Of a stretch of DNA of 45,960 nucleotides, positions 1 to 45,960 are shown piece after piece. Each line of letters starts with the position of its first letter. The first letter of the stretch is position 1. Below the pieces are notes generated by a model that saw nothing but the letters and a program-made list of their open reading frames with translations, was not told the DNA's origin and made no database searches. Origin of the DNA: Synechococcales cyanobacterium M55_K2018_004 (lineage in GTDB: Bacteria; Cyanobacteriota; Cyanobacteriia; Elainellales; Elainellaceae); assembly GCA_015295905.1 (NCBI GenBank), contig DVEB01000202.1, positions 1 through 45,960 of the forward strand, written 5' to 3'. Both the position numbers and the translations under genes were made by a program.

Positions 1-31
1 AGATAGTCGCACCCGCAGGGTGCGACTATCT
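1..31. repeat. Perfect hairpin, 14-bp arms, 3-nt loop
   Basis: Arm AGATAGTCGCACCC (1-14) is the exact reverse complement of 18-31, with loop GCA. It lies downstream of the minus-strand ycf46 gene, so it could act as a transcription terminator or RNA-stabilising hairpin. There is no T-run, so a classical intrinsic terminator is not shown. Confidence 0.7.
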
Positions 32-67
32 CACGTCTGGTTCTCATGCTGAGAATTAACGTGCAGC

Positions 68-137
68 GCACGTTTGACACCACGACAAACCGACTCAACA
101 ACCGACGGATCAATAACCGACGGAGTTGGTATTAGAT
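68..137 (+). repeat. Dispersed repeat R3, copy A
   Basis: The stretch GCGCACGTTTGACACCACGA and the following CAAACCGACTCAACAACCGA match, on the opposite strand, 13925-13985, and in part 38023-38056. This copy contains a 15-bp internal tandem duplication (TCAACAACCGACGGA then TCAATAACCGACGGA). Nothing coding is seen in 32-178. Confidence 0.6.
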
Positions 138-178
138 TGCAGGAGGCCTGTTGAGGCAGGGATCAAACGGGTGTGAGC

Positions 179-1690
179 CTACAGTTCATCAGAGCGAATG
201 CGTCCGCTTAGGTTAGTTTGTCGCGAGGCTAGGCGTGCTTTTCCGGCAGCGGCCCAGTCTTGCAACGCCTGGATCTGTTCGCGGGCTGTTCGCGCCAGGG
301 GAATAATCTGACTGGCGGCCTCCAGCACATCATCGGTAGTGAAATCGCGGTTCTGGCTAAAGCCAATGTGCATGGCTTCCACCAAGATCTGTTCAATTTC
401 TGCGCCAGAGAAATCGGGGGTCTCGTAAGCTAGTCGATCTAAGTCGTAACTCTTGAGATTGTGGGGGCGCAAGCGTTCTAGATGCACCGCAAAGATGGCG
501 CGGCGCTCTTCCTGGTTGGGCAGCCCTACAAAAAAGATCTCGTCAAACCGCCCCCGCCGTAGCATTTCGGGGGGCAGTGCCTGGATGTTATTGGCCGTGG
601 CCACCACAAATACGGGAGAGGTCTTCTCGGCCAGCCAGGTAATGAAGGTGCCAAACACACGACTGGTTGTCCCCGCATCGCCGCGACCATCTACCCCCGC
701 AAACGCTTTGTCAATTTCGTCAATCCACAGCACACAGGGGGCCAGTGCTTCCGCCAGTTGGATCATCTGACGGGTGCGTGATTCCGACTCGCCCACCAGT
801 CCTGCAAACAGACGCCCGACATCCAGCCGCAGCAGGGGCAGATGCCAGTGGTGAGCGATCGCCTTTGCTGTCAGCGACTTGCCTGTGCCTTGGATGCCCA
901 CCAGTAGTAAGCCTCTGGGATGGGGGAGACCATACTGCCGCGCCTTTTCTGAGAAGGAGTTGCCCCGTCGCAACAACCAGTCTTTCAGGTTATCTAACCC
1001 GCCGATGTCTGAGATCCGCTCAGTGGCGGGGTAGAAGTCGAGAATTTGGGTCTGGCGAATTGTCTGCCGCTTTTCCTCCAGGATCAGATCCACATCCTCA
1101 GGGCGCAGTTCTCCGTGGGTGGCGATCGCCTTTGCCAATACTCGTCGAATCCGTTCCATCGACAATCCCTGGCAGGAACGCACCAGGTCATCCATTGTCC
1201 GAGCGTCCACGCTGCGTCCCATAGCCGTCAGCAGCCGTTCCAGTTCTAGCCGAATCTCACCGGAGTTGGGCAGCGGAAAGTCAATTACCGTTAGCACTTC
1301 ACTTAGGTCATCGGGGATGGCAAGCTGGGGTGAGAGTAGCACGATATTTTTGGGCTGCGACTTCAAGGCCCGACCTAAGTTCTTCAGTTTGCGAGCGACA
1401 GCGACATCTTCCAGAAACCGATGAAAGTCTCGCAGAATGAAGATGGCGGGAACCGTGGGGGGCACCTTTTCCACCAGTTCGAGCGCTTGGAGGGGATTAC
1501 GCTTGCCAAACCCAGCATCGTTGGGATTGCCCTGGTAGCCGTCCACAAAGTCCCAGATATAAATGCTGCGGTTGCCTTGTTTTGCACACTGGGCGATCGC
1601 CGCTTCTACCCGTTCTTCCTCACGCGTGGGGATGTAGATTAGGGGGTAACGGGCGCGCAGCAGCAGCTCAAATTCGTCGCTGAAACTCAT
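179..1690 (-). CDS. ycf46: Ycf46-type AAA+ ATPase
   Basis: A 503-residue AAA+ ATPase of the Ycf46 family, which is conserved in cyanobacteria and some plastids. The N-terminal ~220 residues are the degenerate AAA-like domain of this family. The C-terminal half carries the functional AAA module: Walker A GIQGTGKS (265-272), Walker B LWIDEIDK (321-328) and the arginine-finger region RRGRFDE (378-384). Length is usual for the family. A Synechocystis homologue has been linked to regulation of inorganic carbon uptake, but the biochemical role is not settled. The protein has no membrane segment and is probably cytosolic. It lies 10 bp downstream of the DUF177 gene on the same strand and closes the rpmH-yidC cluster, so co-transcription is likely. 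Confidence 0.93.
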
Positions 1691-1700
1691 GGGTCGTCAG

Positions 1701-2210
1701 TTAGTTATTTGAGAGATAATGACGGAGTGACTCCAGCGAAGCCCAGCGGTAATCAATTGTCTCAGCTGGCTCGGCGGGGACGTCTTGGACTGGGATCCCT
1801 TTGCAGGCGCGATCACACAACTGCCGCTGCGGTAGCTCCAGACAAAGCTGCTCGTACAACCACTCAGTGGGGGAGAAGTAGCCATTGGGCGGCAGGGATT
1901 CCGTTAGGTCTTCGTACAAAATCTCATGCTCTTCATCGCCGTACTCCTCCTCCACAGGCTCCTGGAGCAGGATGATCTCGGAGGTGTTGACCTTGAGGCG
2001 ATAGTTGTATTGTTGCAAGCAGCGATCGCAAGACAGGGTGACAATGGTTTCAGCCTGTCCACTCACCTCCAGAAAATTACCCCGATGCGAGACTGTAACC
2101 GTGCCATGCACTGGGGTGAGCGTCTCCAGGTCAGGCAGGTGTGTGTCAATTTCTACGGTTTCTGTTTGCTGGGGTGCTTTTGTGAGTTGCGGGATGTAGA
2201 TAGATGCCAT
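1701..2210 (-). CDS. DUF177/YceD family protein
   Basis: A 169-residue DUF177 (YceD-like) protein. In other bacteria this family sits upstream of rpmF and is linked to 23S rRNA or ribosome maturation; in cyanobacteria it is usual in this yidC-ycf46 neighbourhood. Two cysteine pairs are visible: SCDRC in the middle and LCDRAC near the C-terminus, the first typical of the family. The ATG at 2210 is chosen because the encoded MASIYIPQL start is preceded by a strong Shine-Dalgarno (GGGAGGG, about 8 nt upstream). The reading frame stays open upstream to 2345, but that part runs through an inverted repeat and is probably untranslated. Function beyond the family name is inference. Confidence 0.85.
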   Translation of the reverse strand: MASIYIPQLTKAPQQTETVEIDTHLPDLETLTPVHGTVTVSHRGNFLEVSGQAETIVTLSCDRCLQQYNYRLKVNTSEIILLQEPVEEEYGDEEHEILYEDLTESLPPNGYFSPTEWLYEQLCLELPQRQLCDRACKGIPVQDVPAEPAETIDYRWASLESLRHYLSNN

Positions 2211-2247
2211 GCTTGAATCCCTCCCAAAGTTCAGGTGATGGTAAAAC

Positions 2248-2318
2248 CTCTTGCATGAATGGTTGTGTGGCGTTGCTGCCCAACCATTCGTGCTCTCAAA
2301 ACAGCATTCATGCAAGAG
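2248..2318. repeat. Inverted repeat R4, copy 1
   Basis: CTCTTGCATGAATG (2248-2261) is repeated inverted and perfect at 2305-2318. The inner part ATGGTTGTG recurs. A related element lies at 36822-36870, where the arms are TCTTGCATCAGTG and CACTTATGCAAGA. Two copies of the same short inverted repeat in 46 kb suggest a small dispersed family. This copy sits in the 5' leader of the DUF177 gene. Confidence 0.55.
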
Positions 2319-2364
2319 ATCGATTGAATTGCAAGGGGCTAACACATTGTCCCAACCCTAAGTT

Positions 2365-2412
2365 AACGTGAATTCGTGGTGCCCCAAACCCCTCTTAACC
2401 CGAACTGACGTT
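2365..2412. mobile_element. MITE-like element, internally deleted (48 bp)
   Basis: Starts AACGTGAATTCG and ends GAACTGACGTT, the two termini of the repeat family described in the findings, with only half of the second hairpin left (GGTGCCCCAAACCC). It is flanked by a perfect 5-bp direct repeat AAGTT (2360-2364 and 2413-2417), which fits a target-site duplication. The interval 2418-2613 holds a 14-bp tandem duplication (2541-2568) and no gene. Confidence 0.75.
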
Positions 2413-2613
2413 AAGTTAAACAGAGGATAAAGCAGATAGACAGTTGCATGCATTGCAGTGTCAGACTTCTACCAGCTAAAATTGCGAGTCCAAAACGCAG
2501 ATGGGATCACACAGGTCTCTGTCACGGCTCGACGATCCAATCTCTATAGATGAGTCTCTACAGATGAGCCTAAACCTAGGAGAGTAAGCATCCTAAATAA
2601 GAATGCAGCAGCG

Positions 2614-3111
2614 CTATGCTTCTACCGACCGGGGTTTGACCACCAGACGACGATCCGGCTCTTGTCCCCGACTAAAGGTCTCCAGGTCCTCAAACTCCTT
2701 CAAAAAGGTGTGTACCTGTCGTCGTTCTGCCGACGAGAGGGAAGCCAGTTCATATTCCTGCCCCGTTTCCCGCACCTTTGCCGCTGCTGCCGCCGCCATT
2801 TGCTGCAATTCCTGCTGCCGGCGCGCTCGATAACCTGCCAGTTCAATGGTGTAGGGTTGCTGTTCCTCCTGAGGCAGCCCTAGGTTGAGGGTGGTGTTGA
2901 TCAGGTATTGCATCGAGTCCAGCACTGCCCCGTGGTCGCTCAGTAACCGCTCAATTTGTATGTCCGAGAGGCTAGCTGTATCGAGCGTTAACCAACAACT
3001 ACCATCGATATGAGCATCCACCGACTCTGCTTGCACTGCCGCCGGCAAACCTGCCAACTCCAGCAATCGGCTCAACCACTCCTGTCCACGTTGTTGTGGG
3101 GTCTGATCCAT
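2614..3111 (-). CDS. jag: Jag/KhpB-like KH-R3H RNA-binding protein
   Basis: A 165-residue protein with the architecture of SpoIIIJ-associated Jag/KhpB: a KH-like segment around residues 50-110 (LDSMQYLINTTLNLG) followed by an R3H domain in the C-terminal third (LSSAERRQVHTFLKEF). These proteins bind single-stranded RNA, and the gene is commonly next to yidC, as here. The usual long N-terminal Jag domain is short or absent, as in cyanobacterial members. ATG 3111 is preferred because AGGAG lies 8 nt upstream; a GTG at 3120 is also open but lies almost on top of that site. Cytosolic. The RNA targets cannot be read from the sequence. Confidence 0.85.
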   Translation of the reverse strand: MDQTPQQRGQEWLSRLLELAGLPAAVQAESVDAHIDGSCWLTLDTASLSDIQIERLLSDHGAVLDSMQYLINTTLNLGLPQEEQQPYTIELAGYRARRQQELQQMAAAAAAKVRETGQEYELASLSSAERRQVHTFLKEFEDLETFSRGQEPDRRLVVKPRSVEA

Positions 3112-3170
3112 CCCTGACACTCCTGGCCTTTTCCTGTTTTCCTGTTGGGCTGGCCGTTGCTTAATTCAGA

Positions 3171-3199
3171 TTGGGAGATGCGCTCTGCGCACCTCCCAA
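3171..3199. repeat. Hairpin, 13-bp arms, 3-nt loop
   Basis: TTGGGAGATGCGC pairs with GCGCACCTCCCAA with one A-C mismatch and loop TCT. It lies between yidC and jag, both minus strand, and could stabilise or terminate the yidC transcript. No other feature is seen in 3121-3364. Confidence 0.5.
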
Positions 3200-3364
3200 G
3201 CAAACATCACTGCTCAAATTCAGCAACGCCCTGGGCTTGAGGTAGATAGTAATACAGCAGAGCAGAGTCCGGCTTCATCGCATCCCACAATCATCAACGT
3301 GCACAACACCACTAAAGATCGTGGATATACCGGGTCGGCCACACAGAAGCTAAGGACGGATCTC

Positions 3365-4522
3365 CTAGCTACTGGCGCTCTTTTTCTTGCTACCTTTGCT
3401 GGGTTCAAACGGCAATGCAGCACGACTAGGTTCCCCTTTTTCCTTGCGCTCCTGCTCGTCTAGGATCTTTTGCAGATTCTCAGGCAGTGGCTCACGCGAC
3501 AGAATAAAGGTCTGAAGCGTCTGAAAGATGTTGGCAATCACCATATACATCAGCACCCCAGCAGGTAGTGGGAAGAACAGAAACATCCCAGAGAAGATAA
3601 TAGGCGTCAGCTTGTTGACGGTGTTCTGCTGAGGATTGGTGCTGCTGCTAGGGCCTTGCCCTGAGAGTAATTGGTTGACATAAAGGCTCACCCCAAAGAA
3701 GAGCACCATACCAATCACATCCCAGTGAATCGTGCCATCGGGATCGATCGCCCCCACATGGCCCAACTTATCGATAAACAGGAATCCTTTATCCGCGGCC
3801 AAGCCTGGAACCGTGCCCTGGAGGGTCACCTCTCCCGGCTGCAGGGCTTCAATGACGCCGTTCTCATCAATCTTTACCCGGTCTTCACCCTTTGTGACCT
3901 TCCAGTGGGGTTCAATCTTGGTCTCAGGGTATTCAGCAAGTAGCTCCTTGAGGGGCTTACCGGTAGAGGTCTGAAAATCAACGCGGGTTTTCTCGCCCAC
4001 AACCAGCTTGTTGCCACCAGGCAGCAGGGCCGAGACTGGGACATGCACTCCGTCAGAAATGTAAATGTTCTGCGGATTGGTGGTAAAAGCTGCGGGTTGG
4101 ATCTGTTCCATCTGCTCACGGGGCAGAATTTGCAGATTGACGTTGTAGTTGACATCAGAAAAGGGCGATCCCCGCAAGGTAGCAAACAGCGCGAACAGAA
4201 TGGGCATCTGGAGCAACACTGGGAAGCAGCCCGACAGTGGGTTGCCAAACTCTTTGTAGACCTCCGCCATCGCCTCTTGCTGCTTGGCTGGGTTGTCCTT
4301 GTAGCGTTCCTGGACTTCCTTAACGCGCTGCTGCATGACGGGCTGTGCTACCCGCATCCGGCGCATACTGCGAATTGAACCTGCGCTTAAGGGATAAAGC
4401 GCAAAACGGACGACGAGGGTTAGAGCCACAATCGCCAGTCCGTAGCTCGGCACAATCCCGTAAAAGAAATCCAGGATTGGCAACATGACATTATTGGACA
4501 GAAAGCCAACACCAAAATCCAT
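3365..4522 (-). CDS. yidC: Membrane protein insertase YidC/Oxa1/Alb3
   Basis: A 385-residue YidC-family insertase that places membrane proteins, including thylakoid proteins, into the lipid bilayer with or without SecYEG. A first hydrophobic segment (about 14-45) is followed by a cytosolic hairpin rich in Arg/Lys ([18 protein letters not shown]), then the segment [21 protein letters not shown]. An extra-membrane domain of about 120 residues follows (about 130-255), then two closely spaced C-terminal membrane segments and a basic tail ([10 protein letters not shown]). This is the cyanobacterial form, in which the soluble domain sits between membrane segments. It lies between the PH-domain gene and jag, the conserved order. 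ATG 4522 encodes [11 protein letters not shown], typical of cyanobacterial YidC. Confidence 0.95.
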
Positions 4523-4700
4523 CTGCTTGCGTCTACCTAGCTGCTCAGAAATTGTCTCACTCTAATTTATCTGAATATGAAGCAGGCGTGTGATCAGAAT
4601 CGGGGGGAAAACCCGTAAACTCAGTGAATTGAAGACTAATTATTTTTTGCAGCACTGTTTGCAGACCTGATCGAGCCTTCTCTGGCGTCCCTCAACTCTC

Positions 4701-4745
4701 CAGATGAAGGGGGGAAGAAACCTGGTTTCTTCCCCCCTTCATCTG
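4701..4745. repeat. Perfect palindrome, 22-bp arms, 1-nt centre
   Basis: 4701-4722 is the exact reverse complement of 4724-4745, with a single T at 4723. The core AAGAAACC-T-GGTTTCTT resembles the AGAAACC/GGTTTCT palindromes common in cyanobacterial intergenic DNA. It lies 18 bp downstream of the PH-domain gene stop in reference coordinates, that is, between PH (upstream on the minus strand) and yidC. It may form an RNA hairpin in the operon transcript. Confidence 0.85.
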
Positions 4746-4762
4746 AAAACGGTTGCCGATTC

Positions 4763-5149
4763 TTAGGCGGCACTGCCTGTTTTCTTCGCCTTAACACCAA
4801 TATGCTCGCGGATGTACTGCTCGATTTCCCGGAAGCGAGGCATGGCTCGCAGTTCTAGACGACTGCCGTCTTTCAGCACTAGTACCATATCGCCCCAGAT
4901 GCCAATACCACGGGGAACGGCGATCACGTCCCGAATCTCGGAATAGATAATGTCAGAGCGATCGCGCCCCATCCAGCCGCCCTCTACCGAGACGCGCCGG
5001 CTAGTAATGCGGTAGCGCAACCACAGTGCTCGGACGATCGCCCCTACTGTGAGCGGCAGACAGATGACCGTCAATCCCAACAATAGATTGAGAATTAGAT
5101 CACCAATGTGAGGCCCACCCTCATAGAACACATCTTCCCGAATGCCCAT
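4763..5149 (-). CDS. PH (bPH2-like) domain membrane protein
   Basis: A 128-residue protein. An N-terminal hydrophobic hairpin (about 15-40, LILNLLLGLTVICLPLTVGA) is followed by a bacterial PH domain (YRITSRRVSVEGGWMGRDRS, then DIIYSEIRDVIAVPRGIGIWGD and LVLKDGSRLELRAMPRFREIEQYI). The gene is a regular member of the cyanobacterial rpmH-rnpA-PH-yidC cluster; its role is unknown, although the position suggests a membrane biogenesis function. ATG 5149 is preferred, with GAGGT 6 nt upstream; a TTG at 5167 is also in frame. It overlaps the end of rnpA by 29 bp in another frame, so translation is probably coupled. Confidence 0.85.
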   Translation of the reverse strand: MGIREDVFYEGGPHIGDLILNLLLGLTVICLPLTVGAIVRALWLRYRITSRRVSVEGGWMGRDRSDIIYSEIRDVIAVPRGIGIWGDMVLVLKDGSRLELRAMPRFREIEQYIREHIGVKAKKTGSAA

Positions 5150-5519
5150 CGAATACCTCTGCGTCAATCAGCAACTTCTTTAATTCTTGCAGAAATTGTG
5201 GGTAATCGCACTCGACTGCGGTAGGTCGCACCACTACCACGATCTTCCACCCAGGCCGAAGAGTAGGCAGAAACTGCCGGAGGATTGCTTTGATCTGTCG
5301 TTTGATGCGGTTGCGGACGACGGCTCGTTTGCTAACCTTACTCCCAATTGAAATGCCGATCAGGGTGGGGGGGGACGCTGCAACGTCAGGCGATCGCGTT
5401 TCCTGATTAGGCTTCAACACCACTAGCGTTAGGTTTTGACTGTGATATCGTCGTCCCCGCTGATAAACCGTGTTGAAGTCATGCCTCAGCTTGAGTCGAT
5501 GAGCTTTGGGAAGCGCCAC
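5121..5519 (-). CDS. rnpA: Ribonuclease P protein component
   Basis: A 132-residue RnpA, the protein subunit of RNase P that matures tRNA 5' ends. The N-terminal MALPKAHRLKLRHDFNTVYQ and the central basic signature SKVSKRAVVRNRIKRQIKAI (the RNR motif) are diagnostic. An acidic and hydrophobic stretch (ETRSPDVAASPPTLIG) between the strands is slightly longer than in E. coli. The gene is 27 bp downstream of rpmH and overlaps the PH-domain gene by 29 bp. Confident call. Confidence 0.95.
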   Translation of the reverse strand: MALPKAHRLKLRHDFNTVYQRGRRYHSQNLTLVVLKPNQETRSPDVAASPPTLIGISIGSKVSKRAVVRNRIKRQIKAILRQFLPTLRPGWKIVVVVRPTAVECDYPQFLQELKKLLIDAEVFDGHSGRCVL

Positions 5520-5546
5520 AGCAATGATTGAGTAGCCACCCTGCGG

Positions 5547-5687
5547 CTAGGCAACGGCAATTCTATGCCGACCCTTGCGACGACGAGCCTTCAGTACTCG
5601 TTGTCCGTTCTTTGTTCGCATCCGGGCACGAAAGCCAGAAGTTCTACGCCGTTTGCGACTGGTCCCTTCAAGTGTACGTTTGGTCAT
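5547..5687 (-). CDS. rpmH: 50S ribosomal protein L34
   Basis: A 46-residue ORF reading [20 protein letters not shown] and ending HRIAVA, which is L34 of the large ribosomal subunit. The very basic composition, the length and the position directly before rnpA are all as expected. The interval between rpmH and nurA (5688-5845) should hold the promoter of the whole cluster. A possible -10 TATGAT is visible on the minus strand near 5738-5743, but no convincing -35 goes with it. Confidence 0.95.
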
Positions 5688-5845
5688 GAGCCGTCACTCC
5701 GAAACTCGTTTTCTCACAAAAAGTCACAGTCCACCATCATATCATTGCTAGCAAAGTGTGTACATAGGTTGCAGTGCTCTAATTCCCCCTCGGCAGCCAG
5801 TTGAGGCTGTTATACGCTGCGGCTAAGCTGCTTCAATTGGCCCGC

Positions 5846-7039
5846 TTAGGCGATGCTGCCACGCTTGCGGGCTTCTTTATAGGAGGTGCCGATATTCTTC
5901 AGACCTGCCCGGATCATCTCGCGTTCTAGCAAAGCAAAGAAGCGGGTGCGATCGCCCCCCCTGACAACGGCTTGGTTGTGGGCCTCCGCTAGTGCCACTG
6001 GATAACCGTAGCCCTTCTGCACTTGGGCCAGCGTGAGACTGAGCGCCGTTTCTAGCAACTCCCTATCCTCTACGACCCACTGGGGGAATTCCAAGCGAGC
6101 AATCTCTGTCCCCACATGGGCATAGCAGAAATAAATACGGTGGGGGCCATAGTGATCGAGGATTTTGGCGGAACTGCGCCAAAGCGCGCTGCGCTGTCCA
6201 GGAGGCAGCAGCAAGCCCCACAGGGCAGTATCTCGCAGGGGCGCAAACACCTGACAGGGGGCCTCTTCTGTAGAGCCGGGGCAGTAGGTCTGACAGTCGG
6301 GGTTGAGGTGAGGACAGGTATGCAACCGTAAGAAGTTGAGGGCTTCTCCGCTGCGGGCTGCACTCAAGTAACCAACCAGGGGAATTCGCAATGCTCGCAA
6401 CCGCTCCCAAGCGGTCAGGATGGGGGGGAGAATGCGATCGCGGGCATCGCCAGGCAGCGGCTCCAGAAACCAATGGATGAGGGAACCATCGAGCAAGGCA
6501 AGGTGGGGATGGGGGCGTGAGGTCGGAGGAGGAGGTGCGTGGGAGTGGGCAAGGTCGGCGAGGACAGTGGCTTCGGAGGCAGTGCGGCGGTAGCCCATCC
6601 ACTCTTCGGTGCGGATGCCCCACTGGCGTGAGATGTAGAGGTCTTCCGGGCGATAGAACACTTCCGGCAGACTGTCTAGGAGCGGGTGGCGGTTTTGGCC
6701 ATAGTGCAACACCACGCGACCAACATTGATCAGATAACAGTAGGCAATCTCGTGGTGGCTGGGGGCAATCTGAGAACCATCGGTTGCGAAGACAGTGTGC
6801 TGTTGGGGGGTGGCGGCAATCTCGACGCAGGTGTCTAGTGGTTCGATGGGGTAGGCGGCGGCAAAACCAAGGCGATCGCTCCACTCCACGAGTCGCTCGA
6901 CGAGTTCTAGCTGGTGCGATCGCGCCTCAGACAACAATTGCTGTGCCAGCTTTAACCGACGCTGTGCAGCAGTGGCCTCAGCCGTGAGGTGCTGGCTAAT
7001 TCCCTGCATTTGTTGGGCAAGTTTCAGCAGGTCGAGCAT
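5846..7039 (-). CDS. NurA-domain nuclease-like protein
   Basis: A 397-residue NurA-domain protein. NurA proteins are manganese-dependent 5'-3' nucleases; in archaea they work with the helicase HerA in DNA end resection. The diagnostic acidic motif VFATDGSQI (Asp87) is present, as is the second family motif LALLDGSLIHW near residue 180. The C-terminal stretch GYPVALAEAHNQAVVRGGDR is typical of cyanobacterial homologues. An N-terminal helical region (1-55) precedes the domain. No HerA gene is adjacent, so the partner, if any, is encoded elsewhere. The role in cyanobacteria is inferred from the family only. Start ATG 7039. Confidence 0.8.
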   Translation of the reverse strand: MLDLLKLAQQMQGISQHLTAEATAAQRRLKLAQQLLSEARSHQLELVERLVEWSDRLGFAAAYPIEPLDTCVEIAATPQQHTVFATDGSQIAPSHHEIAYCYLINVGRVVLHYGQNRHPLLDSLPEVFYRPEDLYISRQWGIRTEEWMGYRRTASEATVLADLAHSHAPPPPTSRPHPHLALLDGSLIHWFLEPLPGDARDRILPPILTAWERLRALRIPLVGYLSAARSGEALNFLRLHTCPHLNPDCQTYCPGSTEEAPCQVFAPLRDTALWGLLLPPGQRSALWRSSAKILDHYGPHRIYFCYAHVGTEIARLEFPQWVVEDRELLETALSLTLAQVQKGYGYPVALAEAHNQAVVRGGDRTRFFALLEREMIRAGLKNIGTSYKEARKRGSIA

Positions 7040-7100
7040 GGGCGGATGAACAGGGGGTGTAGTAGCATCCTAAGGATCCTGACAAAAATAACTTGACCAG

Positions 7101-7141
7101 CTTTTTGTGAGGGGGCGGCGGAGCCGCCCCCTCACAAAAAG
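7101..7141. terminator. Strong perfect hairpin, 19-bp arms, 3-nt loop
   Basis: CTTTTTGTGAGGGGGCGGC (7101-7119) is the exact reverse complement of 7123-7141; the loop is GGA. It lies between nurA (starting at 7039, minus) and the 3' end of cysW (minus), so transcription of the cys operon would pass through it. The stem is GC-rich with A/T runs at its foot, so bidirectional terminator activity is plausible but unproven. Confidence 0.6.
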
Positions 7142-7292
7142 TGAATGACTCTAACTTGTAAGCATCCTAACCCAATTTTTGCTAGAGATACACATGTTCT
7201 ACAAAATCTTCATGGCCTTGATTGACGTAGTATTGACGGCTGCTTCAGAAGTGAGGATTAACGCCAAGTGCCTGACCATGAGCCGTAGGGCA

Positions 7293-8171
7293 TTACTCTT
7301 CAACCTCTTTAATTTTGGTTTTGCGTTCTAGAATTTCCTTCAGGATGATGGTGATGACCGCAAGACAGGCCAACAGGACTGCTGCAGAGTAGGCCGCTTC
7401 AGTGTGGTACTGTTTGTACGCTTCTTCTACAAATAGAGGTAACGTTTGAGTTTTGCCAATAATATTGCCGGAAACCACTGCAACCGCGCCAAATTCTCCC
7501 ATTGCCCTGGCATTTGTCAAAATTACCCCATAGAGTAGTCCCCAGCGAATATTGGGTAGGCTGACGCGCCAGAAGACTTGCCACTCGTTGGCCCCTAAGA
7601 TCCTTGCAGCTTCTTCCTGGTCTACTCCGGCCTCTTCTAGAACTGGGATCACCTCCCGTGCCACGAAGGGCAGGGTGACAAAGGCAGTGGCAATGACCAT
7701 GGCTGGCAGACTGAACACAATGCGCCAATCATTTGCCTGGAGCAATGGCCCGAACCAACCACTCCGACCATACAGCAGGACGATCATCATCCCCGCAATG
7801 ACGGGGGAAATGGCAAAGGGCAGGTCGATGATGCTGAGGAGCAGGGTGCGACCCGGGAACTGGTGACGGGCGATCGCCCAAGCTGCACACAAGCCAAACA
7901 CAGTGTTGATTGGTACGACGATTGCTGCAATCAACAACGTCAGCCGCACCGCGTTGAGGAAACTACGCGAGGTGAGGTTTTCCAGGAATGGCCCAATGCC
8001 TTTGTGGAATGCCTGATAGAACACATTCAGCGCTGGGACTAGGAGAATCAACGAGAGGTAGGCGATCGCAATACCGATCAACACCCACTTTACCCACATC
8101 CGTTTGCCAGCGCTAGAAGGAAGTGCGGCCTCATGCGCTTGAGTCTGTGGTGGCTGATTATCAGTCTTCAT
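7293..8171 (-). CDS. cysW: Sulfate ABC transporter permease CysW
   Basis: A 292-residue integral membrane permease with six predicted hydrophobic segments and the binding-protein-dependent transport EAA loop (EEAARILGANEWQVFWRVSLP). GEFGAVAVVSGNIIGKTQTL near the C-terminus is typical of CysW. It forms the membrane channel with CysT for ATP-driven import of sulfate or thiosulfate. Its start overlaps the end of cysT by 11 bp, implying translational coupling. It is the last gene of the sbpA-cysT-cysW unit; no cysA ATPase gene follows. Confidence 0.93.
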   Translation of the reverse strand: MKTDNQPPQTQAHEAALPSSAGKRMWVKWVLIGIAIAYLSLILLVPALNVFYQAFHKGIGPFLENLTSRSFLNAVRLTLLIAAIVVPINTVFGLCAAWAIARHQFPGRTLLLSIIDLPFAISPVIAGMMIVLLYGRSGWFGPLLQANDWRIVFSLPAMVIATAFVTLPFVAREVIPVLEEAGVDQEEAARILGANEWQVFWRVSLPNIRWGLLYGVILTNARAMGEFGAVAVVSGNIIGKTQTLPLFVEEAYKQYHTEAAYSAAVLLACLAVITIILKEILERKTKIKEVEE

Positions 8172-9018
8172 AACGACGTCCCCACGCTTGTAATAGATTA
8201 ATCACTAGCAACATCAGCAAAGAAATTGACAGCATGACTGTTCCGATCACTGCTGCGCCAGCATAGTCAAACTGTTCGAGTCGTTGAAAGATCAAGACAG
8301 GGGCAATCAAATCCTTGTAGGGCATATTTCCCGCAACAATCACAATGGAGCCATACTCCCCCACAGACCGCGAAAACCCCAGTGCCACCCCCGTCAGGAT
8401 TGGCGGGATCAACGGCGGCAGCAGCACACGCAGAAACGTTTGCAGTCCCGATGCACCCAGACTCCAAGCCGCTTCTTCAATGTCCTTTTCCATTTCTTGC
8501 AGGACGGGTTGTAGTGTCCGCACGACAAATGGCAGAGAGATAAACAGCATAGCGACGGCAACGCCCAGGCGCGTAAAGGCAATCCGGATGCCGAAGGGGG
8601 CGAATAGTTCCCCAATCCAGCCGTTGGTGCTGTAGACCGTTGCCAGTGTCAGACCCGCAACCGCCGTGGGTAGTGCAAAGGGCAAATCCACCACTGCCTC
8701 AAAAAAACGCTTGCCCGGAAAGGTATATCGCACTAACACCCAGGCCACCAACGTGCCAAACACGCCGTTGATGGCAGCGGTAATCAACGCGGTGACAAAC
8801 GAGACTTCATAGGCAGACAGGGCAATCGGGGAGGTGGCAATGCGCCAAAATTCTACTGGTCCCACGCTGGCGGCTCGAAAGATGAGGGCGATCGCTGGCA
8901 GAAACAGCATGATCGTTAGGTAAGCCCAGGTAACCTTCCAGGGCAGCGACAGGTGAACCAACCGATGCCAGAGCGATCGCGCCTCTGAGCGGACAGTAGG
9001 GAGTGTTGAAGGAGCCAT
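8161..9018 (-). CDS. cysT: Sulfate ABC transporter permease CysT
   Basis: A 285-residue permease paired with CysW. It has about six membrane segments and the EAA loop EEAAWSLGASGLQTFLRVLLPP. SRSVGEYGSIVIVAGNMPYK and VDLPFALPTAVAGLTLATVY are typical of CysT. The gene begins 12 bp after the binding-protein gene and overlaps cysW by 11 bp, so the three form one operon on the minus strand. The protein sits in the plasma membrane. Confidence 0.93.
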   Translation of the reverse strand: MAPSTLPTVRSEARSLWHRLVHLSLPWKVTWAYLTIMLFLPAIALIFRAASVGPVEFWRIATSPIALSAYEVSFVTALITAAINGVFGTLVAWVLVRYTFPGKRFFEAVVDLPFALPTAVAGLTLATVYSTNGWIGELFAPFGIRIAFTRLGVAVAMLFISLPFVVRTLQPVLQEMEKDIEEAAWSLGASGLQTFLRVLLPPLIPPILTGVALGFSRSVGEYGSIVIVAGNMPYKDLIAPVLIFQRLEQFDYAGAAVIGTVMLSISLLMLLVINLLQAWGRRYED

Positions 9019-9030
9019 AGACGTTGTGAA

Positions 9031-10113
9031 TTATCCTTTACCAAGCTTGGATTGAATCTGGTCAAACACGGCATCATCGGCGAAAAATTTTTCTTGGATC
9101 GTGCTCCATCCACCCAGGTCTTCGACGGTGAACAGAGTCTTGACCGGAGGGAATTGCGTTGCAAAGTCTTGTGCCACTTCTGGCAAAACCGGACGAAATC
9201 CAACTTTGGCAAACTCTGCCTGGGCTGCGGGAGTAAACAGAAATTGGAGAAACGCCTCTGCCACTTCTCGTGTGCCATTTTTATCAACATTGGCATCCAC
9301 AACCGCCACGGGATTATCAATCGATATGTTGGGGTCAGGGACCACGTAGGACAGGTCAATGCCGTTGAGTCCAGCAAGAATCACCTCATTTTCGTAGTTA
9401 AGCAAGACATCCCCCTGGCCTTGCTTAAAGAAGGCATCGGTGGACTCGCGCGCATCGCGGGTAAGCGCAGGGACATTCTTGAACACTTGAGTTGTATAGT
9501 CCATCGCTTGCGCATCGGTGCCGCCTGTCTGGGTAATGGCACCCCACAGCGCCAGAAAATTCCACCGTGCCCCACCAGAGGTTTTAGGGTTGGCGGTAAC
9601 AACTTGCAGGCCAGGTTGGGTCAGGTCTTCCCAGGTGCGGATATTTTGGGGGTTTCCCTTGCGCGTCACCAAGGCAACCACTGATGTGTGGGGGACGGAA
9701 TGGTTGGGGAGTTTCTCTTCCCATCCCTGGTTGATCAGCCCGACTTTTTCCAGCTTCTTGACATCGAGCGCCAGGGCCAGCGCCACGACATCTGCATTCA
9801 GGCCATCCATCACGGCGCGAGTCTGGGCCCCCGACCCACCGTAACTCTCGTAAATAATGACATTCTGGTTGTGTTCCCGCTTCCACTGGTCGGCGAACAT
9901 GGGGATGATTTTTTCGTAGGCGGCACGGGTGACGGCAAAGGAAACCAAGGTCATCTCAATCTCTGGCTGAGGCGGTGAACCCGCTAAAGATGCCTCTCTA
10001 TCGACTCGGCTACAGCCCACCATCAGCAGGGCGATCGCTCCACTCAGCAACACCCCTACTAGGAAGAAACTGAGCAATCGCCCCACCCTGCTAAACCAAA
10101 GCCTTCGAAGCAT
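9031..10113 (-). CDS. sbpA: Sulfate-binding lipoprotein
   Basis: Periplasmic solute-binding protein of the sulfate/thiosulfate ABC transporter, about 360 residues. The N-terminal segment ends in a lipobox (LLMVGC), so it is a lipoprotein. Family motifs YESYGGSGAQTRAVMDG, DVVALALALDV and NPKTSGGARWNFLALWG match SbpA/CysP. ATG 10113 is chosen (GGAGGAG spaced 5 nt upstream). A GTG at 10131 in frame also has GGAGG at good spacing, giving six more residues (MSWRRT), so both starts could be used. It heads the sbpA-cysT-cysW operon. An 11-bp inverted repeat lies just before the ribosome-binding site. Confidence 0.92.
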   Translation of the reverse strand: MLRRLWFSRVGRLLSFFLVGVLLSGAIALLMVGCSRVDREASLAGSPPQPEIEMTLVSFAVTRAAYEKIIPMFADQWKREHNQNVIIYESYGGSGAQTRAVMDGLNADVVALALALDVKKLEKVGLINQGWEEKLPNHSVPHTSVVALVTRKGNPQNIRTWEDLTQPGLQVVTANPKTSGGARWNFLALWGAITQTGGTDAQAMDYTTQVFKNVPALTRDARESTDAFFKQGQGDVLLNYENEVILAGLNGIDLSYVVPDPNISIDNPVAVVDANVDKNGTREVAEAFLQFLFTPAAQAEFAKVGFRPVLPEVAQDFATQFPPVKTLFTVEDLGGWSTIQEKFFADDAVFDQIQSKLGKG

Positions 10114-10144
10114 CGTTCTCCTCCAGGACACAATCCCTCCAAGA

Positions 10145-10176
10145 AAGTCCGGTTTCTCTAGTGTAAAACCGGACTT
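10145..10176. promoter_or_regulatory. Inverted repeat in the leader of the sulfate operon
   Basis: AAGTCCGGTTT (10145-10155) pairs with AAACCGGACTT (10166-10176) around a 10-nt loop, 5-15 nt upstream of the ribosome-binding sites of sbpA. In RNA it would form a stable hairpin at the translation start region. Its core belongs to the AAACCGG-type palindromes frequent in cyanobacteria, so it may be a repeat rather than a regulator. Confidence 0.45.
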
Positions 10177-10376
10177 CTACTGAACAGTCATCTTAACTTA
10201 AAATCAAAAGTCTATCTACGGTTTTTATGTCGGAATAAGGGATTTTATTGAACTTTCGCGATTCTGTCGCTCTGCCTTTACCGAGTATTTACGATGGCTG
10301 CTCCGATAAAACCGGGTGCGATCGCTTGAGTGCCTTGAGCGGTGCTGTTTTGCCAACGTCCACTCGGATACGTTAT

Positions 10377-10499
10377 CACGTCAGTTCTGGTTAAGAGGGT
10401 TTTGGGTCACCGCGCCTAGGGCGGTGACCCAAAACCCTTGCTGTTCTGTGCGCGTCGTGCACAGAACAGCAAGGGTTTCAGCTTATCCCGAATTCACGT
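10377..10499 (-). mobile_element. MITE-like element, full length (123 bp)
   Basis: Ends ACGTCAGTTCTGGTTAAG (left) and ACGTGAATTCGGGATAAG (right, read on the minus strand). It holds two hairpins: 17-bp arms at 10397-10413/10421-10437 and 19-bp arms with one mismatch at 10435-10453/10457-10475. It is flanked by direct repeats GTTAT (10372-10376 and 10500-10504). It lies between the likely -35 and -10 boxes of tRNA-Thr. Confidence 0.85.
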
Positions 10500-10507
10500 G
10501 TTATAAT
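10499..10507 (+). promoter_or_regulatory. Extended -10 box of tRNA-Thr
   Basis: TGTTATAAT: a consensus TATAAT (10502-10507) preceded by TG with one base between, 12 nt before the tRNA 5' end. A TTGCCA at 10350-10355 would sit 18 bp upstream of this -10 box if the inserted element and one target-site copy were removed, so it is probably the original -35. Confidence 0.65.
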
Positions 10508-10519
10508 AGCTTGCTGTGT

Positions 10520-10592
10520 GCTGGTGTAGCTCAGTCGGTAGAGCAGCTGATTTGTAATCAGCCGGTCGCAAGTTCGAATCTTGTCACCAGCT
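10520..10592 (+). tRNA. tRNA-Thr (anticodon TGT)
   Basis: A 73-nt cloverleaf. The acceptor GCTGGTG pairs with CACCAGC (10585-10591), with discriminator base T. D-arm GCTCAGTCGGTAGAGC; anticodon stem GCTGA/TCAGC with loop TTTGTAA, anticodon TGT at 10553-10555 (reads ACA); T-arm with GTTCGAATC. The CCA end is not encoded (CTTG follows). The anticodon assigns threonine. Confidence 0.97.
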
Positions 10593-10716
10593 TGTAGGTC
10601 TGACGCATTCCTCAGGCGAGGGGCTGGTTTAACACATGATTGTTTGATGAGAGATTCCCCCTATTCGCCGCTCATCACAACAACGAAACAATGCCGCCTC
10701 AAGCCAATGGCTTCGA

Positions 10717-10845
10717 GAGCATGTCACCTTTGCATGCTCTCATCTCCCAGCCCCTTCTCCCAAGTTGGGAGAAGGAGAGTCGAGTATCTCAAAGTCCCGC
10801 TCCCAGCTTGGGAGAGGGATTTAGCGTGAGGGCAACCGTGATATG
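10717..10845. repeat. Dispersed repeat R2 (TCCCAAGTTGGGAGA type), copy 1
   Basis: Contains two short palindromes, CTCCCAAGTTGGGAG and CTCCCAGCTTGGGAG, followed by GGGATTTAGCGTGAGGGC. The segment CGAGAGCATGTCACCTTTGC is repeated in reverse orientation near 35700-35720, beside another copy of the same family. This is the degenerate CCCTCTCCCAA...TTGGGAGAGGG repeat widespread in cyanobacteria. No gene is seen in 10593-10874. Confidence 0.6.
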
Positions 10846-10874
10846 CACCCATAGCTCCACCTATCAAGGGCGCT

Positions 10875-11741
10875 CTAGTGAGAGGATCTGCGTTTGTGCG
10901 ATCGCCGTCTTTGGATCTCTAACACCTCGGCCAGCCCAGGAGCGCGGTAGTCGAGGGGGGTCTTTTGCCAGTTGGGACTGGTGATGAGGTCTGGGGCGGC
11001 GGTGAAAGGAGGCAGGACTTCGACCGGGGACTGTGCAGAGTGGAGATCGGTGCCAGTATCAGTATCGGTGGATGACTGGAGGCAAGCATCAGCGGCGGAG
11101 TCGGCACGCTGAGGGGCTGAATCTTGGGCGGCAGCAAGTTCCAACGGGGGGTGTACCCGCACTTCAACGGAGGTAGGATCTGCCGAGGCAAGGTTGGGGA
11201 AGACGGCATTAATCTCCTCCAGGGTAAGCGGGGCAGGCAGTTCTGCCAACCGTTTTTGGTGGTCAAGACGGCGAGCCAGGACCAGCGTTCCCCCCGCGCA
11301 GGCTAGGGCGATCAGACCCAGCGGCCAAAGAGGAAAGTGTCCGTCCGATACGTCTAGTTTGGTAGAGGGTAGGTTAGGTAATGGCTCGCGGCGGGAGACT
11401 TTGGGATTGGTCAACAGGGTGACGGCGATCGCCCCCGCTACCAGCACAATTGCCCACATCCCTGCCCAGAATACGAGAGGATAATAGTTCAGGAGGTCGG
11501 CCAAAAACTTCCAGACCGGATTCCCTGGTTCCTGTAGTTGGAAGTCTTCCTCGTCAAACAGAGAGTTGGTCTGGAGTAGGGAATCGTGCTCAAAACCGGC
11601 TGCATTCAATGCTCTTGAATTAGCCTGCAACTCATCCGGCGCTGGCATTTCCACGTCAAAAGGGGTGGGGATGAGCGCTGCCATGGGTTCCTCCCCCTGT
11701 GCTGAAGCAGACTCAAATGGCGTTTGCGGGTTTTCCTGCAT
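10875..11741 (-). CDS. Hypothetical protein with two membrane segments
   Basis: A 288-residue protein of unknown function. Residues 1-70 are acidic and proline-rich. Two hydrophobic helices follow: PLVFWAGMWAIVLVAGAIAVT, and a second one FPLWPLGLIALACAGGTLVL, separated by a short loop. The C-terminal ~140 residues are soluble and low in complexity (Asp/Thr/Pro-rich) and end in a basic tail RRRSHKRRSSH. ATG 11741 is chosen because GGAGGGTAGGGGCA precedes it; a TTG 18 bp further upstream is also open. It resembles cyanobacterial hypothetical membrane proteins; no domain is recognised. It stands alone, divergent from the DUF2358 gene about 100 bp away. Confidence 0.7.
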   Translation of the reverse strand: MQENPQTPFESASAQGEEPMAALIPTPFDVEMPAPDELQANSRALNAAGFEHDSLLQTNSLFDEEDFQLQEPGNPVWKFLADLLNYYPLVFWAGMWAIVLVAGAIAVTLLTNPKVSRREPLPNLPSTKLDVSDGHFPLWPLGLIALACAGGTLVLARRLDHQKRLAELPAPLTLEEINAVFPNLASADPTSVEVRVHPPLELAAAQDSAPQRADSAADACLQSSTDTDTGTDLHSAQSPVEVLPPFTAAPDLITSPNWQKTPLDYRAPGLAEVLEIQRRRSHKRRSSH

Positions 11742-11841
11742 TGCCCCTACCCTCCACAACCAACAAGCCAGATGACCTGTACAAGCGTATTGCTATTTTA
11801 AGCGATTCCTCCCGATTTCCAGCCCATTCCCTTTGCTGCCA

Positions 11842-12249
11842 ATGCCAACCCTCGATGCTCTGATGGCGACACTCAAGCAAGACCTCCCGACGCTGTTTGA
11901 GCGCGATATTGCCTACGACATTTATACCGACGATATCGTCTTCCAAGATCCGGTGAACACCTTCAAGGGCAAATTCAATTACCGTATCATCTTCTGGACG
12001 CTGCGCTTCCACGGCAGGCTGTTTTTCACCGAACTATGCTTTGATCTGCACGATGTGCTGCCGCAAGACGGCTGTATCTTGGCAACTTGGACAGTACGCG
12101 GCACGCTGCGTTTGCCCTGGAAACCGAGACTTCTGTTTAATGGCACCTCGACCTACAAGCTGCGAGACGGCCTGATCTATGAACACATCGACACCTGGGA
12201 CCGGAAGCCCTCCGAGATCTGGAGGCAGTTCTGGCAAAAAGGGAATTGA
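11842..12249 (+). CDS. DUF2358 family protein (NTF2-like fold)
   Basis: A 135-residue protein of the DUF2358 family found in cyanobacteria and plants. Motifs DIYTDDIVFQDPVNTFKG, GTLRLPWKPRLLFNGTSTYKL and DGLIYEHIDTWDRKP are characteristic. The short alpha+beta pattern with a conserved Trp-Asp near the end resembles SnoaL/NTF2-like folds. No signal peptide or membrane segment. Function unknown; plant members are plastid-targeted. ATG 11842 gives MPTLDALMATLKQDL, the usual N-terminus; a TTG 9 bp upstream is less likely. Confidence 0.8.
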   Translation: MPTLDALMATLKQDLPTLFERDIAYDIYTDDIVFQDPVNTFKGKFNYRIIFWTLRFHGRLFFTELCFDLHDVLPQDGCILATWTVRGTLRLPWKPRLLFNGTSTYKLRDGLIYEHIDTWDRKPSEIWRQFWQKGN

Positions 12250-12268
12250 CGATTGGGCGATCGCCCCT

Positions 12269-12856
12269 CTAGTCCTCAAATCGCGACACCGATAGCACAA
12301 ATCCTGGCAGCACCGTTTCACCAGAAAGTTCAGTGGGGAGCGATCGCACCTCTTTTTCCTGCCCTTGCCGATAAATCTCCACCTGCTGCGCCTGAGGATT
12401 AAACATCCAGCCTAGTTTCACGCCACTGGCCATGTACTCCTGCATCTTCTCTCGCAGCAGTTCTAGGTCATCCGTGCGGGAGCGAAGTTCTATCACAAAA
12501 TCGGGGGCAATGGGGGGAAACTTCTGGCGCTGTTCGGGGGGGAGGCGCTCCCACCGCGAACGTTCGATCCAAGCGGCATCAGGAGAGCGATCGCCCCCAC
12601 CCGGCAGCTTAAACATTGTTGAAGAACTGAATACTTTCCCTAATTTGTTCTGTCGATTCCAGATTCCCAAATCAATGATAAAGTCAGCTTCCTGGCTTCC
12701 ATTTTCCCCGCCAACAGGCGACATAACAAGCAGGACTCCCTTCGCAGTACGTTCGATCTTGAGGTCGGGATTATGAATGCACAGTTGATAAAATTGCTCA
12801 TCGGTCAAATCAACGTGCTTGAGATTCACTTGGAGGGGCAGGGTGAGCAGGGTCAT
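12269..12856 (-). CDS. Uma2 family endonuclease-like protein
   Basis: A 195-residue Uma2 (DUF820) protein, a PD-(D/E)XK nuclease-like family present in many paralogues in cyanobacteria. Conserved positions include the Asp in SPDAAWIERSRW, the IAPDFVIELRSRTDDLELLREK core that contains the second acidic residue and a downstream Lys, and MASGVKLGWMFNPQAQQVEIYR. The canonical catalytic pattern is essentially intact. Biological role and DNA substrate are unknown; these genes are usually solitary. It converges with the DUF2358 gene, with 19 bp between the stops. Confidence 0.88.
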   Translation of the reverse strand: MTLLTLPLQVNLKHVDLTDEQFYQLCIHNPDLKIERTAKGVLLVMSPVGGENGSQEADFIIDLGIWNRQNKLGKVFSSSTMFKLPGGGDRSPDAAWIERSRWERLPPEQRQKFPPIAPDFVIELRSRTDDLELLREKMQEYMASGVKLGWMFNPQAQQVEIYRQGQEKEVRSLPTELSGETVLPGFVLSVSRFED

Positions 12857-13131
12857 GGGTTTGACTCACTGGCCTTGGGCCGATTCATGCTGTTTATTGT
12901 AAAAATTCTGAGTCTCTCCAGCGGTCGCTTAGGACTTGGCAGATGGATGTGTAAGCGGTCGGTGTTCAACAGCGTGCGGTGACGCTGGGCGTCGCCCACT
13001 GCCGCCGCAGATCCAGTTCTAGTGGCTCACTATAGAAACTAATGCTGGACAGAGAAACTAAAAAAGCGCGTTGCCCGCGCTTTCAGCCTGAATCTCTGCA
13101 ATACCAAACTCAAGCAAAGCTGGAGAGATTG

Positions 13132-13560
13132 TCATCGAGGTTTGACTTGCTTTGCCATATCCAGGTAAGGGTTCATGCTGGGGCCAGGACGACGGCGGCT
13201 GCCCTGGCTGTTTCCTAGCAGAAAATTGGGAGCAAACGTACCATTGCTCGCACTGGCCGCGGCAGCAGCAGGAGTCGCCGCAGGCGTGGGAGCTGGTGTC
13301 ACTGCTGGTGTAGCAGCGGCAACAGTCTTCACTGCTTCTGCGACTTTGCCATTGGTCGTAACTGTTGCACTTGCGGCAGCCGGGGCCGCAGCAGTAGTGG
13401 TTGTGGGTGAAGCGGCTGGTTCGGTGGCAGCACTGGAGCTAGGCTCTGCTTCCAGGAAGAACTCTGACTTCTTGCCCAGACCCAAAACCTTGCCAAAGGC
13501 ACCAAACAATCCGCCAATAAAAGAGAACAGACCGCCGAGTAATTTCTTAATTAAGCCCAT
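13132..13560 (-). CDS. Small protein with amphipathic N-terminus and Ala/Pro/Thr linker
   Basis: A 142-residue protein in three parts. Residues 1-30 form a Gly/Phe/Leu-rich, probably amphipathic or membrane-touching helix (MGLIKKLLGGLFSFIGGLFG). Residues about 40-105 are an Ala/Pro/Thr-rich low-complexity linker. The C-terminus carries a compact basic motif (GSRRRPGPSMNPYLDMAKQV). The conserved ends with a variable linker suggest a peripheral membrane protein with a C-terminal docking motif. This is inference: no domain is recognised, although I recall similar proteins in other cyanobacteria. ATG 13560 has GAGGAG about 11 nt upstream. The interval 12857-13131 shows no gene. Confidence 0.65.
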   Translation of the reverse strand: MGLIKKLLGGLFSFIGGLFGAFGKVLGLGKKSEFFLEAEPSSSAATEPAASPTTTTAAAPAAASATVTTNGKVAEAVKTVAAATPAVTPAPTPAATPAAAAASASNGTFAPNFLLGNSQGSRRRPGPSMNPYLDMAKQVKPR

Positions 13561-13799
13561 TCTTGCTAGTGCTCCTCAAAATTTCGTCTAATCAAATCAA
13601 TCCAACAGACGGCTCGACACACACTTTTTATTATCATCTCAAGGGGGATGATCCGAGCAATCGCCCCTCACCAAAAACTATTAATTTTCTTAAGCTTAGC
13701 ATCTGCACGACTCCGCGCTGAAAATCTTGAAACGCCTGTGATGCGAGAATTTTTAAGATTTCCAGCAGTTCATACCCACTGCAAAAATCAGGACGACAG

Positions 13800-13924
13800 A
13801 TGTGAGTTCAGGGGGCAACGCTCTCCACCCCCCCTCCATCAGACCCCTGGCACTTGGCTCCCCTGCTCCCAAACTTGGGGGCAGGAGCTGGGGGATGAGG
13901 GCGCCTTGGCACTTAGAGACGTGC
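13800..13924. repeat. Dispersed repeat R2, copy 2 (degenerate)
   Basis: CTCCCCTGCTCCCAAACTTG, then GGGGGCAGGAGCTGGGGGAT and GAGGGCGCCTTGGCACTT, correspond to the second half of the R2 family seen at 35505-35760. No coding function is seen between 13561 and 14183. Confidence 0.5.
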
Positions 13925-14005
13925 CTCATACCGACTCTGTCGGTTATTGAGTCGGTTTGTCGTAGTGTAAAACGTGCGCTGCGCACGTTTTACACTACGA
14001 CAAAC
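13925..14005 (-). repeat. R3 repeat copy B merging into a perfect 25-bp-arm palindrome
   Basis: 13955-13979 is the exact reverse complement of 13981-14005 with T at the centre. Its left half (13925-13981, minus strand) matches the R3 repeat at 68-137 with only a few changes. The right half looks like an inverted duplicate of that repeat's end. In RNA it would form a very stable hairpin. Confidence 0.8.
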
Positions 14006-14039
14006 TGCTACTTTACAGGCGGATTCTGTATCAGTAGTT

Positions 14040-14163
14040 AACGTGAATTCTGGATACGCTGAAACCCTTGATGTTCCGTGCGCGCCGCGCACAGAACGTC
14101 AAGGGTTTTGGGGCACTGTGCCCGGCGCAGTGCCCCAAAACCCGCTTAACTAGAGCTGACGTT
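14040..14163 (+). mobile_element. MITE-like element, full length (124 bp)
   Basis: Starts AACGTGAATTCTGGATACG and ends TAGAGCTGACGTT. Hairpin 1 has arms CCCTTGATGTTCCGTGCGCG and CGCGCACAGAACGTCAAGGG (two mismatches); hairpin 2 has GGGGCACTGTGC and its near complement. The flanks TAGTT/TAGTG match at four of five bases. It lies 20 bp downstream of the gpmI stop. Confidence 0.85.
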
Positions 14164-14183
14164 AGTGACGTCTTGCAAATTCC

Positions 14184-15782
14184 TCAGATCGATAGCCGAA
14201 TGGGAGTGCGGTTTTGACGAATCTCAACTCCAGATGGCTCAATCAATGAGCGCCCGGTCATTTCAGCGGGTTGGGGGAGCCCGAGGATCTCCAGAATGGT
14301 GGGGGCAATATCGGCTAGGGCGCCCCCTGACCGCAGAGCCACCTGCGTACCGTGGCCAGGGATCTTGCGTCCCTCACCTTCCACCAGAATGAACGGCACC
14401 GGATTCGTTGTATGAGCTGTCCAGGGGTTGCCCTGTTCGTCCCACATCAGCTCTGCATTGCCGTGGTCTGCAGTGATCAGGGTTGTTCCCCCGACTTTGC
14501 TCACCGCCTCCAGTAGCCGACCCAAACAACGATCGACGGTTTCCAGTGCCTTCACTGTCGCTTCCATCTGCCCAGTGTGACCCACCATGTCGGGGTTGGC
14601 GTAGTTGATCACGATGAGAGAGTAGACTTGCTTTTCAACCGCTGCGATCGCCACATCTGTGACCTGTTCTGCCGACATAGCAGGGGCACGGTCGTAGGTA
14701 GGCACCATTGGGCTAGGAACCAGTTCTCGGTCTTCGCCCTCAAATGGCTCTTCCAGACCTCCGTTAAAGAAGTAGGTGACGTGGGCATACTTCTCGGTCT
14801 CAGCGGTGCGAAACTGCCGCAGGCCATGTTTGGCAATCACCTCGCCCAGGATGTTATTCAAGTTCTGGGGCTCAAAGGCAACCAGCACAGGGAACGAGGG
14901 ATCGTACTGAGTGAACGTGGCAAAGGCCAGAGGCTTGATGAGAGGACGCTCAAACCCCGTGAAGTTGGGATCGACAAACGCCTGGGTCAGTTGACGGGCG
15001 CGGTCGGGCCGGAAGTTAAAGAAGATCACACCATCCCCCGCAACCACTGCTCCGGGAGCAACGCGGGTCGGGACGATAAACTCATCAGTAATTCCTGCAG
15101 CGTAGGAAGCCTCCAGCACTTCAGCGGCAGTGCGACCGTCACCCTCTCCGTCCTGGATCATCAGGTCGTAGGCTTTTTGGGTGCGCTCCCAGCGGCGATC
15201 GCGATCCATGCTGTAATAGCGTCCGCTAATCGTGACGATGCGCCCCACCCCAATGCGTTCAATTTGGGCTTGGATCTCTCGCACGGTTTGCAGGCCATCA
15301 GTGGGTTTGGTGTCGCGTCCGTCGGTAATCAGATGGACACAAACCTCAGAGATACTTTGCTCCTTAGCCAGCTCCAACAGGCCATAGAGGTGACTGACGT
15401 GAGAATGCACCCCACCCTCAGAACACAGCCCCACTAAGTGAAGCTTGCCATTCTGTTGCCGGACTTCATGACAGAGCTTGAGCAAGGCAGCATTGCTGAG
15501 CAGGGTGCCGTCTTCAACAGCATCTGAAATTCGCACCAACTCCTGAGGCACCACTCGTCCGGCCCCAATGTTCAGGTGACCAACTTCAGAGTTGCCCATC
15601 TGTCCGTCGGGGAGACCAACCCGCTTCCCAGAGGTGTAGATCAGTGTGTGAGGATAGGCTTCCCAGAGAGAGTCCATCACAGGAGTTTGAGCGGCAGCGA
15701 TCGCATTTCCATCTTTCTCCTGACGAAAGCCCCAGCCGTCCAAAATAACCAGAACAACAGGTGAGATTGGCGCGTTTGCCAT
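14184..15782 (-). CDS. gpmI: 2,3-bisphosphoglycerate-independent phosphoglycerate mutase
   Basis: A 532-residue cofactor-independent phosphoglycerate mutase, converting 3-phosphoglycerate to 2-phosphoglycerate in lower glycolysis, with two manganese ions. The alkaline-phosphatase-superfamily motifs are complete: VVLVILDGWG at the N-terminus, GNSEVGHLNIGAGRVV with the catalytic Ser, TDGRDTKP, SGRYYSMDRDRRW, NFRPDRARQ, NYANPDMVGHTG and the metal-binding TADHGNAELM. ATG 15782 gives the usual MANAPISPVVLVILDGWG start; an ATG 18 bp upstream is also open. In many cyanobacteria secG follows gpmI; no secG-like ORF is seen here. It stands alone on the minus strand. Confidence 0.96.
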   Translation of the reverse strand: MANAPISPVVLVILDGWGFRQEKDGNAIAAAQTPVMDSLWEAYPHTLIYTSGKRVGLPDGQMGNSEVGHLNIGAGRVVPQELVRISDAVEDGTLLSNAALLKLCHEVRQQNGKLHLVGLCSEGGVHSHVSHLYGLLELAKEQSISEVCVHLITDGRDTKPTDGLQTVREIQAQIERIGVGRIVTISGRYYSMDRDRRWERTQKAYDLMIQDGEGDGRTAAEVLEASYAAGITDEFIVPTRVAPGAVVAGDGVIFFNFRPDRARQLTQAFVDPNFTGFERPLIKPLAFATFTQYDPSFPVLVAFEPQNLNNILGEVIAKHGLRQFRTAETEKYAHVTYFFNGGLEEPFEGEDRELVPSPMVPTYDRAPAMSAEQVTDVAIAAVEKQVYSLIVINYANPDMVGHTGQMEATVKALETVDRCLGRLLEAVSKVGGTTLITADHGNAELMWDEQGNPWTAHTTNPVPFILVEGEGRKIPGHGTQVALRSGGALADIAPTILEILGLPQPAEMTGRSLIEPSGVEIRQNRTPIRLSI

Positions 15783-16033
15783 GAAAATAGCCCTAATCAT
15801 TAAGCATTATTGAGGCATCATAACATCTTGTCTAAAGCGATACCGGACTGACTTTAAGAAAAAGGCATATTTTCTGCTTATCAGACCCTTTCCAACGCAA
15901 CAGAAATGCAGGGATCACTAGGGGATCACTAAGAATTCGTAAAAACCTGTCCTTGATTTTCCCTGCGATCCCAATCGGCCCAAATAAATTAATAGAAAAT
16001 TAACAGAAAACACGAGCAGGAAGGAGTGTGATT

Positions 16034-16148
16034 AACGTGAATTTGGGATAGGCTGAAACCCTTGATTTCCATACACGTCATCCACGCAAATCAAAGGTTT
16101 TGAGGCATCGTACAGTGCCCCAAAATCCTTGATTTCCGAACTGACATT
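16034..16148 (+). mobile_element. MITE-like element, diverged copy
   Basis: Starts AACGTGAATTTGGGATAGG and ends GAACTGACATT. The stems have decayed (ATTTCCATACACGTC against ATCCACGCAAATCAA), so this is an older copy. The rest of the 15783-16184 gap is AT-rich and shows no gene; a direct repeat GGGATCACT occurs twice around 15913-15930. Confidence 0.75.
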
Positions 16149-16184
16149 AATTACGGCTGCCAATTCTAAGTTTTTATTCAGGAG

Positions 16185-17891
16185 TTAACTTTTCCTTGCT
16201 TTTTCTTTCTCTTTTTGTTTTGCTCGCTTTGCTGCGGCCTTGGCGGCCTTCTCAGCCTCAATTGCTGCAAGTCGAGCTTTTTCTTTTTCTTCAGCAACTT
16301 TTTCGAGGTAGTAGTGATAATCCCCTCGATAGAGCACTAATTCACCATCACGAATCTCGACAATTTTCGTGGCAACCTGTGAAATAAAGTAGCGGTCATG
16401 GGAGACAACAATCAGGGTGCCATCGTAGTGTTGAATGGCCTCCTCTAGCATTTCCTTGGCAGGAATATCGAGGTGATTGGTCGGCTCATCAAGGATCAGC
16501 AGATTTGCCGGTCGAAGTAGCATTTTTGCCAAGGCGAGCCGCGCTTTTTCACCGCCGCTGAGGGCGCCGACTTGCTTGAAAACCATGTCTTTACTGAAGA
16601 GAAACCGCCCTAGTAGTGTGCGGACTTCCTCATTGGTCCAGTCGGGCACTTCGTCATGGATGGTCTCCATCACGGTCTTATTCAAGTCCAAGGCTTCTGC
16701 TTGGTTTTGTTCAAAGTAGCTGGGGATGACGTTGTGGTCCCCAAGTTTGACCTCTCCATCCGTGGGGTGTTCAGCTCCGATAATCAGGTGCAACAGGGTA
16801 GACTTTCCGGCTCCATTGGGACCGAGGAAAGCGACGCGATCGCCCCGTTCAATCAGCAAGTTGGCCCCCAGAAACAGAATTTTGTCACCGTAGGTGTGGG
16901 TGAGGTCGCGGATCGTCACGACTTCACGACCGCTGCGGGGAGCAGGGGGAAAGCGGAAGTGGAGTGTGCGAACATCCCCAGTCGGCGCTTCGATGCGTTC
17001 AATCTTTTCGAGTTGCTTCTCGCGGCTCTTGGCCTGAGTGCTGCGGGTGGCACTGGCACGGAACCGATCGACAAATGCCTGTTGTTTTTCCAGTTCTTTC
17101 TGCTGTCGCTCGTAGGCGGCCATCTGCGCCTCGCGGTTCTCTGCTTTCTGTTGCAGGTAAGCAGAGTAGTTGCCCAAGTAGGTGGTGGAGACTCCCATCT
17201 CCGTTTCCACGATCTGCGTACAGAGGCGGTCGAGAAATTCTCGGTCGTGGGAGACAATCACCATCGGGGTCTCCAATCCCTTCAGGTAATTTTCTAACCA
17301 CTCAATCGTTTCCAGATCCAGGTGGTTTGTCGGTTCATCAAGCAGCAGCAGATCGGGAGCCTGCAACAAAATCTTGCCCAAGCTCATTCGCATCTGCCAG
17401 CCGCCACTAAAGGCGCTCACGAGGCGATCGCCATCCTCCAGGGCAAACCCCATCTCCGGCAAGATCTTTTCGATGCGCGACTCCAGGGTGTAGCCATCCA
17501 GCGCCTCAAACTTGCGCTGCAAACGGTCGAGCTTGTGGATCAGTTGATCGAGGGTCTCGGGATCAGCCGTTTCCATCTGCCGCTGAACCTGTCCCAGTTC
17601 TTCGTGTACCTGGTTGGCTGCGGCAAAAGCTCGCCAGAATTCTTCCCGGACAGTGCGAGTGGGGTCTACCTCAAACTCCTGGGTCAAGTAGGCAATGTGG
17701 AGGTTGGCAGGGCGGATGATCTCCCCAGCAGTGGGTTCAATTTCCCCGGCGATGATCTTCAGTTGGGTAGACTTGCCAGCACCATTGACCCCAACGAGGC
17801 CGATGCGATCGCCCGGTTTCACCTCCCAGTTAATGTCCTTGAGCACCTCGCCCGTAGGATAAACTTTGCTGATATGTTCCAGACGTAGCAT
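16185..17891 (-). CDS. ABC-F family ATPase
   Basis: A 568-residue soluble protein with two ATP-binding cassettes and no membrane domain, i.e. the ABC-F family that acts on ribosomes (EttA/Uup/YkpA types). Cassette 1 has Walker A GVNGAGKST and signature FSGGWQMRMSLGKIL; cassette 2 has GPNGAGKST and LSGGEKARLALAKML. Both are followed by LLLDEPTNHLD or LILDEPTNHLD. A charged P-site-tongue-type linker with AQMAAYERQQKELEKQQAF joins them. The tail is a Lys/Ala-rich coiled coil (KARLAAIEAEKAAKAAAKRA). It probably modulates translation or ribosome stalling; the exact subfamily is not decided here. Start ATG 17891, with GGAGC 6-7 nt upstream. Confidence 0.93.
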   Translation of the reverse strand: MLRLEHISKVYPTGEVLKDINWEVKPGDRIGLVGVNGAGKSTQLKIIAGEIEPTAGEIIRPANLHIAYLTQEFEVDPTRTVREEFWRAFAAANQVHEELGQVQRQMETADPETLDQLIHKLDRLQRKFEALDGYTLESRIEKILPEMGFALEDGDRLVSAFSGGWQMRMSLGKILLQAPDLLLLDEPTNHLDLETIEWLENYLKGLETPMVIVSHDREFLDRLCTQIVETEMGVSTTYLGNYSAYLQQKAENREAQMAAYERQQKELEKQQAFVDRFRASATRSTQAKSREKQLEKIERIEAPTGDVRTLHFRFPPAPRSGREVVTIRDLTHTYGDKILFLGANLLIERGDRVAFLGPNGAGKSTLLHLIIGAEHPTDGEVKLGDHNVIPSYFEQNQAEALDLNKTVMETIHDEVPDWTNEEVRTLLGRFLFSKDMVFKQVGALSGGEKARLALAKMLLRPANLLILDEPTNHLDIPAKEMLEEAIQHYDGTLIVVSHDRYFISQVATKIVEIRDGELVLYRGDYHYYLEKVAEEKEKARLAAIEAEKAAKAAAKRAKQKEKEKARKS

Positions 17892-18406
17892 CTAGGCGCT
17901 CCAAAAAAGGTGGGAAAGTTGAGCAAATGGGCAACATAGAGATAGGTCATGATCCCAAGAAACGTCAGTGCGAGCAGGCTAGGGACTGCATGCATCAAGG
18001 ACAACTCAATTTGCCAACAGCCCAACATGGCTCTGTCAGCACTGGCCTGCTTGAGGGGCTAAGGGGCAAGGGGGAAACTCCCCCTGAGCAACACCGGATC
18101 ACATTACACGCCAAACTTTAACAAAATTTTAAGCCATTCCGCATAGGTTCTACTTGCTGCCCGTTCAGAGAATTGGTTCCCTGCTGCTTCGGCCCCTTGC
18201 TTCCTATCGGCTAGCAGTGTTGATCGTCAGAGTCATGCCTAAGATAAGGCATGAAGGGTGCTGTGATTTGGGCGCTGGGGCGTCTCCTAGAAACGGATCT
18301 CCCATCACTCCTAATCAAGGGGCTACCGCCTCGCTTTTTCCTGCGAAGCTGGCTACGGTCTCTCAAATTGACTCAAATTGAACAAATTGAAAAGGTTTAC
18401 GGATTG
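17892..18406. other. Intergenic region between ABC-F gene and GGDEF-EAL gene
   Basis: Holds the divergent promoters of both genes. A short hairpin AGGGGGA-AAC-TCCCCCT lies at 18069-18085, and an inverted repeat CATGCCT/AGGCATG around 18235-18254. On the minus strand, a 69-codon ORF (17819-18028) encodes a hydrophobic segment, but it overlaps the ABC-F start and is not called. An open frame from 18251 joins the downstream gene but looks non-coding. Confidence 0.5.
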
Positions 18407-21046
18407 ATGAACGAACCCTCTGTACTGTTTTATAGCGACCCTGAGGGCACTTCCGTGTCAACCCACTGCATTGGTGCATTCGATCATTGGCCATCTGCTT
18501 CTGGGGCAGGGAGTGATCTGACCCGTACCCCTGGAGAGATAAAGCATGCATCCACCTTGGAAGCCAACCTGATGGCCCTGCTGGACCACACCCAGGATGC
18601 CATCTGGTCCATCGACGAAGACTATTGCTTTGTTGCTGGCAACGCTGCGGCGATCGCCCAGTTTCGCTTCGCCTTCGGCACCGACCTGAAGCCAGGGATG
18701 AGTTTGCTGGAGGGGTTACCCGCTGCCGCTGCCGACTGGTGGCGATCGCACTACAACCGAGCCTTGGGGGGCGATCGCTTCACGGTTGAACTACAGCCCT
18801 CTCACCCGTCACTGCCGGAGTATGTGGAAGTTTCGTTCAACCCCATCCAGCAAGACAGCAGCGTGACTGGGGTTGCCATCTACGCCCGCGACATTACTTC
18901 GCGCAAACACACGGAAGCCGCCCTCCAGCAAGCGAAAGACCAACTCCAGGCGGTATTGGATGCGGTGCCTGCCTGTGTTTCGTGGTTCAGTGCTGATCTG
19001 AAATACCAGGGCATTAACCGTCAGTTAGCAGCAACCTTTCACCTGGATGCAGACGACTTTGTCGGTAAACCGCTGGGCTTTATGGACACCAGCCCCGCCT
19101 TTGCTCGCTTTGTCCAGCAGTTCATTACCAGTCCGCTGAAATCTAGTACGGTGGAGTTAGAAACCGAGGTAGATGGCCAGTCTCGGGTCTACCTGATTGC
19201 CGCTCAGAAGTATGGGCAAGATCAGTCTGCTATTTTTATTGGCTTGGATATCAGCGATCGCCGGCGCATGGAGGAAGCTCTGCGGGAAAGCCAAGAGCGC
19301 TTTGCCCTAGCCATGCAGGGCACTAACGACGGCCTCTGGGACTGGAACCTGAGGACTCAGGAAATCTACTTTTCGCCCCGCTGGAAAGAGATTTTGGGGT
19401 ATGCAGAGGCCGAAATTGGCAACAGTCCCAATGAGTGGTTTGACCGCGTGCATCCAGAGGAGATCGACTGGCTGCGTAGTCAGATCCAGGCGCACCTGAA
19501 TGGAGTCACGCATCATTTAGAAATTGAGCATCGCATGCGGCACCACGATGGCACTTACCGCTGGGTGCTGAGTCGGGGGTTAGCGGTGCGTGATCAGGCA
19601 GGGATCGCCTACCGGATGGCTGGTTCTCAGACGGATATCACTGAGCGCAAACAGGTTGAAAAGCAACTGCTGCACGATGCCTTTTTTGATGGCCTGACTG
19701 GGCTGGCAAACCGGGCCTTGTTTACCGATCGCCTCAGTCAAGCCATAGAGCGGGCTAAACGGCAGCCACACTATCGCTTTGCAGTGCTGTTTCTCGACCT
19801 GGATCGCTTTAAGGTTGTTAACGATAGTTTGGGCCATAGCGTGGGTGACCAGCTGTTGATGGCAATCGCCCGTCGCTTGGAACAGTGCGTCCGTACGGGG
19901 GATACCGTTGCTCGCTTGGGGGGAGATGAGTTCACGATTTTGATGGATAACATCCAGAGCGAGGCCGATGTGCTCCACTTGGCAGAGCGTATCCATCAGA
20001 CGTTGTTGGCTCCTTTTCACTTGGCCGGGCAGGAGATTTTTACCACCGTCAGCATTGGGATCACCCTGAGTGATGAGCAAGCAGGCGCTCGTGGTCAGAC
20101 AGACGCAGTGGGCGATCGCCCGGAAGATCTGCTGCGCAATGCCGACACTGCCATGTATCGCGCCAAAGCCCTAGGCCGTGCCCGCCACGAGCTGTTTGAT
20201 AGCGCTATGTATGCCCACGCCCAAACGCTGCTGCAACTGGAGACAGATCTGCGTCGCATCATTGTGCCGCAGAACAGTAGCAACTTTGCCCAGGAATTTC
20301 AGTTGCACTACCAGCCGATTGTGGCGTTGCAGACAGGTAAGATTATCGGCTTTGAGGCATTGGTGCGCTGGCACCACCCGGAACAGGGGTTCATTGCACC
20401 GGGACAGTTCATTCCCATCGCAGAAGACACGGGATTAATCATCCCCCTCGGACGCTGGATCTTGGCACAGGCGTGCCACCAACTGCGGCAATGGCAGGAC
20501 CGATTTCCTGAACACTTACCCCTTTCCATCAGTGTCAACCTGTCAACTCGGCAGTTCTGTCAGCCTGACCTGATCCCTCAGATCAGACAAATCCTTGAAG
20601 AAACCCAATTGCAGACGAACGGCGCACTGAAATTAAACCTGAAATTAGAGATCACGGAAAGTGCCATCATGCACAATACGGCCAGTGCCACCGTGATGAT
20701 GGAACAACTCAAGCAACTCGGTGTGGAACTCTTGATCGATGACTTTGGGACAGGGTATTCCTCCCTCAGTTATCTGCAGCGCTTTCCGATTGATATGGTG
20801 AAGATTGACCAGTCCTTTGTCAGTCGGTTGGGGGTCGATGAGGAGAGTGGGGCGATCGTGCGGGCCATTGTCACCCTCGCTCACAATTTGGAGATGAGCG
20901 TGATTGCGGAGGGGGTCGAAACTGTGCAGCAGTTAAACTACTTGCGATCGCTTCAGACAGAGTATGCCCAGGGCTTTTTCTTCGCTCGTCCGCTCACCAG
21001 CGAGGGCATCACAGAGCTACTGGCAACTCAAACAACGTTTCAATGA
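18407..21046 (+). CDS. Triple-PAS diguanylate cyclase/phosphodiesterase (GGDEF-EAL)
   Basis: A soluble cyclic-di-GMP signalling protein of 879 residues from this ATG; from the alternative ATG 18251 it has 931. Counting from 18251: PAS domains at about 105-215, 225-340 and 350-475 (the third ends with the PAC-type WVLSRGLAVRDQ), then GGDEF at 480-650 with intact GGDEF at 557-561, then EAL at 665-925. EAL motifs are intact: EALVRWHHP from 702, LKLEITESAIM, DDFGTGYSSLSYLQRFPID and AEGVETVQQ. Both activities are therefore possible. The GGDEF inhibitory RxxD site is not obvious. No membrane segment; the signal is probably sensed by the PAS domains in the cytosol. ATG 18407 (MNEPSVLFYSDPEG) is preferred, since the upstream frame has low-complexity, non-coding-like sequence. 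Confidence 0.92.
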   Translation: MNEPSVLFYSDPEGTSVSTHCIGAFDHWPSASGAGSDLTRTPGEIKHASTLEANLMALLDHTQDAIWSIDEDYCFVAGNAAAIAQFRFAFGTDLKPGMSLLEGLPAAAADWWRSHYNRALGGDRFTVELQPSHPSLPEYVEVSFNPIQQDSSVTGVAIYARDITSRKHTEAALQQAKDQLQAVLDAVPACVSWFSADLKYQGINRQLAATFHLDADDFVGKPLGFMDTSPAFARFVQQFITSPLKSSTVELETEVDGQSRVYLIAAQKYGQDQSAIFIGLDISDRRRMEEALRESQERFALAMQGTNDGLWDWNLRTQEIYFSPRWKEILGYAEAEIGNSPNEWFDRVHPEEIDWLRSQIQAHLNGVTHHLEIEHRMRHHDGTYRWVLSRGLAVRDQAGIAYRMAGSQTDITERKQVEKQLLHDAFFDGLTGLANRALFTDRLSQAIERAKRQPHYRFAVLFLDLDRFKVVNDSLGHSVGDQLLMAIARRLEQCVRTGDTVARLGGDEFTILMDNIQSEADVLHLAERIHQTLLAPFHLAGQEIFTTVSIGITLSDEQAGARGQTDAVGDRPEDLLRNADTAMYRAKALGRARHELFDSAMYAHAQTLLQLETDLRRIIVPQNSSNFAQEFQLHYQPIVALQTGKIIGFEALVRWHHPEQGFIAPGQFIPIAEDTGLIIPLGRWILAQACHQLRQWQDRFPEHLPLSISVNLSTRQFCQPDLIPQIRQILEETQLQTNGALKLNLKLEITESAIMHNTASATVMMEQLKQLGVELLIDDFGTGYSSLSYLQRFPIDMVKIDQSFVSRLGVDEESGAIVRAIVTLAHNLEMSVIAEGVETVQQLNYLRSLQTEYAQGFFFARPLTSEGITELLATQTTFQ

Positions 21047-21103
21047 GGGGCCTGCCCTCACGTAGGGGGCCATGCCTGCACCTCGTCTGACCCACCTCGG
21101 CTT

Positions 21104-21226
21104 AACGTCAGTTCAGGATAAGCTAGACCCTTTAACTTTTTGTGCACGATGCGCACAGAAAGTCAAAGGATTTGGGGCACCGCGCCGAGCGCAATGCCCC
21201 AAACCCGCTTAACCCGAACTGACGTT
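21104..21226. mobile_element. MITE-like element, full length (123 bp)
   Basis: Both ends are of the AACGTCAGTTC type (left AACGTCAGTTCAGGATAAG; right, minus strand, AACGTCAGTTCGGGTTAAG). The hairpin stem is different from other copies (CCTTTAACTTTTTGTGC with GCACAGAAAGTCAAAGG). The right end overlaps the stop codon of the serine hydrolase gene: its TAA is one flanking T plus the element's first AA. Confidence 0.85.
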
Positions 21227-22166
21227 ATTCTGAAATTTCACAGACTGCTGCGGCAATCTTCTGGGAAATAAACGGGAGAATCGCTTGATTTTGGCTATGT
21301 TCTCTGCCTTCAGTGAAGACCACCAGCAGGTAGGGAAAGGCATTGGGCAGTTCGATATAAGCTGCGTCGTGGCGGACTCGACTCATGAGGCCCGCTTTTG
21401 ACCAAAGTCGGGCATCCTGGGGCAACCCCTCCCCCAGAAAACCCACGACCTGATTTTCAGGATCTGCCGCTAGATCTGCGGGGTTGAGGCTGCGTCTCAT
21501 CAGATCGAGCATTGCTTGCGATCGCCTCCCCGACACCGCCACGCCTCCCACAATGCTGTGTAGCAGCCGCGCTACTGCATTAGTCGTCAGTAAGTTGCGG
21601 TTATCCATCTGCTCTCCCAAGAAGGCGCGTTCGCGTCCGTAGGGGCCGTCGCACCAGGTCTTCTGGTTCACATTGATGGTCTTGAAGTCTTCCCAGTCGA
21701 GAGATTGCAGGTAGCGATTGACAATATTGCGTTGAAACTTCCAGGTCTCAAACGGGCCGGGCGGCAGGTCGGGGCCACTGGTCGTCCCCGTCAGCACGTC
21801 CACCACAAGCCCCGTCGCGTCATTACTGGAATCGACAATCATATCTCGCAAAGCGCGATCGAGTTCACGAGAGGGTTGGATCATGCCCGTTTCCAGCCAC
21901 TCATGGGCGGCCACTAGGTAAAACAGCTTGACCACACTGGCGGGATAGATCAACTCCACCCCTCGATACCCAAACCCCTTGACTGGATATTGCCAGAACT
22001 CTTGGGGACTGAGGGCACCCCCCGTATTCACGGGTGCTGGGGGTGGGTAAATTAACCAGGTCATCGCAACTTGGTTTTGGGCCAGTTGAGGGAACGTTGC
22101 CCAGGTCTCTTGCAGGATGCGATCGCCTAGTTTTTCGAGTTGTTCATCACGGGTGAAGAAGGGCAT
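21225..22166 (-). CDS. Serine hydrolase, class A beta-lactamase-like fold
   Basis: A 313-residue protein of the serine beta-lactamase/penicillin-binding superfamily. SVVK (Ser77-Lys80) is the catalytic SxxK motif, SSN (113-115) stands for SDN, and WSKAGLM supplies the KTG-like motif (KAG). The Glu166-containing omega-loop motif of true class A enzymes is not evident, so it may be a peptidase or esterase rather than an antibiotic-degrading enzyme. No signal peptide is visible (MPFFTRDEQLEKLGDRILQE), which is unusual for this fold. The stop codon TAA is formed at the border of a mobile element. It is followed by no close neighbour on its strand. Confidence 0.8.
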   Translation of the reverse strand: MPFFTRDEQLEKLGDRILQETWATFPQLAQNQVAMTWLIYPPPAPVNTGGALSPQEFWQYPVKGFGYRGVELIYPASVVKLFYLVAAHEWLETGMIQPSRELDRALRDMIVDSSNDATGLVVDVLTGTTSGPDLPPGPFETWKFQRNIVNRYLQSLDWEDFKTINVNQKTWCDGPYGRERAFLGEQMDNRNLLTTNAVARLLHSIVGGVAVSGRRSQAMLDLMRRSLNPADLAADPENQVVGFLGEGLPQDARLWSKAGLMSRVRHDAAYIELPNAFPYLLVVFTEGREHSQNQAILPFISQKIAAAVCEISE

Positions 22167-22260
22167 GCAGGGTGAGGTGGGAGTGGTTTGATCTAATCGA
22201 CCAGCAATCTTTAGTCTAAGGGGTGATCGCTGCTTGCAGTGGGGTGGTCACAAACCATGC

Positions 22261-22336
22261 CACACAATCCCTTAACCAACGGGATTGTGTGCGATGTGAC
22301 CGTCTCTCATCAATATGAAAACCGCTATAAGCGAAG
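22261..22336. repeat. Inverted repeat and dispersed repeat R5
   Basis: CACACAATCCC (22261-22271) pairs with GGGATTGTGTG (22281-22291). The following GACCGTCTCTCATCAATATG and AAAACCGCTATAAGCG match 38146-38180 (GACGGTCTCTCATCAAGACG). The element lies just upstream of the NlpC/P60 gene. Confidence 0.55.
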
Positions 22337-22347
22337 ATGAAAGATAG

Positions 22348-23139
22348 ATGAATCCACCAGTTATTTTAATCAACCAGCGATTTCCCCCTCCCTGCCTTGC
22401 CTCCATGCTCACTCTCGCCTTTCTTCAAGCGGCCCTCAGCAATCAGCCCTCTCTGGAGTGCCGGTGTTGCGACAACTTAAATCTCTACGACTCGCCTGCC
22501 CTAGAGCGACTGGCAACTCAGGCGGTGATGGGGCGGCATCTGCGGATTGTGGGGATTGAGGAGGGGCAGCCGGCGTTGCGGGTGGTGTTGTGTGAGGATG
22601 ACTATCCGGGCTGGGTTGCAGTGGAAGACCTGGATCTATTGACAGTGGCAGAGCAGGCATATCGGCCTGTGCTGCTGACCGCCGCAGAGATTCGCGATCG
22701 CATCCCGAACGTGCTGGCGTTTGTCCATGCCGCTATGGCCCAACCCAATCATTACCTGTGGGGGGGGACGGTTGGTCCCAATTACGATTGTTCAGGACTG
22801 ATGCAAACTGCGTTTGCGGCAACGGGCATCTGGATCCCCCGCGATGCCTACCAGCAGGAAGCCTTCGTTCAGCCGGTTGCAATGACCGCTCTGCAACCGG
22901 GGGATTTGATCTTCTTTGGTAGCCCAGAACGCTGCACCCATGTGGGCATTTATCGGGGCAATGGGGAGTACATCCACAGCTCTGGCAAGAACCAAGGGCG
23001 CAATGGCATTGGGGTGGATGTGCTGTCGGAGCAGGGCGATCGCATCAGTCAGATTTATTTTCGGCAGGTGCGCGGGGCGGGTCGAGTAGTGGCCTGCTAC
23101 TGTCCTATGGATGCAGCCAAAGCCGATAGCTCCGGGTAA
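22348..23139 (+). CDS. NlpC/P60 (C40) cell-wall peptidase with SH3-like domain
   Basis: A 263-residue cysteine peptidase expected to cut gamma-D-Glu-diamino acid bonds in peptidoglycan stem peptides. Residues about 37-100 form a bacterial SH3-like domain. The C-terminal NlpC/P60 domain has the catalytic triad: Cys148 in NYDCSGLMQTAF, His198 in CTHVGIYRGNG, and His210 in EYIHSSGK. This matches the two-domain enzymes structurally characterised from Nostoc and Anabaena. No classical signal peptide is present, so export is unclear. ATG 22348 is the only upstream start with the full N-terminus; the ribosome-binding site is weak. It is followed after 51 bp by a flippase-like gene on the same strand. 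Confidence 0.9.
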   Translation: MNPPVILINQRFPPPCLASMLTLAFLQAALSNQPSLECRCCDNLNLYDSPALERLATQAVMGRHLRIVGIEEGQPALRVVLCEDDYPGWVAVEDLDLLTVAEQAYRPVLLTAAEIRDRIPNVLAFVHAAMAQPNHYLWGGTVGPNYDCSGLMQTAFAATGIWIPRDAYQQEAFVQPVAMTALQPGDLIFFGSPERCTHVGIYRGNGEYIHSSGKNQGRNGIGVDVLSEQGDRISQIYFRQVRGAGRVVACYCPMDAAKADSSG

Positions 23140-23190
23140 ACTGTTAAAGTTTCGCATTACCTGGATTTACCCCCTGCGATCGCCCTGAGC

Positions 23191-24183
23191 ATGAATCAGC
23201 CTTCTCCTGCCTCGGACTCCCCATCTCCCCAGAAAAGTCGCCTAAAAGGTTGGTTGCGGTGGGCAATTTTGGGTGCAGTCCTGTTTTTTCTGGGTGCCAC
23301 GCTGAAGGAACACTGGGACCAAGCTACCTCGGTACGGCTAGACCGCGAAGACTGGGGGTTAGTGGCGATCGCCCTGCTGGTCACCCTCCTGGCTCATGTC
23401 TGGGGTGGCTGGGTTTGGGGGTTGATCTTGCGGCATTTGCACTATCGGGTTGGGGGTGGCTGGGCGAGCCGCACCTATCTGAGGACCAATATTGCCAAGT
23501 ATGTCCCTGGCAATGTGTGGCAGTTTGTCGGGCGCGTGAAAGCGGCTGAGTCGGTGGGGGTGCCCTTGGGGGTGGCAACCCTCAGCATGGTCATGGAACT
23601 ACTGCTGATGGCGGCAGCGGCGCTCATCTTGGCCCTCATCGGCACCCAGCATTTGAACTTTGCCCTCCAGGCTGTGGCTCTGGGCGCAGTGCTGGCAGGA
23701 CTGCATCCGCGCTGCTTTGACCCAGTGCTGCACTTTGTCAGTCGTCGGCAGGTGCAGGGGCCGCTCAAGGCAGAACCGGCCAGCCTACAGGTCAGACACT
23801 ACCCAGTTGTGCCACTCTTGGGCGAGTGGGGGTTCCTCACACTGCGCGGCCTGGGTTTCTTGGGAATTATGGCTGCCCTGCTGGAACTACACGCTCACCA
23901 GGTGGTGCCGCTTTTAGGGGCGTTCAGTCTCTCCTGGCTCCTGGGCTTTGTTGTACCGGGGGCACCGGGAGGGCTGGGGGTCTTTGAAGCAACGGCGATC
24001 GCCCTCCTCCAGGGCAGCTTTCCGGCAGGTATTATCTTGAGTGCAGTGACGCTCTATCGTTTGGTGAGTATTCTGGCGGAAGCCCTGGGGGCATTGCTGG
24101 CGTGGTTGGTTGAACGCTTTAGCAACTCTGGCTGCCCTGATGCCGTCCATATCTCTGGTGATTCTTCCCGTAAGATCCTATAG
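23191..24183 (+). CDS. UPF0104/AglD-type flippase-like membrane protein
   Basis: A 330-residue integral membrane protein with about seven or eight hydrophobic segments, similar to the membrane domain of lysylphosphatidylglycerol synthases (UPF0104/DUF2029-free MprF-like family). Typical motifs are the Thr-Asn-Ala-Lys-Tyr-Val-Pro-Gly block RTNIAKYVPGNVWQFVGR and the C-terminal PGAPGGLGVFEATAIALL. Such proteins are thought to move lipid-linked molecules across membranes. The next gene, a GT2 glycosyltransferase, overlaps the stop at GTG 24183 or begins later, and this pairing supports a role in lipid-linked sugar transfer (inference). Confidence 0.85.
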   Translation: MNQPSPASDSPSPQKSRLKGWLRWAILGAVLFFLGATLKEHWDQATSVRLDREDWGLVAIALLVTLLAHVWGGWVWGLILRHLHYRVGGGWASRTYLRTNIAKYVPGNVWQFVGRVKAAESVGVPLGVATLSMVMELLLMAAAALILALIGTQHLNFALQAVALGAVLAGLHPRCFDPVLHFVSRRQVQGPLKAEPASLQVRHYPVVPLLGEWGFLTLRGLGFLGIMAALLELHAHQVVPLLGAFSLSWLLGFVVPGAPGGLGVFEATAIALLQGSFPAGIILSAVTLYRLVSILAEALGALLAWLVERFSNSGCPDAVHISGDSSRKIL

Positions 24184-24317
24184 TGCAATCCAGTATGGTT
24201 GTTTCGCTGACAGTGCACTCTAAGGGGGGTGGCTCTCCGTCACTCACGACACTCGCCCCCTGGTCATGCATTCATCGCTCTAGTTTCATTGCTCCGATTG
24301 GTGCATCAGTACGTCCT

Positions 24318-25325
24318 ATGAAACCGTCTGCTTTGATTCAACCCCCTGCCTCCGCAACTGATGCCGTTGCCAACCCCCCTGAGGTTTCAGTGGTGGTGCC
24401 GATCTACAACGAGGTCGAGAGTTTGCCCCGGTTAGTGGAGGCGATCGCCTCTACTCTGCGCGAACACCAAATCGACTACGAGATCATCTGCGTGGATGAT
24501 GGCTCCCGCGACGGTTCAGCAGACCTGTTAAAACAGATGGCCCAGTCACGCACCGACCTGCGGGGTGTATTGCTCCGCCGCAACTATGGACAGACTGCCG
24601 CCATGGCCGCTGGCTTTCACTATGCCCTCAGCCCTGTGATTGTGACGATGGATGGTGACCTGCAAAACGACCCGGTGGATATCCCCCTCCTGCTGGCGAA
24701 ACTCAACGAAGGCTACGACTTGGTGAGTGGTTGGCGCAAGGCAAGACAGGATGCAGCTCTGAGCCGGCTGCTGCCATCAAAAATTGCCAACTGGTTGATC
24801 GGTATGGTCACAGGGGTTAAGTTGCACGACTTTGGGTGTTCCCTCAAGGCCTATCGGGCTGAGCTGGCGATGGATATGAACCTGTATGGAGAGTTGCACC
24901 GCTTCCTCCCAGCACTAGCCTTCATTGAGGGGGCGCGGATTACTGAGATCCCGGTGCGGCACCACGCTCGCCAGTTTGGCACTAGCAAGTATGGCTTGGG
25001 ACGCACCTTCCGGGTCTTAATGGACTTGCTCACCGTCTACTTTATGAAAAAGTTTCTCACCAGCCCCATGTATATTTTTGGCTGGTTTGGGCTAGCCAGC
25101 ATGGTCTTAGGAACCGCTGTAGGTGTCTATCTGTCGGTTTTACGGCTGGTGCTGGGGCAGAGCATTGGCGATCGCCCTCTGCTGATTCTGGCTGTGGTGC
25201 TGGTACTGGCAGGCTTTCAGGCATTTAGTTTTGGCTTGCTAGCAGAGCTCCAGATGCGGACCTATCACGAGTCACAGGGACGCCCCATCTATCGGGTGCG
25301 GGAAGTTGTGGGGGGCAAGTCTTAG
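24318..25325 (+). CDS. Membrane GT2 glycosyltransferase (DPM1/GtrB/ArnC-like)
   Basis: A family-2 glycosyltransferase of about 335 residues from this start. The N-terminal domain has SVVVPIYNEVESLPRLVEAI, DYEIICVDDGSRDGS, the nucleotide-sugar motif VTMDGDLQNDPVDIP, and the later LHDFGCSLKAYRAE and FIEGARITEIPVRHHAR. Two C-terminal transmembrane helices (IFGWFGLASMVLGTAVGVYL and the stretch LILAVVLVLAGFQAFSFGLL) place it with polyprenyl-phosphate mannosyl or glucosyl transferases such as GtrB. It would transfer a sugar from a nucleotide donor to undecaprenyl phosphate. A frame open from GTG 24183 or ATG 24195 would add up to 45 unconserved residues. It forms a unit with the preceding flippase-like gene. 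Confidence 0.9.
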   Translation: MKPSALIQPPASATDAVANPPEVSVVVPIYNEVESLPRLVEAIASTLREHQIDYEIICVDDGSRDGSADLLKQMAQSRTDLRGVLLRRNYGQTAAMAAGFHYALSPVIVTMDGDLQNDPVDIPLLLAKLNEGYDLVSGWRKARQDAALSRLLPSKIANWLIGMVTGVKLHDFGCSLKAYRAELAMDMNLYGELHRFLPALAFIEGARITEIPVRHHARQFGTSKYGLGRTFRVLMDLLTVYFMKKFLTSPMYIFGWFGLASMVLGTAVGVYLSVLRLVLGQSIGDRPLLILAVVLVLAGFQAFSFGLLAELQMRTYHESQGRPIYRVREVVGGKS

Positions 25326-25486
25326 GGATTGGCCATGCAATCATGAACCCGCTGTGGATGTGTGAGCCATAGGAGACGTGAGGCGGTAGGCAACCGTCAC
25401 CAGCACCGCAGGCTGAACCGATAGTGTTACATGCATAGGTTAGGACAAAACCCGTTCTCCATTATGAATACGTAGCGCCATAGGTG

Positions 25487-25563
25487 TACGTGAATTTCGG
25501 ATAAGCTTTGGGGCATCGCGCCTAGGCCGGTGCCCCAACACCCGCTTTACCACAACAGAGGTT
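25487..25563. mobile_element. MITE-like element, internally deleted (77 bp)
   Basis: ACGTGAATTTCGGATAAGC is followed directly by the second hairpin (TTTGGGGCATCGCGCC / CCGGTGCCCCAAC), with the first hairpin absent. The end TACCACAACAGAGGTT is degraded. The remaining part of 25326-25846 is AT-rich and shows no gene. Confidence 0.65.
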
Positions 25564-25846
25564 AAACAAATATGAAGATACTCTGCCAGCCTTGACTGGA
25601 GTGGGCTGACTAAAGTTAGTCCTGCAAACAATTCCCCGACAACGTATCAACGCACACTGCTAGAACCTTGATTCCGATATTAAGCTTTGGTTAAGTGAAG
25701 GTTAATAAAATAGGGCGTATGATGGAACTATAGCTGGCAAATCCTCTCATCCAATCACAGTTCTCTGATCAAAATTCAGTTAAGACACGTTTGTGGTTTA
25801 AGAGTATCTAATCGCTACAACAGTTTTTTCTTTCCAGGAGGGAGCC

Positions 25847-26098
25847 ATGACTGACCGGGCCAATTTTCTGTTTCCCCATGCTCGCTATTATGGGCCTGTC
25901 AAGCCAGAGAACTTAGTGTTCAACGCAAATTTGCAGGAGTTTTCTCAGCGCATCAACCTCATTTCTGGTCTTTACAGCAACGGAAAGCTCTCTCCTGAGG
26001 AATCCTACCAGCAGATCAAGACCCTCTGGAAACAACTTAAAAAGAGTAAGAAAGAACTTGGTATTGGCCAAGACCCCTTTAGCCAGAACGACGCGTAA
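25847..26098 (+). CDS. DUF7219 family small protein
   Basis: An 83-residue cyanobacterial protein. MTDRANFLFPHARYYGPVKP, ENLVFNANLQEFSQRINLI and LSPEESYQQIKTLWKQLKKS are highly characteristic. No cysteine, no membrane segment; predicted helical with a basic C-terminal half (KKSKKELGIGQDPF). AGGAGGGAGCC directly before the ATG is an excellent ribosome-binding site. Function unknown. It stands alone between two intergenic repeat-rich regions. Two tandem copies of a 12-mer (AAAAGGGCAATC) follow the stop. Confidence 0.85.
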   Translation: MTDRANFLFPHARYYGPVKPENLVFNANLQEFSQRINLISGLYSNGKLSPEESYQQIKTLWKQLKKSKKELGIGQDPFSQNDA

Positions 26099-26195
26099 AA
26101 GGGCAATCAAAAGGGCAATCAAAGGATCAGACAAGACCGCCGTTCAGGCTGCGCTGCACTTTATACCCTTAAGCCAGCCATCATGCAGGTCGGTT

Positions 26196-26392
26196 AACGT
26201 CAGTTTTGGTTAAGAGAACGTGAATTCGGGAGACGCTGAAACCCTTACTTTGCCGTGCGCGACGCGCACGGCAAAGTAAGGGTTTTGGGGCACCACGCTA
26301 GGCGCGGTGCCCCAAAACCCTCTTAACCAGAACTGACGTTAAGAGAGTGTGGGGACGCTGCACCCGGTGTGGGGGTATCTGGAATTCACGTT
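26196..26392. mobile_element. Older MITE-like copy interrupted by a newer one
   Basis: The outer copy begins AACGTCAGTTTTGGTTAAGAG and ends GGAATTCACGTT. Flanks CGGTT/CGGTG match at four of five bases. It is split at 26216 by a complete inner copy (26217-26340). Without the insert it would be about 68 bp. Confidence 0.75.
26217..26340 (+). mobile_element. MITE-like element, full length, nested (124 bp)
   Basis: AACGTGAATTCGGGAGACG ... CAGAACTGACGTT. Hairpin 1 is perfect (CCCTTACTTTGCCGTGCGC-GAC-GCGCACGGCAAAGTAAGGG in two arms of 19). The flanks are an exact 5-bp direct repeat AAGAG (26212-26216 and 26341-26345) made from the older copy, so the target-site duplication is direct. Confidence 0.9.
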
Positions 26393-26404
26393 CGGTGATT
26401 CACT

Positions 26405-27145
26405 TCACTCTAGGCTGAAAGCGTTGGGCAGGTAGTGTTGGAGGGTGAGGCGGTAGGGGGCGATCGCCACAGGTCTGCCCAGTTCTACGCGGGTTGTTGG
26501 AGACAACTCCCCAGTCGGCTTGCCGGTATACTGTGCCCGCACTAAGGCTAGGTCAAACCGACAGGCGTAGTCAGCCATTTGGGGGAAGGTGGCCAGAAAT
26601 AGCTCAGCAGCTTTCCAGAGTTTGGCCTGCTTTTGAGGGGTGATCGATAGCAGGCCATCCGCATCCCAGTTGCGATCGCGACGGGCCTTGACCTCCACAA
26701 AGGCCAAAGTCGCTGAGGCGCTAGCTTGGCTGGTCCGCAGCGATGGCCGAGGGACAGCCTGCAAGCCACGCGGATCAGATGGATCGAAACCAATCTCCAC
26801 GGCCGTGCTCCACTGGCTCTCCGGCTCTAGCGCCACTAGATCCAGTTCTCCCCAGCGACAGTGCCAGCGCCGCTGCACGATTGTCCACCCCTGACCGATT
26901 AACCACTGGGCCACCAGTGCTTCAGCCAGACGACCAGAATCAGGAGGAGGGTTGGGTGTGGGGGGCGGCAGGTCAGGCACGAGGGTCAAGGCAAAGGAAG
27001 CGGGCTGGCGACGCAGCAGCGTTCCGAAAGTTTCGTTACAGCCAGGCGGGCGATCGCCAAAGGAGTCAAGACATTCAGGTAGTATCAGTGTAGAACTTTC
27101 TCCTTTCATTCTCATCCCCGACCCGATTAGTTTAGTAGCCTGCAT
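26405..27145 (-). CDS. yraN: YraN/UPF0102 family nuclease-like protein
   Basis: A YraN (UPF0102) protein with a restriction-endonuclease-like fold. Core motifs: [20 protein letters not shown], the acidic [11 protein letters not shown], and [14 protein letters not shown] (the E-x-K pair), then [20 protein letters not shown]. The protein is long for the family (about 120 residues): a Pro-rich N-terminal extension of about 70 residues and an insert of about 35 residues before the EVK motif. The true start is uncertain: ATG 27145, ATG 27109 and ATG 27115 are open, and the first one overlaps the start of the pentapeptide gene on the other strand by 2 bp. Family role unknown. Confidence 0.8.
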
Positions 27146-27692
27146 GAGTTGGTGGTCTTTTTGGTTATCGACCTTTCGGTTATCGACCTTCTGCTCCTCC
27201 CTGAAGGCGATGCTCTTGGCCTCTCTGTGGGCCGTTTGCGTCCCTGCGCTGGGTCTGTTCCTCTGGTTCTTTGCCCCGTCTGTGTGGGCACTGGACTACA
27301 ACAAAGAGATGTTGATGAACGCTGATTTCTCGAATCGAGTGTTGACGGATGCCAGTTTCACGAAGGCGAACTTACGCAACAGCAATTTTAGCCACGCCAA
27401 TTTGCAGGGGGTCAGTTTCTTCGGGGCGAACCTGGAAAGCGCCAACCTGGAGGGGGCCAACCTGACTAATGCTACGCTTGACACTGCTCGACTGGTGCGG
27501 GCCAACCTGACTAATGCCGTACTGGAGGGGGCATTTGCCTTCAACACGAAGTTTGACGGAGCCATCATCGAGGGGGCCGACTTTACCGATGTGCTCCTGC
27601 GTCGGGATGTGCAGGACAAACTTTGTGAAGTTGCTAGTGGCAGGAATCCCACCACAGGGCGTGAGACTCGCAAGACTTTACTGTGTGATTAG
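27144..27692 (+). CDS. Secreted pentapeptide-repeat protein, thylakoid-lumen type
   Basis: A 182-residue protein with an N-terminal signal peptide ([20 protein letters not shown], cut after SVWA) followed by about ten pentapeptide repeats of the A(D/N)LxX type ([20 protein letters not shown]). It ends in [20 protein letters not shown] and TRKTLLCD, the Cys-containing tail seen in thylakoid-lumen TL15/TL17-type proteins. It therefore probably folds as a right-handed quadrilateral beta-helix in the lumen or periplasm; its partner is unknown. A 15-bp tandem duplication at 27163-27192 gives the repeat LSTFRLSTF before the hydrophobic core. ATG 27144 is chosen; ATG 27210, just before the signal sequence, is an alternative. 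Confidence 0.85.
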
Positions 27693-27758
27693 CCTCGTCC
27701 AGATTTCGACTATTTTGGGCTTGGACTATTTTGGGCTTGGACGATTGGACGATGGTTG

Positions 27759-27882
27759 AACGTGAATTCAGGCTACTCGAAAGCCTGCACGTTGCTGTGC
27801 GGGCCGAGCACGGAAAATCAAGACTGGTGGGGCACCGCGCCGGGCGTGATGCTCCACCACCCACTTAACCAGACCTGATGTT
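27759..27882 (+). mobile_element. MITE-like element, diverged full-length copy
   Basis: AACGTGAATTCAGGCTACTC ... AACCAGACCTGATGTT. The first stem has decayed (GCCTGCACGTTGCTGTGCGG against GAGCACGGAAAATCAAGACT). It lies 6 bp downstream of the dnaG stop. Just upstream, GACTATTTTGGGCTTG is tandemly repeated at 27708-27739. Confidence 0.75.
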
Positions 27883-27888
27883 TGGGGC

Positions 27889-29847
27889 TCACTGTTCTAG
27901 CTCTTGGTAGAACTCGCCAATCCAGGGAAGCTGGGCCAAGTCAGCAAAGGTGGTGAGGCGTTGTTCGCGGTCGAGTACGGCGATGCGTTGGTTCTCTAGG
28001 TAGACCTGTTGCTGGTAGTGCTGAGCCAGGGCTGGTTCAGCCGCCCAGTCTGTGGATTGCCAGAGTTCTAGGAAGTGACGGCGACGCTTCTCGCAAAACA
28101 CCCGCTCCATGCAGGCGATCGCCGCCCGGATCACTAGGGGGGCCCGCAGCAGGTCACGCTTGGTTTTTTCCTCAAGCTGGAAGAGGGGATAGAGCTGGTG
28201 TAGGCGGTCGGGCTGGTCGCTGAGGCAGTCTTGCAGCAAGGGAATGAGGTCAGTAGCAGGGAGAGTGGCCTGAGCAGATGAGGCGTGAGTGGCTTCGAGG
28301 GTGAGGATGTGTTGCCAGAGAAAGCGGTGGTGCGACAGGCTGAACTCTAGGTCGTGGGTTTCCAGTTCTGTGCGGATGGTGGCGCGGTAGTCTGGCAGGT
28401 GCAAGTAGAGGCGGAGCAGTTGGGCCTCTGCCTCTTCCAGCAGGGTGCGATCGCCCGTGGTCTGCCACTTTTGCGATCGCCCATGCCAGCGCTGCCCCCG
28501 CACCTGGGTGCGGAGGTCTTGCTCGAGTTGCACTGCCAACCGCGCACTGCCTTGGCTCAGCAGACCAGCACACTGGTGGATGTAGTGGGTCCGCAGGGCA
28601 GGGTTGGGCAGTTTGCCCAGCAGTTCGGCGATCGCCTGGGTGGCCTGCTGAAACTGGTCGGGTTGCTCCAGGTCTTTATGGTGCAGCAGGTTTTGAATTT
28701 GCCAGTCGAGCCAGAGGGGGGCCGCTTCCACGAGGGCTTGATAGTCAGCGGTGGTGTGGGTTTTGAGAAATTCATCGGGGTCTTTGCCCGCCGGCAGGTT
28801 GAGGATACGCAGCTGCACCTCCCCCCGGTAGGCCAGGGCCTCCAGTTCGCCAATCGCCCGGTCAGCAGCCTTCTGTCCGGCAGCATCTGCATCAAAGTTG
28901 AAGATGACCTGCTTAGACTCGCTGTAGCGTAGCAAGAGTTTGACCTGGGCCAGACTGAGGGCCGTCCCCAAGGAAGCGACGACATTGGTAACTCCGGCGG
29001 CGTGCAGGGCAATCGCATCGAAGTAGCCCTCGACCACAATCGCCCGGTCTTGCTTGGCGATCGCAGTACGGGCCTTGTCAAGGGCAAACAAGGTTTTCCC
29101 CTTGTCAAACAGTTCAGTCTCAGGGGAGTTGAGATACTTGGGTTGTTCGTCGCTGAGGGTGCGTCCGCCAAACCCGATCACGCGCCCCTGCAAATCGTGA
29201 ATAGGAATCATCAGGCGATCGCGGAACCGATCGTAGTAGCCACTCCCCCCCTGACGTGGCACAATCAGCCCCGCCTGTTCCACAAGTTCGACGGGAAAGC
29301 GCTTCTGCTCTACCAGATACCCGTAGAGCGTTTGCCACCCCCCTGGTGCATAGCCCAACTGAAACTGCTGGATAGTTTCTGCCGTCAGACGGCGCGATCG
29401 CGTCAGATAATTAAGCGCGGCAGCCCCCTGGCTCTGGTGTAAGGCATGGGCATAGAACTGGGTGGTTAGCGCCAGCACTTCATAGAGCTGCTCCCGCAGG
29501 GAGAGTTGTCGCTGAAACTCTTGGTGTTGGGCAGGTTCTACAGTTTTGACAGGCACCTGATAACGACGGGCTAGGTCAAGCACCACCTCGCTGAAGGGGC
29601 GTTTTCCCAATTCCATTAAGAACTTGATAGCATTGCCCCCGGCTCCACAACTGAAGCAATAGTAAAACTGCTTGCTGGGGCTCACACTGAAACTGGGGGA
29701 CTTGTCGTCGTGGAACGGACATAGCCCCACAAAGTCCTTCCCTTGCTTGCGCAGGACGACATGATCAGACACCACATCGACAATATCGACCCGCTGTTTG
29801 ACGGCTTCAATGGTGTCGGGGTGGAGGCGGGGAGTGGTGAAGGCCAT
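27889..29847 (-). CDS. dnaG: DNA primase
   Basis: A 652-residue DnaG. An N-terminal CHC2 zinc finger (Cys43, His46, Cys64, Cys67 in LCPFHDDKSPSFSV and YCFSCGAGG) is followed by the RNA polymerase core with TOPRIM motifs VVEGYFDAIALHAAG and FNFDADAAGQKAADR. A C-terminal helicase-binding region ends in ADLAQLPWIGEFYQELEQ. It makes RNA primers for replication and interacts with DnaB. Start MAFTTPRLHPDTIEAVKQRV at ATG 29847 is the conserved N-terminus; the frame stays open to 30006, but the extra residues are Pro/Cys-rich and unlike DnaG. Confidence 0.96.
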   Translation of the reverse strand: MAFTTPRLHPDTIEAVKQRVDIVDVVSDHVVLRKQGKDFVGLCPFHDDKSPSFSVSPSKQFYYCFSCGAGGNAIKFLMELGKRPFSEVVLDLARRYQVPVKTVEPAQHQEFQRQLSLREQLYEVLALTTQFYAHALHQSQGAAALNYLTRSRRLTAETIQQFQLGYAPGGWQTLYGYLVEQKRFPVELVEQAGLIVPRQGGSGYYDRFRDRLMIPIHDLQGRVIGFGGRTLSDEQPKYLNSPETELFDKGKTLFALDKARTAIAKQDRAIVVEGYFDAIALHAAGVTNVVASLGTALSLAQVKLLLRYSESKQVIFNFDADAAGQKAADRAIGELEALAYRGEVQLRILNLPAGKDPDEFLKTHTTADYQALVEAAPLWLDWQIQNLLHHKDLEQPDQFQQATQAIAELLGKLPNPALRTHYIHQCAGLLSQGSARLAVQLEQDLRTQVRGQRWHGRSQKWQTTGDRTLLEEAEAQLLRLYLHLPDYRATIRTELETHDLEFSLSHHRFLWQHILTLEATHASSAQATLPATDLIPLLQDCLSDQPDRLHQLYPLFQLEEKTKRDLLRAPLVIRAAIACMERVFCEKRRRHFLELWQSTDWAAEPALAQHYQQQVYLENQRIAVLDREQRLTTFADLAQLPWIGEFYQELEQ

Positions 29848-30429
29848 AGAGACACAGAAGGGAGAGGGAACAGGCGTGGCGGCAGTGAAGTTAGGAGGGA
29901 GACTCAGGAAACCGCAGAAAACAGGGTTTGGCAATCGGGTGCAGGCGGGGTGCTGCTGACTAACTGGCCACAACACTGAGGGGGGCGCCGACTGCCCCAA
30001 AACCACAGCCTTGGGAGGCCACTGATCCTAGGAGCGATACTTGTCACTATTGTGGCGCTTTTTGGGGAGAGCGCAGCGGCGATGGCGCGATCGCCCTGAC
30101 CAACGTGATGGCCACAGCGTTTTGCTCTGACGCATTCCCCTCTATTGCCGTAACACCACTAGCAGTGGTGTAATACAATCCTAGCTAAACTCTATTAGTG
30201 GTTCAACCAGACTTAATGAAAACCCAGTCAATCGGTTTCCCCGTGTCCCCCACCGGCCCTGCTTGAAGTTGGACGAAGCCATACTCGCAAGGCTGACGTG
30301 AGGACGAGGCGTTAGGACGAAAAGTATTGGAAATCAGCCGAAAATTTTGGCTGAATGCCTCGATTTCGGGTAATCTACCAGAGGTTTCGTGCTGCGACTC
30401 TTGCAGAGTCAGGGGAAGGATAGTAAACG
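29848..30429. other. Intergenic region between dnaG and the amidase gene
   Basis: 582 bp without a supported gene, expected to carry the divergent promoters of dnaG and the amidase. Inverted repeats are ACACCACT-AGC-AGTGGTGT (30153-30171), an imperfect CAGCCGAAAATTTTGGCTG near 30335-30354, and GACTCTTGCAGAGTC near 30397-30411. A possible -10 TACAAT (30174-30179) follows the first hairpin, without a good -35. Confidence 0.45.
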
Positions 30430-31773
30430 ATGGGACGGATTTTTATATCGGCGGGGCATGGCGGCACAGAGAGCTTTGGGGTAGATCCAGGGGTAATTGC
30501 GGGCGGTACTACGGAGGCGAGGGAGATGATCCTAACCCGCGATTTGGTGGTGGCGGAGCTACGCAACCGCAATTTTCAGGTGCTCTCTGTCCCCGATGAC
30601 TTGAGTGCTGCCCAAACCCTGAACTGGATTAATGCCCGCGCCACCCGTGGTGATGTGGCCCTCGAACTCCATATGGATGGCTCATCCAATCCCAATGTAC
30701 GGGGAGCATCGGTTTTCTATATTGCTAACAATGAGCAGCGGCGGGCCAATGCAGAACTGCTGCTGCTAGCTCTGCTGCGGCGAGTTCCCCAACTGCCCAG
30801 CCGTGGGGCCAGACCAGATACAGAATCGGGGATGGGCAGTCTGGCCTTTACTCGGCAGATTGTGGTGCCGTCGCTCTATATGCAGTTAGGGTTTTTGACG
30901 AACGAGAGCGATCGCGTGCTGTTGCGCGATCGCCGTCGCGACTTCGCTGTGGGGATTGCCGATGGTCTGGCGTCCTGGAGCCGTGCCGAGAGCGGCGGCA
31001 ATCAGCCCGGTGAAACCTACCCCCCCATCGACATCAACATCAATGGCGGGATCTACGATGAAAAGGGCATTATCATCAATGGCAATGCCTATATCCCCAT
31101 CGACTTGGTGGATCGGTTGGGGATCGACCTATCCGGGTCAACGGATATTCGTCGGGTGACCTACCGCAATGTGGTGTTCGTCAAGGCCATCGAACTGCGA
31201 CCCTTTGGGGTTTCTGTCAGTTGGGACGCGGCTACCCGGACGGTGATTCTGCGCAATGCCCGCCTCTGCCCAGGCCAGTTGGACCGGATCATGGGAATTG
31301 GCCTCACTACTGAAGCCCAGCTCAACGTCTTTCTACAAAAAAATCATGGCGGCGATCTGGGCAGTTTTTCCAGTCTGGCACGGTTTTACCGAGAGGAGGC
31401 CACGATTGAAGGCGTTAACTACGACATTGCCTTCTGCCAGATGTGTCTGGAGACAAACTTTGTGCTATTTGGCAGCGACCTCCGCCCCGAACAAAATAAC
31501 TTTGGTGGTTTGGGAGATGTCAGTGGCAGTGGGCGTGATGCTGTGTTCAGTAGCCCCCGCATTGGTGTGCGTGCCCATATCCAGCACCTCAAGGCTTACG
31601 CCAGCACAGCGCCCTTGGTGCAGAGTGTTGAAGACCCCCGCTTCCGCTTTGTGGCGCGCGGGATCGCCCCCTTGGTAGGCCAACTCAGTGGCCGCTGGTC
31701 AGCAGACCCCAACTACGGCGACAAAATTTTGGCGATCGTTCAACAACTCTACGAGTCTGCCAAGTTGCTGTAG
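30430..31773 (+). CDS. Bidomain cell-wall hydrolase: amidase_3 plus glucosaminidase-like domain
   Basis: A 447-residue protein with three parts. Residues 1-185 are an N-acetylmuramoyl-L-alanine amidase (amidase_3): zinc ligands His10 (ISAGHGG), Glu30 and His81 (LELHMDG), and Glu159 in LGFLTNESD as the likely catalytic residue. Residues about 200-278 resemble a copper-amine-oxidase-N/stalk-like beta module (GIIINGNAYIPIDLV ... TRTVILRN). Residues about 285-445 match glucosaminidase (LYZ2) domains: the catalytic-type YDIAFCQMCLETNFVLFGSD with Glu341 and EQNNFGGLGDVSG. It could cleave both peptide side chain and glycan. No signal peptide is seen (starts MGRIFISAGHGG), so export route is unclear. 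Ribosome-binding site GGGGAAGGA about 6-10 nt upstream. Confidence 0.85.
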   Translation: MGRIFISAGHGGTESFGVDPGVIAGGTTEAREMILTRDLVVAELRNRNFQVLSVPDDLSAAQTLNWINARATRGDVALELHMDGSSNPNVRGASVFYIANNEQRRANAELLLLALLRRVPQLPSRGARPDTESGMGSLAFTRQIVVPSLYMQLGFLTNESDRVLLRDRRRDFAVGIADGLASWSRAESGGNQPGETYPPIDININGGIYDEKGIIINGNAYIPIDLVDRLGIDLSGSTDIRRVTYRNVVFVKAIELRPFGVSVSWDAATRTVILRNARLCPGQLDRIMGIGLTTEAQLNVFLQKNHGGDLGSFSSLARFYREEATIEGVNYDIAFCQMCLETNFVLFGSDLRPEQNNFGGLGDVSGSGRDAVFSSPRIGVRAHIQHLKAYASTAPLVQSVEDPRFRFVARGIAPLVGQLSGRWSADPNYGDKILAIVQQLYESAKLL

Positions 31774-31824
31774 CGATCGCCCCCGCTTTCTCATTTGCCC
31801 AGGAACTCTCTGGCGCGGAGGAGT

Positions 31825-32226
31825 TTACCCCTGGTCTTGCTGCAAGCGCCGTTTTGACTCCTGTTCAAACCAGGCGATGACTTCGGCTGGGGTTAGGGCT
31901 TCGATGCGCTTACCTGCCATCTGGGCTGCTTGGGAGAGGGGGCGTAGGGACGCAAATACCAGTTGGCTGAAGAAGGTGCGAAATCCAGCATCAAACCCCT
32001 GGTCGGGGTCCAGTGTGGGGTCGGCGTCAACCCAGGCTGCCACCTGGTCAACGCTGAGTTGGGCGATCGCCTCCCCCGTTGCTGAGGCAATTTGCTTGAG
32101 CGCCCGCAGAGAATAGAGGGCCACCCGTGTGGAAAACTTTTCCTGGGCAGTCAGCAGGGCACTATCAACCTGGGCTGACTCCTCCGGCGTCAGGAATTGC
32201 AGAGCAGGAGGTTGAAACTCCATCAT
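31825..32226 (-). CDS. Hypothetical helical protein coupled to a DegT aminotransferase
   Basis: A 133-residue soluble, alpha-helical protein of unknown function with no Cys and several Ala/Gln-rich helices (SVDQVAAWVDADPTLDPDQG, SLRPLSQAAQMAGKRIEAL). The start ATG overlaps the aminotransferase stop in an ATGA arrangement (4 bp), so the two proteins are translated from one transcript by coupling. A second ATG follows immediately (MM). I recognise no domain; I recall similar hypotheticals in other cyanobacteria. Confidence 0.65.
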   Translation of the reverse strand: MMEFQPPALQFLTPEESAQVDSALLTAQEKFSTRVALYSLRALKQIASATGEAIAQLSVDQVAAWVDADPTLDPDQGFDAGFRTFFSQLVFASLRPLSQAAQMAGKRIEALTPAEVIAWFEQESKRRLQQDQG

Positions 32227-33380
32227 GGTGAAAACATTCCTTGGTCTCGACTGTCTTTGAGGGCATAGACGATGCGTTCCTGTTGCTCTGGGGTCAGTTC
32301 AGGGAACATCGGCAGAGACAGCACTTCATGGGCGACCTGTTCCACAACTGGTAATTGTCCGGGTTGGTAGTTAAGTGATTGGTAAACGGCCTGTTGGTGT
32401 AACGGCACAGGATAGTAGATCATGCTACTGATGCCTTGTGCCTGGAGGAAGCTTTTGACGCGATCGCGCACTTTGCCATCCCTTGTCGTCTGGCCATCTG
32501 TAGCGGTGAGGCGGATGGTGTATTGGTGCCAGGTGTGTTCACCTCCAGGAATAACAGTGGGTGTTACTAAGTTAGGCAGCGGGGTGAGTAACTGGCTATA
32601 GTAGGCTGCGACTGCCCGTCGCTGGGCGTTCCACTGGTCAAGCCGTTGCAGCTTGATGCGCAAAATTGCTGCTTGCAGCGCATCCAGGCGGCTGGTCGTG
32701 CCGATCGCCTCGTGGTAATATCGCTGCCTGCTGCCGTGTTCTCGCAACATCCGGATCTTGGCCGCAATTACCGAATCATTGGTAGTAATTGCGCCGCCAT
32801 CGCCGCAGGCTCCCAAATTTTTGGTGGGAAAGAAGCTGAAGCAGCCGATGTGCCCGATGCTGCCCACCCGTTGCCCCTGCCAAGTCGCGCCAGTGGCCTG
32901 GGCACAGTCTTCAATCACCAGCAGGCTGTGTTTTCGGGCGATCGCCATTAGGCGCGTCATATCGACGGGTTGCCCAAACAAGTGGACTGGGGCGATCGCT
33001 TTGGTGCGAGGCGTGATCGCTGCTTCGATCAAATCTAGATTCAAGTTAAACGTATCGGGGTCAATGTCTACAAACACTGGCGTAGCCCCTACCGCAGTGA
33101 CCATTTCCGCCGTAGCGAAGAACGTAAATGGGGTTGTGATCACCTCATCGCCAGGCCCAATCCCGTAAGCCCGCATCGCCAGAAACAAGGCATCGGTCCC
33201 TGAATTGCAGGTGACACACTCTGTGGTGCCAATGTATTGAGCAAACTGCTGTTCAAAGTCGGCCACAATCGGGCCGTTGATGTATTGTCCTGATGCCAGT
33301 ACCGCTAGTACTGCAGCATTCACCTCATCACTAATGGTTTCGTACTGCTGAGTCAGATCCAAGGGAGGAATAGAATTCAC
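32223..33380 (-). CDS. DegT/DnrJ/EryC1/StrS-family sugar aminotransferase
   Basis: A PLP-dependent aminotransferase of about 385 residues. It carries VNSIPPLDLTQQYETI at the N-terminus, the cofactor region TCNSGTDALFLAMRAYG, VDIDPDTFNLNLDLIEAAIT, IEDCAQATGATWQGQRVG and the Schiff-base Lys in CFSFFPTKNLGACGDGGAIT. This family makes amino-sugars on nucleotide donors for glycans or antibiotics; the specific sugar cannot be named here. GTG 33380 is preferred as it starts at the conserved N-terminus; the frame remains open to 33431, adding 17 unconserved residues. It is followed by the 133-residue gene by 4-bp overlap. Another glycan-linked gene pair lies at 23191-25325. Confidence 0.9.
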   Translation of the reverse strand: MNSIPPLDLTQQYETISDEVNAAVLAVLASGQYINGPIVADFEQQFAQYIGTTECVTCNSGTDALFLAMRAYGIGPGDEVITTPFTFFATAEMVTAVGATPVFVDIDPDTFNLNLDLIEAAITPRTKAIAPVHLFGQPVDMTRLMAIARKHSLLVIEDCAQATGATWQGQRVGSIGHIGCFSFFPTKNLGACGDGGAITTNDSVIAAKIRMLREHGSRQRYYHEAIGTTSRLDALQAAILRIKLQRLDQWNAQRRAVAAYYSQLLTPLPNLVTPTVIPGGEHTWHQYTIRLTATDGQTTRDGKVRDRVKSFLQAQGISSMIYYPVPLHQQAVYQSLNYQPGQLPVVEQVAHEVLSLPMFPELTPEQQERIVYALKDSRDQGMFSP

Positions 33381-33581
33381 GCGCCACTCAAAAAAATAGT
33401 TCTGTATTATCTTCGCCCATGGACTAGACAATCACGACCTAAGTTGTGACAGATATGGCACCTGAAGTGCTGTTTACGGCGGCTGTGGGGCGTGCCCCTA
33501 CACCTCGTCTTCAGCCGCGTTGCCGGTGTTATAGCGCTACACGCAGTAGACTAGAGGCATCTTTGAGAGGTTTGGTGCAGC

Positions 33582-34364
33582 ATGGCTCCGGCTCAACTGG
33601 GAATTCCGCAGATTATCTGGGCATTAGGGCTGATGGCGATCGCCCTGGGTCTATCTCTCTGGCAACGGCTGGGACTCGAAGGGCGACTGTTGATGGCAAC
33701 CTGCCGCGCTGTGGTGCAACTGCTTGTCGTTGGGTACCTGCTGGCAACCGTGTTTACCCTGCGCGACCCTTGGTTGGTGCTGGCGGTGCTGGGGGTGATG
33801 CTGCTGACGGCAACCCTGGTAGCCCGCAACCGGATCAGCAAGGAAATCCCTGCACTCACATGGCTGGTGGGGAGTGCGATTTTCCTGAGTACGCTGCTCA
33901 CCCTAACGTATGTGCAACTGCTAGTGGTGCAATCCGACCCCTGGTATGAGCCGCAATATTTGATTCCCCTCGCAGGAATTGTCCTGGGAAACGCTATGAA
34001 TGCCGCCGCGATCGCCGGAGAGCGGTTTGTCTCGACGCTGAAAACCAGTCGTCTTGACCTAGAGACCCATCTCTGTCTGGGGGCAAGCCCGCGTCAGGCC
34101 GTCCAGCAACTCCGCCGCGAAGCAATCCAGGCTAGCCTGATCCCCATCCTGAATCAGATGTTAGTCGTTGGTGTGGTCACTCTCCCCGGCATCATCACCG
34201 GACAAATCTTAGCCGGGGCCGACCCACTCACCGCTGCACTATATCAGATGGTGATTCTGGTTATGTTGGCCTTTGCTGATCTAGTGACTGCGCTGCTGGT
34301 GATTGAAGGCATCTTTCGCCAATCCTTTAATGCCGCTGCCCAACTCACCTCCAGTGTGGACTAA
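33582..34364 (+). CDS. fetB: FetB/UPF0014-type ABC permease
   Basis: A 260-residue membrane protein with about seven hydrophobic segments. The family motif IPLAGIVLGNAMNAAAIAGE followed by RFVSTLKTSRLDLETHLCLG and LPGIITGQILAGADPLTAAL identifies FetB/YbbM (UPF0014), the permease that in E. coli pairs with the ATPase FetA in iron export and oxidative-stress tolerance. FetA is usually encoded next to it, but no ATPase gene is adjacent here. ATG 33582 gives MAPAQLGIPQIIWALG; GAGAGG lies about 11 nt upstream. The intergenic 33432-33581 shows nothing else. Confidence 0.87.
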   Translation: MAPAQLGIPQIIWALGLMAIALGLSLWQRLGLEGRLLMATCRAVVQLLVVGYLLATVFTLRDPWLVLAVLGVMLLTATLVARNRISKEIPALTWLVGSAIFLSTLLTLTYVQLLVVQSDPWYEPQYLIPLAGIVLGNAMNAAAIAGERFVSTLKTSRLDLETHLCLGASPRQAVQQLRREAIQASLIPILNQMLVVGVVTLPGIITGQILAGADPLTAALYQMVILVMLAFADLVTALLVIEGIFRQSFNAAAQLTSSVD

Positions 34365-34366
34365 AC

Positions 34367-34387
34367 AACGTTAGTTGGGGTTAAGCG
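34367..34387 (+). mobile_element. Solitary MITE terminus
   Basis: AACGTTAGTTGGGGTTAAGC resembles one end of the MITE-like family (AACGTCAGTTCTGGTTAAG) with a few changes. No second end was found downstream, so this is a remnant, placed 3 bp after the fetB stop. Confidence 0.5.
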
Positions 34388-34405
34388 CTCATGCGGTAGA
34401 AAAAA

Positions 34406-34440
34406 TTGTGGGAAACCCCGCGCCGCGGGGTTTCCTACAA
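34406..34440. terminator. Hairpin with perfect 12-bp core and 17-bp RNA stem
   Basis: GGAAACCCCGCG (34411-34422) is the exact reverse complement of 34424-34435 around a single C. With one G-U pair the stem continues to TTGTG/TACAA (34406-34440). It lies about 45 bp after fetB and 130 bp beyond the VOC gene end, so it could terminate both convergent transcripts. No T-run follows. Confidence 0.55.
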
Positions 34441-34568
34441 AACGCGTTGTCCTTACCTAGGCGTGTAGTGCTGTAGCACGAAAAGATCTGGAATGCCACG
34501 TAAGCTCCAGTTTCAGGAGGCCACAGGTAGGCAAGAGCCAAGCCTCAGGGCTAAAACGAGAATTGCTG

Positions 34569-35015
34569 TTAGCGAACAGGTTCTGTGGCCGTATCGCCCA
34601 CTTCACGGTACTGTGCTTCGCCAAAAATAGCGCTGAAGTGGCGGTAGAACTTAAATTCCAAAAGATTAAAGAAGGGGTCTTCCAGAAAGAAGGTGCGATG
34701 CTCTAGAGGGGAACCAGCAAAGCGTTCCTTGGGTTGTTGGTAAAACTCTAGTCCTTGACGCTTGGCCCGTTCCAGCAGGGCTTCCCAGTCCTGCTCAGCC
34801 GTGAAAATCAACCCAAAATGACGGGGATAAACCCCCCGCTGTGGCTTCAAGACTTCATAGGTGAGGTGGGCCACGATTTGATGTCCGTATAAGTTGAGGA
34901 TGAGGGATGTGTTGTTTTCCCGGCCTGGTTCACAACCAAGGCCATTCACATAAAACTCTCTTGCCTTTGGCAGATTATTAACCGGGAATGCCTGATGAAA
35001 AATAGTTGGGTTCAT
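34569..35015 (-). CDS. VOC-family glyoxalase/dioxygenase-like protein
   Basis: A 148-residue vicinal-oxygen-chelate protein. Start MNPTIFHQAFPVNNLPKARE gives the first metal-ligand His; LNLYGHQIVAHL and GVYPRHFGLIF supply further beta-strands, and FFLEDPFFNLLEFKFYRH carries the terminal Glu of the module. It looks like a single-chain VOC protein that would dimerise. Substrate unknown; the family includes glyoxalase I, dioxygenases and antibiotic resistance proteins. ATG 35015 is chosen over the longer frame to 35045 since the conserved N-terminus begins there. Confidence 0.85.
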   Translation of the reverse strand: MNPTIFHQAFPVNNLPKAREFYVNGLGCEPGRENNTSLILNLYGHQIVAHLTYEVLKPQRGVYPRHFGLIFTAEQDWEALLERAKRQGLEFYQQPKERFAGSPLEHRTFFLEDPFFNLLEFKFYRHFSAIFGEAQYREVGDTATEPVR

Positions 35016-35397
35016 TTTGATGATTTGGTTTATAGCGTTTCTCAATCAACCAAGACACACAATCAAGCAGTACATTCAACACTGCTTCCACGGGGGGACA
35101 TCGTTTCAACCCCCTGTTGCTTACTGAAGCGCTATGGCTACAGTGCTATGGCTGTGCTGTTATGGGGCTATCACTCTGGGTTAGGCAATTGCCCGACGGC
35201 ACCGTCCTGCTCCTACAACTTACCTTGACAGTAGTTTGAGATGAAAGAGTTGATGCAATCTGTAACCAGGAGTTCCTAATCGAGGCTAACGACTGGCGTG
35301 AGCCTAAAATTCTGCACTCAGTCCCACGATTGGCAATTGCTGGGGTTGTAACAGATGCTTGCAATTTTTGCCCTGGCGGGATGACATCTAGACTTTT

Positions 35398-35426
35398 TTG
35401 ATATAGTACTGATGTACTTATATAGT
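35398..35426 (+). promoter_or_regulatory. Sigma70-like promoter with a LexA-type box in its spacer
   Basis: TTGATA (35398-35403) and TATAGT (35421-35426) are 17 bp apart, each one base from consensus. Between them, 35405-35418 AGTACTGATGTACT fits the cyanobacterial LexA box RGTACNNNDGTWCB fully. A second, weaker box (AGTATTTTTGTACT, 35424-35437) follows as a 19-bp-spaced direct repeat. The nearest downstream gene in this orientation starts at 35892. Confidence 0.6.
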
Positions 35427-35504
35427 ATTTTTGTACTGTCACCCAATGGATTAAACGTAACGACTCAGCCTGCCCACCCGGCAGGAAGCCAGCTCCACTC
35501 TTAA

Positions 35505-35760
35505 ACCCCTCTTTCAAATTTGGGAGCGAGGCTTTGAGGCTGGCTGCCCTGCTCCCAAGGTTGGCCGCAGAGGTTGGAGGATGGGGTGTATGTTACGTTT
35601 GCCCTCACCCTAAATCCCTCTCCCAACCTGGGAGAAGAACTTTGAGAGGCTCGGCTCCCCTGCTCCCAAGTAGGGAGCAGCGGCTAGGGGACGAGGGCCT
35701 GCAAAGGTGACATGCTCTCGGGGGATGAGGGCGTCTCGTCACTTGGCAAATCGCCTGAGT
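35505..35760. repeat. Dispersed repeat R2, copy 3 (long)
   Basis: Several pieces of the family: AAACCCCTCTTTCAAATTTG, CCTGCTCCCAAGGTTGG, CCCTCACCCTAAATCCCTCT followed by CCCAACCTGGGAGAAGAA, CCCCTGCTCCCAAGTAGGGA and CTAGGGGACGAGGGC. GCAAAGGTGACATGCTCTCG is the reverse complement of the same segment at 10717-10736. The remaining part of 35016-35891 shows no supported gene apart from the promoter at 35398 and a 13-bp tandem duplication at 35806-35831. Confidence 0.6.
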
Positions 35761-35891
35761 AGTTACGATCAGCCATTTAATTAATCCATTTGATGAATCA
35801 ACTGGATCAAGGTGCTGAATCAAGGTGCTGAGCAGTTCAGCCTTCGGATGATGAGGCTCCTAACCTGTTCCCTAGAGCCATAGTGAAGACC

Positions 35892-36245
35892 ATGATGCAA
35901 ACTCGTTCTCGGGCACTGCAACGCTATGATTCCCTCCCCTCTCACCGCTCGGCATCGCGGCAGTGGGCGGTGCGGGGGGTACAGCGATTGCTCAGTCCAC
36001 CTAGTGATGTTCTGCTTGCTTTGCTGGATGCGGGGGTTGTGATGGCGGGAGCGATCGCTCTACGAGTAGTGGCTGACCTGCTGTTATTGTGGTTTCCCTG
36101 GCTGTGGGGGCCAGTTGTCCTGCTGCTATGCAGTCCGGCGGGCATTGCAGTCGTGCTGGCAAACCGGCTGCCTCAGCTCAGTTTGTTGCTGGGCTATCGT
36201 CTATTGCTTATTGTCCTAGGTTTATGGATTGGAGGTCGGCTATGA
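35892..36245 (+). CDS. Small membrane protein, first gene of an overlapping trio
   Basis: A 117-residue protein of unknown function. Residues 1-38 are basic (TRSRALQRYDSLPSHRSASR). Three hydrophobic stretches follow: LLALLDAGVVMAGAIALRVV, LLLWFPWLWGPVVLLLCSPA and LSLLLGYRLLLIVLGLWIGG. ATG 35892 is used; GTG 35883 and ATG 35895 are also in frame. Its TGA stop overlaps the ATG of the next small ORF in an ATGA arrangement, and that ORF has its own strong ribosome-binding site inside this gene. I recognise no domain, and it could be part of a cyanobacterial membrane complex (inference). Confidence 0.6.
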   Translation: MMQTRSRALQRYDSLPSHRSASRQWAVRGVQRLLSPPSDVLLALLDAGVVMAGAIALRVVADLLLLWFPWLWGPVVLLLCSPAGIAVVLANRLPQLSLLLGYRLLLIVLGLWIGGRL

Positions 36246-36331
36246 GTATTATTCTTGGCGCAGCTTGGCTACTGATTGTCTTGTCTTGTCTGGTCTTGGT
36301 GCGGGAGGGTGGTCACGATGAAGCGCCGTAA
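36242..36331 (+). CDS. 29-residue single-membrane-segment microprotein
   Basis: MSIILGAAWLLIVLSCLVLV followed by REGGHDEAP: one hydrophobic helix (about 3-20) and a short polar tail. GGAGG at 36231-36235 lies 6 nt before the ATG, an excellent ribosome-binding site. The ATG overlaps the TGA of the upstream gene by 4 bp and its last codons overlap the next gene by 14 bp, so all three are probably made together. It resembles in size the KdpF-type accessory peptides, but no kdp gene is here and no function is claimed. Confidence 0.55.
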   Translation: MSIILGAAWLLIVLSCLVLVREGGHDEAP

Positions 36332-36800
36332 GTCCCACTCCCAGCAGCGATCGCTGGCAACCCCAGTCAGCGGTTTGGTTGGAGAAGCAGCGTTGGCCGA
36401 GTGGCATCCACGCCGCCAGGGGCGATCGCGCAAACCTCAGGCCGCTAATTATCTCATGGCTGGTGGGTCAATGCTGGCATTGGTTGGCCTCCTAGTAGAC
36501 CTGAGGGAAATAGTTAAACCTGCACCACCTAACAATGTTTGCCAGGAGGTTGTGCAACCCCAGTCGGTGTTGTCGCGGAACGAGTTGGCTCGACTGTTGC
36601 AGGTGCCAGAGCGCGATCGCAAACAAGTGATTCAGGCTATCATCAGCGAACCCTATTGTCGCTTGGCAGACGTGGAGGTGCGAGCGGGAGTTCCAGCGCA
36701 ACGCGAAGCCTATCCCCTCGCCTTTGACCCCCAGACCTGGTTTGTTGTGTTGTATGAGGGCGATGAGTACGCTGGATATTCTTTTGTCTTCAATCATTAG
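36318..36800 (+). CDS. Cyanobacterial hypothetical membrane-anchored protein
   Basis: A 160-residue protein with a basic N-terminus (MKRRKSHSQQRSLATPVS), a single hydrophobic helix about 47-62 (MAGGSMLALVGLLVDL), and a soluble C-terminal domain of about 90 residues containing LSRNELARLLQVPERDRKQV, YCRLADVEVRAG and REAYPLAFDPQTWFVVLYEG. The Arg-Glu-Ala-Tyr-Pro-Leu and GDEYAGYSF elements look conserved, and I recall similar hypothetical proteins from other cyanobacteria. GGAGG is 9 nt upstream of ATG 36318. It overlaps the 29-residue gene by 14 bp. Topology is probably with the C-terminus outside the cytosol (inference from the positive-inside rule). Confidence 0.65.
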   Translation: MKRRKSHSQQRSLATPVSGLVGEAALAEWHPRRQGRSRKPQAANYLMAGGSMLALVGLLVDLREIVKPAPPNNVCQEVVQPQSVLSRNELARLLQVPERDRKQVIQAIISEPYCRLADVEVRAGVPAQREAYPLAFDPQTWFVVLYEGDEYAGYSFVFNH

Positions 36801-36821
36801 ACCGCTTCTGGATGCTGGCTC

Positions 36822-36870
36822 TCTTGCATCAGTGACTACGCCATGGTGTCGCACAACCACTTATGCAAGA
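36822..36870. repeat. Inverted repeat R4, copy 2
   Basis: TCTTGCATCAGTG (36822-36834) pairs with CACTTATGCAAGA (36858-36870), one mismatch. Related to the element at 2248-2318, which carries the arms CTCTTGCATGAATG and CATTCATGCAAGAG. Confidence 0.5.
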
Positions 36871-36935
36871 AAACTATGGCGCTACGCGCTCATGCTGTAA
36901 AACACGTTTTGAGGGAAACCCCCTACTGAAGTGGC

Positions 36936-36976
36936 AAAAATCTGAGATGCTTGCATTGCAAGCATCTCAGATTTTT
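36936..36976. repeat. Perfect palindrome, 20-bp arms, 1-nt centre
   Basis: AAAAATCTGAGATGCTTGCA (36936-36955) is the exact reverse complement of 36957-36976, with T at 36956. It lies about 140 bp downstream of the three small genes and could end their transcript; a T-run forms the 3' foot of the stem. The rest of 36801-37224 holds no supported gene; an imperfect hairpin lies near 37126-37162. Confidence 0.75.
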
Positions 36977-37224
36977 TGCACCCTTGTTCAAACTCCAATT
37001 CAACGCAACATCGGATATTCTGGATGCTGTTGCTACGATCCCGGAATTTACAGCAGACATTAATTTGGCAGATTGCTCACAAACCCCAGAAATACAGTGC
37101 GTTGCAAGCGCATGAGGTGCAAGTGTTTGTTGAAAGCCGCGCCAAGCGCCGCTCTCAACAAAAACGGTGATTCTATCTCAGTGCAAAGCGCGGTAGTGCG
37201 GTGGATTCTACTTTGTTTTGTCGA

Positions 37225-37668
37225 ATGAAACTTACCACGAAGGGACATTACAGCGTTAAGGCGATGTTGGATCTGGCTCTCAGTGTAGGCGATCGCCCTA
37301 CATCGGTACGTGCGATCGCCCAACGCCAGGATTTACCGGCTCCCTACCTGGAAAAGTTGCTGATTGAATTGCGCCGCGCCGGATTGGTTGAATCGGTTCG
37401 GGGGGCCCAAGGGGGCTATCAGTTGACGCGATCGCCCGCTGAAATTTCCCTCGGTCAAATTTTGGATGCCGTCGGTGAAACCATTGAACTACTCCCTCGC
37501 CACACACCCGACATAGAACAGACGGGAGACTGGGTGACCTTCACCCTCTGGCAACGACTCCACCAGAAACTCAAAGAAGCCCTCTACAGCATCTCCCTGG
37601 AAGACTTATATTACGATGCCCGCAGTCGGCAAGCTTCCCAAGGCGAAACGGGTAGCTTTGTTGTGTAA
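37225..37668 (+). CDS. Rrf2-family transcriptional regulator without Fe-S cysteines
   Basis: A 147-residue winged-helix regulator. MKLTTKGHYSVKAMLDLALS, SVRAIAQRQDLPAPYLEKLL and AGLVESVRGAQGGYQLTRSP are the IscR/Rrf2 signature. The protein contains no cysteine, so it cannot bind an Fe-S cluster the IscR way and must sense something else or act constitutively. ATG 37225 is the conserved start; GTG 37201 is upstream in frame. The TAA stop is completed by the first two bases of a mobile element (see findings), which has probably shortened the C-terminus. The target operon is not known. Confidence 0.9.
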   Translation: MKLTTKGHYSVKAMLDLALSVGDRPTSVRAIAQRQDLPAPYLEKLLIELRRAGLVESVRGAQGGYQLTRSPAEISLGQILDAVGETIELLPRHTPDIEQTGDWVTFTLWQRLHQKLKEALYSISLEDLYYDARSRQASQGETGSFVV

Positions 37669-37789
37669 CGTGAATTGTGGATACGCTGCAACCCTTGCTG
37701 TTCCGTGCGCGTCGCGTATGGAACAGCGAGAGGTTTGGGGCACTGTGCCCGGCGCGGTGTCCCAAACCCTGCTGAACCAGATCTGATGT
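37667..37789 (+). mobile_element. MITE-like element, full length (123 bp)
   Basis: AACGTGAATTGTGGATACG ... AACCAGATCTGATGT. Flanked by direct repeats TGTGT (37662-37666 and 37790-37794). Hairpin 1: CCCTTGCTGTTCCGTGCGCG against CGCGTATGGAACAGCGAGAG (partial). Its first AA completes the Rrf2 stop codon. Confidence 0.85.
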
Positions 37790-38022
37790 TGTGTCAGCGT
37801 CCTGGAGCAGTTAAGGGGAGCGCACCGCAACGTGAGATATGCCTGCTTCTGATGTGTTGAGTTCCCCATCGGTGGGCTAACACCACGACAGAAGGCCAGA
37901 GTGAGAATTTCGGTGAAAATGTTAGCTACCTTGTTAGACGCGGCATAATAAGCTTGGCTAAATTGTTCCGCCAAAGTGAAGTCTGATAGTCCTTGAAGTA
38001 CAAGACCTCTGGCATGAATGAC

Positions 38023-38180
38023 TGACTCAATCAATAACCGACGGAGTTGCTAGCAGGATTCCTTCGGTGGCTATCGCGGCTGGCGGTGGCGTGGTCTGTG
38101 ACTACACGACTTCATCCCTTAACGACTAGGATCGTGCGCTGTTTGACGGTCTCTCATCAAGACGAGAACCGCGATATCGG
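38023..38180 (+). repeat. R3 fragment and R5 repeat
   Basis: GACTCAATCAATAACCGACG matches R3 (68-137). At 38146-38180 GACGGTCTCTCATCAAGACG and AGAACCGCGATATCGG match the region before the NlpC/P60 gene (22296-22333). The interval 37790-38237 has no supported gene. Confidence 0.5.
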
Positions 38181-38237
38181 GAAATCAGCGTCTTCAAGAA
38201 ATGCCTTTTCCGGCACAACAATGCTAGAGGGTTTGTT

Positions 38238-38528
38238 ATGTTTTTCCTGCCGTTCCGCCTGCCCATCTACCGCAGCCCTTCATCGTTACGAGTCCACGAC
38301 TACACTCAGCAGGTGCGCGGACAGCACTATTTTTTCTCGTTAGCCCACAATGAGGCCGAACCAGGCGAACAGTTCTACATGACAGCCTACGGCAAGGGTG
38401 TGAAACCAGGCGATCGCATTCAACTGAAAGACAATGGACACCTGCGGGAGTACGAGATCAAGGCGGTTGATTACTACGGCAATGTTCCCCACTTGTGGAC
38501 AGGGCTACTGGTTGAGGTGCGTGAGTAG
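38238..38528 (+). CDS. Small conserved hypothetical protein
   Basis: A 96-residue protein with a compact beta-strand pattern: RLPIYRSPSSLRVHDYTQQV, FYMTAYGKGVKPGDRIQLKD and YEIKAVDYYGNVPHLWTGLL. No membrane helix, no Cys. The phrase GKGVKPGDRIQL looks like an OB- or SH3-type turn, but no domain is assigned. I recall comparable cyanobacterial hypotheticals. ATG 38238 has AGAGGG about 7 nt upstream. The genes on both sides are unrelated, so context gives no clue. Confidence 0.6.
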   Translation: MFFLPFRLPIYRSPSSLRVHDYTQQVRGQHYFFSLAHNEAEPGEQFYMTAYGKGVKPGDRIQLKDNGHLREYEIKAVDYYGNVPHLWTGLLVEVRE

Positions 38529-38567
38529 CAGTCTCGCCTCCGGGCCATTAACGTCTTTAACGTCTTT

Positions 38568-38649
38568 AACGTCAGTTCTGGTGAAGAGGGTTTTGGGTCA
38601 CTGCGCCGAGCGCGGTGACCCAAAACCCTTGCTGTTCCAAATTCACATT
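38568..38649 (-). mobile_element. MITE-like element, first hairpin deleted (82 bp)
   Basis: AACGTCAGTTCTGGTGAAGAG, the complete second hairpin (TTTTGGGTCACTGCGCC / GCGGTGACCCAAAA) and the end CCAAATTCACATT. The flanks TCTTT/GCTTT match at four of five bases. The right flank runs into the codA stop codon. Upstream is a 9-bp unit TTTAACGTC repeated three times. Confidence 0.75.
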
Positions 38650-38652
38650 GCT

Positions 38653-40113
38653 TTAGGGAACGAGCAAACTATCGAGTTCGGCATAGTCGGGCAGGGTGGT
38701 GTCAATGGGTCTACCCCGGTGCAGGACGGTGCGGTCATGCTGCGATCGCGCCAATAACTCGCTAAAGGAGCGCGCCTGAAACAGCACCAAGTCAGCAGGA
38801 CAGCCAACCTCAATGCGGCCAGCCTGGGGAAGTCCTATCAGCAGTGCCGGAGTAGTCGTGACGACCTGACTCCAGTCGGCATAGGGAGAGTCGAGGTGGG
38901 CAATCCGAACTCCCTCGCGAAACACCTCTAGCATATCGTGGTCGCCGAAGGGATAGAAGGGGTCGCGGCAGTTGTCGCTGGCGATCGCCACTGGCACCCC
39001 GGCGTGGTGGAGTTCGTGCAACAGCGTCACGCCGCGCCAGCGGGGGGTGTGGGTGGGTGCTGCGTCCTGCTGCTGGGTTGTGTCCGCGGCAGTTGCACCG
39101 CGATACTGGCGTCCCGTCGCCACTTGGTTACGGTCTTGCAAGTAGAGGTTACACATGGGCAGGCTGACAATGCCAATTCCTGCTTCTTTCACTCGCTGAA
39201 TTGTGCGTTGTGCGCGGTCGTGCGGTTGCAACGCCAAACTGCAACAGTGCCCGCAGACAATTTGTTTAGTAAAGTTATAGCGCAGGGCTGTCAGGGCAAC
39301 CCGCTCCAGCGCATCGTCTGCCGGGTCGCCACTCTCATCTACATGGAAATCCAGCGATAAATCCCGTTCTTGAGCTAGGGCAAACACCCGATCTAACTGA
39401 GCGTCTAGGTCGGGATTGGGAAACGCTACCCCACCTAGAACTCCCCCAACCAGTGCGACTAAGTCTGCTAGGGTTTCTCCCTGGGGGCCAAGAAAATAGT
39501 CGAGCGAAACCAACGAGGCAGCCTGAAGTGTGATGCGGTCTTGCCATTCCTCCTGCAAGGCTTTGAAGGCCCCGAAGCTGATATTGGCCTGGTTGTTGTA
39601 GGCATCAATGTGAGTCCGCAAGGCTCCGGTGCCATGCGCAACGCTGCACTTGATGCCAAACTCCATGCGTCGGTAGATATCTTCGGAGTCCCAGTGTCGC
39701 TCGCGATCGCGCAGGATGGTGTGGAAGGCAGTGGCAAACGTTCCATCCGGGTTAGGGCTACGTCCCCAGATATGCCCCTTATCAAGATGGGTGTGCATAT
39801 CAACAAACCGACTCCACACCATCCCACGCCGCAGATCGACTGTGGGCAGAGGCGGGGAGGCTACAGGTGGCACACGACTCGACGTCTCTGCTGATGGCAG
39901 TGAGGATGCTGCCGATGAAAGACGAATGGATGGTTGAGTAGATGATTGAATTGCGGCGATCGCCCCTCCCCGAATTTCCAGATCGACCAGAACTAGATTG
40001 TCGAACGCGGCCAGCCCTTCAGCCACCGGAAATTGAGCAGCTTGATGACCCAACAGCGGTCGGGGGACATGGGCATGCTTGAGCAGGTAATGGTCAGTGG
40101 TGGGAATGTTCAT
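38653..40113 (-). CDS. codA: Cytosine deaminase-family amidohydrolase
   Basis: A 486-residue metal-dependent amidohydrolase matching CodA. DMHTHLDKGHIWG supplies the HxH metal ligands; LDFHVDESGDPADD carries a ligand His and the catalytic Glu; IVCGHCCSL a third His; AIASDNCRDPFYPFGDHDML the metal-binding Asp. It would deaminate cytosine to uracil or a related aminopyrimidine. Two low-complexity insertions are visible: residues about 45-95 (SSTQPSIRLSSAASSLPSAE) and QYRGATAADTTQQQDAAP in the catalytic barrel. ATG 40113 is chosen. It lies 7 bp behind the ABC permease gene, last in a four-gene operon, so the substrate is probably imported by that transporter. Confidence 0.85.
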   Translation of the reverse strand: MNIPTTDHYLLKHAHVPRPLLGHQAAQFPVAEGLAAFDNLVLVDLEIRGGAIAAIQSSTQPSIRLSSAASSLPSAETSSRVPPVASPPLPTVDLRRGMVWSRFVDMHTHLDKGHIWGRSPNPDGTFATAFHTILRDRERHWDSEDIYRRMEFGIKCSVAHGTGALRTHIDAYNNQANISFGAFKALQEEWQDRITLQAASLVSLDYFLGPQGETLADLVALVGGVLGGVAFPNPDLDAQLDRVFALAQERDLSLDFHVDESGDPADDALERVALTALRYNFTKQIVCGHCCSLALQPHDRAQRTIQRVKEAGIGIVSLPMCNLYLQDRNQVATGRQYRGATAADTTQQQDAAPTHTPRWRGVTLLHELHHAGVPVAIASDNCRDPFYPFGDHDMLEVFREGVRIAHLDSPYADWSQVVTTTPALLIGLPQAGRIEVGCPADLVLFQARSFSELLARSQHDRTVLHRGRPIDTTLPDYAELDSLLVP

Positions 40114-40120
40114 GCGCTCG

Positions 40121-41008
40121 CTAGTTTTCGCGTTGGACAGCACTCTCATGCCAGTGGCGGAGCAGAAAATCGGAGGCCAGGGTCAACACCACAAAAATCA
40201 GCACACCGAGGCCAGTGGTCATCAACAGCGCTGCAAACATGCGAGGAATTTGCAGGTTAAAGCTGGACATTAGGATCTGATAAGCCAGCCCAGTGCGGGT
40301 GCCCCCAGTGCCGGCCACAAACTCCGCCACGACAGCACCAATGAGTGCCAGCCCGCCGCTGATGCGGAGTCCTCCCAGAAAGTAAGGCATGGCACTGGGC
40401 AATCGTAAGTAGAGGAGCGTTTGCCAGGGATTAGCCCGGTAGAGTTGAAACAGGTTAATCAGGTTGTGGTCTGTGCTGTTGAGGCCGAGGGTGGTGTTAG
40501 AAAGGATCGGGAAAAAGGCAACAATCCAGGCGCAGATGACCATTGCTACAAAGGTGGAGCCATCGCCAGGAACAATTTGCCGCACCCACAGAATGATCAG
40601 CGGAGCGATCGCCACAATTGGGGTGGTTTGGAGAATGACTGCGTAGGGGAAGAAACTCCGCTCAACCCAACGGCTCTGGGTAAACAGGATGGCAATCAAC
40701 AGGCCGCTGACGACTGCAACCCCAAAGGCCACAATGGTCACCTGTAAAGTGACCCATAAGGCTGGCAACAGTTCCCCCCAGTCTTCAATCATGGTCTGCA
40801 AGACGGCACTGGGAGCAGGCAGCAGGTAAGGCGGAACGCCGCTCAGCCGCACACCCAATTCCCACACCAGCAAGAACAGCAGGCCAACGCAGACGGGCGC
40901 TACTACCTCTGGGGAGCGCAGCCAGGCTAAGGGCGATCGCGGCTTGGCTAACAATGCCGCCTCAGCATCGGCAGAGTCCCGCCGAAAGACACTATCGAAG
41001 TTCAACAT
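40121..41008 (-). CDS. SsuC/ThiX-type ABC transporter permease
   Basis: A 295-residue membrane permease with about six hydrophobic segments. LSGVPPYLLPAPSAVLQTMI and the EAA-type loop NLFQLYRANPWQTLLYLRLP mark the nitrate/sulfonate/taurine/pyrimidine-precursor subfamily. It forms the channel of the transporter whose ATPase is 28 bp upstream and whose binding protein is the first gene. Plasma membrane. The substrate is not defined by this subunit. Start ATG 41008. Confidence 0.9.
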   Translation of the reverse strand: MLNFDSVFRRDSADAEAALLAKPRSPLAWLRSPEVVAPVCVGLLFLLVWELGVRLSGVPPYLLPAPSAVLQTMIEDWGELLPALWVTLQVTIVAFGVAVVSGLLIAILFTQSRWVERSFFPYAVILQTTPIVAIAPLIILWVRQIVPGDGSTFVAMVICAWIVAFFPILSNTTLGLNSTDHNLINLFQLYRANPWQTLLYLRLPSAMPYFLGGLRISGGLALIGAVVAEFVAGTGGTRTGLAYQILMSSFNLQIPRMFAALLMTTGLGVLIFVVLTLASDFLLRHWHESAVQREN

Positions 41009-41036
41009 ACATCAAGCTTCACCATTGGAGTAGCCA

Positions 41037-41858
41037 TTAAGCAACAGACCCAAACATTGTCGATGTTGATGAGGCCTGGGAGTTAATCGGAGAGGACACC
41101 TCAGAGGCAGTGCCAACCGCTCCTGCCAGGGCATGGGCAACGTCACGACAGTAGGCATTGTAGAGGGCTGAGGTGCGAAACTCCTGATCCCGTGGGTAGG
41201 GGGCATCAATAGGAATATCTGCCACGACGCGACCGGGACGCGCCGCCATCACCACCACCCGATTGGAAAGGTACACCGCTTCATAGATGTTATGCGTGAC
41301 AAAGATCACGGTCCATTGCTTCTGGCTCCAGAGATCGAGCAGATCGCTATTCAGCTTACTACGGGTCATTTCGTCCAGCGCCCCAAAGGGTTCATCCATC
41401 AGCAGCACCTGGGGTTTTGTCACTAATGCCCTGGCAATCGACACTCGCATCTTCATGCCGCCAGAGAGTTCGCGTGGGTAAGCGTTTTCAAAGCCCTTCA
41501 ACTCCACCAGGGCGATCGCCTCCCGCACTGCAGCCTCTGATGCCCTCCGACTAACCCCCGCCAGCTTCAGCGGCAGCCGCACATTTTCCTGCACAGTTGC
41601 CCAGGGCATCAGAGCAGCTTCCTGGAAGACGTAAGCCAACTTACGCTGAGACGTGCCTCCCCAAAACAGGTCTCCAGCGCTCATCTTGCCCAACCCAGCA
41701 ATAATCCGCAGAACGGTGCTCTTGCCGCAGCCAGATGGCCCCACTAGGCTAACGAACTGTCCCTCGCTGACGGCCAGGTTCAGGTCATGCAGAGCAGTCG
41801 TGCCGTTGGAGTAGACCTTGCTGACATTGCTGAGGGTGAAGGCAGGGCTGGGGTTCAT
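41037..41858 (-). CDS. ABC transporter ATPase, SsuB/TauB/ThiZ type
   Basis: A 273-residue ATPase: Walker A GPSGCGKSTV, Q-loop FQEAALMPWATVQENVRLPL, signature LSGGMKMRVSIARAL, Walker B VLLMDEPFGALDEMTRS and the H-loop VTHNIYEAVYLSNRVVVM. All catalytic motifs are intact. It energises the SsuC-type permease encoded next. The C-terminal ~40 residues are low in complexity and unlike the family. ATG 41858, GGAG 8 nt upstream; 116 bp separate it from the binding-protein gene. Confidence 0.92.
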   Translation of the reverse strand: MNPSPAFTLSNVSKVYSNGTTALHDLNLAVSEGQFVSLVGPSGCGKSTVLRIIAGLGKMSAGDLFWGGTSQRKLAYVFQEAALMPWATVQENVRLPLKLAGVSRRASEAAVREAIALVELKGFENAYPRELSGGMKMRVSIARALVTKPQVLLMDEPFGALDEMTRSKLNSDLLDLWSQKQWTVIFVTHNIYEAVYLSNRVVVMAARPGRVVADIPIDAPYPRDQEFRTSALYNAYCRDVAHALAGAVGTASEVSSPINSQASSTSTMFGSVA

Positions 41859-41974
41859 CGTCGGGACTCCATGGGCAGATAGAGAAGAGCATTAGTGAAC
41901 CAGAGAATGAAGTTGGCCTCAGGGGCGCAGAGCACGCACCCCTCAGCCAAAACTCAGGCTTGAGAGCAGATTGG

Positions 41975-43093
41975 TCAGGAGAGCTTGTAAGCATCTGGCC
42001 CCTTGTTGACAAACTGGAGGGTATACGCCTGACGGTAGTCTGTGTCTTTTGCAAACACTCCCTCAGCGGCCATTGTGTCAAAGAAAGACTGCCAGCGCTG
42101 ATCAGTCATGGCGCCAATGCCCAGCGTTTTGGCGTCTCCCGAGTCCACAATGCCATACTCCTTCATCTTGGCAAGGCTGTAGGCAAGCTGCTCGTCCGTC
42201 ATTTCTGGGTTGTCTTTTTTGATCAACTCGTTAGCGGGCGTGGGGTCACCGTATAGGTAGCTATACCAACCCTTGATGGACGCATCGACAAACCGCTGCA
42301 CCAGATCGGGGTCTTTTTGCACCAATTCCCGCTTGCACTCAATGGTGGTGGAATAGGGGTTATAGCCGTAGTCTGCCAGCAAGAAAACGATTGGTTCAAA
42401 CCCGCCCTCCTTGCGAATGGCGAGGGGTTCAGAACTGAGATAGCCCTGTTGTACTGAGTTTTTGTCGGCCAGGAAGGGACCGGGATTGAAGTTGTAGGGC
42501 CGCCGCATGTCGTCACTGAAACCATACTTAGCCTTGAGAAAAGGCCAGTAGGTGAGGGCTGCTGCCTGGGAAACAAAGACGGGCTTACCCACCAAATCCT
42601 TCAGATGCTTTGCCCCAGACTCTGGGTGGGCCATGAGGATCTGCGGGTCTTTCTGGAACATCGCAGCCACGGTGATGGTGGGAATGCCCTCCTGCACCGC
42701 CCGAATTGCCCCCGATGCGTAGCCCATGAAGAAGTCGATCGCTCCTCCCACCAGCAGTTGGGTGCCATTTACCGACGGGCCACCCATTTTGATGCTGACA
42801 TCCATGCCAGCATCACGATACAGCCCTGTGGCAACAGCCTGATAAAACCCACCATGCTCTGCCTGGGCATACCAGTTGGTGCCGTAAACCAGTTTCGTTA
42901 ACTCACCCGCCACTGGCGACCGGGCAGGGGTGACTGCGGGGGAAGCAGTGGAATGAGCAGAAGACTCAGTCTGAGGTTGATTGGCCGTGCAGGCCGTGGC
43001 AACGCTGGTGCCCAGTGCGATCGCTCCATACTTGAGGAACTTGCGGCGCTTGATGCCCTCTCGTTTGGGTCGGGAGTTATTTGAGTGACTCAT
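41975..43093 (-). CDS. NMT1/THI5-like substrate-binding Tat lipoprotein
   Basis: A 372-residue periplasmic binding protein. The N-terminus has RRKFLK (twin-arginine motif) followed by a hydrophobic stretch and a lipobox-like VATAC, so Tat export with lipidation is likely. The mature protein matches the NMT1/THI5 family (KLVYGTNWYAQAEHGGFYQA, LLVGGAIDFFMGYASGAIRA), which binds aminopyrimidines such as the thiamine precursor HMP, nitrate, sulfonates or similar. With a cytosine deaminase in the same operon, a pyrimidine-type ligand is the best inference. ATG 43093 is chosen: AAAGGAG lies 7 nt upstream; ATG 43120 is also open. Confidence 0.9.
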   Translation of the reverse strand: MSHSNNSRPKREGIKRRKFLKYGAIALGTSVATACTANQPQTESSAHSTASPAVTPARSPVAGELTKLVYGTNWYAQAEHGGFYQAVATGLYRDAGMDVSIKMGGPSVNGTQLLVGGAIDFFMGYASGAIRAVQEGIPTITVAAMFQKDPQILMAHPESGAKHLKDLVGKPVFVSQAAALTYWPFLKAKYGFSDDMRRPYNFNPGPFLADKNSVQQGYLSSEPLAIRKEGGFEPIVFLLADYGYNPYSTTIECKRELVQKDPDLVQRFVDASIKGWYSYLYGDPTPANELIKKDNPEMTDEQLAYSLAKMKEYGIVDSGDAKTLGIGAMTDQRWQSFFDTMAAEGVFAKDTDYRQAYTLQFVNKGPDAYKLS

Positions 43094-43607
43094 CTGCTTC
43101 TCCTTTGTGATGCTTCTCAATCATGCAATGATGGCAATGATGATGATTCCCTGCAAGCAATTGGTCTGTATCAAAGACATCCCCGGTCTTAGACGCTGGG
43201 TTTCTGGTTGGAACTCGTCGTTGGGAATGTGGGCAAAAGCATGAGTGACGACGCAAGCGCCTGACGAAACCAAGAGCGGCCCTCAGGAATTTGTCATGAA
43301 AGCATATACCCCACCGTAGGATAAGTTAGGCGCCAGCCATAACGCACCGTGGATATGTTAACGGTCACTGTAACGCATCGCGGGGATTTGAGTTTCACAC
43401 AAGTCCCTGACCGTTGCTAGCCGTGAGTTGCTGTCAAGCCGCTGTTAGTCACGCGGCGAAATGGCTCCTGCGGAATGGCCGCTGGGTGTGCCTTTAGAAA
43501 ATTTAGCAATTATTCTCTCAAGCCTCAAACTAAATCGTTGGACTGCGGCAGCCTGATCAAACATTGGGATCAGATGACGCCCTGTGTCTCCCTAGCTCAA
43601 GAACTGC
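43094..43607. other. Upstream region of the pyrimidine-type transporter operon
   Basis: 514 bp without a supported gene. It contains a diverged copy of the GTGCGTTA(C)GGC...TAACGCACCCTACGG-type cyanobacterial repeat around 43311-43375: on the minus strand TAACATATCCACGGTGCGTT and TAACTTATCCTACGGTGGGG form an imperfect direct repeat. A TPP- or guanidine-type riboswitch core was looked for by eye and not found. Confidence 0.5.
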
Positions 43608-44588
43608 TCAGGACGCGGGGAGTTTGCCTCTGGCCTCAACCACCCACTCCATCACCCGCAAGCCCAGGCGCACATCGTTGAGTCGGTCAATCTCGCGGAT
43701 CCCCGTTGGGCTGGTGACATTCACCTCGGTCAGAAAGCCGCCAATCACGTCAATGCCTACAAATATCAGGCCATCCCGCTGGAGAACGGGGGCGAGATGC
43801 TGGCAAATTTCGCGATCGCGCTCTGTAATCTCAACCTGGGCCACTCTTCCCCCTACCGCCATATTGCCGCGAAACTCACTGCCAGTCGGGATGCGGTTCA
43901 CCGCCCCAATCGGTTCGCCATTCAGCAAAATAATTCGTTTGTCGCCATCCTTGGCGGCGGGCAGGTAGGTCTGCACCATGACGGGGGTGCGGTGCTGTTG
44001 GGTACTGATCTCGATCAGAGAGTTGGCGTTGCGATCGCCCAGTTCGATGAACAAAATTCCCTCGCCCGCCTTGCCCCCCAGCGGTTTGATCACGGCTGCT
44101 CCCTGCTGTTCCACAAACTGCCGAATCACCGATTTATCGTGACTGACGATGGTTTTGGGGATGCACTGAGTGAACTGCAACGCATACATCTTTTCGTTGG
44201 CAGTCCGCAAGCCGTGGGGAGAATTGATCACGAGGGTGCGGCGTGGATCAACGTAATCCAAAATGTAGGTGGCATAGAGGTAGGCAATATTAACGGGTGG
44301 GTCTGTCCGCATGAACACCGCATCCATCGTTTCGAGCGGCAGAAATTGGCGATCGCCCAGCCGGAACCAAGGATGCGCCACGACCCACGCCCCGTTGACC
44401 AACGCCACTGGCTTCAAGGTGACTGGCCTCAGCGGGGCACAGGCTTTGCCATCCACCACGCTCAGGTGACTGGCCTCAGTAATCCAAACTTCATGTCCTA
44501 GTTCCTGGGCCGCTTCCATCAAGGCCACACTGGTGTCGTGTCCTGGGTCCAGTTTTTGAATGGGGTCAATAATAAAGGCAAATTTCAC
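43608..44588 (-). CDS. gshB: Glutathione synthetase
   Basis: A 326-residue GshB, joining gamma-glutamylcysteine and glycine to glutathione with ATP. ATP-grasp motifs: AAVIKPLGGKAGEGILFIE, the substrate loop EVNVTSPTGIREIDRL and MDAVFMRTDPPVNIAYLYAT. Length is usual for bacterial GshB. GTG 44588 start with AGGAG 6 nt upstream. Upstream by 127 bp is the glutaredoxin gene, the common cyanobacterial pairing, so thiol synthesis and use are encoded together. Confidence 0.96.
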   Translation of the reverse strand: MKFAFIIDPIQKLDPGHDTSVALMEAAQELGHEVWITEASHLSVVDGKACAPLRPVTLKPVALVNGAWVVAHPWFRLGDRQFLPLETMDAVFMRTDPPVNIAYLYATYILDYVDPRRTLVINSPHGLRTANEKMYALQFTQCIPKTIVSHDKSVIRQFVEQQGAAVIKPLGGKAGEGILFIELGDRNANSLIEISTQQHRTPVMVQTYLPAAKDGDKRIILLNGEPIGAVNRIPTGSEFRGNMAVGGRVAQVEITERDREICQHLAPVLQRDGLIFVGIDVIGGFLTEVNVTSPTGIREIDRLNDVRLGLRVMEWVVEARGKLPAS

Positions 44589-44715
44589 AAGCTACTCCTC
44601 AACAGGAAACAGGTGCCAGACGAGCCAAACCCGCGCAACGCATCACTCGCACAATCAATCCCAGGTGCAACCAGTCACAGGTGCAACCAATCACGGGCGT
44701 AACCCAGCCAAGAAT

Positions 44716-44991
44716 TTATGCCTGCAACAGGACGTCTAGCTTCCCCTGAGCCTCTAACGCATAGATATCATCGCAGCCACCCACATGCTGATCATTGATA
44801 AAAATTTGGGGGACGCTGCGACGACCATTAGCTCGTTGGGCCATCTTTGCTCTGGCGACCTCATCACCATCGATGGCGTATTCTGTGAACTCAACGCCCT
44901 TGCTCTTCAGCAGAGCCTTAGCTCGGATGCAGAAAGGACAACTCCTCCAGGTATAAATCTCGACGTTGGCAGTCATAGCAGAGATTTCCAT
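44716..44991 (-). CDS. grxC: Glutaredoxin 3-type protein
   Basis: A 91-residue dithiol glutaredoxin that reduces disulfides with glutathione. TWRSCPFCIRAKALL holds the CPFC active site; RRSVPQIFINDQHVGGCDDI holds the cis-Pro and the GSH-binding GGCDD. ATG 44991 is used; ATG 44976 (MTANVEIYTWRSC) is closer to the usual N-terminus and may be the true start. It lies upstream of gshB, probably cotranscribed. Between them, at about 44661-44690, a 15-bp segment (AGGTGCAACCAGTCAC) is tandemly repeated. Confidence 0.95.
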   Translation of the reverse strand: MEISAMTANVEIYTWRSCPFCIRAKALLKSKGVEFTEYAIDGDEVARAKMAQRANGRRSVPQIFINDQHVGGCDDIYALEAQGKLDVLLQA

Positions 44992-45205
44992 TCATATTTC
45001 TTCACTATCTTAGCCTTTGGGCGATCGCTCGCAGGAGTCTGCTGGTTCGATCTGATCCTGCTAGGTAGTACATCCTGCTCGGCGATGTAGGGGCTTGCAA
45101 CAATCTCGTCAGAGAGAACCGCAGGGAGCGTTGCAGCACTGCAAAAGAACTGCGTGGGTAATTTGCGGATTCATCGGGAGATGGCTAGCATAATGGGGCA
45201 TACTG

Positions 45206-45235
45206 GTCGCATTGCTTAGTGTCGCATTGCTTAGT
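45206..45235. repeat. 15-bp tandem duplication
   Basis: GTCGCATTGCTTAGT occurs twice in direct succession, 20 bp before the PPC-domain gene, in the likely promoter region. It may alter spacing of regulatory elements. Confidence 0.6.
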
Positions 45236-45255
45236 ACTAAAGCCGAAATTCTTAT

Positions 45256-45711
45256 ATGAGCAAGCCTGTGATGACCCCCCTTCGCCTCGCTACTGTGATC
45301 CCTGTTGCCGCTCTGACATTGGGCCTCGGCGCACTCTCCGCCCGTGCTCAAGACGCCCCATTGTATAACCCCATTCGGATGCCTGCCAGTAATCAGATCA
45401 CAGATACTCTGACCAATAAGGACATCCCCACCGGATTTGGCGGTTTCGCTCGCGATTATGTTGTGACCTTTCAGGCCAGTGATCAAGTCGTAATAGACTT
45501 AGTTTCCGAGGAATTTGACACCATCGTGACGTTGATTGCACCAGACGGTTCCACGGTTGGCGAAAATGACGACGGCCCCGATGGCACGACCAACTCGCTG
45601 TTGTTTGCTCGCATCACCCAGCCTGGAAACTATATCCTGCGGGTGCGGCCTTACGGTGGGCAGGGGGCAGGTCGGTTTACCCTCAAAGTGACTCGTCTGC
45701 GCCCGGTGTAG
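45256..45711 (+). CDS. Secreted PPC-domain protein
   Basis: A 151-residue protein with an N-terminal signal peptide (LATVIPVAALTLGLGALSAR, cut after ARA) and a single bacterial pre-peptidase C-terminal (PPC) domain: DYVVTFQASDQVVIDLVSEE, FDTIVTLIAPDGSTVGENDD and GNYILRVRPYGGQGAGRFTL. PPC domains normally flank secreted proteases and may aid export or folding, but here the domain stands alone. No catalytic residues are visible. The ATG at 45256 has no clear ribosome-binding site; ATG 45271 is an alternative. Confidence 0.85.
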   Translation: MSKPVMTPLRLATVIPVAALTLGLGALSARAQDAPLYNPIRMPASNQITDTLTNKDIPTGFGGFARDYVVTFQASDQVVIDLVSEEFDTIVTLIAPDGSTVGENDDGPDGTTNSLLFARITQPGNYILRVRPYGGQGAGRFTLKVTRLRPV

Positions 45712-45905
45712 GCGATCGCGCGGTACTCTGGTCAGTCAGTTCCCCAACGCTGCAATCGCGACGTGCAGGACTGGTAAAAAATTGCTTGCCAAGATGTCGC
45801 TAAGTTTGCTACTTTAGTTAAGCGCTGGATTTAGTGAGTGAGTTGAGAGTGCTGCTTGACTCAGGGGAACTTTTCAGAAACTCTCTTCCAAGAATTCAGT
45901 GACTA

Positions 45906-45960
<55 letters not shown>

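Follow-up and report, generated by a model that had tools for sequence, protein, structure and literature searches.

How might the only gene for a particular threonine tRNA go on being transcribed when a transposable element lies between the two boxes of its promoter? The question is raised by the window analysed here, a stretch of 45,960 nucleotides that makes up one whole contig of a draft cyanobacterial genome (5.0 Mb in 362 contigs). In it, a tRNA-Thr gene with the anticodon TGT is found at 10520-10592 on the forward strand; none of the other tRNAs among the 38 read from the draft genome has this anticodon, the remaining two tRNA-Thr genes carrying CGT and GGT. The upstream neighbour, a gene for a sulfate ABC transporter substrate-binding protein (9031-10131, reverse strand), is divergent from the tRNA gene, and therefore the transcription of tRNA-Thr must start within 10132-10519 and needs a promoter of its own; read-through from the upstream gene is ruled out by the same arrangement. 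A second tRNA gene of the contig (45906-45960) is truncated by the contig end.

The putative promoter is divided. Its -35-like box, TTGCCA (10350-10355, forward strand, five of six positions matching), now stands 146 bp from the -10 hexamer TATAAT (10502-10507), which lies 12 nt upstream of tRNA-Thr and is immediately preceded by TGN, the whole stretch 10499-10507 on the forward strand reading TGTTATAAT, a predicted extended -10 promoter element. Two copies of GTTAT on the same strand (10372-10376 and 10500-10504) flank the insert, and the empty site reconstructed by joining 10376 to 10505 presents TTGCCA, a spacer of 18 bp and TATAAT. TTGCCA is the only match of at least 5/6 to TTGACA on the forward strand of 10132-10515, the chance of such a match being about 0.012 at spacers of 16-18 and about 0.02 at spacers of 15-19. 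In TGTTATAAT, the T (10499) belongs to the element as its last base, while the G (10500) is the first base of the right copy of the duplication, of which TAT begins the -10 box. The initial annotation had located TTGCCA, the GTTAT copies, TATAAT and the tRNA gene correctly, with the same 18-bp spacer on joining the flanks, and its claim that the insertion parts the -35-like box from the -10 is borne out by the transposable element lying between both; the motifs behind its further claim, that the duplicated GTTAT regenerates TATAAT and that the terminal T with the adjoining G gives a TG before the -10, are present at their positions. The left flank GATACGTTAT (ACGTTAT, with C at 10371) gives an empty site with CG, not TG, before the -10. 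The supply of a new -35 by the element was ruled out, since the hexamers at spacers of 16-19 (CAGCTT and neighbours) match poorly.

The element between the boxes

The insert, at 10377-10499 on the forward strand, is a copy of a MITE with IS982-type ends. Its left terminal inverted repeat, ACGTCAGTTCTGGTTAAG (10378-10395, forward strand), matches the right end ACGTCAGTTCGGGTTAAG of a 979-bp IS982-like element in another genome (G015), and its right terminal inverted repeat, at 10482-10499, reads ACGTGAATTCGGGATAAG on the reverse strand, the outermost base being the T of the TG. Between them are placed two hairpins on the forward strand, one with 18-bp arms and a 7-nt loop (10396-10438), terminator-like on this strand, and the other with 23-nt arms and a loop of a single nucleotide (10432-10478); the element folds as a stem with these two inner hairpins at -78.3 kcal/mol (z = -10.8), and its 122-123 bp carry no transposase gene. 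Of the 40 best full copies scored across the genome, those other than the window copy are 89-93% identical to it, and the right-end sequence gave 274 + 289 matches with at most three mismatches in this genome against 0 + 3 for the reversed control. Of the 62 copies read with their flanks, 19 have target duplications that agree exactly over 5 bp or more, with 0.5 expected by shuffled pairing. In the other copies, the duplications extend over 6-9 bp, mostly 6-8 bp, and have the form T...A, from which the element proper is probably ACGT...ACGT at 10378-10499 (122 bp); accordingly, the duplication of the window copy may be read as GTTATA/GTTATC with one mismatch, the C at 10377 being perhaps the altered sixth base of the left copy, or as GTTAT if 10377 is part of the element.

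The load of this MITE in the genome is very high, with about 560 end matches, roughly one copy per 10-20 kb, and many of the end matches lie no more than about 120 bp from the end of a contig, so that breaks in the assembly may be due to the repeat. The hairpins vary among the copies (L002-L030) with apparently paired changes (T 10407/A 10427 and T 10447/A 10463), and base pairing thus seems to be kept between the MITE subfamilies. Upstream of tRNA-Gly(GCC) and tRNA-Pro(TGG), other copies end about 60-70 bp short of the gene, outside the apparent promoter boxes (L073, L076).

The same repeat family recurs, at about 84% identity, in a second genome belonging to the taxonomic family, G015, where the 979-bp element encloses a PF13612 transposase domain, matched at 4e-59 but with a listed reading frame of just 170 aa, between the same unequal pair of ends (ACGTGAGTTCGGGATAAG and ACGTCAGTTCGGGTTAAG). 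Members of the IS982 family measure about 1 kb and encode a DDE transposase of their own type, a length with which the 979 bp agree. The inverted repeats of the IS982 family start with AC and have the consensus AC(N)6T(N)5TT, and target duplications of variable length are typical of the family (PMC7335449). Compared with this consensus, ACGTGAATTCGGGATA has the AC, the T at 9 and the T at 15, and A for T at 16. A search for PF13612 gave no match in the window's own genome assembly, and draft assemblies can lose multi-copy insertion sequences; the PF01609 (DDE_Tnp_1) matches of the same genome were rejected as the source of the element, no 1-kb pair of element ends being found around any of them, and the plasmid search for the element gave no match. 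By its ends, the insert is best described as a non-autonomous MITE of IS982 type.

Promoters of tRNA-Thr(UGU) in relatives and of other tRNAs in the same genome

The comparison took in the regions upstream of 95 non-redundant tRNA-Thr(UGU) genes, drawn from the family and from the class (Cyanobacteriia), and 88 of them had a scorable -10 box; the -10 calls were made by a simple rule, identical for the data and for the shuffles, which preserve base composition only. The relatives belong to other genera than that of the window and are not independent, several groups having recent shared ancestry, and all the counts are given without a tree-based correction. TGN directly precedes the -10 in 68 of the 88 scorable relatives (shuffled upstream regions: mean 4.3, maximum 12), the typical forms being TTTGTTATACT and TTTGCTATATT, and a -35 with at least 5/6 matches was found in only six of the 88. 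In the relatives, the -10 mostly stands 9-13 nt ahead of the tRNA, a range that includes the 12 nt of the window. In the window's own genome, 29 of the other tRNA genes received a -10 call, and TGN stands before 14 of them (shuffles: mean 2.1, maximum 7). These counts are in line with the literature, according to which cyanobacterial promoter data contain no strong -35 consensus (PMC3219970), and the extended -10 is typical of highly expressed cyanobacterial genes (PMC3985657).

Thus, of the proposal in the initial annotation that the insertion had rewired the promoter, the rebuilt -10 with its TG holds, but an extended -10 as a newly made architecture was rejected, this being the majority state in the relatives and common before the tRNAs of the same genome. 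By this comparison, the predicted extended -10 is the ancestral and ordinary architecture of the tRNA-Thr(UGU) promoter, not a product of the insertion, and the tRNA-Thr(UGU) promoters across Cyanobacteriia are mostly of the extended -10 kind with no good -35.

The -35 side gave a divided answer. The initial annotation had held that relatives without the element and without TTGCCA at the expected spacing would speak against its proposal: 76 of the 88 have no TTG there, but a spacer of exactly 18 bp is the sole spacing enriched in TTG, with 12 of the 88 relatives, partly groups of close relatives, where the other spacings have 0-6. On these counts, some lineages have a weak putative -35 at 18 bp as a minor feature of the tRNA-Thr(UGU) promoter. 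The perfect hexamer TATAAT was found in 10 of the 20 promoters without TG as compared with 3 of the 68 with TG (Fisher p = 8e-6, uncorrected for relatedness), which suggests an apparent trade-off between TGN and a perfect TATAAT among the tRNA-Thr(UGU) promoters (e.g. L033, L042, L183, L184). A -35 with at least 4/6 matches is present in four of the 20 relatives without TG. CG replaces TG in four of these 20, and three relatives with CG have TATAAT, so that the pairing of CG with TATAAT does occur in nature.

Among the named genomes scanned, only Leptolyngbyaceae cyanobacterium SL_7_1 and filamentous cyanobacterium CCT1 have a relative of the neighbouring transporter protein at more than 60% identity; in neither of them did a tRNA turn up close to the transporter gene, so a syntenic empty site is absent there, and their tRNA-Thr genes, located elsewhere in the genome, have TGN before a -10-like box (L040/L204, L205).

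Readings of the insertion

It is likely that the MITE insertion has been tolerated and that the extended -10 TGTTATAAT beside tRNA-Thr still drives its transcription. According to the mechanism proposed, a non-autonomous IS982-type MITE would have inserted into the promoter of the one tRNA-Thr(UGU) gene, between its -10 and the weak -35-like box, and transcription would continue from the -10 box on the tRNA side, TGTTATAAT, as an extended -10 little dependent on a -35, with the TG supplied by the fixed terminal T of the element and the duplicated G. The insertion would have been tolerated because the promoter part that bears the bulk of the signal was left next to the tRNA. We infer from the sequence that the gene is transcribed from TGTTATAAT as its active promoter, at close to normal output, and that the insertion was kept by selection for that reason; it probably did little harm, rather than creating a new switch. 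However, the reconstructed pre-insertion site has CG, and the promoter was therefore perhaps not an extended -10 immediately before the event.

The same CG is the starting point of a true rewiring, in which the TG had already become CG and the promoter relied on TTGCCA, the 18-bp spacer and TATAAT until the MITE removed the -35 and restored the TG, leaving an extended -10 with its function kept. Such a course of events may be entertained, tentatively, as it agrees with the left flank ACGTTAT, which implies CG preceding the insertion, with the TATAAT of the window, a perfect hexamer that is far more frequent in the relatives without TG, those with CG included, and with the position of TTGCCA at the one spacing enriched in TTG. 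However, the C at 10371 could post-date the insertion, having arisen in the disused left copy, the more so as a further change (C for A at 10377) may be present in the left duplication; the relatives without TG also seldom have a good -35, and, with the ancestral form as its outcome, the event would be a reversion. In this one lineage, a TG lost earlier may have been regained through the insertion, the CG being implied by the left flank.

Transcription from farther upstream or from inside the MITE, with a leader containing the MITE hairpins that is removed by RNase P, appears improbable. A -10-like TAAAAT is present at 10199, and RNase P would yield the correct tRNA 5' end from any leader, but no -35/-10 pair reached the scan threshold on the forward strand of 10130-10700, the first inner hairpin is terminator-like on this strand, the MITE is without a promoter-like -35 at 16-19 bp from TATAAT, and a consensus -10 with TG stands at the usual distance from the gene. 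Draft assemblies are often broken or mis-joined by high-copy repeats, and this genome is in 362 contigs, which might cast the MITE at this place as an artefact of the assembly or of the population; however, this copy sits inside a 46-kb contig, combines variants in a way of its own and has a matching duplication at its two sides, and an artefact is regarded as extremely improbable. Under the preferred reading of a tolerated insertion, the locus would represent a natural test of which promoter parts are needed by a housekeeping tRNA, as an insertion that split off the -35 and kept TGTTATAAT has survived.

Relation to known systems

The window copy resembles the IS982 elements in the ends starting with AC, which fit AC(N)6T(N)5T, and in the target duplications of variable length; it differs from them in the lack of a transposase, in its length of 122-123 bp and in its two strong inner hairpins. 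Nezha (Zhou et al. 2008, as cited in PMC10969869) is likewise a cyanobacterial MITE. With the fusion (hybrid) promoters made by insertion sequences (reviewed in PMC9330008), the locus shares the end of a transposable element beside a native -10 box, whereas in those promoters the element usually contributes a -35 and gives rise to expression or increases it, and here the -35 has been separated and the element gives one base of the TG at a pre-existing promoter. Finally, TGTTATAAT has no difference in sequence from the extended -10 promoters, in which TGN directly precedes the -10 hexamer, and the activity predicted for it here is that of this class.
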